A stretch of DNA of 64,000 nucleotides from Brachyhypopomus gauderio (taxonomy: Eukaryota; Chordata; Actinopteri; Gymnotiformes; Hypopomidae): positions 576,001-640,000 of the forward strand of contig NC_135211.1 in the NCBI RefSeq assembly GCF_052324685.1. The letters run 5' to 3'. The notes beneath the pieces are model-generated. The model was not told the origin of the DNA. It saw only the letters and a list, made by a program, of their open reading frames with translations, and searched no databases. Below, one piece after another: positions 1-64,000 of this stretch (positions within the stretch are counted from its first letter, which is position 1; every line of letters starts with the position of its first letter). The position numbers were made by a program, and so were the translations under genes.

Positions 1-790
1 TCTGGAAATGTATTGCTGGTTTTCCGCTGACCTGGGGCAGGAGAGATGGTTTGGGGACGGGTGGTCGATTGCGGTGATCTCACGCACACAAGCTCCAATC
101 CAGAGTGGCTCCTTTCCAGGCGCATTTCACAGTGAATATAGGGGCGGGGGTCCAGGCGTTACCATTGCTTCATGAAGTTCATTGGAAGGTGCTTATCCTG
201 GTGTTTGTCTCACAGCGTGTCCATCCTCGCTGACTGGTGGACTGAAGAAAGAACTTACTGTGCCAGAGCTGTGCATGTAGCTCTTGAGATGAGTTGTGTT
301 GAATGAGTTGTGTTAATGGCTCATTATCTGCTGCCTGCGTGGGGATGTTGTCGTGCAGCCTGAGGTGCCGAGATGTGTCTGGTGTCCCAGCCACAGGTCA
401 AGGGTCAAGCCCATGGAGAGTTCACCCATAGCAGCTAATCCATGTGTGGTGTCTCCACACCCAGTTCCATGCAGGATTGAGAGGGCTCCATGTTCACTGC
501 TCTCTCTGGCTCCCTGGTCAGGCACGTGTGGTTGTATATTTGTATTAACATACAATTGATCCAAATAAATGTAAGTGCTCCTTTTCTTGACCTGTAGACC
601 ATATTTGTTCCATCGCCTCATCATGGATATTTACATGAAAAACAAAATGTACAAAATACGGAGGTTTTACGGAGGTTTAAACATATTTGAACTTGATATT
701 AGAAATTTGTGAAAACTAAAATAAAACATGCATTTATATTTTTATTTTTTTTATTTATCTCTGGATGTGGCTTCGCTACATTTTTTTTAC
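1..790. other. Unassigned upstream sequence
   Basis: No gene can be supported here. Short open frames exist on both strands but have no recognisable domains. A weak intron/exon-like border (cacag followed by an open stretch) sits near 214, and the segment might be the end of a neighbouring gene, but nothing confirms it. Confidence 0.3.
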
Positions 791-794
791 ATTC

Positions 795-874
795 TCTCTC
801 TATATATATATATATAATATTCATATAGTTGTTAAAATTGTGCTTGTGTATGTATATATGTATGTGTATATTAT

Positions 875-912
<38 letters not shown>
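795..912. repeat. AT-rich microsatellites
   Basis: TA dinucleotide runs occur at about 801-817 and 879-912, separated by TATG/TGTA-rich sequence. This is simple-sequence DNA with no gene content. Confidence 0.8.
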
Positions 913-915
<3 letters not shown>

Positions 916-1357
916 GAATGAATACAAGTGAAAGCATAATATTAATGTACCCCTTTCTCAAAACCTAAGGACGTTTTTACAATCAACATAACTACATCCA
1001 CATTTTTACAACCAGTCAACATGGTGAACAGCATAAGTGAAAATCTGAGATCAATACGTTGTGCACTTTGTAATTGTTATAGCTATGTGTTTTACAACGA
1101 ACCGTAATTAAATGATTGTAGATTTGCGGTATACGCACAAAAAACGAATTTCTCGAATGTTACCCTATGATGGGGCATTAAACCAGGAATCGATTATATG
1201 AGAAAAAACGTTTTGTCCAAAGAGAAATACCTGACAAAAACGTGTTAGTGAAGTATGCAGGCAGTGCTCCTCCGAGCCGGGAGGCGGCAGTCGTCCCTCA
1301 CCCCCACGGTTAAAGCTCCATGAACGCAGTAAAGGAAAAGCAGTCGGTGGTTGCAAG

Positions 1358-7465
<6,108 letters not shown>

Positions 7466-7630
7466 ACCTGGGAAGCGTGTGAGAGTGCATGTAGTTATGT
7501 AAGGTGGTTGAGTGTCAGGGTGAACCATGGCTTCAGTACTGTAGATGTACGGAAACTGATTGGTTCAATTTGGATACAACTGGCTTATGACCATATGGAG
7601 TGTTTTTCAGTTTATTCTTTGTGAAAATCC

Positions 7631-7636
7631 ATTAAA
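7631..7636 (+). promoter_or_regulatory. Poly(A) signal of psmc3
   Basis: The hexamer attaaa occurs 166 bp after the psmc3 stop codon and is followed by a T-rich stretch. It is the first canonical-type signal in the 3' region. Additional aataaa motifs follow in the minisatellite just downstream. Confidence 0.6.
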
Positions 7637-7684
7637 GTTTTTTTTTCCATGGATTAACTACTTGATTATTTTATGTGTAAATTT

Positions 7685-7918
7685 GGATGAATGTCTGGGT
7701 TGAATAAATATATGAAGCGGCGTGAGCCCTTGATGAATGTCTGGGTTGAATAAATATATGAAGCGGTGTGAGCCCTTGGATGAATGTCTGGGTTGAATAA
7801 ATATATGAAGCGGCGTGAGCCCTTGATGAATGTCTGGGTTGAATAAATATATGAAGCGGTGTGAGCCCTTGGATGAATGTCTGGGTTGAATAAATATATG
7901 AAGCGGCGTGAGCCCTTG
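7685..7918 (+). repeat. 46-48-bp minisatellite downstream of psmc3, each unit with AATAAA
   Basis: Five almost identical units of 46-48 bp begin with gatgaatgtctgggttgaat and end with gtgagccctt. Each unit contains aataaa within gttgaataaatatatg. The array starts about 50 bp past the likely psmc3 cleavage region, in the psmc3/GPCR intergenic space. Confidence 0.93.
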
Positions 7919-8334
7919 CTGGTTTGTGATGAATAAGCATGAATGAACACACAAGACTGGATGATAAAAACAGAGCTTTGGGGATGTTTTAATAATATGC
8001 GTCACATACACAATTTATCACTGTTCACACAAAGATTTACACAAGTACTATGAATGGCGTTAAAATGAGTGTTGTGTATGCCTGTGTTAAGGGGGATGAC
8101 CTTTGTGAGGCTGTATTCAAGGCCAGCACAAACACAAGTCTATGAGAAGTGTAGTCTGAAATGATATTTTTTCACAATTAATTAATACCTGCTAGTTGTA
8201 TAACAGTCCACTGTGTGGTCTAAAGCCTTGAGGTTCCTCCAATCAAAACAGTTTGCATTCAGTCAGTACAGTTTGGGTCCAGTCAGTAGTTTGGATTTAC
8301 TCAGTACAGTTTGGGTCCAGTCAGTAGTTTGGGT

Positions 8335-9597
8335 TTATTCAGTACAGTTTGGGTGTCCCTGCACCCCTGCTAGCTCCTCCTCTTCGGTTTCCCTGTTTGT
8401 TCCTGACTGTAATATGGTGCCTTTGCCGAGGGGCTCTCTCCCTTGCTCAGCCCTGCATCCGTCTCTCCTGCAGATGTGGCGAACTAGGCCTTGGCAGCGT
8501 TGGCGGAAGGTCGGATCACAGTAGGCGTAGAGCAGAGGGTTCAGGCAGCTGTTGGCGTAGCCCAGACAGATGGCATAAGGGTGGGCCCCCATCAGCCAGC
8601 GGTCAAAGTCGCAGGAGTAGGGCAAGAACTCCAGTTCCACCAGCACAGAGAGCATTTTGTTGGCATGGAAGGGCAGCCAGCAGAGGACGAAGGCCAGGAC
8701 GAGCGTGCAGATGACACGAAGGAGCCTGCGCTGGCGTGCCTGGTCCGCCCGGGGTCCCACACCAAAGTGCTGAGAGAGGAGGCGGCCCAGTGAGCAGTAG
8801 CACAGCAGCAGCACCGTGAGCGGCAGCAGGAAGCCCAGCAGAGTCGACTTCAGCCCCAGTGCCGCTGACCACAGCACCTCCGCCTCCTCTCGGGCCGCGG
8901 GGTCCAGGTGGTCGGAAACCACGCCCGAGTAATCCATGTCACACAAGCACTGTGTGGTGACAGCCTCGCCCTCCTGCCAATCACCCTCAGCCTCCACCTG
9001 CACCTCCAGCACAGTTCGTAGGAGCAGTGCGGGAAGTGCCAGGATGCAGGATGCTGCCCACACGCCCCCCACCACCCACCGGGCCCTGGCTGCTCTACCA
9101 GGCACGTCGCCTCTGCTGTGGCCACGTGCGATCACGTGGTAGCGCTCCATGCTCAGGCCGGTCAGCGAGAACACGCTGGCGTACATGTTGAGTGCCACCA
9201 GGTAGCTGCTGACCCGGCAGAGCGCACTGCCGAAGGGCCAGTGATAGTCCAGCGCCGTGTACACCGCCCACAGGGGCAGAGTCATGATGAACACGAGGTC
9301 TGCTAAGGCCAGGCTGGAGATCAGACACTCTGTCACGGAGCGGGAGGGTCTGGGGGGGCAGGGGGGTGGTTCCTGGGTCTGCTCAGAGCTGAAGCAGCTG
9401 CCCTTTCTGCCCCCTCCAGTATGTCTGCCCAGGTACACCCACAGCACTAGGCTGTTACCGAGGGTCCCTGTGACGAATGCCAGGAGGTAGACTGCTGGAA
9501 TCAGCACACGAGTGGCATGCCATTCGCTGTAGTCGCACAGGGGGAGGGCTGAGGGGGAGGGGGAGGGGGAGGTAATGGGCCACTCCAACTCAGACAT
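8335..9597 (-). CDS. aplnr2: Apelin-receptor-like class A GPCR (single exon)
   Basis: The intronless frame encodes 420 aa with seven hydrophobic segments. Family marks are GNSLVLW in TM1, SLALADL in TM2, LPLWAVYT and WPFG before TM3, NMYASVF followed by ERY at the end of TM3, CWLPFH in TM6, and NSCLNPLLYAYCDP in TM7 (NPxxY). The combination of LIPAVYLLAF, SSYLV-NMYASVF and CDFD-LM fits the apelin/Elabela receptor (APLNR) better than GPR25 or chemokine receptors. APLNR couples to Gi and binds apelin and Elabela at the plasma membrane. The first intracellular loop is unusually long (about 25 extra Gly/Pro/Ser-rich residues) and the C-tail is Glu-rich. The gene is tail-to-tail with psmc3. The paralog symbol is a best guess (conserved family, exact ortholog unproven). 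Confidence 0.85.
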   Translation of the reverse strand: MSELEWPITSPSPSPSALPLCDYSEWHATRVLIPAVYLLAFVTGTLGNSLVLWVYLGRHTGGGRKGSCFSSEQTQEPPPCPPRPSRSVTECLISSLALADLVFIMTLPLWAVYTALDYHWPFGSALCRVSSYLVALNMYASVFSLTGLSMERYHVIARGHSRGDVPGRAARARWVVGGVWAASCILALPALLLRTVLEVQVEAEGDWQEGEAVTTQCLCDMDYSGVVSDHLDPAAREEAEVLWSAALGLKSTLLGFLLPLTVLLLCYCSLGRLLSQHFGVGPRADQARQRRLLRVICTLVLAFVLCWLPFHANKMLSVLVELEFLPYSCDFDRWLMGAHPYAICLGYANSCLNPLLYAYCDPTFRQRCQGLVRHICRRDGCRAEQGREPLGKGTILQSGTNRETEEEELAGVQGHPNCTE

Positions 9598-10387
9598 GGA
9601 AACACTGCCTAGCGAAGGCTTATCGGGGTACAGTGAGGAGAACCTACTGCTTGTTTAAAGTTTCACGTCATTTAAGAACCACATCATGACTGGCTTGTGA
9701 TGGTTTTCTTGCAGTGTTGTCTCTAAGATTATAAAACTTCCCTATTTTCCACTATCAGCACACTGATAGGACACCCATCCTGTTCCAGATCACTTTGCCT
9801 AAAATGTCAGCCAAGAATTCTGCAAAAACAGGATATGGAGAGGAAGTGTGAAATATATGGACTAATATTCTCATTTAAACATAATGTTTAATGGTAAAAG
9901 TCAGAAACATATGTCTTTTAAATCTTTACTGAGGTTTGCATTTACTGATCAGTTTTGCTTTTCCTTCTGTCACCTAAACCCTGACAAAATTATGAAATGC
10001 ATTTTGTACATAACATGTAATTTATTCTTATTGAAGCAGTAGAAAAATGATTGAATCTCTTTTACTCTATACATTTTGCAGCCACAACTGGATCACCAAA
10101 TAATATCACCATATTCTGGTATTTCAGGAAGATTCACCCAATCTTACCTGCTTTGGTGTCTCTCTGTCAGCCGACTGTCACGTGAAGAAACTCAGGTCTG
10201 GTGCATGCTGGGACATCTAGATTAAAATCGAGTGTCTTTATTAAAAATGTCTTGTCTAGATTTTCCACAGTTCCACACTTGCACGCCTACGCAGCTCTTG
10301 AGGACATGATGGTGTTGTGTGGGAATCCCAGACCTCCTCCTGAAGACTTAAATCTTCCCCCTCCTGTCTCCTCCTCCTGTCTGCTGT

Positions 10388-10389
<2 letters not shown>
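9598..10389. other. Upstream region of the GPCR, no gene seen
   Basis: AT-rich non-coding sequence upstream of the GPCR start codon. It would contain its 5' UTR and promoter if the gene has no upstream non-coding exon. No clear TATA box or conserved site was recognised. Confidence 0.4.

Positions 10390-10426
<37 letters not shown>
10390..10426 (+). repeat. Poly-C tract (37 bp)
   Basis: An uninterrupted run of 37 C. Such a tract can form G-quadruplex or i-motif structures and is prone to length errors in sequencing. Apparent glycine-rich frames over it are artefacts. Confidence 0.95.
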
Positions 10427-11475
10427 TGTGGTTCTGTGAGATCCCCAAACAGGAGTCCTGGGTTTTACAAGGTAAGTAAACTGTACACAGTGATACCAGC
10501 ATTGCTCCGTACACCTCAGCCATGAAAGGGGCTGTGAGCACACAAAGCCTTTAATGGCGCCCACAGACAAACATTCTCACACAGTCACTGCTCTCCAGCA
10601 ACATACCAGTCAGTGAATGAAGACACAAGTGTGGTGCCATTCAGAGACATGGTGGAGGGTCAAGCATGAATCAAGCAAAAATCAGTCATGATGTAAGACA
10701 GGTGCACGTGAAAGAAGCCTGCACTGGCGGTGTTTTCACATCGGTTCATGCACAGGGAGATGAAGCCAGGTTCTTGCAGCTCATATGTTCAAGCACACTT
10801 CTCCAATCATTTTCATTAGCATTTTACCTTGAAACTTTAATAGTGTACTTTTCAAACCAGCGTGGTTTTATTATTTAAACTGAAAACGTGATTACAGCCA
10901 GTACTGAAAGACACGCTAGTACAGCATCAACAGGTTTAAGTTCCTGTAGTTTTTTTGGTACATTTACATTTCTGTCCCTCGCTCCCCCAAACTCAACCAC
11001 ATTTAGACTTCACCTTGTTTTCATGTGCAAATGTTCTCTCATGTACTTTTACAATCCTTGTGATGCAAATATATTTCAAATATTAAATGCAAAAATAAGA
11101 ATATTGCAAACAATGTCATTGTTGTCTTGAGTCCATGATGCTTTCATGACACTGTACACACAGTGTACACGCACTGTCCACACATATAGGTGAGGAAAAC
11201 GTTTGTATCATATTGTACTTTCTTTAAAACTACAGACAGAAGATGATACCTGGAATTTTAATATAAAAAATTACTCTGAGTTACCAACAATTTAAGTAAT
11301 TTATTTAAGTCCTTATTTAGTTTTTCTATTTCCAAACACCACCAGTAGTTCATGTATGATTTGTAATCAAGAATAGGATATAACATCGAACGGCCAATCT
11401 GTGAAGAGCCCTAATCAAAAGATACACCAACCTCATTCTCCAAAATTAAAATAATGGCCATCTTTTCCAAACAAT
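10427..11475. other. No gene seen
   Basis: AT-rich intergenic sequence with short frames only and no recognised repeat. Confidence 0.35.
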
Positions 11476-11911
11476 GGGGTGAGGTGAAGGGTGTTTAACA
11501 TGAGGAGTGATGTTCTCAAAGGGGTGAGGTGAAGGGTGTTTAACATGAGGAGTGATGTTATCAATGGGGTGAGGTGAAGGGTGTTTAACATGAGGAGTGA
11601 TGTTATCAATGGGGTGAGGTGGAGGGTGTTTAACATGAGGAGTGATGTTCTCAAAGGGGTGAGGTGAAGGGTGTTTAACATGAGGAGTGATGTTCTCAAA
11701 GGGGTGAGGTGAAGGGTGTTTAACATGAGGAGTGATGTTCTCAAAGGGGTGAGGTGGAGGGTGTTTAACATGAGGAGTGATGTTATCAATGGGGTGAGGT
11801 GAAGGGTGTTTAACATGAGGAGTGATGTTCTCAAAGGGGTGAGGTGAAGGGTGTTTAACATGAGGAGTGATGTTCTCAAAGGGGTGAGGTGGAGGAGGAG
11901 CATGAGGAGTG
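11476..11911 (+). repeat. 45-bp minisatellite
   Basis: Nine full units of exactly 45 bp plus a partial unit. The core is ggggtgaggtgaagggtgtt, followed by taacatgaggagtgatgtt. Variants differ at a few fixed positions (tctcaaa or atcaat at the end, a or g in ggtgRagg). Because 45 is divisible by three, open frames of about 160 codons run through it on the minus strand; they are a by-product of the repeat. Confidence 0.95.
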
Positions 11912-14900
11912 TTCTTGCCACCCACTAAGATCAGCAAACATAACAGGAAATAGACCTGCAGGCTGAAGGGTCATAGGTGAACGTCCTGGTCCCTCTTAGT
12001 AAAACAGTAAAAACACAATGACCAACATGGTGTCCAGCTGCTATCAGACTCCTGTGCAGTTTTTGAATTTGGTTATATGCAGTTTGGTTATATAAGCACA
12101 ATAAATACACATTTTCTTTCTTTCTGTTTCCAAAAGTGGATGTAGCATTTGATCCAGAGCGATGTTAGCTCAGAGTTCTTGGAGTGCTCATATTTTTCAT
12201 TTCAGAAACAAAGCTCAAAGTTAAATCCTTAGGATGTCAGTAGCTATGGAAAGCCAAAGTAGACAATATTCACCTCAAAGCAAACACGTTATTAATGAAA
12301 CAGCCATTTGACGTAATGTTTTTATGCTGCTTTTGCTTATGCTATATCCCTTCAAAAGCTGCTTTAGAGTACAGTAACAAGCTCCGCCTTCCATCTTGAC
12401 AGCGAATAGAGCTGAACTTTGCTGATGCTGAGTAACAAGGCCGGCATGTAAATTCCTTAATTTACTTATGATTCATTTCCCTATTATGAATGTTAATTTT
12501 ATTTGCAGATTTTGTTTTTTATGTTTTCCAATGCATCCAAATCCAGGGAATATTGTAAATGGACATATTTTGCACACTGATATAGGTAACAGGAAGGTTA
12601 ACATGCTGAGGTTGCTGATGCCAAACTGGCTGCAGGTCAGAAGCAAGATAGTCATCACAATCTCGGCAGGACAGTCATCAGACTCTGAAAGACTCTCAAC
12701 CTCACAGGAATAAGCTGGACAGCCATCAAGCTCTGAGAAACACAGTCTTCAAACTCTGAGAAGGACAGTTCAATCAGGACAATCAAACTGCTAAACTCCC
12801 AACCTCAACAGGAATTCATGACACACATGTGCAGTGCAAATAATGTGAAAGTAATTTGAAACAAAATGAAAACAGATAACTCGTATTAATTCTGAAAATC
12901 ATGAAGTTCTTTCTGTTTTATTGAGGTACCAGTTTGGTCCCACTCTTGCTCTTGTTCCTGTTTTAATTGCAAAGTCCACATACTGTATCTTCTCCGGTGT
13001 TTGATTTGGCCTAGAAACATCTCCTAGAAACATAGACAAGACCAGTTGCTGCTTCTTGAAAACATCTATAACTATTATTCTCAACAGTGTGAATCAACAG
13101 TTATGTCTGAAAACCTCCCTCAAATGTTTCCTCTGCTCTTTGTAGTGAATGGATTCATTCCAAATACTTCATGCCTGCTATGTGACAGCCACTCCTCTTG
13201 TGACAATAATACTGTTGCTGCTTCATTATTGATAGCAGAGATCAGCTGCAATCTCAATGCTTATTTGACCCCATAGACTGAACTACAGCACGTCTACACT
13301 GACTCCGTATTTTACTGAATAGACAGAAAGGATGTCATATGTGAAGTGGAATAATGGTGGTGGAATATGGCAAATCCCATGAAATACCCCACAAACTCCA
13401 TAGAGACAGATGTAGAATAGATGTATATATTGTTTCACTGTAGTTTATGATACGAAAAACAACAAAACCAAAAATGAACACACCAGACGTCAGGATGGAC
13501 CACACTGACTGACCCAGATCAGGGAGTTAGGGAGTGACTCGTACACCAACTCTCTGACTAGCCAAGAAACATTTACAAACCCCAAAACAAACAGCAGCTA
13601 ACCCTATGATGTGACATACATATAGTGAACACAAACCAATTTGTTCCCATATTTATAAAAATATTACAAGCAAGGGTGACCAATGAACATGGTGTACATA
13701 ATTAAGATGATAAACGACAACAAACTAACCAAAGCAAATACAGGAATAAAACACCACATCACAGAAACATAAACACCACGGCACACAAACACCATAACTC
13801 AGAAACACAAACCAAGCACAAATCCTTTTCCTTTACTAGTGCTCTGACGTCCTTCATCTTCTGGAGTTTCTATAGGCCACATGGGTGACAGGAAAGGCCC
13901 GTGAGGAATTGGGGAAGGTCAGACCAAAACAGGAAGAGATCAAGGCACAGATCAAGAAACTAGCAGGAACAGACTCATACCTGAAAAACATAACAGAGCA
14001 CTAACACAGCACACAAGCAAGTTATCCAGGAAAATATTTCCTAATTCAGAAATAGCAAAAAACTCTTCACACTCATCGACCAAGACAGCAGCTATTGTGA
14101 ACAAGGCACTGAAACATGAATGATCAGAGAGGCTGTACAAGTTAATCCTGTAGGAAAAGAGGCCAATACACCATTTTAATTGACAAAAGTAACTATCTTG
14201 TGTTAATGTGCCATTTTAATCAAAAATTATAATGAAATACAGGATCACTATAATGAAAGAGAGACAGACAGTTTGGGTCCTCTCTTAAAACGATGCTTGA
14301 TTTGATACTGTTCTGTCTCTAAATGTATAACTGACAAGAGACTGGTCGCCTCCGTCTACAGTGGCAGGTGTCCTGTTGTATTGTGTTCGTCCCTCATGTT
14401 TTGTCTTTGTACCAGTTGACTGCTGGTCATTATATCCTTAATTTGGATCGAGTCACGGGTTTTTCGGTTTGTGCACTTTTCTCATTAAATCATCCTTTTT
14501 CTCTGAGACTTGGCGTGATCGCTTCCATTTTATTTCGCACTCCCTGCCCGTCACACTATGGTTATATGGCTATAACTAAAGTCTATGGATATAACAGCGT
14601 CTGCTAAATGCCCTAAATGTAAATGTAAATATTATAAATGATGCGCTACCATAACATGATGCTGGCTAAATGGCTACCTAATTTTTTCACTGAGATTAGT
14701 AAAGTCAAGTGGTGTGATAGTTGCAAGGATGACACATTTACTGGGAAACAGGTCCAACCTGCTATTGAAATAAAAGTTTTATGTCATTCTTTTAAAGAAA
14801 AGGAGACTGGACTCCATTTTTGAGTTGTACGCCCATGAATATTTTTGATTATTTTGATCATTTTTGATTGATTATTGATTATTATTGATGATTATATTTA

Positions 14901-15792
14901 TGATTATACAACATTATTTTTCTTTGACCATAATTACCACCAAAACTGGTAAAATTTGTGAAAATATTTTACATACAAATGTAATATACAGTAATGTTTA
15001 TATAAAGGTTACAAGACATTATAATCGTGAAATAGATCATATCACTTGTACAAAATCAAGGAAGCTGCCGTCATACACCTGAAGGTGACTCCTTAATGAA
15101 GATGACCTGCCTCTGCAGTTCCACTGTCGGGAATCTCATTGGATATTGGACCGTCCGCAGGTGTTTTTACATAACTATGATGGGGATGTAATTGTTAATT
15201 GTTAAAACTCAAGGGCTTCACACAGACTTGTAACATTAGCATTGTTAGCCAAGAAGCCTGTAGTTTGTGTGCTTAAGTTGAGTGCGAGCTAGAGTTGTCT
15301 CTAAGCTGCCCCAAATATAATTTAAATTATATCAACTACAAATTTTATTTATTCACTCCAATATCCCAGACCCTGTAGATTAATTTCCTTACAGGATCAT
15401 ACCCAATATTTTATTATTGGGTTACATAAGCACAGATGGATTTTTACATCTGTCGTTTGTTTTTGTTTTTTTTTTACACTAACCAAACAACAGGTTGAAA
15501 ATTTAATTATTTAGTTTAGCATTTGGTAATTAATATCCCCCCTTAGATAAAGGTACAGATCCAGGGGTTCATAGACGAAGGGTTTTATGGTTGACTGGGG
15601 TGCTGGTGCTGTCATCCTGTCATTGCTCGAGGTCACTCAAGTTTGTTGACAGTGCAGTGGACGGATGCCATTGTCTCAGAATGCCCCCAAGCCTGTGTTA
15701 CCTTCTGGTTCTGCCTTTTTTAGCTAGGCTGTAATAATTTAACTTAGTGCTGGAGTTGCTGCCACACTCCAGATATGTTTAAATTAGTACTT
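11912..15792. other. Long gene-free stretch
   Basis: No gene was recognised. Short frames (longest about 80 codons) show no domain. A dispersed-repeat tail lies at 14597-14630 (reverse of the motif at 2525). The segment at about 14370-14570 looks like the end of a retroelement but could not be assigned. Confidence 0.4.
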
Positions 15793-16089
15793 CAGGGTTG
15801 CCAACTTTTGACGTTCGCTTGGAGTGAGATTTTAACCTGGAGCCGGTGGCGAGTGTATTTTGTTGAGCGGGGGGGCGAACGTAAAATGGACACAGATTCA
15901 GTGTTATATCGCCGGTGGATGGCGCCAGGGCTAGCGAACTAGTAACGTATTGAATCATATATGTGGATCTGAGGTAAATAAACTGGATTTTTTTTTTCGG
16001 CGTGAGATATCGGAAGTGTGGCGTGAGAGCGTGTGAAAACGGTCAAATGCGTGTGTCTCACGCTCAATGCGTGAGAGTTGGCAACCCTG
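15793..16089. mobile_element. hAT-type MITE (297 bp)
   Basis: Terminal inverted repeats are cagggttgccaacttt on the left and the complement, ending ttggcaaccctg, on the right. The flanking 8-bp duplications tagtactt (15785-15792) and cagtactt (16090-16097) match at 7 of 8 positions. There is no coding capacity. The internal sequence contains repeated short tracts related to the ends (gcgtgaga, ctcacgc). Confidence 0.88.
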
Positions 16090-16097
16090 CAGTACTT

Positions 16098-18005
16098 GGT
16101 CTGAGTGACCTGTAGTGAGGCCACACAGCCTGGACCTACACAGAACAAAACAATAGACGGGAAACAGGAAAGTCCAATTTTGTTTACACAGTAAGACTAA
16201 AGCAAAGGAGAACATGTTTGGGTAAACCTTTTGAGTGTTTTCTGGAAAAGGAAATATCTGCTTTGGTCATGAGTCTGGTGTTTTGTTTGAGACAGCAGGG
16301 GGAGCTCTATGACAATAACGTTATCGGTGGAAGAGACTGGGAGAAAGAACAGTGAGCTGAGCTTCAGTAAAGACATGAGGTTTTACAGCAGCTTCATATA
16401 TACTGTATGATGTGATATATGATGTGTATGATATGATGGAGGAGAGTACCAGTACAGGATGAAATAGTCTACCAGTACAGGATGCTAGACTATTGCAGGA
16501 CCACGAGGAGCCACAAGATATGGTGAAGCAGTGAAGATGAAGGCTGGTGTGATTCACCACTCCACCACTCCATCATTACCTTAGCAGAGAACCAGGGGCT
16601 TGAAATTGGAAAGGGACAAAGCAAGTCCTGAAGTGTTGGTCATAGAAAGTGCTCCAATAAACAGATACAAGTCTTGATTGATTAAACACTTTTAATTAAA
16701 GATATGGGCCTTTTAAACACCCTTTTATTTAGTCTTCCCCAATTCCACCCACTAATGATGCCCCATCACATTACTGAAAAGTTTGATATTTGAATTTAAC
16801 AAAACCCCTAAGCAAGGTTACATTAAAGATTAATAGAGAACATGCTAGTTACATGCTAGTCATTGGACTGAACTCCCCTTCAGGAGTGGCTGAAAAAAAC
16901 AGGCCTTTGTGTCTTTAAAATTGTTCTTTATTGATCACACATACCTAATGAGTTTTAAAATAATTATATATACAAAACCTTGTTTAAATGTTATATAAAA
17001 TAGACCTCTGCACCTCTGCCTAATTTCTATAAAGCATATTAAAACTATTACAAAGTCCATACGTTTTGTCTTCAGGAGAGTCCAACCTGCATTTCTCTAC
17101 CCAGAAGAACAGTCCCTCAGTCTTAATACTGCCACATAATTAATTAACCGAGGTGTAGAAATCTCACCCTCGACCCATTAGTGCACACACGGGCATGCTG
17201 ACGCAGGTTATAAAGACGGGGGGTGAGTGGAGGTCCTTATGAAGAGGCTGGGGGCTGTGCTCACCTGGGTTAAACATGCTGTGTGCTAGCGCTCTGTACT
17301 AGTGCTGTGCGCTAACGTTGTGTGATTACATGAATATGGTTTAATTCAGAACCATGGTCACTTCCTGTTCACCTCACCCAGCCCCTCTCTCTCTCTTACA
17401 AAGACATGAGGACACTGAGGAAGTACCTTTGGTGTACAACCTATACATATAGCACCATGTAAAAGCATTCACCATCTTACTCTTCTTCTTTCTCAGATGT
17501 ATTACAACAATGAATTACAATGGATTTTAATGGACTAAGAAAAAGGTCTAGACTGATGAAGTGGAAGGATAACACACATCGTCTAAATGTTGTGGGTACA
17601 TGAATTCATATATGTATTCATCCGCCTTTGCTTCGAAAACCCCAAATACGAGTCATGCCTAATCAACTGATCACATGACTTCAATTAACTTCAACATTTG
17701 TCATGTGAACAGTTGATTAAGGTCTCACATGAAGGCATGTTGTGTCAATGAAATATGATAAACACCCACTTTACTTCCAGGCTGTAATGCGTTCAAACAG
17801 GGAAAACATCAGGAGAAAAGGTATAACTGACTCCATGTTGCACAGTATAACTAAACACATGGCCATTGCAGAGGTTAACTTGTAGCTCACCAGGTGTGGT
17901 TCATCATCAGCTCTCTTACGGAGAGGCGCTCAGGTTTATGAACAGTATCTCAGTAGCACCAAGAGGGCAGAGGGCAGAGTTTGGTTTGGATGAGCTGGAA
18001 GAAGC
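16098..18005. other. 3' flank of the CD59-like gene, no other gene seen
   Basis: AT-rich sequence without recognisable coding regions. The part nearest 18005 should contain the 3' UTR of the CD59-like gene on the minus strand; no clear polyadenylation signal was assigned. Confidence 0.35.
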
Positions 18006-18302
18006 TTAGAGAACACACCACAAGAAGACGGCCAGAGAGGCCAGTAAGCCCAGCAGCGAGCTGCGTGCCACAGTTAGGGGAGCGTGGTTACACAGGTCGG
18101 ACATGCAGCAGGAGTATTTGAAGCTGGAGATGTGGGGGAACATCTGTGTCAGCATACTCTTCTCACAGTCTGAGTACTTTATACACTGCCGGTATGTTAA
18201 ACCACCTAGAACAGAGAGCGTGTGTCAACTGACCATTTTGAGCCATTCGGTTATTACAGTAAACAAGATGTGTGTGCTTGAATGTGCATCAAAATAGGTA
18301 TA

Positions 18303-18367
<65 letters not shown>

Positions 18368-18771
18368 TGTGTGTGTGTGTTAGCTGATCCACCTCTCTCA
18401 TGCAGTGACAGACAGGCATCCTCAAATCTACAGTCCTGGGTTTTGCTGCAGCTGCCAGTGTAGTCCTTACACTTGAAGCACTTAATTGCAGAACCTGTGG
18501 GTGTGTTGGAGTAATCAAAATGTGTGTGAGAGAAAGACAGAATTATTACACTGAAATCAGAACACAGCCAGAAGTCCTCACAGGCATTCTCTCCTGGGTT
18601 AGGGTTGGGGTCCTCACAGGCATTCTCTCCTGGGTTAGGGTTAGGGTTGGGGTCCTCACAAGCATTCCCTCCTGTACAGACAGCAGGAGCACTCACTGTA
18701 ATAGTGTAATACTCACCCAGACCCAGAAGGCTCAGGCCAAACACCAGACAGACTCCCACAAAAACCTTCAT
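18006..18771 (-). CDS. cd59: CD59/Ly6-type GPI-anchored protein
   Basis: Three coding exons on the minus strand: 18717-18771, 18393-18494 and 18006-18205. Both introns are phase 1 and GT-AG, giving 118 aa. Exon 1 is a signal peptide (MKVFVGVCLVFGLSLLGLG). Exon 2 begins the Ly6/uPAR fold (IKCFKCKDYTGSC, then C-x5-C). Exon 3 continues it (QCIKYSDCE, then YSCCMSDLCN) and ends in a hydrophobic tail, LLGLLASLAVFLWCVL, typical of a GPI-attachment signal. The ten-cysteine pattern and terminal CCxxDLCN match CD59, the inhibitor of the complement membrane attack complex. fbxo3 lies next on this strand, as CD59 and FBXO3 are neighbours in human. Intron 2 holds a GT/GCGT microsatellite and intron 1 a short minisatellite. 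A different Ly6 family member is the main alternative. Confidence 0.85.
18307..18380. repeat. GT / GCGT microsatellite in cd59-like intron 2
   Basis: A run of gt dinucleotides changes to gcgt units and back to gt. It starts only about 12 bases beyond the intron 2 donor on the minus strand. Confidence 0.95.
18575..18672. repeat. Short minisatellite in cd59-like intron 1
   Basis: About two and a half copies of a 36-42-bp unit beginning gtcctcacaggcattctctc and ending in a gttagggttg tract. The gttaggg element varies in copy number between units. Confidence 0.8.
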
Positions 18772-19890
18772 TTTGCTGGCAGTGGACCTTCCAGTCAGAA
18801 TGGAGAGACACAGACAAATGTACATAAATGACTGATTAACGAAGAACCCACTGAATTAACATCTTTGACTGCTACGATCTTCTGGGTGGGTGTGTGTGCT
18901 TCTCTGTGTCTGTGCTTCTGTGTGTATGTGTGTGTAGGGGTTGGGTGGTATGTGTGCTTATGTGTGTGGGAGTGTATTACTAATAACTGACTACTGACAA
19001 ATAGCAACTGAGCAGATGCTGCTCACAAGTGTCTTGTTTCCTGTTGTGAACGCTTAAATGCAAGACTTACTACTTGCTTGGAAATGCATGTGTAACATTG
19101 CAAACATGATAAAACAACTTGTTTTCACATGAATACACTGTTTTCAAACAGAATATGAGTTTTCAAGTCATTCTTCAAAAGTTTCACTATAGCACTATGT
19201 TATGCTCAGAAACACTGTTTAGAGCGCTTATATAAACAGCTTGTTAACACATTAAAACACTGTTTTCTAGAGATATATGACTTTTCAATTCATTCTTCAA
19301 AAGTTGCACTTTTGCCCCAAGTTATGCTCAGAAACACTGTTTAGGGCGCTTACAACGCCAGCAAACGCTGTTGTGAACATCTAAATGCAATACTTATTAC
19401 TTGCTTGGAAATGCATGTGTAACATTTCAAACATGAAATGCATGCATGCATTCAAACATGAAATGCATGTGTAACATTTCAAACATGAAACATTACACAT
19501 AAGACAAGCTAAACAACAAAACAGGATAAACAATCAAACAGGCTATACAATCAAATGTAGATGGTAGAGTTCTGTGGACACCTGCCTCACTCTAAATCAC
19601 ATAATCACTGATCACAGGTATTCTAGGCTAGGGTTAGTCTAACCTAGTGCTGTGCATTGCTTGTCAATACAGCGACTAGGAGACCTGCAGAGAGATGCTG
19701 CTTGTCTGTCACCTAGGAGACGTACCAAGTGAAGCTGTTTGTCTGTATCACCTAGGAAACATATAGAGTGAAATTGCTCGACTGTCACCTAGGAGACGTA
19801 CCAACAGAAACTGCTTGTCTGAATCACCACACCATGAGCCTTTACCACCAGCAGGTTTTAATTTTCCCTGTTTGAAAACTGGCTAACACA
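18772..19890. repeat. Low-complexity and duplicated intergenic sequence
   Basis: 19138-19235 and 19256-19350 are diverged tandem copies of one another (both contain ttatgctcagaaacactg). 19045-19110 and 19378-19440 are also related (cttgcttggaaatgcatgtg). 19674-19825 contains about three units of a 57-bp repeat with cacctaggagacgtacca. No gene is seen. Confidence 0.65.
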
Positions 19891-19892
19891 AA

Positions 19893-20175
19893 CTCTAACA
19901 TCTAACACTAACACCTAATCCTAACCCACAACCCTAACACTTAACACTAACACTAACCCCAAACCCTAACCTAATCCTAACACCTAACACCTAATACTAA
20001 CCCCAACCCTAATCCTAACACCTAACATTAAGCCACAACCCCAATCTAACTTTAACACCTAACCCCAACTCTAACACTAACCCTAACTGCTAATCCCAAC
20101 CCTCACTTAACCCTTAACCATATCTCCCAACCATAACTCCTAACCCTAACCCCAACACCAACCCCTAACCCTAAC
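19893..20175 (+). repeat. Degenerate telomere-like array
   Basis: About 280 bp of ccctaa-type hexamers with many variants (cctaac, cactaa, ccaac, ctaatc). This resembles a decayed interstitial array of the vertebrate telomere motif. The strand reads in the CCCTAA direction. No telomere is implied, since unique sequence continues on both sides. Confidence 0.75.
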
Positions 20176-20454
20176 TGGTTTCTTTGCAATTCGCTGATGT
20201 GCTTATTGTTCTTTTGTTCCTTTGTTTGATGGAGAATAAAGACTCTCCATATTCACACTGGAGTCTTCCTCCCTCCCACTGTCACAGCTGCAGTGGTAGA
20301 TCTTCTATTTGTTGGAGTTTCTGCACATGATAAAGATATCACAATATACCAGAAAAGTAATAGATATTAGTAATTAACTTATATAGCTAAAACTTTATGT
20401 AGAGTTGAGCAAACATAAGATGTTTTAACGATATACATACCTGAGGAAATTATA

Positions 20455-20585
20455 ATAGTCTTAATAGTAATATTTTAATAAAATTATAATAGTCTTAATA
20501 GTAATATTTTAATGAAATTATAACAGTCTTAATAGTAATATTTTAATTAAATTATAATAGTCTTAATAGTAATATTTTAATTAAA
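20455..20585. repeat. AT-rich tandem repeat, four copies
   Basis: Four units of about 33-34 bp with the core ttaatagtaatattttaat, then taaaattataatagtc. Confidence 0.85.
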
Positions 20586-21719
20586 TCCAACTTTTCCCCT
20601 GAAAACAAAAAGCATTTTTGTGTAAAGCATTCAGAATTGTAATTCTTTATTTGCCAAGTTTGCTCACACACACAAGGAACTTGTGTTGACAACATTACAT
20701 AAAACATCACACAACCTGGACACACAAACACGCACATACACCAGTAAACTTAACATGTGCAGAGTTGCATGTTGCAATAAAGTGCTAAATGCATCAACAA
20801 AGGACACAGTGCAGACTGCATTAAATAAGGCGTATGAATATAAATACGGAGTGCAGAAGAGTCACTGGTTGAGACCGTACAGTGTGTTTCTGAGTATCAC
20901 CAGATAAATGAGTCGTGCAGTGCAGGAGGAGAAGGGTCAGAGAGCAAAGTGGAAGGAATTTTATGAACAAACAGCATCTTCAGTGAGTTAGCCTAAAGCT
21001 TGAAATTTGACCCCAAATACCTTCAATTCCTGACATGCAATGTTTTTCCTGGCACGATGACTAGCTTAACATTCCCTGATAGTTTGTATTACAAACCCTC
21101 AAAATGTATGTTAGAAAAAACTAAACTACACTGGCAGAGTGTGACCAGGGCAAGTTTGTCACTAGTGTCACTAGGATAACCAATTGCAAAGACTCCTCAA
21201 CACTGCTGAAGACCAGTGAAGGGATTGTTCATATGCCATGTGTAGTGCACATTATACAGAGAGCAGTCACTAAGTCTCTCCTTGAGAGTGAGTTTGTCGA
21301 AGATGTTACCACGTGCTGTAAAATAGTCTGACATTTCAAACACAACAGAGCTGAATTAGGGATTAATTTTGTTGGTCTTGTGTGTTTGTAGGTGTGGCTC
21401 TGTGCTCCTGGGTTAGGGTTTAGGTTTAGGATTAACGCTACCTTTGAGTATTACAGGGGTCTCAGATGTTGTCAAATGTTTTAAAGGTCTGATTAGAAAG
21501 TTTGAAATATAATGACTGAAACCATCTACATCTGCTACATCTGAACTTGTATCATAGAAATGTGCTTGTTACACACTTCTTCTTAACCACAGAGCTGTAA
21601 AGAGAACATTAATTGGTTATTATAATATAAATGAGCAGGATGTCAATTATTACAATATATCATTAACAGCTGCTAAAGCATTGCTAAAAGAGAACAGAAT
21701 TGATTTGTTATTATTATTC
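20586..21719. other. No gene seen
   Basis: AT-rich intergenic sequence. Some phrases near 21200 resemble decayed transposase coding sequence, but frames are short and broken, so no call is made. Confidence 0.3.
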
Positions 21720-21724
21720 AGCCC

Positions 21725-22660
21725 CGTCGACAGGGGGGACAACCGGGTCTGTTGTCCCGGGCCCCAGGGCCAGGGGGGCCCATCAAAGAGCCCAGCAATT
21801 TATTTTTTATTTAAAGTCTATAATTTTTAAATAATCTTGAAATCTTTCATTAATATAAAATTCTGTACTCAAAATAAGCTCAATGGCTAAAATATATATG
21901 TTTTTTACCTATCCGCCTCCCACTGAAAAATGGTTTGATTAGCACTGACCGTAGCCGGCTGGTACCCGCCCAACAGCGGGAAATACAGTGGTGGATAGTT
22001 AAAGTAAACAGAAATCTGGAGCGCAGAAAAGAAAGAAAAAACATTTACCTGACGATTTTTAATGTTGCATTGTGTTCCAGGTTTGAAAAGTGCTGGAATT
22101 TAGGCTAAAGTACTTGAAAATGTTGAAATTGTAACTACTTCGTTTCACAACCAATATCTGTCTGACTGAACAGTTCTCTTGTATTACGTTAACAAATACG
22201 AGCCTCTTGTAATTCCAGGACGAAACATGAGAGAACGTGAAGACGTTAAGACTGGACGTTTTGAAAATAAACAACCATTAAATAATGTGATTAAAAGCTA
22301 ATTATTTCGAATCATTTCGAGTATATGTATAAATATTTAACTTAAATAAATTTAACGTGCTGGGAAATATTGAAATGGACCTTTAAAATGACGTACAAGT
22401 GCTTTAATTCCACCTTGTAAAGGTGTATGAACCCTGCAAACATGATTTTGTTCATTGCGCTGAGGCGCGGTGTGCGCGAAGTTACAAAATTCGAGAGGTG
22501 CACGACCTCGCGAATCGACAGCGCGCACTGCGATTATGTCATTTTCGCCGCGCGAACCCTCGCGCCTCTCGCGCTATATTATATACTATATGACCTAACA
22601 CAAGGGTTGTCTGCTACAGAGGAAAATCAAATTACGGGGGGGGGGGTTGGGGGGGGCTGA
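21725..22660 (+). mobile_element. Decayed hAT element with shared family segment
   Basis: The left edge is a GC-rich terminus (cagccccgtcgacagggggg) and the right edge is a G run ending in ggggggctg, roughly complementary. 22022-22370 is homologous to the reverse strand of the psmc3-intron hAT (5640-5960) and to 57830-58070; it shares phrases such as gtgctggaatttaggctaaa. No clear target duplication was found, so the exact ends are uncertain. The CpG-rich block at 22440-22580 is probably part of the same element. Confidence 0.6.
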
Positions 22661-23342
22661 GCAGAATCTCAATTATTATAATATTCAATATAATATCTGA
22701 GTTCACGTTCCCTTCTGCTTCCATACCACCTGCTGGTTCCACTCATTGTTTTCTAGTATTCAGCAACTGCTTCAATAGTCTTTATGAGTTCAAACATACT
22801 GTTTGTTCAGTTTCTTAAATAAGCCTAGTCACGTTTACTCACATTTGGGTGCATTCATTTGGGTTACTCTGCAAACAATTTACAGGCGATCTCTTTATAT
22901 TCTCTTAGTAACAAACATTACTGTATGACTGTTCTTCATGTGTTTGATATTTGACTTATGAAGTTGTGGCCATGTTTACTTAGCAAATTAAGAGATTATA
23001 ATTCTGATTTTAATTCAGAAATCAGATCAACTATTCTGAGGTTTCTCTAGCCACTTGTTTGCTAGGTACATCATATCCCTCTCCAATAACTATAACTCTC
23101 CAATAGCAAATACTGAGGACATACTGAATAAATACTAATTACTCAATTTAAATTTGTGTAATTGTAAATAATCACAGTCTACCATTTTGATTAACTCAAA
23201 CTTTTTAATTGATTGACACCACTCAGATTTCAGTTTGTGTGATTGTTCTATCTATCTATCATTTTGATTGAGCTTTAATCAGATTGGATAATTTGTCAGT
23301 TGAAAAGGTCTCTGTTTTTACATTGAATATGGATGAGAAGGT
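22661..23342. other. No gene seen
   Basis: AT-rich intergenic DNA without recognised features. Confidence 0.35.
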
Positions 23343-23681
23343 TGTCACGTTGAGGACCCCGGCCCCTCCCCTTTGGGCGTGTGTATACGTGGTCCACGTG
23401 CTTTGTCTGCGTCTGTGGAATTCCGTGGTGAAGGCTATATCGTGTGATAATGTGTATCACCTGTGAATCGTCTCGTAATCACATGGGGCTAATGTGGTTT
23501 GTCTATTTAATGTGCGCTCACGCAGTGTCCTGTGCTCGTCGTTGTCTAAGGATACACGTTGTTGTGTGAATGTATCTTTGTTCTTCGTGCGCTATATGCG
23601 CTTATTTGTCAATAAAAGTAACCGTGACGTCAGTGAGCAAGGATTCCCGTGTCTCGTCCTTCGCCCTGCCCGCGCGTCACA
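23343..23681 (+). mobile_element. Solo LTR (family of the 52364 element)
   Basis: A 339-bp sequence begins tgtcacg and ends gcgcgtcaca, flanked by the perfect 5-bp duplication aaggt (23338-23342 and 23682-23686). It aligns along its length with the LTRs at 54119-54458 and 62200-62540, including the TATA-like ctatttaatgtgcg, the gtgctcgtcgttgtctaa block and an aataaaagt polyadenylation signal. No internal region is present, so it is the product of recombination between LTRs. It differs enough from the other copies to be an older or separate subfamily. Confidence 0.93.
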
Positions 23682-23737
23682 AAGGTATTAATACATTCAC
23701 TCATACCCAGACATGTCTCCAAGGATGTGCGATAGTA

Positions 23738-25081
23738 CACTGTAAAAAATGATTTTTTGACTTTGTAAATATTATTAAGTTTATTTAAGTACTATCTAAA
23801 AGAATAATCTAGTACAGTCTAGTTACTTAAGAATTTTACATAAAATTATATGCAATACTTGGTGTGTCTTTGTAATTGTTTGTCTTCAAATACATTTGTA
23901 AATTTTTGTCTAAATGGCAAAGTAAAATTTACGTTTTTGTAATTTTTCTTTTTGTGAGATGCAAAACTGAAAACAGAAAGTAAAAGGTCACTTGCAGGAT
24001 CCATGCATGCGCAGTAGTGATGTCAACAACTCAAATGTTTTTTACACGGAGTGCATCAGAGATTTAACGTACAGTTTAACGTACATTTTCCACTTTTAAA
24101 ATAAACGTTACGTGAGATGAGCCTGTCATGTTAACGAACCAAACAATTAGCTTAACTCAGGCAATGTTAGTTTATTTCCAGTTCGGATTATTGACCTGCC
24201 TGACAGAAGTATTAGCAAAGTAACTTGTGCTAACTGGGATTAGCAATTTACGTTCAGAAATATGGATGGTCACCATTAAAGTATTAACAGTGTAGATATC
24301 ATTTTAATGTACTTTAGGTTCAAGTGTGTTTTTGGAAAGGCTTCGCTATGTTAACGTCTTAGTTATGTCGTTTAGCTGCTGAAGTCTTTATTTATTTTAT
24401 CAATATGAATATTTTAAGAATATTTAAAGCTTTATACATTGTAGCATCGCAGGCTAGGCCTGGAGTTGCTGTAGTTTAGTAGGGGGCGGGGCATTCATCT
24501 ACTCAGAATGCCACTTGAGTTCATCTTAGGCACCGTTTGTGTCTAGTAGCTAGAATAGAGAGGTGAGTGAGGTTGCGTTTTATATAAGTGTTTGTAAGAG
24601 TGAAGTGTTCATCTCTTGTGTGATATTACACACTGTTGCTGCAGCAATAAAAGGAGCAAGTTTTCTAGCTTCTTCACAATATGTTGTGCAATACTTCACA
24701 GCATGTAACATTTAAATTTATGCTTTGTATCAGAAATTAATACTGTAATAAACAATATATTTGGCAGTTTGTTAAATTTACTTGCTGTTTTTACCTGGAA
24801 GTTTTTTTTAAATAAACCCTACTCCAAATTTTGTATGTATGAAAAAAAACTAAATGGACTGTACATAATTAATTTAAGTACATATAACTTTTGCCTTCAA
24901 TATAATTAAGTAACATTCACTTAATATATTTAGAGATGTACAGTTTAGTGGTATGTACAATTTACTTGATTTTTACAAGTAAAATGTACTTATTACGGCA
25001 GTAATATTAACTTTAACAATGTTAGTGCAAATTGTTACGAGGATTTTATCAAGTAAATTTTACAAGTTTGTTTTTTCAGTG
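23738..25081. mobile_element. Probable non-autonomous DNA transposon (cactg ends)
   Basis: The left end is cactgtaaaaaatgat and the right end is the complement of cactgaaaaaacaaac, both next to a TA dinucleotide that could be the target duplication. The interior has no long frame. Ends with acactgtaaaaaa also appear at 50027 and (reversed) at 59328, so the terminus is repeated in the window. Superfamily not assigned. Confidence 0.45.
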
Positions 25082-25586
25082 TAGCTGTTTCCTGATTTAT
25101 TAGTAAAAATAAGTCCTATCATCTGATATTCTAATAACTCTTATATCAATTAAAGTTTAACCATGCATTTCCTTCAGGATTATCTTGTGTAAGACTTACA
25201 GCACAAGTATTTTCAAGTTGTTTATCTTTTGTCTGGATTAATTATCATATTCCTTTTTTTAAGTATGGGTGTAACGGAGACAGGAGCCTGGCCATTCGTG
25301 AATGTAACATTAATTTTGATGTTTGTGATAGTAGAGATGATTGATTCACTTATTAGTCAAAAAATGAATTGAGAGCAAAAATAAAATGAGCATTCTATTT
25401 CATAATGTAATTTCTAGCAGTCGGTCTTTTATATAGCATATTTTGCCCTGTTTGGACTGCGTGTGATGACAAACATTTGCAAAATTTTAGAGGAAGATTT
25501 TAGAGGAGTTTTAGAGGTAGGCCTATATACAATACCTACCTGGGAGAATTCAAAGAAAATTATTACAGTATTGATGTCTGCAAAAC
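25082..25586. other. No gene seen
   Basis: AT-rich intergenic DNA. Confidence 0.35.
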
Positions 25587-26900
25587 GTTGGTAGTGTTTG
25601 TTTATTTATGAGTATGAGGTATATAATCTACAAAAGGTTGGTAGTGTTTGTTTATTTATGAGTATGAGGTATATAATCTACAAAAGGTTGGTAGTGTTTG
25701 TTTATTTATGAGTGTGAGGTATATAATCTACAAAAGTTTGGTAGTGTTTGTTTATTTATGAGTATGAGGTATATAATCTACAAAAGTTTGGTAGTGTTTG
25801 TTTATTTATGAGTATGAGGTATATAATCTACGTTGGTAGTCTTTGTTTATTTATGAGTATGAGGTATATAATCTACGTTGGTAGTGTTTGTTTATTTATG
25901 AGTATGAGGCATATAATCTACGTTGATATTGTTTGTTTATTTATGAGTATGAGGTATATAATCTACGTTGGTAGTCTTTATTTATGAGTATGAGGTATAT
26001 AATCTACGTTGGTAGTGTTTGTTTATTTATGAGTATGAGGTATATAATCTACGTTGGTAGTGTTTGTTTATTTATGAGTATGAGGTATATAATCTACGTT
26101 GATATTGTTTGTTTATTTATGAGTATGAGGTATATAATCTACGTTGGTAGTCTTTGTTTATTTATGAGTATGAGGTATATAATCTACGTTGGTAGTCTTT
26201 GTTTATTTATGAGTATGAGGTATATACTCTACGTTGGTAGTCTTTGTTTATTTATGAGTATGAGGTATATAATCTACGTTGGTAGTCTTTGTTTATTTAT
26301 GAGTATGAGGTATATAATCTACGTTGATGTTCTTTGTTTATTTATGAGTATGAGGTATATAATCTACGTTGGTAGTCTGTTTATTTATGAGTATGAGGTA
26401 TATAATCTACGTTGGTAGTCTTTGTTTATTTATGAGTATGAGGTATATAATCTACGTTGGTAGTCTTTGTTTATTTATGAGTATGAGGTATATAATCTAC
26501 GTTGGTAGTCTTTGTTTATTTATGAGTATGAGGTATATAATCTATGTTGATATTGTTTGTTTATTTATGAGTATGAGGTATATAATCTACGTTGATATTG
26601 TTTATTTATGAGTATGAGGCATATAATCTATGTTGGTAGTCTTTGTTTATTTATGAGTATGAGGTATATAATCTACGTTGGTAGTCTTTGTTTATTTATG
26701 AGTATGAGGCATATAATCTACGTTGATATTGTTTGTTTATTTATGAGTATGAGGTATATAATCTACGTTGGTAGTCTTTGTTTATTTATGAGTATGAGGT
26801 ATATAATCTACGTTGATATTGTTTGTTTATTTATGAGTATGAGGTATATAATCTACGTTGGTAGTCTTTGTTTATTTATGAGTATGAGGTATATAATCTG
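25587..26900 (+). repeat. 45-bp minisatellite, about 29 copies
   Basis: Units begin gttggtagtctttgtttatt and continue tatgagtatgaggtatataa then tctac. The first four units are 49-50 bp long (with aaaag at the end) and the rest are 45 bp, apart from two shortened units near 25978 and 26375. Unit variants (gatattg against ggtagtc, ggcat against ggtat) alternate, which suggests higher-order duplication of blocks. Open frames repeating a 15-residue unit are a consequence of the period. Confidence 0.95.
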
Positions 26901-27060
26901 CAAAGCCACATAGAAACAAGCAGAGCCTGTCGGGTCATTCAATTCGCACAGGACAGCGCACAACGTTACATAGGTTTATGTTTATGTATTACAAAAGGGA
27001 AGTAACTATCACCACATGTAGATTGATGAGATAAAATATTGCTGGTCTGCCATGATAAAA

Positions 27061-27062
<2 letters not shown>

Positions 27063-27126
<64 letters not shown>
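27063..27126. repeat. AT microsatellite
   Basis: About 30 consecutive AT dinucleotides. Confidence 0.95.
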
Positions 27127-27130
<4 letters not shown>

Positions 27131-28479
27131 AATCAGCGCAGCAGTGCAGTTGCAGTCTGAAAGTAAGACAAACGGGCGTGACAAACCTGGTTTAGTCCCA
27201 TACATCAGGGCTCATTAACTAGGGTTAGGGTTGGTTAGTTAGTTAGGACTCATTAACTAAAGGAGAGGAAGATCACGGAATGTACGTGTTATACTGTCTC
27301 AACATCTAGATAAAAAAATCAGGGACAGCGTATCTTGATATGCTAATATCCTATAAGAATAAGATCCCAGTACAGAATCGGATTATTTTACATCAAAACT
27401 TTTTGATGAGCATAAAAATGGGATTTATCCGTTAAGTAGCACTACTCGACAGAATACAGTTTTCAGTTCACTATCATTATTACCGAAGTCATCTGTCTGT
27501 TTTAATATGTAGGCTAGCTATTGTGAGGGAAATTTGCTAATGTCATTTAAGTTCATAAGAACATTATGATTTAGTACATTAGCGGAAATACTGTGAATAA
27601 TGTTGAGCAGTGATTCGGTTCAGTGATTCATTTGTAATCAAGTCCTTGTGCTTGCACAACTGATGTCAGTTTCTTCCGCTAAAAGATCCATATTATGAGG
27701 AATACACGTGTGAGACGAAAGCTGTCTACTGTGCATTCTCCCCCCTCAGTTTCTCAGTGTGCCCAAATGTACTGTAAACATGTGATAAAGGAATAAAGGA
27801 GATTGGACTGCCCTCTCTCCTCAGAGTTCTTCTTCTAGACGAGACTCTCACGCTTTTTACTTTTGTATCTCTTGTAACCACGTCTGAGTGTTTTCAGGAA
27901 ATTTCCACGACACTATAGACTCGTTTATGTGTGGGTCTTCACTGGTTTCATGTTATGCGCGGCTGTAATATCACATCGGTGCCCTAATTACTGGCATGCT
28001 GACTTTACATAACGCTAGAAATTAATCATGTTGCCGTGTCGCATTTTATGCAGCTGCTGTAAAGTTTGGTGAATCTGGCCCCATATATTTTTATTTAATG
28101 TTAGGTGTTATATATCAAATTTCAGCGTACAATAAAATAATTTTGGGGCGACAATTTGTCGACAGTGGGTAACTGCTAACTGTCAACACAGCTTCTGGAG
28201 CATTAGTGCTACAGCTTGTCTGTCGTTCGCTTTAAAATTAATGTTACACAGTTATTAGGAAACGAATTATTTTTTTATTTCACTTACCCGTTATGAGAGA
28301 GTGTCCAACAATCTGAGCATTCACTTGACACGCCTGGACCAGTGTAACGGACTTCAGACTGACTGGGAATTGTCCACTGAAGGTCAACACCCACAAACAA
28401 ACAGGCCAGTGTGTCTGTGCTAGTCCTCACGCCTTTATCACTCAATGCTTGTTTGTCGTGATTCGATGTCATAATATTA
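27127..28479. other. No gene seen
   Basis: AT-rich intergenic DNA; a short ttagggttagg-like patch lies near 27220. No coding region is recognised. Confidence 0.35.
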
Positions 28480-30674
28480 GGGGAGACCAGGGACAAACAC
28501 TTTTTGTGATAAATCAAATAATAAATCAATAAATCAAAAACCATTTACACTGGAATAGCCAATTTGCTATATTATGAACTTCAATGTGTCAACTACTGAA
28601 ACAATGTATTTAAGTGGGTTTATGAAATATGTAGGCTACAGGTTGCAAAATTGATTTAAATACAGTCACTTCACTGTTACAACCGTCCCAGGGTACAGGG
28701 TTCAGACACCACACGTGGTGTGATGGGAGGATGAAGGTTCAGACACCACACATGGTGTGATGGGAGGATGAAGGTTCAGACACCACACATGGTGTGATGG
28801 GAGGATGAAGGATCAGACACCACACATGGTGTGATGGGAGGATGAAGGTTCAGACCACACATGGTGTGATGGGAGGATGAAGGTTCAGACACCACACATG
28901 GTGTGATGGGAGGAATGAAGGTTCAGACCACACATGGTGTGATGGGAGGATGAAGGTTCAGACACCACACATGGTGTGATGGGAGGATGAAGGTTCAGAC
29001 ACCACACATGGTGTGATGGGAGGATGAAGGTTCAGACACCACACACGGTGTGATGGGAGGATGAAGGTTCAGACACCACACATGGTGTGATGGGAGGAAT
29101 GAAGGTTCAGACACCACACATGGTGTGATGGGAGGATGAAGGTTCAGACACCACACATGGTGTGATGGGAGGATGAAGGTTCAGACACCACACATGGTGT
29201 GATGGGAGGATGAAGACACCACACATGGTGTGATGGGAGGATGAAGGTTCAGACACCACACATGGTGTGATGGGAGGATGAAGGTTCAGGCACCACACAT
29301 GGTGTGATGGGGAGGATGAAGGTTCAGGCACCACACATGGTGTGATGGGAGGATGAAGGTTCAGACACCACACATGGTGTGATGGGAGGATGAAGGTTCA
29401 GACACCACACATGGTGTGATGGGAGGATGAAGGTTCAGGCACCACACATGGTGTGATGGGGAGGATGAAGGTTCAGGCACCACACATGGTGTGATGGGGA
29501 GGATGAAGGTTCAGACACCACACATGGTGTGATGGGAGGATGAAGGTTCAGGCACCACACATGGTGTGATGGGGAGGATGAAGGATCAGACACCACACAT
29601 GGTGTGATGGGAGGATGAAGACACCACACATGGTGTGATGGGGAGGATGAAGGTTCCACACATGGTGTGATGGGGGGATGAAGGTTCAGACACCACACAT
29701 GGTGTGATGGGGAGGATGAAGGTTCAGGCACCACACACGGTGTGATGGGAGGATGAAGACACCACACATGGTGTGATGGGGAGGATGAAGGTTCAGACAC
29801 CACACATGGTGTGATGGGAGGATGAAGGTTCAGACACCACACATGGTGTGATGGGAGGATGAAGGTTCAGACACCACACATGGTGTGATGGGAGGATGAA
29901 GGTTCAGACACCACACATGGTGTGATGGGAGGATGAAGGTTCAGACACCACACATGGTGTGATGGCAGGATGCTGCAGGTGGTGTGTAGGATGCCACCGT
30001 TGCCACAGTGGGTGTTGGAGCTGTAATACATGAAACTGCATTCACTGCAGCTGCAGTGGAAGATGGAACCTGTGGTGTCACTGCTGGCGGTGGGCGATCT
30101 GTGACCAGGGATGGTGCAAAGTCACTGTCATTAAAAATATCTCTTTAAAAAGGCCAAATTCCAGTGCATACAAACCCTGCCTGAATATTTGATGTTGTTG
30201 CAGCCAGGGGAAGGGCACTCTTCACAATGCTTGGCAGATCATAAATGGTCATTGTCACTGACTACTTGGTTCAGGGACGGTTGTAACAAGGCGTTACAAT
30301 CGTCCCAGTATCACCAGTTATGTTTTCACCTCATGTGAACGAGCCTGACTGCTAGTTGGACACATGTTAATAAATTCTATTTTTAGCTTACAAAACAGTG
30401 ATTCTAATAATACTTGTTTGGATTCATAGATATTTGATCTCAGGACAGTATCCAAAAAATACCTCTGATAGAAAAGTAAAATTTTTACATTAAAAAAAAA
30501 ACACTTTTGGTGATTACCTTCTCTGGGAGTTTCAAATGTGGCTCCTTTTTTGTCAGCAAGAAGACAGTCTAACTGAGCACGTGCACAGTGAGTGTAATCA
30601 CTCTAGCTTGTTTCTGTTTGGAGGAATTCAAGGTGTTACAACCATCCCATGTTACAACTGTCCCTGGTCTCCCC
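28480..30674. mobile_element. DNA transposon with ggggagacc ends, containing a minisatellite
   Basis: The left end ggggagaccagggaca and right end tgtccctggtctcccc are inverted copies, each bordered by TA (28478-28479 and 30675-30676). Subterminal copies of a ttacaac-gtccc motif in both orientations (28677-28695, 30275-30310, 30635-30660) support a transposon end structure. No transposase frame is present. The superfamily is not assigned; a TA target would fit Tc1/mariner-like elements, but this is inference. Confidence 0.6.
28699..29970 (+). repeat. 37-bp minisatellite with a hairpin in each unit, about 35 copies
   Basis: The unit is gatgaaggttcagacaccac followed by acatggtgtgatgggag. Each copy contains acaccacacatggtgt, which can fold into a 5-bp stem (acacc/ggtgt) with a 6-base loop. 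Some units lose ggttcag or gain a G. The array lies entirely inside the transposon at 28480-30674. Confidence 0.95.
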
Positions 30675-31710
30675 TACATTGGATTAAATTTACTAACGTT
30701 ACGTTCTCTGTTCACACTTAGCCTTTTTCTACGCCCCACTTGCTGTAGCTGACAAAGGCTACATTGCACTGCCCTTTATGTCACACAGTAATACCCGACT
30801 CTGTTGAGACAACTATTAGTAATATTGAAAACACCAAAAATTTAGTTTTTATGTCTACATGAACTAAAACCATGTTTTGTCATCGTCACATTTGTTACCA
30901 CTGTCAAGTATGGCACCTCTTGCGCTCATGTTGGGAATCAATCAAGAAGATTTTAAGAAAAAAATCAGAAATCAATTAAATTAACTTGGTCACACCATCT
31001 TTTCACGCTCTCTACAGAAACTATGTTTTAATTAATTTTCCACGAAGATGAATCGCTTGTAACTCATAGACCTTATAAGCATAGCCTGTAACTCATTTGT
31101 TACCAAGGGTTAATATGAGTTAAACTAACCCTAACCTAAATATCTGTTAAATTATATTTATTACCAAGGGTTACATGTGTTATCTGGTATTTATTACCAA
31201 GAGAAACAAGACGCTAACTCTAGGCTTATTTTCAATAATATTTTACAGTTTATACAAAATTATTTTGGGACCAACAATCGTACAATAGACAACCATTAAA
31301 TCCAATACATTAAATCTAAAAGGTCATTCCATCTTCAGTTCCCACCCTGTTCAGAAAGATCACTTCACATCCTACTCCTACTTACTAGAGATCATATGTT
31401 CTCATAGCAAACCAAGAAACATCTCAACTCACACTTATACAAAATATCCACACAACACCCAGACATCACAACAGGCTTCAGACACCTCCACACTTACTGG
31501 AAAGATCATGCAATGCAAACTGCTTTTCTCTTATACGATGGCCACACATCCATGTTAAAATTTACTTAAGTTAAATATCAAATGTGCACCACTTCATTGA
31601 TGTAATGTAGGAATCTGCTTTTTAAAAAGTGGCAGTCATCTTATGTTTGTACAATAATCAACATGAGCAGTTATAAATACATATGAGCAACATAAGGTGA
31701 GTACACAGGG
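30675..31710. other. No gene seen
   Basis: AT-rich intergenic DNA with short ccctaac-like patches at about 31120 but no array. Confidence 0.35.
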
Positions 31711-32030
31711 GGAGGAGCTTCAGTCCAAAACAAGCAGGACAGAAGTGGGAGGAGCTTCTGTTCAATACAAGAAGGAAAGAAGTGGGAGGATCTTCAATCT
31801 AAAGCAAGCAGGAGAGAAGTGGGAGGAGCTTCAGTGCAAAACAAGCAGGAGAGAAGTGGGAGGAGCTTCAGTGCAAAACAAGCAGGAAAGAAGTGGGAGG
31901 AGCTTCAGTGCAAAACAAGCAGGAGATAAGTGGGAGGAGCTTCAGCTCAATACAAGCAGGAGAGAAGTGGGAGGAGCTTTAGTTCAAGACAAGTAGGAGA
32001 GAAGTGGGAGGAGCTTCAGTCCAAAACAAG
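31711..32030 (+). repeat. 37-bp minisatellite, about 8-9 copies
   Basis: The unit is ggaggagcttcagtgcaaaa then caagcaggagagaagtg. Frames switch from unit to unit because 37 is not a multiple of three, so apparent frames are not genes. Confidence 0.92.
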
Positions 32031-32554
32031 AAGCAACACAAAGCAACGTCAGACAAATGAAAACAAAGCCCACTTTATCTCTCCCCCATTACAGAAGCTG
32101 GCACCAGCAACCAGAGGAGTCGCTCCTAGTGTTGTGAAAACAATTGTTTGAAGTGTACATGCTGCACACCACTAGGCCTTCTGGAAATGTCCAAATAACT
32201 CACACATTCTTCTACAGAGAGGATAAAGCATCTTTTTATGTCAACAACATAATCATCTTATGTAAAGAAATATACAGAATATCCTGTTTATTTGCTCAAA
32301 CTAAAAAAAAACATACATACAAAACCTCAAAGAACAAAACCAATGAGCCAATCAGAACAGCAGACAGCCCGAAAACCCTATTGCACTGCATATCACAAGA
32401 GTAAAGTAACCATTAATTACTAACAAGATCAAAACGTATGTCTATAAGTTACCTCATCAATCACGCTGTCTTCAAGAGAAGATTCACAGATGGTTACAGA
32501 CAGAGCACAGCCTTATCTACACACCTGTGTGTGTGGTGGGGCACACCTGAATCC

Positions 32555-32560
<6 letters not shown>
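32031..32560. other. No gene seen
   Basis: Intergenic DNA with no recognised coding sequence or repeat family. Confidence 0.35.

Positions 32561-32631
<71 letters not shown>
32561..32631. repeat. GT microsatellite
   Basis: About 35 consecutive GT dinucleotides. Confidence 0.95.
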
Positions 32632-32633
<2 letters not shown>

Positions 32634-33016
32634 AACTGAGTGATATGCAAATTGAGTCATGACCTTGTTGGAAACATTCCTTTGTGGTTCTAATGCCACT
32701 CAAGATAAACACGCACACACAAGTTCTTGCAGCTTACGCAGTATCTCCTGTTATTTCCATGATCCTGAGTGTTGCCAGAAGTTATACTGTCAGAATAGTG
32801 TGCCAACTAGGCAGTACTGAATAGTTTATACATGCCAGTTCAGGAGTAATGCTGTATTTGCAGTAATGCTGTATTTGCAGTGATATACTGCAGGGAGTTT
32901 AGTTGCTGTAACTTTGTTATCATGCCTACAGAAAGTTGTTTTTGTGAAGAAGGTGGAGATGACGGAGCAGGAGGCATGCAGAACACCACGGGTGGATGTG
33001 CTCAGAGCATTCACAA

Positions 33017-33236
<220 letters not shown>

Positions 33237-33508
33237 ATAATCTCATACCACACAAGGATCTTCTTACAACAATATGTGAGTGCTGGTTCGAGTGTTTCAA
33301 ACATTTTATAAATAGTGGCAGTCTGTTTCTTTTTGGTTTAGTGTAAAGCTCCTGAAACCAGCATATAGAAAACAAAAGCCCACTGGTCAGGCGTGTGTGT
33401 GTGTTTGTGTGAGAGAGAGATTACGTGTTTCTGGGTAATTACTTGAACACTGCAACTGTAGTATCACACCGCCTCTCTCACTCTTTGACATTGCTGTGAG
33501 CGTGCACA

Positions 33509-33510
33509 CA

Positions 33511-33568
<58 letters not shown>
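33509..33568. repeat. CA microsatellite in the 3' flank of fbxo3
   Basis: About 30 CA dinucleotides, 70 bp beyond the fbxo3 stop codon on the minus strand and so perhaps within its 3' UTR. Confidence 0.92.
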
Positions 33569-33570
<2 letters not shown>

Positions 33571-33638
33571 CTGGAAGGTTCATGAGGGGGCAGACACAAA
33601 GCCTTTCATATAATAAACAATGGAAGTCTAAGCATCAC

Positions 33639-34104
33639 TCATTTGTTCTTGGGCTTCTGTGAGTGTGTGTGTGTGTGTGTGTGCGTGTGTGTGCGTGAGC
33701 TGTCCCCATGGCTACCGAGCTGCTCCTCCTCGTAGTCATCGGTGTCTGTGGAGTTGTCGTTGTTGAAGAGGGCGACAGACTCGTCGCTCACAGGGCTGTG
33801 AGGGGATGTGGACCTCTGGGGAGACAGCGCCCCCTGGAGGGAGCAGGGGAACATGAACTGTATCACACACAATGTAAAAAGAGCAATGAAACGGAGGGAG
33901 CATGCTGTCGTACCGATCGTACTGCGGACTCGCGGAAAGGCGGGCAGACCATGTGGAATCTGGGAATGGACACCTCGAACACCTCCTCCTTGTTCTTGAG
34001 CTGGTGGAAGGTGTAGTGACCCTCCATGTGCTCAGATGTGGTGGAGAAGGTTGTGCAGCTAGCATACTCATGCACTTTACCAGGAGTCATCACTGGAAAC
34101 TCGC

Positions 34105-34152
<48 letters not shown>

Positions 34153-35954
34153 GCATACACACAGGGGTCATCACTAGAAACTCTATAAGCCTCCACACTC
34201 AAGCGATATTTTAGAGTAAAATTCTAATTCAACACTTTTAAAGGATTTCCCTAAAGTGAAGCATTACACCATCACACATTACCCATTAAGTTTTGCTCTA
34301 GTTACATTATGTTTGTTATGCACTGAAACCTCGTGTCTCACCCACGACCCCGGGGCCCCGGACCTCCTCCACGTTGCCGTTGGCATTGGTGATCTTCCAG
34401 TATCGACTGTCCAACTGACACGCGCTCTCAGGCAGTGCCGACCGCGCCATCTCGATCCTGACCAGGCGGAAGCAGGTGGGGGTCAAAGGGCAGTATTCAG
34501 AGACCACTCTGAAACCTTAACTACTAAAGGTTCAACGTGTACAACCTGCATTTTTATTTCTAGCATGTCACGGAAGACACTTAATTATAGGTACTGAATT
34601 AGTGTGCACCGCCATCCCACTCCGCCCACAGCACCGCCCACAGCACCGCCCACAGCACTGCACACTCATACTGCTGACTTTGCTGAATAGTTTATTTTGT
34701 ATTGATCTGTTTAGCTGCCAGTGAGCTTGGTGACTTTGTTAGTTGTTGGAAATTATATTTTAATCCCTTTATATTTTGCTAGTATTACAGTATTAATCAA
34801 ACTGCTTATTTTAAATCCCTTTATATTTTGCTAGCATTAAAGTATTAATCACACTTCTTAAGATCAACATTGTAATCCCTTTATATTTTGCATACATTAC
34901 AGTGTTAATCAAATTGCTTATTATCAAAAGTGTCTTAGAATATGCTTGTCTGCCCTTTTACATATTCTAAGTGCATGCAGATGAAAGCTGGAAAAATCAG
35001 GAAGCCTCCGTAGGTGCACTTGACATTTGCAAACCAAGAAGTGAGAACATCGCTTTCAGTTCTAAAGAAGAAATGTATGTGTCTTTGACGTCTGTAACCT
35101 CTGTGCAAACCCAAGGTGTATAAGTTGGTGGATTACAACCCCAAGATGTGAAACAAGTTTCACGTCTGTGACCTCTGAGGTGTGAAAATTGCTATAGGGT
35201 TTAGGAGAAGCAGGATGAGCTCATCTATTGTGAAGACTCAGACAACAGGCAAAATGGTTTTTGGAGAACAAAGTAGAGTGGCTGTAATCTATTTTAAGGA
35301 ATAGACAGACAAGTTTTCAGGCATTGGGAGATTTCCATCGCAGAGCAGCAATGGTGGGGGCTTATACCCAGATCATACTATAAAGTACAGGAGGAAAAGT
35401 GTCTGTTTGACCTGCACACAAAGCTACAGAGTAGAGTAGTTAGTCTTTTGTGTATTCTCTCCAGAGATTCTGTATTTTTATATGCTTTTAATAAAAGGTT
35501 AAAGACAAGACTGGTGATCTTCCTTTTGCATCAACGAACATGCTGCCCTAAGGTGGAAGGGGATCAAAGTGCATCAGTGTGTAACGTAATCATGCAGCGT
35601 TTCACCTGATCCTGTATGTAAAGAAGAAGTGGGGGGGATGGACAGAGCTGAGTTCAGGCAGAAAGGAGGTGGACACGGACACAGTGATGTCCCCAGTGGT
35701 GGACACGCATGTCTTATCGTGGACATACCTAACAAACAACAACCAATCAGCAAAATTACAAACATGAATCAACAAGACTCCACTGATCATTCTCCTGTGT
35801 GTACTGTGCTGGTATCTGCTTCTGGAAGGGGACTGAACTTGTGAATCACTAACTTCATGCACTCAGTTTTCTTTGGAGACTGGGCGATACTTGACCATTA
35901 AGAAAGATGCTAAAATAGACTTAAATAACAATAAAATACATAAATGTGTGTGTG

Positions 35955-35990
<36 letters not shown>

Positions 35991-38900
35991 CCCTGATATA
36001 AGTTATGTCACTTATCCATGTTGTGGAATTCATTGATTGGTTTTAGAAATGACTCATATGAAAGCTGAAGCCCTCCCAAATGAGATTTAATTTATGAAAA
36101 TAAATTTGCTTCACTGCAGAAATATTGATCATTTAATCACAGAAAGGTCAGATTTTGGCAAGACAAAAGTTTTGTCGCCTTGTCATATAATGCACCCAAT
36201 CCTAGTTTACAGTCTCACCTGTGCTCACTAATTGATTGGTTAATTAGTGGGTGTGTATAAAAAGGACTCCAGCACCCCAGACCTTCACTTGCACTGCAAC
36301 TTGACCTCTGACAACATCCAAAAATCCATCCTGTGACCAAAGCCTTGATTATCAAGATGCTGAAGACCAAATCCACTGCAGAGGTGGCTGGCACCGTTAA
36401 TGTGTCTCAGCGTCAAGTACAAAGAATTAAAAAAAGATTTGGAGAAACTGGAGATGTTTTTGACAAGCCCAGGTCCGGCAGACCCCACAAGACAACTGCT
36501 CGGGAGGAAAGTTTGTTGGTTAGAAAATCCAAAGCCAGTCCCTCTTCCACTGCAGCAGAGCTCCACCAGGCCTGGTCACCTCAAGTCCCTGTGTCAACTA
36601 GAACAGTTTGTAGGATTCTGTCTCGAAATGGCTTCCAAGGTCGAATCAGTGCCCAGAAGCCAGCACTAAACAAAAGGCAGGTAAAAAACCATGTGGCATT
36701 TGCCAAGGCCCACAACCTGCTAAACAGATGGACGCTGGAAAAACACAGCCGCCGCAAATACTGCAGGAGACCTACTGGAGCCCTTATGGAACCAAGATTC
36801 ACCCAGAAAACAGTCAAGTTTGGTGGTGGAAAGATCATGGTCTGGTGTTACATTCAGTATGGGGGTGTGCGAAACATTTGCAAGGTGGAAGGCAATATCA
36901 ATAGCCTAAAATATCAAGAAGTATTAACTACATCTTACATTCCCAATCATAAAAGGGGTCAAATTTTGCAGCAGGATGGTGCTCCATCTCATACATCAAA
37001 GTTCCTCAAGGTGAAGAAGATCAATGTGCTCCAGGACTGGCCAGCCCAGTCACCAGACATGAACATCATTGAGCATGTTTGGGGTAGGATGAAAGAGGAA
37101 GCTTGGAAGACAAAACCAAAGAATTTTGATTAACTCTGGGAGGCATGTAAGACTGTGTTCTTTTCTATTCCGGATGACTTCATCAATAAATTGTATGAAT
37201 CATTACACAGGTCAACAAAAAAAAATAAATTTACTGGTGTCCAAAATATTTTAATGAATTTGGGATATTTTTGGGGTGCTGATTCTGAATATGCTATCAG
37301 TTTTGCCAGATTGGCTCAAGTTTTTGAGATTTTTGGTATCTTATTTATAGCACTTGTTGGTAAATGCGACGCATCATCTCATTAATTTCTTGGGATTAGT
37401 ACTTGAACTGAGTTCTCAATATAGTTCTCAATATAGTTTTTTGTTAGTGTTCTAAAAGTTTGTTCATAGCTTGATTTTTGCACTAACTTTATGTTGTTGT
37501 CTGTTTTCCAGTGAAAAGCATGAACTCATCAAGAAGTTGTCTTAACGATCCAGACACATTCTGTTACATTTGTGGTGAATATACACTGCAAAAACATAGA
37601 AGAAACATAACAGACTTCATAAAAAAAGTGTATTTGGCCTATTTTAAATAAAATAAAATAAAATAAAGTTAATGCGCGTGTAGCAAATTACGTCTTTTTT
37701 TTTTTTTACACATTTCACGAAAAATCTCAAAAACTTGAGCCAATCTGGCAAAACTGATGACATATTCAGAATCAGCACCCCAAAGTTACCCTAAATTCGT
37801 TGAAATATCTTTGGCCCCAAAAATGCTGTTGACCTGTGTTATCAGCATGGATGCGGTCCTTCAAGCTAGTGGAAGTCACACAAAATATTAAATATGGCTC
37901 TAGTATCACCACGTCATTCACTAGTGTTATGAAGCATATATTTGTATATGAAGTGAATTATTTATTTGATTTTCACCTTACTTTCTGTGGGCGACAAAAC
38001 TATTGTCTTGCCAAAATCTGACCTTTCTGTGTTCATTAAATGATCAATATTTCTGCAGTAAAGCAAATTTATTTTCATAAATTAAATCTCATTTGGGAGG
38101 GTTTCAGCTTTCATATGAGTCATTTCTAAAACCAATTGATGAATTTAAAGTAAGGTTATAAGCTTTTGTTTCCACAACATGGATAAGCGACAGAACTTAA
38201 GTCAGGGACTGTATATTAGTGGTGGGCCGCTAACGCCGATAACGGCCCACCACAAATTAAATTTAACTCGCTTGCAGACTGTATATAATTAGGGGTGGGA
38301 CACGATAAAAATCTCATTTCAGTATTTAACGTGAGAAATATTAATTTAAGTTTGAATGATGAATGAATCAATGAACATAATCATAAACATCTTGTTTATT
38401 TTTCCACCAGTCTACTACACAGACCAATAGATGAGTGCAGACAACAAAGCAAACAGTTTTCAGAACACTGGAAATTCTGACCAGAAATGTTGTTTAATTT
38501 TGGAAGTTTTGCTCAGGATATTGGAAGAATAAGAAGAATTGAAGTAAATCAGAAGATGTTTTTTAATACCATTTTAGGTGGTATACTTTTTCTTTAATTT
38601 CCCAGGCCTCTGCCACAGGCATCTCCATAGTGCCTAGAAGTGGTCTTCTGCATGCTCAAAGCAAATGACTGGATCTTCCATTCATCATCTATAATATGAG
38701 CTGTCACACCAAGATAATTCTTGTTGCTAACAGAGGTCCAGTGATCCCCAGTCAGAGCCACATTTGTGGCGCTCTTCACAATAACCTGTTTTACTTCCCT
38801 TTCCTCATCATACAGCTGCTGGATTTTCTTTGACATTGTCTTTCTGGACGGCAGTTTGTAACTTGCATCAGTTGACGCAATTTGCAGCACTTCTTGTAAG

Positions 38901-40676
38901 CCTTTATCTTCGACCACAGAGAGCGAACAACACAAATAATGTGACGCGTCAAGTATAAATGCCTCCGCCGCTCGTGCGAGGTGTGCGGAGTCGCGCTACG
39001 GTCACTCGCGAAAGTTTAATCAGTCTTAATGGTCCAATGAAGGTAATTTAAAAACCAGGACATTTCCTCACTTTAAAAAAGCCCGGGATGCCCGGGACAG
39101 GATGTGAAATACGGACATGTGCCGGGAAATATGGACGTTTGGTCACCCTATCGTACTAGGAATACATTTAGCAGCTAAGTTATCATTACTGACCTGCGCG
39201 TTAGCCCCAACATGTTTTGCGTTGAGGTGGTAATGAAGGGTGGAAGTGCTCCTGTGATAAGCGAACTCCTTCCTGCATAAAATGCAAATAACACTATTTG
39301 TGTTTGTACTTCCATCTGGAAGTTTCTTATATTAAAATTTCCCATCCACCAGCGTAGCCTCTTCAGTCATCTCCATCATGATCATCTTATTGTGCGTCCA
39401 TATAATCTGTATGCCTGGAACTCATGCATGGTGCAAAAGTGTCTCATGCGTTAAATGCGTTAAAATGCGTTAATTTTTTTAGTTCGTTAATTTTCTTAGT
39501 TCGTTAATTTTCCTGTAATTAAAGTTAAAGTCCCACCAAATTTATATATATATATAAATTACACACAGATAAAAACGGTCCGCAAGCGAGTTAAATTTAA
39601 TTAGTGGTGGGCCGTTATCGGCATTAACAGCCCACCACTAATTATATATATATATAACATTTTAAAAGTCTTTCCACTTTAAAACACCTGTGCTCCAGGA
39701 TAAAAGAAACATCATATGTGTCTATGTTTAACACACTCAGGTACCTGAAGATTTGGTCTCTAATGATGGGGTACTCTCCACTCACTACATTGTGGACGTA
39801 TGAAGTAAACCATTCAGTAAAGCTGGACCCTGTGGGCACGACAGAGATGAGTTACGCTAAAGCAACAAAGCCAGTTAGATAACACAATCTGCCAGCAACA
39901 GGCTGGTACTCCGCCCCTTGGCTGAAGCCATGCCCATCAGCTGGAACTCCGCCCCTGGGCTGTGACACTTGCCCCAGGGTTGTACTCCACCCCTGGGCTG
40001 GTACACCCAGCTATGGAGTATAATGACTGACTCAGTGATTTTATTCAGCACCAGAGTGACAGGACTTAACTGACATTAGGTCAGACATTAGCTGCTGATT
40101 GCTACCGTAGAATCCCCGCCCCAAAAAATCCTCTTAATAAAGATAAACACATCAAACCCAAAGAGGTCATAAGCTACTCTAACTGCACTGCTGATAGGAC
40201 AAAACCTAGTCACCGCAGGGCTGCAGGAACTTCACTGTGTGTGTTAGTGTGGTACTAAATGCAGAGCAATGCTTGCCATTTCTCCTGCAAGGTCAGTACT
40301 CTACCTGTGATGAACATATCAATAGCAGATGGATCTTGTGCAAGTTGGTCCTGTATGGGGAAAAACATCAAAAACAATAAGATCGGAGTGTAGTGCCACT
40401 GTGTGACGACAGCGCCTCCCACTGGCCACTTCATGTTTATATGTGTAAACTGCAGAGCCATCAACACTACTGCACAGACACTTTAGAGCATTTGATCAAA
40501 GGAAGTGTGTGTGGGTCTGTGTTAAAACACGCCAGGTAGCAGGAGATGATTATAATGTACATGATTATAATGTGCGTGACTATTATGTGTTCCTCTCATC
40601 AGGAACTTCTAGAAGTTTTTGTGCATATTAGTAAGTTTGTGGGTGGGTATGCAAGAGAGAGGGAGTGATAGAGAGG

Positions 40677-40710
<34 letters not shown>

Positions 40711-43700
40711 ATGATGGAGAGGGCGAGTGATAGAGATGTAGTGATAGAGAGAGCGATGGATAGAGGGAGTGATAGAGAGGTATTGATACAAAAGGCTAGA
40801 AGGAGAGAGAGGGAGTGATAGAAAGAGGAAGAGAGAAGGAGTGACGGAAGGAAGGAGGATGTTGTTGGTGCTAACCGGACAGTGGTAGAAGATCTCGCTG
40901 CAGATGCGTCCCTCAGTGCTGGCGAGGGCCATGTACTGGCTGAGGCCCGTGTGGAAGCAGAAGGTGAGGGGCAGACACTGGCGCATGCCCTTCCTCTGCT
41001 GGAAACCCCCTGCTGCGGTCTCAATGTCCAGCAGGTCCTCAGAGCGGTAGTGATTGGACAGAGCCATGCTGCCCATCAACCTGGGGGGGCATGGCCAAAC
41101 CAAGCTAGGAGTTACTGCATGCTTTTGGTTAATCTACACACATTTCTCCAAAACAGATGCTACACATTTAACACGAAGTTGTGTAGTAGATCAGTGGCGT
41201 GCACAGACATTTTGGGGGGCAAGTGCTCGGGCGGGCGGGGGGGCACTTTTTAGCGCACTTCATTATAAAAAAAATTACAAGCACATGTTGAATGAAATTT
41301 TACTTTTATTTGTAACATTCTCTAAACGTGAGTTTTCAATGGAAAAAGTCACACCGCCAACTGATAAAATCCATATCCAATATTAACTATATTGTTTTTT
41401 ATATTAACAATATTAACAGTCATTGTTAAGTCCTTCAGTTAACTTATGTTGATCCTCCACTGTTGTTGCATATATTTTACAATTAGTAAATCAATATAGG
41501 CCTACAATTAAGACAGTAAAAAGACCAAAAAGTACGAGAAGGAGTTATAGGAGGAGTTATAGGCTACTGAGTGTTGTCATTACACGAATGCAGATGGGCA
41601 TTTTTCACAGTCAATGGGGAACTTCCCGTTTCTTCTTTCACAAATGAATGTGTTAATTTATGTTGCCTAACAAAACCTATACAACAGTACGTTCAGCTTA
41701 ACACATAGATTTGCAAACTCTACCTTAATTATTTGTATGTGGTCGTCCTCACATTATCTATCACTGATTTGGGCTAGAGCGACTAGTTTATCAGGTGACC
41801 AGTCGGTTAAAATGCTTAGTAGTTTGGTGCTGTATGAGACATTTTACAACACAAGAAAATGATTTCACGTTGGGCTTAGAGGGCAAACGGTACTATTTGA
41901 CTTGATGTGTATGTGACCTGGCTGGTGGGGACGGGAGAAGAAGTCTATCTGTGAGCGTGTGTGCTGTGCTGAAGACGCTTCCTTCCACTCGCTGAACTGA
42001 ACTGCTGCTGCAGCCAGGGTTGCCAAATATCCCGCACAAAATCAGTGTAAAACCCACCCTTCAGCAGCCTAAACTAGCCCAAAGCCCAAAGTAGTGAAAA
42101 GTTGTCGACGGGGTGGGGTGGCGAGTGTTTAAAATTGAGACAAATTAAGTATTATATCGTGAACGATTCTTTGTGTTGACTTGTAACTCCCGCGGTGGCC
42201 CAACTCAAAAGTAGCCCAAAAAAAAGTTGGATTTTCAAAGTAGCCAAATTTGGCGTGAAAACCGCGAACCTGGCAACTATGGCTGCAGCGCATCTGGTGT
42301 GTTAAAGGAAGAGAGAGGTCGGGTGTGTGCGAGGTGGTGGCCCATTTCAGGGCATTGTTTTTAATCGCTCAGGTTTTCAAAAGATCAATTCAAACCGACC
42401 TAAGTAAAATGTTAATAATAATTATATATTTTTTAAAAACCGAAGTATCAAAAGGGCACTTTCGTTGGCAGAGTTGGTGGTGCTTTAGCACCTGATGTCT
42501 ATGTGTGCAAGCCACTGTAGTAGATGGTGTTCCAGTGCTGTATTAGATGACGTGTGATTGGTGCTCCAGTGCTGTTTTAGGTGTGGTCAGTTGTGGATGG
42601 TGCTCCAGTGCTGTTTTAGGTGTGGTCAGTTGTGGATGGTGCTCCAGTGATGTTTTAGGTGTGGTCAGTTGTGGATGGTGCTCCAGTGATGTTTTAGGTG
42701 TGGTTAGTAGTGGAGGCCTCACCCAGGCACCACCAACTTCTGTCCATTGTGTATCCTGTAGGAGCAGCGGTAGTCGTTGGGAAGCTCACATCCAATCTGA
42801 GCCTCAATGGCATCCAACTCCTCCTCCTTTGCGCCCTCTAGTGGCACAGAATAGGGAATTAAAGTTTCATTAAAATGTTCAGCAATATTTCACCTATTTT
42901 AGTTATCATTGTATTGTTTTGTTTTTGTATTGTCACAATGTCATGAGGACTACCTAGCTGTAACCTGATAAAAGCCAGCCTTGGGCGTCTTAGGGGTCAG
43001 TAACCTGGAGAATCTCTAAAACCACGGCGATGTTGGGACTCACCTTTGAGGGAAGCTATCATTCGTGGGCATTTCTGGCCGAGGTAGGACTTCAGGTCAT
43101 CCCAGGACCTTTTCAGTGTGCTGTAGTGATCAATGTAGCGACCTAGATCTACATAAAACTCCCAGAATAACTCCTTCCAGTTCTGCCCTCGATGAGACTT
43201 ATCTGCCCTGTTTCAGAAAAGCAGCACCATAACCATCATACACATTCTAACAGACATGGGAAACAAAATGTGTGTTACCACGAACGGCTGCTCAGGTGCT
43301 GCAGGGCTTGGCAAACCTACTCCGAGAGGAGCCAGTGCTTCTGGCAAAGCGCCTTCCATAAAGGGTTGTGCCCTGTGAGCTCGTTCAGACGTCGACTAAC
43401 AAGGCTGCAGCTGAAAGTGGAAGAAGGCAGACAACAGCATCGTTTAAACCGTTACACATATTATATTATTAAATAAATGTAACAAAAAAGCCAATAATAA
43501 CATATAAAGACAATGTCAATTCGCAGCGCCTTGGTTATGTGAATGTCCTCTTGCGCCGTGGTCAGCTCAGTTATCCAGGTTAGCTCACCGAGCTCTCGTA
43601 ACTGGGGAATTGGGATGTTTTGATCCGCTCAACCCGGTCTAGTACTGAACAAAAAGCGACGGGTGGCCTCTGTCTCGACGCAACCGCATTTTAAACGCCT

Positions 43701-44197
43701 TAACCTAACACAAGGGTTTTCTTTTGAGACGTGGTAATCAGTTATCTACTAGCAATATCACACTCAAAAACTTGTTTACATCTGTCGCCTTGGCTGGCTA
43801 ATTAGACATGAAACACGGTATCCATTTGACTGGCTTGTTAGAGAGATGTGAGTGCAGTAAACACACACATCTACTCTTCAACACTTTAATGGCCCTGAAA
43901 ATGAACAATAACGCGTAGTGTTTCACTGACAGCCTGTTAGGAGAACACACCAGCTAAGACACAACTAGCACAGCTAGCTAGCGATAGCTATACAGCAGCA
44001 CCAAACTTTTGTCTTATTTTATATAGATATTGTAGAGCACATGTGCTTTTAAATGTGCCTGTTCCTGCATAAAGTGACAAAGGTAGTCGTGCGCTGAATA
44101 CTCACCTGACCAAATCTCTGAAGTCAAGAAACGACAAAATCAACAGTAAAGGATCCGAAGGTAAATTGTCCAAGTTTAGCACCATGGACGCCGCCAT
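33639..44197 (-). CDS. fbxo3: F-box only protein 3 (SCF ubiquitin ligase substrate receptor)
   Basis: Eleven coding exons on the minus strand: 44106-44197, 43321-43410, 43044-43207, 42723-42837, 40876-41080, 40305-40350, 39745-39829, 35606-35728, 34342-34457, 33923-34104 (alternative end 33914), 33639-33833. All borders are GT-AG and phases agree; the product is about 470 aa, the length of human FBXO3 (471). Exon 1 has the F-box start ([20 protein letters not shown]) that binds Skp1. Exons 3-5 have the SUKH/SMI1-like part ([26 protein letters not shown]), and exons 8-10 the ApaG domain ([42 protein letters not shown]). The last exon is acidic ([12 protein letters not shown]), as in other FBXO3 proteins, but then runs into a CA repeat read as Thr-His before the stop; an extra unseen intron is the alternative for that end. 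Introns carry Tc1 and hAT insertions. Confidence 0.95.
33656..33696 (-). repeat. CA microsatellite inside the last fbxo3 coding exon
   Basis: On the coding strand a CA tract with two CG interruptions follows the acidic tail and is read as repeated Thr-His, then SQKPKNK and stop. Length change in this tract would move the frame or alter the tail. Confidence 0.75.
34106..34155. repeat. CA microsatellite in fbxo3 intron 9
   Basis: About 22 CA units ending in a cgcgca patch. On the minus strand it lies right against the acceptor of exon 10, where a pyrimidine tract is expected; the GT repeat thus replaces the usual polypyrimidine stretch. Confidence 0.9.
34755..34925. repeat. AT-rich tandem repeat in fbxo3 intron 8
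   Basis: Three diverged units of about 60 bp with the core aatccctttatattttgcta, then gtattacagtattaatca. Confidence 0.8.
35957..35988. repeat. CA microsatellite at the Tc1 border
   Basis: A tata(CA)n run leads directly into the first bases (cagtccctg) of the Tc1 element. Confidence 0.9.
35987..38211 (+). mobile_element. Tc1-like transposon with long inverted repeats, in fbxo3 intron 7
   Basis: The two ends are inverted copies of about 200-220 bp: cagtccctgatataagttat on the left, and a right arm ending aagtcagggactg. Each arm contains a second internal copy-like motif near its inner end (acaaaagttttgtcgcc on the left, gggcgacaaaactattgtc on the right), as in IR/DR-type Tc1 elements. The right side keeps a TA target (38212-38213). 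On the left, TA is separated from the end by the CA tract. The element encodes a damaged transposase. Confidence 0.93.
36333..37133 (+). pseudogene. Tc1 transposase, inactivated
   Basis: The frame has the N-terminal helix-turn-helix DNA-binding part ([17 protein letters not shown]), the GRPHKT linker, and the second part of the catalytic domain ([13 protein letters not shown]-type block, [10 protein letters not shown] with the second Asp, [15 protein letters not shown] with the Glu). The segment that normally carries the first catalytic Asp (DESKF-type) is missing between NRWTLEKH and RRPTGA, so the DDE triad is incomplete. The frame stops at 37131-37133, and the usual C-terminal sequence ([21 protein letters not shown]-like) continues downstream in line with a nonsense mutation. 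It cannot make active enzyme as read. Confidence 0.9.
38594..38935 (-). pseudogene. hAT transposase fragment (ZBED family)
   Basis: The 113-codon frame includes [20 protein letters not shown] and [21 protein letters not shown]. The [13 protein letters not shown] block is the conserved start of the hAT catalytic domain with its first acidic residue. The frame is short and flanked by stop codons. Confidence 0.88.
39180..39378 (-). pseudogene. BED zinc-finger remnant of the same hAT
   Basis: On the minus strand, translation gives [12 protein letters not shown], a stop, then a BED finger with C-x2-C ([10 protein letters not shown]) and the distal histidines ([11 protein letters not shown]). It is the N-terminal DNA-binding part of the ZBED transposase and is interrupted by a nonsense codon. 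Confidence 0.8.
40677..40850. repeat. GA-rich low-complexity tract in fbxo3 intron 5
   Basis: GAGA runs and tga-tag-aga-type repeats over about 170 bp, close to the donor of exon 5. On the sense (minus) strand it is a TC-rich pyrimidine tract. Confidence 0.85.
41192..42517. mobile_element. hAT element in fbxo3 intron 4
   Basis: Ends are cagtggcgtgcacagacat and, inverted, tgtctatgtgtgcaagccactg. Both sides carry the perfect 8-bp duplication tagtagat (41184-41191 and 42518-42525). No transposase frame is left in its 1326 bp. It contains a second hAT MITE at 42015-42281. Confidence 0.9.
42015..42281. mobile_element. hAT MITE nested in the 41192 element
   Basis: Left end cagggttgccaaat, right end ggcaactatg, flanked by the perfect 8-bp duplication gctgcagc (42007-42014 and 42282-42289). 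The left terminus is shared with the MITE at 15793. Confidence 0.88.
42550..42712 (+). repeat. 39-bp minisatellite in fbxo3 intron 4
   Basis: About four units beginning gtggatggtgctccagtg and continuing ctgttttaggtgtggtcagtt. It lies just inside intron 4, about 11 bp from the exon 4 donor on the minus strand, and seems to have grown from the hAT insertion site next to it (tagtagatggtgttccagtg at 42518). Confidence 0.9.
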
Positions 44198-44201
44198 CTT
44201 G
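44190..44201 (-). promoter_or_regulatory. YY1-type motif at the fbxo3 start codon
   Basis: On the minus strand the start codon lies in caagATGGCGGC, an exact match to the AAGATGGCGGC core bound by YY1 in many vertebrate TATA-less promoters around the first exon. No TATA box is evident upstream. Binding is inferred from the motif only. Confidence 0.55.
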
Positions 44202-44539
44202 ATGTCCGATACCAACGGCGGTGTATCGTCCCAGCCAGCCGCGCCGGTATCAAACACTCCATTTCCTGCAATAAAAAGCAAATTAATGATTTAAAAGTCA
44301 TTCAGTGTAATTTTCTGTATTTTGTTTTTAGATTCCATCACTCACACTTGAAGAGCACCTATGATAAAAAATTACAGATTTCTACATGCATTGCAAGTGT
44401 GAAAACCAGCAAAATCTGCAGCGTGTCAAATACTTGTTCTCCACACTGTAGGTCAAATAATAATAATGTCTGTGTGTGTGTGGAGGGGGGGGGGGTTACA
44501 TGGCAGATACCTTTGCAACTGATCTGACTGACTTGTCCT

Positions 44540-45085
44540 TCTTTTTAACATCATCAGATGTTTTTTTAAAGCATTTGCAGGCACACCTCTGTCAGTCTTT
44601 CTTTAAAATTATAAAAAATCAATAGTTTTCTTAGTTGTATGTAAGGTGAAGGTTGTGACACATTTGTCATATTTGTATTTTTCATTAAAAAAACCCATCA
44701 TAAAAAAATAAAAAAGCAGTGAGAGGTCCATAAGTGGTTCCCAAATTTTCTGAAAGATATTTCCTTTGTCCTTTAGACAGTAAGTAACCTGTTTCAGTTG
44801 CAATGTTTCAGTCATAGTTTTTTTGAACAGGTTGAGTGTTGGAGGCCTTTGCTGGTTCCATTTGAGTGCAAAGGATGCACTTCTTTACTACATATGATAT
44901 TAAACCAATCCTCTTGACAGACCTGGGATTCAGTGACCTGTCCAGATCAGTACCAAACAGGTAACATAGGGGTGTAAAATGTATTGGAATTTCCAGAGCT
45001 TTAACAGTCAAATCATGTATCTCCTTACAAAAATGTTTTAATGCCCCACATAACCAAAAAACATGACTAAATGATCCCAAACATG
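44540..45085 (-). mobile_element. L1-like LINE 3' fragment
   Basis: Two overlapping minus-strand frames (44808-45080 and 44609-44815) match the C-terminal part of L1-clade ORF2, after the reverse transcriptase: an H-x-FW-C type segment, then FGTDLDRSLN and the KRIGLISYVVKKCIL region. The two frames indicate one frameshift. The rest of the element is absent, as expected for 5' truncation at insertion. Confidence 0.7.
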
Positions 45086-45403
45086 TTCTACAACAAGATT
45101 CCGCTGAAAGTCAAGTTCAGTGAAGCACAGTCCGTATGCGCGACCCCATCTGTACTGGTGGGCGTATCCTAATGAATGTGATCATCAGAGTTGGGGCGGA
45201 GACACTGTCCTGCCTACTGGTTCTAATGCGCATGCTCTGGCACAAGCGCATCCAAGATAGCGGAGAGTCCATGACGGCCATCTTGGTGGCTTCAAAAATT
45301 CACAGTGGGAGTCAACGGTGACGTAACGTCCATTATATATATGGTCTCGGGTTCTTCCCCAGTCGACTCCTAAGGATGTAGAACATCCTCAGCCAAAAAC
45401 AAC

Positions 45404-45830
45404 TTCAGTGCCCCTAGAAGCCCATGCATCTCCATGTCACATGAGAAAGCCACGTGTAGAAGATAACTCAAATTGCGATATGCTGAATGCAGATGGGTCG
45501 CGTTGTAACCCTCTGGCACGATCTCATGCTTCCAGCCTCTCTGAACATGCATTTCAGAACCCGCAAACAGGTGATCTAACCAGATACCTCATCCACAAAG
45601 AGATGGTGTGTTCCGAGCTGCTGAAATTTGATGATCATCCAGAAAATTACTGGGCATGGAAATCCTCCTTCCAAAGTGTTATAAAAGATCTAGACTTAAA
45701 TGCTAGGGAAGAACTTGACTTCTTGACAAAATGGCTTGGACCAGGGTCATCTCTGCAAGTCAAAAGAATCAGATCAGTGCATGTTCATAATCCTGTAGCT
45801 GGGTCATTCTACAAAAACGTCCACTTTTGA
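45404..45830 (+). pseudogene. BEL/Pao retrotransposon gag-like fragment
   Basis: The frame contains a segment of the DUF1759 type found in BEL/Pao gag proteins (FDDHPENYWAWKSSF, then LTKWLGPGS). It ends about 140 codons in. The matching pol remains appear at 48560-49500 on the same strand, so one element seems to be split by later insertion. The copy is degraded and has no complete gene. Confidence 0.75.
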
Positions 45831-47303
45831 CATGTGGCAAAACTTGAAAATAAATTTATTTTTCTGGGCTTTAAAATTATACTACATTACTACTGTACTA
45901 ATTGCCTATAAGACCATACATAAGGTACACCTAAATGGCTTTTTGCCTTTTTGTACATTTATTTGAAGATTTCATGTACCGTGTATTTTTCACTGGTGTT
46001 ACCTGACCTCATTTGGGCGAAAGGGGGCATCACCCCCTCAGGCGAGGTGTCCCGCCCCCTCAATGTAAATAATAAGACCCATTTATTTTAAAACAATCGC
46101 TACATGGTGCCCCCGCGCCCCCCCTCTACAACTTACGTTCGCCACCCCGAAATTTTCTGATGCCCCCCCACTGTATATGTTCTGTCGCCGGCCCTGGCTT
46201 CATTTTGCAAGCTGTCAGGACTGGCTCGGATGCTGTTCCCCCAGCCATTGCTAGGTGCACCAGAGTCAGTCCCAGAATAAACCGGCGTAATCAGCAGTGA
46301 TTCATTTGAGCTGTTTGTTAGGCTTCTTAAGGAAGCTTGTGGAGACGGATCACTGCTGAATGGTGTCTCGCCACCTCTCTCTTATGCTTTCTCTTTACTT
46401 ATTTGAGTATCTAACTCCTGTGTTGCTTTCTGACCCATCTCAAGTTTTCCCAATCCTGTATTTCTTCCTATCCATTTTGCCTTTATTTTTGGGAAGGGTT
46501 TTATTTTGCTGCGGTGTTTTTTGCCTGCTGCCAGTTTCTTCCCCTGGTGTCCTTGGTTTCGGTTTCGCATTGCATTTATCCACGCTGTTTTTTAGTTACT
46601 GTTGTTATTTTGTTTCTCCCATCTCTCTACGGTTGAGTGTTATTTTTCACGCGTAGTTTTTTCCGCGTCATCTTTTTGTTTCTATTTACTCCGTGCCCAC
46701 CCGGTTTTGGTTTCTTTTCTTTTGCAGACTCTTCTCTTGAGTCTTCCACGTTGTTTTGTTTGTTCGTTCTGGGTCGCTGTGCACGTTTCCTTCTCGCTAA
46801 TACATTTGACAAGTGTCAAACGTCTTGCTCTTGCGAGAAGGGTCCACCCTTCTCTATAATATTTCACGCGGAGTGTACGTAAACGTGCTCACCGCGTTAC
46901 ACAAGCCTTGCACACGAGCTACATTGTGTCAAGTTCGTTCTTCCCTGGCATTCGGTAAAAACCAAAATGAGCCCATATTTTTGCCTTAAATTAAGACTGG
47001 ACAGGTTGAATATCTCTTTCCTCCATTTGTGTGACAGAACCTGCTGCGTGAAGTTTCGCGTAATTTTGTAATTACGTAACGCGAGACTTCACCACGACTT
47101 AGAATCGATTTTGGGATATTTAAAATCTATTCTGAATCGTAGTAAATGAGAATCGATTTTCGATATGTGAATCGACTTTTGGCACACCTCTATTATTTAT
47201 GTTGTTTTATGGAACTGGTGTTTTAATTTCAATCTGTAAACATATGTAAATACAATGAGCCTGGAATTGTGTCACAAGCTCATCCTCTCCTAGTAGGACA
47301 TCT

Positions 47304-48355
47304 TTATTGACAGTGATTGTACTGTCGTGTCTCTTCACCTTGCTGAGTGATGTTCACCTTCTCATGGCACCACTGGTTCAGAGTCACCTCCCTATCTGAA
47401 GACTGGCTTAAGGGGTAGGCAGATGATTTACACTCTGAGCAATCACCATAAGCACATGCCTTGGAACTGTTGCAGACAGTGCCGTCAGACATTTCCTCTA
47501 TGCAGTTTGAAATACCAAGCCTAAACAACTTGTCCGCCATGAACTGCAAGTTCTCATGCGTCTTACATTGACATGTTTCTGTGTCTCGGTCAGAAGGGGA
47601 AACAACCCAAAATGGTCGTTGACGCCAGAAAAAAGCATAGGAGATCTGCTGGTGCTCTGACACGTATTTCTTGTGGAGGTTGAGCATTGAATCTGTCAGA
47701 AGCCTCCTCTGTTGCTGAACCTGAAGAGTTATGGTGCTCCTCCTCCCAGCTGTCGGTCTACTGACATCATCACGAAGAAAAAACTGTCAGATGGATTTCA
47801 CTCTCTCATTCTGTTGCCGATTTTCAGGGATGCTTTTTGTTTTCTTTAAGATTCGGGACTCACAAGTAATGGCTTTCCTTAGAGCTGTTTTGCACCTATA
47901 TTTCTTGATCACTTTTTCTGTCAACAACTGTGCCAAGCTTTGTTTGGACTTTGTATTCTTCAAACTTTTGTACTTGCATTTTAATGCACCCAAAACTGCA
48001 AAATGGGATGTCAGGGCCTTTCTGACTTTGGTGTTAACTTGCTGTCCACAAATAATATTTTGGGTGTGAAGCTTTGGGCTGTCCAGGCTGGCATTCATGT
48101 GTCGACTGCTACGCTTCTTAATCCTTTCATATTTTCTTTTCCAGCTGGAGATTTCAAGTTTCAGCTTTTCTATTTCCCTCCACTTTCTTTGTGCCTGTCT
48201 CCTGCGTCTCTCCTGCTGTGTTGTAGTGGTCTGTAAAAACAAAAATATGACATTTAGAAAACATCTCTCTCTCTCTCTCTCTCTCATATGAATCTGGTAG
48301 GTGTATGGAAAATGGTGTGTGGGGGGGTATTGGTTACTTTTCCCAGTTTTTGCTC

Positions 48356-48395
<40 letters not shown>

Positions 48396-48422
48396 TTTTC
48401 TGTAGAATGTTGAGCCACGCAC
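47304..48422 (-). pseudogene. Unidentified transposon-type protein, one nonsense codon
   Basis: A minus-strand frame of about 372 codons is interrupted by a single in-frame TGA at 47787-47789. The N-terminal part includes translated CA repeat and is probably not genuine. It is followed by a basic coiled-coil-like segment (REIEKLKLEISSWKRKYERI). After the stop the frame continues RDDVSRPTAGRRSTITLQVQ, then a Cys-rich segment (CQCKTHENLQFMADKL, later CNSSKACAYGDCSECK). Proteins with this C-terminal pattern recur in fish genomes in repetitive loci as I recall, but I cannot name the family. Function unknown. Confidence 0.5.
48271..48391. repeat. CT and GT microsatellites
   Basis: A CT run (48266-48286) and a GT run (48356-48391) in the inserted sequence. 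Confidence 0.9.
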
Positions 48423-48559
48423 ATTAGTTCCACCTTTTGCGTCGGCGCAATATCACAATTTTAATAATTACTGTATAATCTTCGTTTGGAGGGGGGGCCA
48501 CGGGGGGTCCTGACTCACTTTTGCGGGGGCATTGGCCTCTGCTGCCCCCCCCCAAACCG

Positions 48560-49500
48560 CCACTGCTCCAGTCACAGCAAAGTGCACAGTGATTTGTGGT
48601 GAGTCCCCCAGACCAAGATCCTGTTCCAAAATCTGTCTAGTAAATGTATATCCTTCCAGCCATCCTGAGAAAGCTGAGAGGATGTATGCAGTCTTGGACG
48701 ACCAGAGTCACTCCCTTACATGTTAAAAACATGTTCAGGCACCATGGAGGTTACAGGACGCAGAGCAAGCAATTTACCAATTGAAGCAATCAATGGGAAA
48801 ACTCAGGTAATGCTTCCAACTGTAATTGAATGTGACATGCTGCCAGATGACATACTTGAAATCCCGACACCAGAGGTCGCACAGTACTACTCTTACCTTA
48901 GCTCCATAGCAGACAAAATCCCAGAAATTGACCCCAGTGCTCCTATTCTCCTCCTGTTAGGGACATTCTTAGTTTGCATAAAGTATGTAAGCAGCACAAC
49001 GGTCCCCATAATGCTCCATATGCGCAGCGGCTAGACTTAGGCTGGGTCATTGTTGGAGAAGTTTGTCTGGGTGGAGCCCACAAACCCAGCCATGTCAGAA
49101 TCTTCAAAACCAACATCTTACAGAATTCTGTCCACTGTCAATAGCCTGTACGATCCCCTTGGATTTGCTGCTCCCGTAACCATGCGAAGAAAACATTAGT
49201 CAGAGAACTTTCTGCAGAGCAATGTGATTGGGACGCTCCCCTTCCAATTGACAAAGAGACGCAGTGGGAGACATGGACTGATTCTCTGACTGATCTTGAG
49301 CAACTCTGCATCCACATCCATATGTACAGGTGTCACCATCACTCACCCAGAAAAGAGAGATACACATTTTCTCAGACGCCTCTATGATGGCCATAGCAGC
49401 CGTAGCTGCTATGTAGACAATTGTAGACAATTGGTGTCTCCCAAAGTTGATGCCTGAGGCTTTTGTTTTCTTAGACCTCAAGGGGGCAGAAGAGAATGGC
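48560..49500 (+). pseudogene. BEL/Pao pol fragment (protease to RT/RNase H region)
   Basis: Broken plus-strand frames show a BEL/Pao aspartic protease region (YAVLDDQS block), then a LGWVIVGEVCLGG-like segment, a LYDPLGFAAPVT-like segment and a WDAPLPIDKETQWETW segment, typical of Pao pol between protease and RNase H. Much of the reverse transcriptase is missing and several stops and frame changes are present, so the copy is dead. It continues the gag-like piece at 45404. Confidence 0.75.
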
Positions 49501-50026
49501 GCCTTCCTCGCCTTGTATTAGACAACAGACACATTTTTTAAGTAACCTTTCTAATTTACTAATTCTTTTTTATTATAACAATTGGAATATGCTTCATCTA
49601 GATGGTCTTGGTGCTGACCTTTGTTCGGTGTGGAGTTTGTTTTTCGGGCTGTGATTGTCCGGAGTTCATATAAGAATGAGTGTATGAGACTGCTCCTGTG
49701 TGAGGTATTTCATTCATTTGGAAGGAAAAGCCTTCATGGAAACCGAGACCGATACTTTAATCAACACTGATGTGAAGTCTGGTCACTGATACAACTCCAG
49801 CTGATTTAAGCTGATACAACTCCAGAGATGAAACTAACAATGCGGTGACATGAGAGGTTTCAATGCATATTCCATTCTCAAATCAAACATACCCAACAGA
49901 CAGCATGATGTTTCACACTATGTGTATGTGTGTGTGGTTGTATTAAAGCTTAACTGGATCAGACAGCCTCTGCAGCACTGTGTTTATAGCTTCCCTGAGT
50001 GATTTACTGGTGCTGTTTGATCTTGT
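49501..50026. other. No gene seen
   Basis: Probable remainder of retroelement DNA; no long frame and no LTR pair recognised. Confidence 0.3.
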
Positions 50027-50170
50027 ACACTATAAAAAAAAGTTGCCAAACAGTTACCGTAAAATTACAGTAAAATACCACACATAATTCAACAATGAAT
50101 TACTGTAAAATTACAGTTTTCCCTGTATTTATTCTTTGTAATTTTACAGCCAAATTTGAGTAAAATTACA
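50027..50170. repeat. MITE-like terminus with taaaattacag repeats
   Basis: Begins acactataaaaaaaagttgcc and contains several taaaattacag copies. A reversed relative lies at about 59225-59330 ending ttttttacagtgta. The other end of this copy was not found. Confidence 0.45.
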
Positions 50171-50930
50171 AATTTTCGTTGTAAGAAAACACAGATAGAA
50201 TGTTAAAATAACAGCATAATTAGGTTACATCATGGTATTATTTAAACAATCTACAAATGAACTTGTCAAAGTACAGATCTTTTAAAGTAAAATAACAAAA
50301 ATATATATTCAAATTAACTCAATTTACTGTCATTTAAATCTTATTAAAATGTGTCAACAGAGGTAATCTGTCAATATATGTTCATATCCTATAAACTTAG
50401 TGGATAACTGTTAAATGTTGGTTGATCAACCTACAAACTCTTACAATGTACTGTTTTTCAACATTAAAATAATTGGATTCTGCTTTTTAAATACAGAACA
50501 ATTAAAAATTATATATTTTTAACCCTATATGTCTATGGTTAGTGTGTTCAAAGATCTATGCTTTCATTTAATCTGATAATATACCGTAATAAAATATATG
50601 CCATAATAAAAAACAATATCATGTTAAGATAAACCATGTATTAACATGGTAACTTTCAATCTCTTTATTTTGATAGTTGAACTTCAACAATCATGACAAC
50701 TGAACTGACTCTAAAAAAAGGCTATATAGTAATTCTGGGACATCGTGTGCACTTTTTAATCAGTTTAGAATGCATAACATTGTAACGTAAAATGCAAAAC
50801 AATTCTGAAATCACAATAACCCCAAATATCAGACAGTTTTGTTTGACATCCAGGAAGATATGAGGCATGTTGGTCAGAATTGGGCCTGATTTTGGCAGCT
50901 GTGTATGGTTTTGACTCGTACCTACATTTT
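50171..50930. other. No gene seen
   Basis: AT-rich non-coding sequence. Confidence 0.35.
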
Positions 50931-51166
50931 TACAGGGCTTGCAGCTGTAGAGTTCTTGCCCCATTATTCAGTTTCTAAAGTAAACCCATCCATTTCTAAC
51001 GAGGCTTTTATTGGAGTTTGTGATTGCTTAAAGTGGAACAACTTGGCTTGTCGCCCTTGGCTTGCTCACTGGGGGCTAGGACTCTGCATTTGTAAAACTG
51101 CTTTGTGACAACAACTGTTGTAAAAAGCGCTATATAAATAAAATTTGATTTGATTTTGATTTGAAC
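50931..51166 (+). repeat. LINE 3' tail
   Basis: Ends with gcgctatataaataaaattt followed by gatttgatttt repeats, a 3' tail type widespread in fish LINEs/SINEs. No coding sequence is attached. Confidence 0.6.
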
Positions 51167-51297
51167 TTCCAAAGTGACTGCACATAAGCTCATCATGGGA
51201 CCATTTAAAAGTCATACAAATTGTTGTATGCATAACCAGAAAACATAGCTGTTTATCAAGTTAAGTATAGTGAAATAGTATTACTCATACTGGTGCC

Positions 51298-51928
51298 TTG
51301 ATCTTGTGTGCACATACTAGTCTTGAAAGAGGAGTTAGCAAAGAACGTAGTAGAGGTGAAACAAGTGTAGAAGTAGAAGGTCTGATGTTGAATGTTGCCA
51401 GTGGTTATGCTCCACAGGTTGGATGTGAGGAAGAGGAAAAAGAGAAGTTTTGGAAGGATCTAGATGAAGTGAAAGTATTCCCAGTGAGGAGAGAGTGGTG
51501 ATTGTAACAGACCTATATGGACATGGTGAAGGAAACAGATGATGAGGAAGCAATGGGTAGGTTTGGTGTCAAGGAAAGGAACCAGGAAGGACAGATAGTG
51601 GTGGATTCTGCCAAGAGGATGGAAATGGCTGTAGTCAACACTTATTTCCAAAAAGGAACATAGGGTGACCTATGAGAGTGGAGGGAGGAGTACACAAGTA
51701 GACTACATTCTGTGTAGAAGACGAAATCCGACAGAGATTGGGGACTGTAAGATTGTGACAGGAGAGAGCGTGGCCAAACAGCATCGTATGGTGGTGTGTA
51801 GAATGACTGTTGTTGTGAAGAAGAGGAAAAATGTCAAACCAGAGAAGAAGACCAAATGGTGGAAACTGAAAAAGGTAGGAATGTGGGAAAGAGTTAATAG
51901 AGGAGCTGTTAAAGGCACTGGGTGGTAA
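51298..51928 (+). pseudogene. RTE-type LINE endonuclease fragment
   Basis: Two plus-strand frames (51298-51501 and 51665-51928) carry pieces of an apurinic-type endonuclease as in RTE/BovB elements and the derived CFDP2-like genes. They read LMLNVASGYAPQVGCEEEEK, then after a break SGGRSTQVDYILCRRRN and SVAKQHRMVVCRMTV. The VDYIL and QHRMVV blocks hold the conserved Asp and His of the nuclease. The sequence between them is out of frame, and the reverse transcriptase is missing. Confidence 0.8.
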
Positions 51929-52300
51929 AAGTGAGCTTCTTTTGCGTGTGTCAAACCCTAGACGTCAGATTGGCTACCATGTATGTCAATCAAAATATAA
52001 GATGGACGATAGCCTGTCATTCATCCACTACTTTTTAATGTCATGCGATCTACCCACACCTCCTTCGCGATCGACCCACACTTCCTTTGCGATCAACCGG
52101 TCGACCAGTTTCAGTGGTGTATAGAATTTCTCTATGAAAATAATGAATGGAGTTTTTCTAAAGATTGTCTGTTGCATACTGTGGTAATAAAAAATTACAA
52201 GGTCATTAAAGACTTGTAAGCTAATGCTACTGTGCACTGAATTTATTATTAGATTGGCAGTCTCCTTAAAAACAATACACACATTTTATTACTATGCCAT

Positions 52301-52363
52301 TAGGGGTGCACGATATGGACTAGAATTGCGATGTGCGATAACATTGTTGGATATCCTGATATC
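52301..52363 (+). mobile_element. 5' end of a hAT element split by later insertions
   Basis: Begins taggggtgcacgatatgg, very like the terminus of the psmc3-intron hAT. After the LTR elements and a MITE are removed, it continues at 54464-54726, 57357-57551 and 57758-58080. The right terminus was not found. Confidence 0.7.
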
Positions 52364-52620
52364 TGTCACGCTACGGTCCCCGAACCCTTCCTTTTGGGGC
52401 GTGTGTTAACGTTGTCTGTGTCTACTCGTCTGCGTCAGTGTAGCTCCGTGGGTGCGGGTGCGTCGTGTCTTGTGCTCGTCGTTGTCTACAGTCTACACGT
52501 TGCTGTGTGAGTGTTTCTGTTCTCCGTGCGCTATTGCGCAATATCTGTTAAATAAAGTGACGTCTGTTACGCAAAGCAAGGATCCCGTGTCTCATCCTTC
52601 GCCGCGAGCCGCGCGTCACA
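52364..52620 (+). repeat. 5' LTR of copy A (with internal deletion)
   Basis: It matches the 3' LTR except for the missing promoter-containing block, after gggtgcgtcgtg. Confidence 0.93.
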
Positions 52621-52650
52621 GAACGACGAGCCGACAAGAGACACCAAACC

Positions 52651-53976
52651 ATGCCAGGCTACACCACCCGACCTAAGAAGGGGAGGAGGCCCAGCAAGCA
52701 CCACCACGCCTCTTCCCCTGCACAGCACCGCGGAGCCCCCGTCACCCTCGAAGCGATGCAGCAGGATCCGTTATGTGCGGTTATGCTGCTTCGGGCTCGG
52801 GAAGCCAGGACTGAGGAGTTGGCGGACTATTTCCGCGAGACCGTGGTGCGATTTTGGAAGGAGCGTCACCCCTCTCCCTCCAAGGACCTCTCACCTCTGC
52901 GGGTAGGCTCCCTCGAGCTCTGCTCCACGGAGAAGACCCCCGAGAGCGAGTTCGAGGGGGCGGACTCTCCGGACGAGGAAGAAGAGGAAGAGGACAGTTC
53001 ACCCTCTATATGCTCCGCACCCACCATAGATTATGGCGAGGGAGAAGAGGAGGTGGACTATCCCCACTCCGTGTGCTCCGCCCCAACCGAATACTACGGC
53101 GGGGAGGAGGAGGACTACCCTCCATCAGTGTATTCCGATCCCACCATAGACTACGGTGAGGAGGAGGGGTCCTACACCGAGGAGGAGGGCTACATCCCTC
53201 CGCCCGTAGGTCCCTCTACCACCGTGGAGGAAGGCGGAGAGGAGTATGACGAGGAGGAGTACCCTCCGTCGGAGTGCTCCGCATACCCTGAGGAAGAGGG
53301 CTCCTATACCGAGGAGGAAGAGGAGAGCCCTCCCCCCTCGGAACTGTCCGCCGGGACGGTGAAGAGGAGGAGGTTTCCAGAGGCGGGCTCGTCTCCCGAG
53401 CGCTCCCCAGCCAGCGACATGGACTGTTCACGGGGTGGCAGCTCGGGGCAGCCCATGAGCTGGAGCCGTGGCAGTGAGGAAGATATGGAAGCAGAGGAGG
53501 CCCCTCCCACTGCCAGGTCCGGAGGGAGATCCCCGGGTGAAGAAGGATTCCCGTACGGCCCACCGAGGGGCGGGACCAGCCGTGCTGCACCTGACGCGTC
53601 CGCCAGCCGTGCTGCACCTGACGCGTCCGCCAGCCGTGCTGCACCTGACGCGTCCGCCAGCCGCGCTGCACCTGGCGCGTCCACCAGCCGCGCTGCGCCC
53701 GGTGGAGGGTTTGCAGCGAGGGCAGGAGGAGGACCGGCCACCGCAGCCCCAGCAGCTCCCGGTCTCTCTCCCCTGATCGCTCTCCTCCTGGCGCGCAGCC
53801 TGGCGCCACTGTCATGTGTGTCCGTTCCTGTTTTCGTATGTATTCCCGTATGTCTGCCTAATCTCCTTTTCCCTTTTGTGCCTCTGTGTGTTAATGTTCC
53901 TGTTTGTGTGTTTGTAAATGTCCCGTTAAATGTGTCTAACGTGTTTTCCCCGGTCTTCCCAGGGAGGGTGTTCTAG
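52651..53976 (+). CDS. Acidic repeat protein of the non-autonomous LTR element (copy A)
   Basis: A single frame of 441 codons fills most of the interior. The start at 52651 is the first ATG after the 5' LTR and gives MPGYTTRPKKGRRPSKHHH, a basic N-terminus shared with copy B. Residues about 90-235 are very acidic and contain repeated units of the type PPSVYSxPTxxYGEEE, also found in copy B. Residues about 308-352 are five units of SRAAPDASA or close variants. From about 374 the frame becomes hydrophobic and Val/Pro/Cys-rich (VSVPVFVCIPVCLPNLLF). No gag zinc knuckle or enzymatic motif is seen. I do not recognise the protein. Survival of the frame in a copy whose 5' LTR lost its promoter is notable. 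Confidence 0.7.
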   Translation: MPGYTTRPKKGRRPSKHHHASSPAQHRGAPVTLEAMQQDPLCAVMLLRAREARTEELADYFRETVVRFWKERHPSPSKDLSPLRVGSLELCSTEKTPESEFEGADSPDEEEEEEDSSPSICSAPTIDYGEGEEEVDYPHSVCSAPTEYYGGEEEDYPPSVYSDPTIDYGEEEGSYTEEEGYIPPPVGPSTTVEEGGEEYDEEEYPPSECSAYPEEEGSYTEEEEESPPPSELSAGTVKRRRFPEAGSSPERSPASDMDCSRGGSSGQPMSWSRGSEEDMEAEEAPPTARSGGRSPGEEGFPYGPPRGGTSRAAPDASASRAAPDASASRAAPDASASRAAPGASTSRAAPGGGFAARAGGGPATAAPAAPGLSPLIALLLARSLAPLSCVSVPVFVCIPVCLPNLLFPFVPLCVNVPVCVFVNVPLNVSNVFSPVFPGRVF

Positions 53977-54118
53977 GCTGTTCGTGGCGGATTCTCCACC
54001 AAGGGCGGTCATCTCCCAGACGCAGGACTGGGCGCTTCGGATCCGCCCATCGACGTGGGTTCGGGGCACTCGGTCCTGTTGGCACCCCGGGACGGGTAGT
54101 GCCCTTGGTGGGGGCGTC

Positions 54119-54458
54119 TGTCACGCTACGGTCCCCGAACCCTTCCTTTTGGGGCGTGTGTTAACGTTGTCTGTGTTTACTCGTCTGCGTCAGTGTAGCT
54201 CCGTGGGTGCGGGTGCGTCTTGTCATTATCCGTCTCACCTGTGGCTCGTCTCGTCATCACGTGGGGTTGATGTGGTCTGTCTATTTAATGTGCGTTCGCG
54301 CAGTGTCTTGTGCTCGTCGTTGTCTACAGTCTACACGTTGCTGTGTGAGTGTTTCTGTTCTCCGTGCGCTATTGCGCAATATCTGTTAAATAAAGTGACG
54401 TCTGTTACGCAAAGCAAGGATCCCGTGTCTCATCCTTCGCCGCGAGCCGCGCGTCACA
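54119..54458 (+). repeat. 3' LTR of copy A
   Basis: Full-length 340-bp LTR with ctatttaatgtgcg (TATA-like) near 54282 and ttaaataaagtgacg (poly(A) signal) near 54385. Confidence 0.93.
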
Positions 54459-55035
54459 ATATCGATGTGAAACACGATAAATTAAGATTAAAATACAGAA
54501 ATGTAATGTCTCTCTGAACAGCAGCACATTAATTTGTTTTGTTTATTGAATCTGTGTAATGAATCCAGAATAATTCCAAATATTTTGCAGGTTTATTCAA
54601 CAATAGATTAAATCTAAAATCAGATAACACGTGTACAAGTAATAATAGTGCAAACATTTTGTGCAGTGCAAGGCTGTGTTCGCTCAACATTTAGTAATCA
54701 TAAATAATAAAACAAATGAATAAATATGTCACGGTGACAGCTCCGGACCCTTCCCTGTGGGTGTGTCGTTATGTCCATGTATGTAGTTCCGTGGGTGTGG
54801 GTTGTTTGTGGACATAGTCGCACCTGTGCCTTGTCTCGAGATCACGAGGGTATGTGTTAAACACCTATTTAATGTGCGTTCGTGCAATGTCTTGTGCTCG
54901 TCTTTGTCTAAAGTTTCATGCCTATGCGAGAGTGTTTGTTACACGTGTGTTTGTTGTTATTAAACGTTTTATGTTGCACCGTTCGACGCTCGTCGTGCCT
55001 GCTCCTTCCAGCATCACAGAAAGACGAGCCAAAAG

Positions 55036-56370
55036 ATGCCCGGGTACACAGCTGCACGGAAGAAGGGGAAGAAGGCTAAGCGCCGTCACGCCTCTTCCCC
55101 TGCACGTCGCTGCGAAATGCCGGCACCCAATGGGGAGATGCAGCAGGACCAAGCGTGTGCGCACCTGCTGTGTCAAGCTCAGGCGGCTGAAGACGAATCA
55201 GAGGCAGAGTGCTTCCGGCTGTCCGCTGAGAGGATATTGAGCGAGAGGTGCTGCGCTCCGACCCAGGCATTCCCCGAAGAGGAGTCAAGCGCGCCTATTG
55301 TGGTGGGTGTAGGTGTCTTTGCCCTGACCCCTCCCGAGTACGTTGGAAGACGAGAAGGTCAGCCCCCCATCATCATTATACTCTGAACCGACGGTATATA
55401 ATGGGGAGGGCGAGGAGGTGGCCAGCCCTGTTCCATCCGTCCACTCGACCCCCACCGAGCACCACGGTGCGAAGGAAGACGTCAGCCCTCCCCCTTCCAT
55501 TTACTCGGCTCCTACCGAGTATTACGGTGAGGGAGAGGAAGACGTCAGTCCACCTCCATCCATATACTCGGAGTCTACCGAGTATTACGGAGAGGGAGAG
55601 GAAGACGTCAGTCCACCTCCATCTGTATACTCAGAGTCTACTGAGTATCGTGGTGAGCAGGAGGAAGACGTCAGTCCCCCACCGTCCGTCTGTGCCCCGC
55701 CCTCCGGGCGAAACAGCGAGAGCGAGGAGGAAGACCGCGCCTCTGTGTATTTGGAGGTGACCGTGCGGTCCAAGAAGGGGTGTCCAAGTGAGAGAGAGGT
55801 TCCTCGTTCCCCCTCGGAGGGGAGCAGCATGAGCTGTTCCTGCTACCCGACCTCGGAGGAACTGATGTTGCTGGGTCGGGGTGGTTCCGAGGGAGAGGAG
55901 GAAATGGAGACATCAAGGGGCGAGGCGGCGCGGTCGCTGGGAGCGTGTGTGGACGGTGGCACAGTCCGTAGCCCATCGTGGGGGTTCGGTGTGCCCTCGG
56001 CAGCGCCGCGAGAAGCGGTCAGTGAGCAGCGACGAGCAAGCTCTCCAGTAGCGCCCAAGAAGGCCTCCCGAGAGAGAGGACCGGGCGCCCAGTCAGCGGG
56101 AGCACCGGGCAACGCAACACTCGGAAGAAGGATCCGAAGACCAGAGTGAATCCGCCGCCTGTCTCACCTGCGACCCCAGGAGGGATCGCGCCACTGCTAG
56201 CGCTCTGGCAGGCAGCCAGAACAATTTCGTGGCTGCCTGTGCCTGTCTGTCTGTCTGTCCCAATGTTTCTCCCAAACCCCCTGTTCCCTCTTGTGCCCTT
56301 TATGTTGAATGTGCCAGTGTGTGTGATTGTAAGCATGCCCGTGTTTAATGTATTTTCCCCTGTGTTCTAG
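55036..56370 (+). pseudogene. Acidic repeat protein of copy B, frameshifted
   Basis: The start at 55036 gives MPGYTAARKKGKKAKRRHAS, parallel to copy A. The first frame runs to 55386; from about 55343 the matching sequence is in another frame, up to a stop at 56149. This part has about five units of the type SPPPSIYSAPTEYYGEGEED. The hydrophobic Val/Pro/Cys-rich tail found in copy A is in the first frame again at about 56146-56370 (VPVCLSVPMFLPNPLFPLVP). The gene is therefore broken by at least two frame changes. The conservation of layout with copy A is the main evidence that this frame was once a real gene. Confidence 0.7.
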
Positions 56371-56713
56371 AGCTGTTCGCGGCAGTTCCCACCATCGGGG
56401 GAGACGGCTGTCGGAGGCTCGTGATACCGGCGGTTCCGGACCTGCCCGTCGGTGTAGGTTTGGGGCTTTCCAGCTGTGCGGGATGCTCCGGTAGCGAGCC
56501 CCTGGTGGAGGGCTCTGTCACAGTTACAGTCCCGGACCCTTCCCTGTGGGCATGTCGTTATGTCGTCTGCGTGCTGTTATGTCCATGTATGTAGTTCCGT
56601 GGGTGTGGGTCGTTTGTGGACGTGTTCGTAGTCGCACCTGTGCCTTGTCTCGAGATCACGAGGGTATGTGTTAAACACCTATATAAGTGTTAAACACCTA
56701 TATATATATATAC

Positions 56714-56877
56714 ATACTTACCTGGCAGGGGTGAGACCATGATCAGGAAGGTGGTTCGCCCAAGGCGAGGCTCAGCCATTGCACTCAGGCTGTGCTGACC
56801 CTTGCGAATTCCCCAAATGCGGGAATCTCGACTGCATAATTTCTGGTAGTGGGGGACTGCGTTCGCGCTCTCCCCTG
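56714..56877 (+). ncRNA. U1 snRNA copy (164 nt, full length)
   Basis: The sequence begins atacttacctggcagggg, the invariant U1 5' end that pairs with 5' splice sites, and ends gttcgcgctctcccctg. At 164 nt it has the standard vertebrate U1 length. Stem-loop I to IV segments are recognisable, with an Sm-site-like aatttctgg near 56840. Differences from human U1 are scattered, partly in loops. It lies inside an LTR, with TA repeats upstream and no recognisable snRNA promoter (PSE) or 3' box, so it is more likely a retroposed copy than an active gene. It joins directly to a tRNA-derived SINE. Confidence 0.85.
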
Positions 56878-56886
56878 ATATTTTTT

Positions 56887-57182
56887 GGGGCAGTCATGGC
56901 CTGGCGGTTAGGGAACTGGTCTGGTGACCGGAGGGTCGTGGGTTCGATTCCCAGACAGGCCATGACTGAGGTGCCCTTGAGCAAGGCACCTAACCCCAAC
57001 TGCTCCCCGGGCGCCGGGCTAGGGCTGCCCACCGCTCTGGGTACGTTTGATCCACAGCCCCCTAGTAATCACTAGTGTGTGTGTGTGTGTGTTCTGACTG
57101 CACAGATGGGTTAAAAGCGGAGGACAAATTTCGATTGGGGTGTAAAAATCACAATTGACAAAATATGGCACACACACACACA
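56887..57182 (+). mobile_element. tRNA-derived SINE joined to U1
   Basis: It begins ggggcagtcatggcctggcg. The tRNA-like head has an A box (tggcctggcggttagg) and a B box (ggttcgattcc). The body includes aggtgcccttgagcaaggca and ctgctccccgggcgcc, a core common in fish SINEs. It ends with a LINE-like tail (caattgacaaaatatggc) and a CA run. A GT microsatellite (57077-57092) is internal. Confidence 0.88.
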
Positions 57183-57551
57183 TAATGTGCATTCACACAA
57201 TGTCTTGTGCTCGTCTTTGTCTAAAGTTTCGTGCCTGTGTGAGAGTGTCTGTTTATACTTGCCCTCCGCACGGAGCTTACACGTGTGTTTGTTGTTATTA
57301 AACGTTTTATGTTGCACTGTTTGACGCTCGTCGTGCCTCCTCCTTCCAGCGTCACAAAATACATAAGTAAATAATAGAAAAATAAGGTTAAAAAATAAAT
57401 GAAATAAAATACAAACAAAAGCTTTCTTTTCTGGTAATAGCACAAACTTATTATAGCTAGAGCTCAGCATCACAGAAGCAACATAGCCAACATAAAAGCA
57501 CAAAAACTTACAGTTTTTTCTAAAAGTTAGGAGGCGTCACATACTTGCCGC

Positions 57552-57749
57552 CAGGGGCGAGGCTAGGGTATTTTTAGTGGTGCTAGAGCACCACCGTGAA
57601 GTTGCTTAGCACCCCCTGGCTCAACACATTTTTTAAATATTATATTATGCAAAAAACTTGCTCTGCACCTGCGCAATACTTTGGTATTGTGCCTCTGTGA
57701 GCACTGGGGGCTGGGCACCCCTAAAGACCAGATCCTAAAATCGCCCCTG
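57552..57749. mobile_element. hAT MITE (198 bp)
   Basis: Ends caggggcgaggctag and, inverted, ctaaaatcgcccctg, flanked by the perfect 8-bp duplication cttgccgc (57544-57551 and 57750-57757). It is inserted in the older hAT element. Confidence 0.93.
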
Positions 57750-57757
57750 CTTGCCGC

Positions 57758-58080
57758 GTCACATTCTTTGCAGTGTTGTCCGTAACGATATGTGGTAGTA
57801 TAAAGAAACACCCCTCAAAATCAGGGGAAGAAACATTTACCTGACAAATTTTAATGTTGCTTTGTGTTTCAGGTTTAAAAAGTGCTGGAATTTAGGCTAA
57901 AGTACTTGAAAATGCTTCGTTTCACAACAAATAGCTATCTGACTGAACAGTTCTTTTGTATTTACGAGCCTCTTGTAATTCCAGGGCAAAACATGAGAGA
58001 ACGTGAAGAAAATAATTCTTTATTTGAAAATAAACAACCATTAAATAATATGATAAAAAACACTATGAACAGATTAAAAT
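57758..58080 (+). mobile_element. hAT fragment homologous to 5640-6040
   Basis: Contains ttgcagtgttgtccgtaacg, gtagtataaagaaacacccc and gtgctggaatttaggctaaa, matching the reverse strand of the psmc3-intron hAT over about 320 bp. This is the inner part of the split hAT begun at 52301. Confidence 0.8.
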
Positions 58081-59220
58081 AAACTAGCTAAAACACGTTT
58101 GAAACCAAAATTACTATAACACAACGTGTCAGACATCAACTTGTCGTCAGAGTGTTACTCATAATAAAATAACTAAACACTCCCGGCAAAGCAGTGATTT
58201 TTGAAAAAATAAAACTTAAGACGCACCTTCAGTTGATATTGAACACTGACACTTGGCGTGAACTGATGCTTCTGTGCTTCAGTCGGGCTCGTCTTTACCT
58301 GCGATTCTGTGAATAACTGAACGTAACGTCTCCAGGCAACTGGTGCTCAAATTCAAACTAGTGATTCTTGGCATTCATTGGCTGAACAGATGACGCACCT
58401 GCCCTGGCAACCATGATTCTGTCCAATCACCACACAGAACTGTTTGCTGATCTGTTTCCTGATGGATGGATGGATGGATGAATGGATGGATCGATCTCTT
58501 TCTCTCTCCTGCCCCACAACACACACACACACAGTCTCTCTCTCTCTCTCTTTCTCTCTCTCTGACCCCCCCTCCGCAAACTTATTGCTATGTATTGCAA
58601 AGTTTTAACAGGTTATCTTATGGGCCTTTCTGAAAAAAATCTCCCAATGCCTTATATCTTTGCGCCTCCTCACTAAAAGCCCTTGATTGTCCAGGATTGA
58701 GGATCGAGTGAACAAATATTTTATATTATTCACTTGCTTGAGCAGAGTGGAGCAGTATTGTGTTCTAAACTTGTTGCTTTAAATGTCATTTCAAATAAAA
58801 GGCTATTGTTCAGTACTTTGTGTATGTGATTCAATTTACAACTTCTTTATATATTTAGAGAATTGGAAATGGGAAATTTAACATAATATTTTACTTCAAA
58901 TCTTAATTCACTATAATGCTAGCTTTGGTCAAATGTAGATGTTAGGCTGCTGTTTTTGGTTAAATATAATTTCTTTGATAACATGGAATTTTAATATACC
59001 ATGAATTTACTGTTTGATATGAATATGGAAAATTACTGTTACAAGTTACAATAAGTTACAATAGGCATTGTTCTGTGTTTTTACACCGAAAACTGCATTT
59101 TTACACTGATAATTACTAAATTAACACACAAGACCCTTAAAAAATATACAATCCTGTTTTTTTGTAATTTAAATTTACAGACTTTGACTGTATATTTAAA
59201 GGAGCTTTCTTTAAAAAAGT
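58081..59220. other. No gene seen; simple repeats
   Basis: Includes a ggat tetranucleotide run (58461-58492), a CA run near 58520 and CT runs near 58540-58562. The rest is AT-rich without coding features. Confidence 0.5.
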
Positions 59221-59224
59221 CATT

Positions 59225-59330
59225 TTCCTGTATTTTACAGGTATATATTCTCTTATTATAAAAAAGACAGAAAAATATTGTATTTATTTACAGTAAATAT
59301 CTGTTAAAAATGTTTTTTTTACAGTGTATG
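59225..59330. repeat. MITE-like end (reverse of 50027)
   Basis: Contains ttacagtaaatatctgttaa and ends ttttttacagtgta; related in reverse to 50027-50170. Confidence 0.45.
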
Positions 59331-60493
59331 GGTAAATCACTTTTAGTGCTACAATTTTAGCGCACCTTTAGTGCAGCTTTCTGACCTCTGACAATCGTTA
59401 ATGAAAACGAACAAACAATAATGAAAACAGATTTTGAAAAAAAAACATTCTCATTAATTGAAATAAATAATGGTTAAAATAAAAAAACAATAAATAACTG
59501 TGACTGTATTACATGTTTAGAAAACTAAGTAAAATGTTCTGGAATTACAGATAGGATACCCTTCAGGCCTGTAGCCAGGGGGGATCGAATGGTTCGTTCG
59601 ATGGAAACATATAAGACATACCAACCCCCCCCCCCCCCCCCCCACCCAAATCAAATCTCACTCCTAGTGATTTTAGAAAAGTTGGCAACCTTACTTATAA
59701 TGAATAAAATATGTGTAAATTAAAAGGTTTGAAGTGTGCTCGTGTAATTAGGGGGCATTGGAGTAGAGAGCCAAATGAAGTCCACTGTGCTTGTCAATTT
59801 ATTTATAAGCCTTGTGGACTGATATGAAATCGATTTTTTTCACTAGAAGTTTTACATTAGCTGGCAGAACCGTACGGCACCTCATGGTCCATCATGTTGT
59901 TTCTTGTTTAGAGCTCCTGCTCGCCATGTTAGCCTGCAAAATTACGACAACAAAAGTTGGGAGAAAACGGCGAGTCCTGTATGGGATTCTTTTTTTGACT
60001 ACGAGAAAGACAACATGTCTTGTAGTGGAAATAGGTGATAAAATATATGGAGTAGTTCTCAAGAGGAAAAACCCCACAAACCTCAAAGCTCACAAAATAA
60101 GGCTAACTGTATGGAGTGAGATTACTGTCTTTAATATGAGAGCGGAAAGATAAGGTTAGATCGAGCAAGTCAACCACACTGAGCACGCAAAATCAAGAAA
60201 ACCGAGCAAAAACAGTGACAGCGAGAGCAGAGAAACAAAAATTGTACGGTTAAGTGTGCTCACTTCACTGTTTTCAGTGTGCGCTTCAGTTCTTTGCTTG
60301 CTTCTAAAATTTCTGCTTGCTTCATGATTACAAGTGTAAATACGTCAGAGATCAAGGCTTGGTAGATGATTACCTGAAACATTGATTGCATTTTTTTTTA
60401 CAATAAGACGTTACGGTTAGCTAAAGTGCCACAGATAAAAACCTTTACCACCCAAAGCCAACAAAATGGTGAATGTTTGTGTATGGAGCCTGC

Positions 60494-61577
60494 CAGTGTC
60501 ATAGTGGGTTATCGGGAGATTCGGGAGTATTCCCGATGGGCTGGCTCATGTCAATCTTTAGTTTGAGCTGATTGGGAGGGGAAAATAATTTTGGGCCAGA
60601 TTTGGGCATGAAACTCCCGGGCTGAAAAAGGGGCCCACTCTGGCCTAGAGTCCTGCACGGGTCCGATTTTTGAGACCCGTACCCACCCATATCCGCAGAG
60701 TACAGCACCCACCCGCCCGCGAACCCGTGGCTATTTCAAAGTTAAATCCGTACCCGCCCGAACCCGTTAATATTCTACACGTTACCCACCCGTGCCCGTG
60801 AAAAATCACACAAATCTAAAGTATTCCTATAGAGCACTTTATTTTTCAATGCGCCTCTGAAAAAACGTCAGTACAACACAAAATAAAATCTAAGGTTGCT
60901 GTGCAGGAACAGTATGGCTATTCCTATCTAAAATTAGCAACTGCAAAACGAGAGGGAACAAATGCCAGTATAACAACTAAATAAAATCGCATAGGTTCAC
61001 AAATCTATCCTAGGTTACTGTGCAGGAACAGTATATCGTCCACAGTCCCAGGTTTGAGCTGCGTTCTGCGCTCTTGGATCACAAATCCTAAATGCCAAGT
61101 TCTCTCTCGTCATTTTTCCTTGTTCTAGCACGGCCACCCATTTGCTTTGTAACCACCTAGCGAGCTACAATAAATGCCCGGTACTGTGTTATAACCAGCC
61201 TCTGCTCATGTTTCCGCTGGAAAAGAACCGAAGTTTGGGTATTACCCCAGAACAGGTGAAGAGTAAAGTTCAGCCCGCTCTGGCCAACGGAGCTACGGTA
61301 TAAGTAAGCTCCCCTGAGCTTCGCCACCACCATCGGGATGCACTAATCAGGCAAAATGTAACACTATGTTCATTACGTAGCAAATAAAAGCCTACTAAAA
61401 ATGACCACTTATTTAACTTACCCGCCCGCATACCCACCCGTATTTTAACTTACCCGCCCGCATACCCACCCGTAAAATTTTGTTATGTGTAAAACCCACC
61501 CGTTTCAGCATCTATTTGCCCGTACCCGTGGGTACCCGCGGGTACCCGACCCGGTGCAAGACTCTACTCTGGCCCTG
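60494..61577. mobile_element. hAT MITE carrying a second hAT
   Basis: Ends cagtgtcatagtggg and, inverted, cccactctggccctg, flanked by the perfect 8-bp duplication gagcctgc (60486-60493 and 61578-61585). Its own sequence is only about 155 bp; the rest is the inserted element at 60646. Confidence 0.9.
60646..61566. mobile_element. hAT element nested inside the 60494 MITE
   Basis: Ends tagagtcctgcacgggtc and, inverted, gacccggtgcaagactcta, flanked by the perfect duplication ctctggcc (60638-60645 and 61567-61574). The subterminal parts are rich in acccg/cgggt repeats (acccgcccg and variants). No transposase frame. Confidence 0.93.
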
Positions 61578-61740
61578 GAGCCTGCTAGCTATAACATTAG
61601 CTAGTTGTAGCTACTCAAGTTACATTAGACAGCTATTTACTTAACCCTTGCGTGCTCAGTGTGGTTGACTCGATTTAACCTTATCTTTGCGCTCTCATAT
61701 TAAAGACAGTAATCTCACACCATATAACAGCCAGTAGGCC

Positions 61741-62199
61741 TACCTTGACAAGCTTTCTCTCTGAGTAGCTCCGCCAAAAGAGAAGCAACATCCTGGCTAG
61801 GTAGCACATCGATTGCCTATAAAAAGTTCACTCAAACTAGCTTTTAACTCAAACCAAAATAGGGTTACGCTCCTATGTTTGTGTCTGTCCTTAGTATGGC
61901 AATTTTCAGCAGCAGTATTACACATTTTGCACTTAAGGCTGCTATCTTGAGGACTGTTGTGGTTTTTGTGGACATTTGGTGATTCAACAGTAATTGAATG
62001 TATTTTTTAAATGGTATCTTTTTTTATTACACAATATTTACTCTGAACCTTTTGAATCCTGCACCTGACAAATAACCCAAATATAAAAAAACTAAAACTA
62101 ATGCTAGAAAAAATGAAAACTAAACTAAAACTAAGCTTAAATGTCACAATTAAATAAAAACTAAACTATAATGAAAAATCCAAAACTATTATAACCTTG
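61741..62199. other. No gene seen
   Basis: AT-rich intergenic DNA with no recognised features. Confidence 0.35.
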
Positions 62200-62540
62200 T
62201 GTGACGCTGGGCGGCGACAGACGGACTAGACACAGAATCCGTGTTTGCGACAGACGTCACGCTTTATTCCACTCACTGATATTGCGCAATAGCGCACGTT
62301 GAACAGCAAAACACACACAGCAACGTGTAGACATAGACAACGACGAGCACAAGACACTGCGCGAACGCACATTAAATAGACAGACCACATCAACCCCACG
62401 TGATGACGAGACGAGCCACAGGTGAGACGGATAATGACAAGACGCACCCGCACCCACGGAGATACACTGACGCAGACGAATAGACGCAGACAACGTTAAC
62501 ACACGCCCCAAAGGAAGGGTTCGGGGACCGTAGCGTGACA
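62200..62540 (-). mobile_element. Solo LTR of the copy A family
   Basis: A 341-bp LTR in reverse orientation, from tgtgacgctgggcgg to ggggaccgtagcgtgaca, flanked by the perfect 5-bp duplication ccttg (62195-62199 and 62541-62545). It retains the promoter block that the 5' LTR of copy A has lost. Confidence 0.95.
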
Positions 62541-63250
62541 CCTTGCATCTGACCTCTGACCTTCTGTTGCTTCATAAAAGGAGCAGGAGACACAGGGAAT
62601 GGATGGGACAAGGGGTTTCCATGGTAACAAACCGTATGTTCTCTAGTGGAAAGGATCTAAAATTGAAAGTAATAAATGTTTTTTAAAACATTTGACAAAG
62701 GAAGAACATTGTAACCAGTGAACTAATGTCTACATGTTTGAATAAAGGAAATGAAACAAACAAGCTAAATGAACAGGACAAAAACAGGAAAAAACATGCA
62801 GATTATGTCCCTATTTTTGGCTCACATTGCAGAAATGTTTTAAAGTCTGTGTGGTCTAAAAGGACCTGAAGGGGGTGGAACTCTGTGAAGGTGATAGCAC
62901 GGACACACATCTCTGACGTCAACACACATCGTCATATGTTTAGAGGGTGGGGGTGGCAGCAGCAATCCTTGATGCCCCGCCTCCATCTCTCCCCCCCCCC
63001 CTCCCCTTCTCACCCTCTGGTGCCATCTGCTCAGACTGAGTGCATATCGTACAGAGAGTAGCGCACATGCGTGCGTGTGATGCTTCCTGAATCCCTCTTC
63101 TCTCTCTCCCAGCTCACGCTCTCTCTGTCTGTCTCTCCTCACCATCCTCTCCCTGCCTGATAAAGCTCAGCTGGCTGCTCACCCCTTACACTCTGATCCT
63201 CGCTCTCCTCTCCCCTCTCCTCAAACGGATTTGTGCCAAGGCTCGGGCGG
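62541..63250. other. 5' flank of the syt13-like gene
   Basis: Contains CT-rich tracts from about 62980 to 63150, which may form part of the 5' UTR or promoter of the gene that starts at 63251. No TATA box was recognised. Confidence 0.4.
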
Positions 63251-63424
63251 ATGTTTGTCTCGGCGGCGACGCTGCTGGGGGCAACCCTGGGCACCGTGTC
63301 TGGGGCGCTCACTCTCTGTGGTCTCTCACTACTCTGCAGGAACTGCAAGAAGGACAAAGTGGAGCAAGAGGATGACGCCAAGCCCAGGACAGGCAGAGAC
63401 AGCGTCCTGCACGCGCTCACACAG
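63251..63424 (+). CDS. syt13: Synaptotagmin-13-like protein, first coding exon (partial gene)
   Basis: The exon encodes 58 aa: MFVSAATLLGATLGTVSGAL, then TLCGLSLLCRNCKKD, then a charged stretch and HALTQ at the donor (CAG, then gtagga). The pattern LGATLGT, LCGL, LCR, KK matches the N-terminal membrane anchor of SYT13, and the exon ends where human SYT13 exon 1 ends. The anchor is followed by Cys pairs that could be acylated. SYT13 is an atypical synaptotagmin whose C2 domains lack most calcium ligands; those exons lie outside the window. I chose the ATG at 63251 because it fits the family; one at 63233 would add six residues. The last 39 bases of the exon are the first unit of a tandem array. 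Confidence 0.8.
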
Positions 63425-64000
63425 GTAGGACAGGCAGAGACAGCGTCCTGCACGCGCTCACACAGGTAGGACAGGCAGAGACAGCGTCCTGCACGCGCTC
63501 ACACAGGTAGGACAGGCAGAGACAGCGTCCTGCACGCGCTCACACAGGTAGGACAGGCAGAGACAGCGTCCTGCACGCGCTCACACAGGTAGGACAGGCA
63601 GAGACAGCGTCCTGCATGCTCTCACACAGGTAGGACAGGCAGAGACAGCGTCCTGCACGCGCTCACACAGGTAGGACAGGCAGAGACAGCGTCCTGCACG
63701 CGCTCACACAGGTAGGACAGGCAGAGACAGCGTCCTGCACGCGCTCACACAGGTAGGACAGGCAGAGACAGCGTCCTGCACGCGCTCACACAGGTAGGAC
63801 AGGCAGAGACAGCATCCTGCACGCGCTCACACAGGTAGGACAGGCAGAGACAGTGTCCTGCACGCGCTCACACAGGTAGGACAGGCAGAGACGGTGTCCT
63901 GCACGCGCTCACACAGGTAGGACAGGCAGAGACAGTGTCCTGCACGCGCTCACACAGGTAGGACAGGCAGAGACAGTGTCCTGCACGCGCTCACACAGGT
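63386..64000 (+). repeat. 41-bp minisatellite repeating the syt13 exon 1 donor
   Basis: Fifteen units of 41 bp: ggacaggcagagacagcgtc, then ctgcacgcgctcacacaggta. They start inside the coding exon and run to the end of the window. Every unit keeps the exon-end/donor sequence cacacag-gtagga. Later units differ by single bases (agcgtc to agtgtc or ggtgtc; one catgctctc). The array may continue beyond the window. Confidence 0.96.

Follow-up and report, generated by a model that had tools for sequence, protein, structure and literature searches.

The window, a stretch of 64,000 nucleotides from Brachyhypopomus gauderio, ends within a tandem array that crosses the predicted exon 1-intron 1 border of syt13, the gene for synaptotagmin-13. 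To follow the gene, 50 kb of the contig, part of it N, was read onward from just before the array; window coordinates are continued here past 64000, and contig position equals window coordinate + 576000. The features on which the analysis rests are as follows.

63251..63424, + strand: coding part of syt13 exon 1, 58 codons, ending in phase 0 (open frame, in-frame join)
67154-67376, 68026-68163, 68781-69094, 71147-71273 and 71692-71996: syt13 exons 2-6 (frame and GT/AG)
63386..64000, + strand: 41-bp minisatellite, 15 units in the window (TRF, unit-by-unit comparison)
63386..63426, + strand: unit 1, the final 39 coding bases of exon 1 and the donor GT (unit comparison, gene join)
63591..63631, + strand: unit 6, carrying 27C>T and 30G>T and, together with unit 13, the most diverged (unit comparison)
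63796..64000, + strand: units 11-15, each changed at CpG position 18-19 (unit comparison)
63422..63430, + strand: donor 1, CAG/GTAGGA, of the 15 donors the sole one predicted to yield full-length protein (unit comparison, gene join)
63463..64000, + strand: donors 2-15, GT at 63466 + 41k to 63999, same 9-mer, the last one cut (unit comparison)
63467..63469, + strand: TAG in the exon 1 reading frame, contained in all products of donors 3-15 (unit comparison, join)

Analysis of the window with TRF placed the array at 63386-64000 with a period of 41, 15.0 copies, 98% matches and a score of 1174, in agreement with the sequence-only reading, which had proposed a 41-bp array that copies a 5' splice site about 15 times at these positions. 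When cut in register, all 15 units are exactly 41 bp long, with no indels, and the unit consists of the 39 coding bases at the end of exon 1 followed by the GT of the 5' splice site. Units 1-5 and 7-10, nine of the 15, are identical, and each of the remaining six differs by one or two substitutions, for a total of eight changed cells and five distinct changes (16A>G, 18C>T, 19G>A, 27C>T and 30G>T). Each unit contains three CpGs, and four of the five distinct changes hit one of them: 18C>T, 19G>A and 27C>T as transitions, and 30G>T; the exception is 16A>G. Unit 11 carries 19G>A and units 12-15 carry 18C>T, unit 13 having 16A>G in addition, and units 11-15, the farthest from the exon, constitute the most altered group. 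This pattern of identity fits a recent spread on the exon side of the array. The copy number of 15 is a minimum, as the window ends before the array does. A DNA search of the animal's own genome (796.5 Mb, 840 contigs) returned at least seven matches, all inside the array. At Rfam gathering scores, no match fell within the array, and two were found elsewhere in the window: a LINE 3' element and a full-length U1 snRNA gene at 56714-56877 (169.9 bits), the 5' end of which reads ATACTTACCTG.

The reading frame of exon 1 starts with the ATG at 63251 and is open to 63424; an in-frame stop precedes it at 63194. The array begins 39 bases inside this exon and thus crosses the exon-intron border, as predicted at the DNA level from the in-frame join to exons 2-6. 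These downstream exons were located using motifs from human SYT13, a gene that presumably has an exon border at the same place. Donor 1 is in phase 0, and so is the acceptor of exon 2 (FSVQKSTEPIQP...) to which it is joined, the sole AG in approximately 420 nt. From donor 1, the six-exon join runs in one frame for 426 codons to a stop, without internal stops, and all five introns are GT-AG; the join is a fitted one, as exon boundaries were placed from GT/AG and frame. The least certain boundary is the exon 3/4 junction, where AGG/GTAACC and TAG/CGG leave the frame whole. An exon 3 ending one base earlier was rejected, as internal stops or other acceptors resulted.

The identity of the encoded protein was assessed by domain and structure matches. 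The C2A piece matched synaptotagmin XIII best (1wfm, E 7.1e-12), with the next entry at E 0.0011, and Pfam placed C2 in two stretches of the protein (E 6.7e-21). When the whole protein was searched, synaptotagmin-1 chains with both C2 domains came first (E 2.1e-27) and 1wfm followed at E 2.2e-11; the latter is the sole XIII entry in that listing, has 138 residues and matches the C2A region only. A genome search with exon 1 for a second syt13 copy found its own place only (E 4.1e-32), and the next-best match, at E 6.13 and with two stops, was rejected as such a copy. On this sequence evidence, it is well supported that the gene is an intact synaptotagmin-13 with its coding donor at 63425, and the earlier assignments of the gene, of the exon 1 donor and of the unit as the last 39 coding bases plus the donor are borne out.

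An intact gene also bears on the possibility that the array was expanded or misplaced by the assembler. Units that are 98% identical, in an array whose end lies beyond the window, would be prone to such an error, but we consider it very improbable: the substitutions are ordered, with 18C>T common to units 12-15 and unit 6 having its own pair; the exon copy sits correctly within the gene; and the contig, at 55.0 Mb, has the length one would expect of a long-read assembly.

CAGGT occurs 15 times in the array, in register, its GT starting at 63425 in the first unit and recurring at 41-bp intervals up to 63999, exactly where donors had been predicted. All 14 complete donor 9-mers are CAG/GTAGGA (CAGGTAGGA), and of the 15th only the part up to GT lies within the window; the proposed row of near-identical donor sequences is therefore real. 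Pairing of the array donor with the 5' end of the window's own U1 gives −10.7 kcal/mol, a value that 20 of the 7579 GT sites on the + strand outside the array equal or better; for comparison, the donors of syt13 exons 2-5 give −4.1, −5.9, −11.6 and −5.5 kcal/mol. The array donor scores 84.4 with an approximate donor matrix, of which the pairing energies are independent, and 50 of the same 7579 sites reach that score. Because both measures rank high, every copy in the array is a credible donor. An exon 1 donor other than 63425 was rejected: every GT at 62901-63385 scores below 78 with this approximate matrix, and a single GT in the part of intron 1 that could be read, the array excepted, reaches 84 (66526, TAGGTCAGT).

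Conceptual splicing of the window donors yielded the full-length protein from donor 1 only (1/15). Donor 2 adds 41 nt and shifts the frame, with a stop after 87 codons; its exon ends before the TAG at 63467. That TAG (63467-63469) straddles units 2 and 3, and donors 3-15 (13/15) consequently lead to a stop after 72 codons. The sequence-only reading had held that the frame survives only at every third donor, which is true by length but is without consequence, since the products of the later phase-0 donors 4, 7, 10 and 13 contain this TAG. It had also placed a stop in the second unit; the stop exists, but it spans units 2 and 3 and is absent from the donor 2 product. By the usual rule, an mRNA is exposed to nonsense-mediated decay (NMD) when its stop precedes the last exon junction by more than about 50 nt. 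The stops of donors 2-15 lie 753-1331 nt before that junction, and the mRNAs are therefore predicted NMD targets.

These products raise the question of how much transcript is lost. If intron-proximal donors, or several donors at once, were used to a large extent, so that much of the syt13 transcript carried 1-14 extra units, met early stops and was degraded, array length would set the output of the gene. Several observations are in keeping with this: the donor 9-mers are identical, the 39-nt exon context is copied with them (exactly in 9 of 15 units), the pairing with U1 is strong, and in the fold of 63230-64000 the later donors are no less accessible than donor 1. Mean unpaired probability in this fold is 0.30 at donor 1, the lowest of the 15, and 0.35-0.82 at the others, the value for donor 15 being inflated by the cut end of the folded segment. 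No hidden-donor RNA structure was found: one unit extended to the following donor has a folding energy of −10.8 kcal/mol (z = 0.19), and 109 of 200 shuffles fold as well; a structural device that hides the extra donors is thus not indicated. On the other side, the intact 426-aa frame points to a sufficient supply of productive mRNA, and the nearest measured array, described below, shows rare retention of extra units. We regard large-scale loss of this kind as unlikely.

The reading that we favor, with a probability of roughly 0.72, is that the final 39 coding bases of exon 1 and the donor GT were duplicated in tandem, that the resulting minisatellite today makes up the beginning of intron 1, and that donor 1 dominates. 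The spliceosome would use donor 1 for most syt13 mRNAs, a small share would use donor 2 or a later one and be removed by NMD, and the array would be no dedicated device but a by-product, tolerated in a genome rich in minisatellites. Little in the preceding 39 nt sets donor 1 apart from the other donors; as this exon context is the same or nearly so for all of them, nothing local favors it. Its advantage may come from its cap-proximal position, from being made first and from the exon stretch just upstream of the array (63340-63385), which is 72% purine and unique. The low accessibility of donor 1, the lowest of the 15 donors in the fold, speaks against its dominance. Selection on the donor 9-mers was not detected among the substitutions: none of the five distinct changes hits the nine donor positions, an outcome with a chance probability of 0.29, and five changes are too few to provide evidence of it.

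The density of repeats around the gene is relevant to the by-product part of this reading. Minisatellites with a period of 10-100 and at least four copies occupy 29 intervals and 10,118 of 110,800 readable bases (9.1%), a density that makes the location of an exon border within an array unsurprising. Given density only, with independent borders and no selection, the probability that at least one of the 10 syt13 exon borders falls in an array is approximately 0.62, which is an upper guide because selection removes some arrays. Two long minisatellites in the window, at 25585-26899 (45 bp x 29) and 28699-29972 (37 bp x 35), illustrate this general richness. Repeats also occur in open frames of the window: two frames start with MPGYT, at 52651 and 55036 (52651-53976 and 55036-55386), acidic PPSVYSxPTxxYGE-like repeats are present in the first of these and in a third frame at 55343-56149, and a 27-bp coding repeat lies at 53576-53696.

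A second array was observed at the other end of intron 1. It is pyrimidine-rich and spans 66816-67144 (L008:3516-3844; 17 bp x 20.7, 329 nt), with 88% pyrimidine and no AG in its 329 nt, and it ends 9 nt before exon 2. At approximately 420 nt, the AG-free run at the exon 2 acceptor exceeds all others in the readable 110.8 kb, of which the next measures 247. With 74% matches for its 17-bp period, compared with 98% for the donor array, the acceptor-side array looks older. One could imagine the two arrays as a rheostat, in which donor count would set decay, pyrimidine length would set acceptor strength and allele lengths would tune Syt13 output, an arrangement that we judge improbable; repeat density alone could yield an intron 1 with repeats at both ends. 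Further along the gene, exon 2 contains an 18-bp tandem duplication of 2.3 copies (L008:3934-3974) that places ITSPKV twice, in frame, and a 37-bp x 6.7 array (L008:8740-8987) starts 44 bases beyond the syt13 stop codon. Beyond syt13 there is a weak PR/SET-domain match (L009:8613-8969), with PRDM2_PR at 28.2 bits against a cut-off of 27 and SET below its cut-off; it would fit prdm11, which we take to be a neighbor of syt13 by synteny.

Minisatellites that cross or abut an exon border and copy a 5' splice site are already known from human CBS, ABCA7 and IFI6, and the syt13 array is a further one of this kind. The oldest case that we met is reportedly that of Turri et al. 1995 on IFI6, whose minisatellite unit is 12 bp. 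The 31-bp VNTR of CBS is said, in the title of Lievers et al. 2001, to be linked to reduced CBS activity, which counts in favor of a transcript sink at syt13 as well; by analogy with that title, tuning of syt13 by array length is conceivable. In the literature searched, mostly without the gene name and outside of which most subscription papers lie, no syt13 exon-border array was found, and the titles on syt13 exon 1 and zebrafish were unrelated.

The available text on CBS names its VNTR c.1444_1467+7(16_21), with 16-21 copies (PMC2630376); as we read this name, the unit comprises the last 24 exonic and the first 7 intronic bases, donor included. On that reading, exon end and donor are repeated in each copy, as in syt13, and the copy number is similar. 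The CBS array differs in that it lies at an internal exon of a human gene, has a 31-bp unit and shows measured length polymorphism, whereas that of syt13 lies at exon 1 and has a 41-bp unit (39 + 2). For IFI6 (6-16, G1P3), two downstream repeat units are described as serving as donors in the part of the source at hand (PMC4526556). Together, CBS and IFI6 warn by analogy that leakage to extra donors can matter.

ABCA7 is the nearest case that has been measured. According to the accessible portion of PMC5954066, its intron 18 VNTR starts at the GT of the exon 18 donor and has a 25-bp unit, donor included, in about 12-427 copies. When the second donor is used, one unit stays in the mRNA and the frame shifts, as in 2 ± 1% of isoforms; this retention was independent of array length, whereas exon 19 skipping grew with length (PMC5954066). 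Isoforms with premature termination codons (PTC) rose with cycloheximide (PMC5954066), so the 2 ± 1% is a steady-state value, and true use of donor 2 may be higher than 2%, decay being active. The resemblance to syt13 lies in a tandem array at a real donor and in a second donor that shifts the frame; in contrast, the ABCA7 unit as described there begins at GT, so that exon sequence is not copied, and the measured effect of length is exon 19 skipping. By analogy, the preference for the first donor in ABCA7 makes dominance of donor 1 most likely at syt13 also, and the rarity and length independence of one-unit retention argue against an array-length sink. DOK7 points the other way: in the account given by PMC5585400, the preferred member of a pair of competing 5' splice sites is the intron-proximal one, which is also the stronger, and an intron-proximal donor can thus win.

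Tandem duplication of exon-derived units with a splice-site core has also been described as a source of new introns, with AGGT as the duplicated core in ATP2A1 (PMC4974935) and a core given as AGGC in the fission yeast genes SPOG_01682 and SOCG_00815 (PMC3629103), as far as the text of these sources extends. The syt13 units are of this type, and all 15 end in CAGGT. The intron-gain repeats create a new intron, whereas the syt13 array opens an intron whose acceptor lies elsewhere. If the CAG/GT of a unit acted as an acceptor as well, the extra units would cancel themselves, with donor 1 spliced to the AG of a later unit and the message restored. The pyrimidine fraction before the array AG is 0.65-0.71 (4 of 15 units), within the range of 0.59-0.82 at the five acceptors of the gene. 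However, a motif test of the unit did not reveal a usable branch site plus acceptor: the one YTNAY branch-like site per unit lies 5 nt before the AG of its own CAG, and five other AGs, at 9-24 nt, intervene before the next CAG/GT is reached and would be expected to capture the splice. We give this possibility very little credence, and retain the reading in which donor 1 is used for most syt13 mRNAs and a small leak is removed by NMD.

Overall, the syt13 border adds a probable fish example to the class known from human CBS, ABCA7 and IFI6. It is a natural duplicated-donor experiment, with identical 5' splice sites in a near-identical 39-nt context, of which the first alone is predicted to be compatible with the protein. 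Counts of syt13 junctions at this border would measure how far position alone, being made first and lying nearest the cap, decides the choice of donor.
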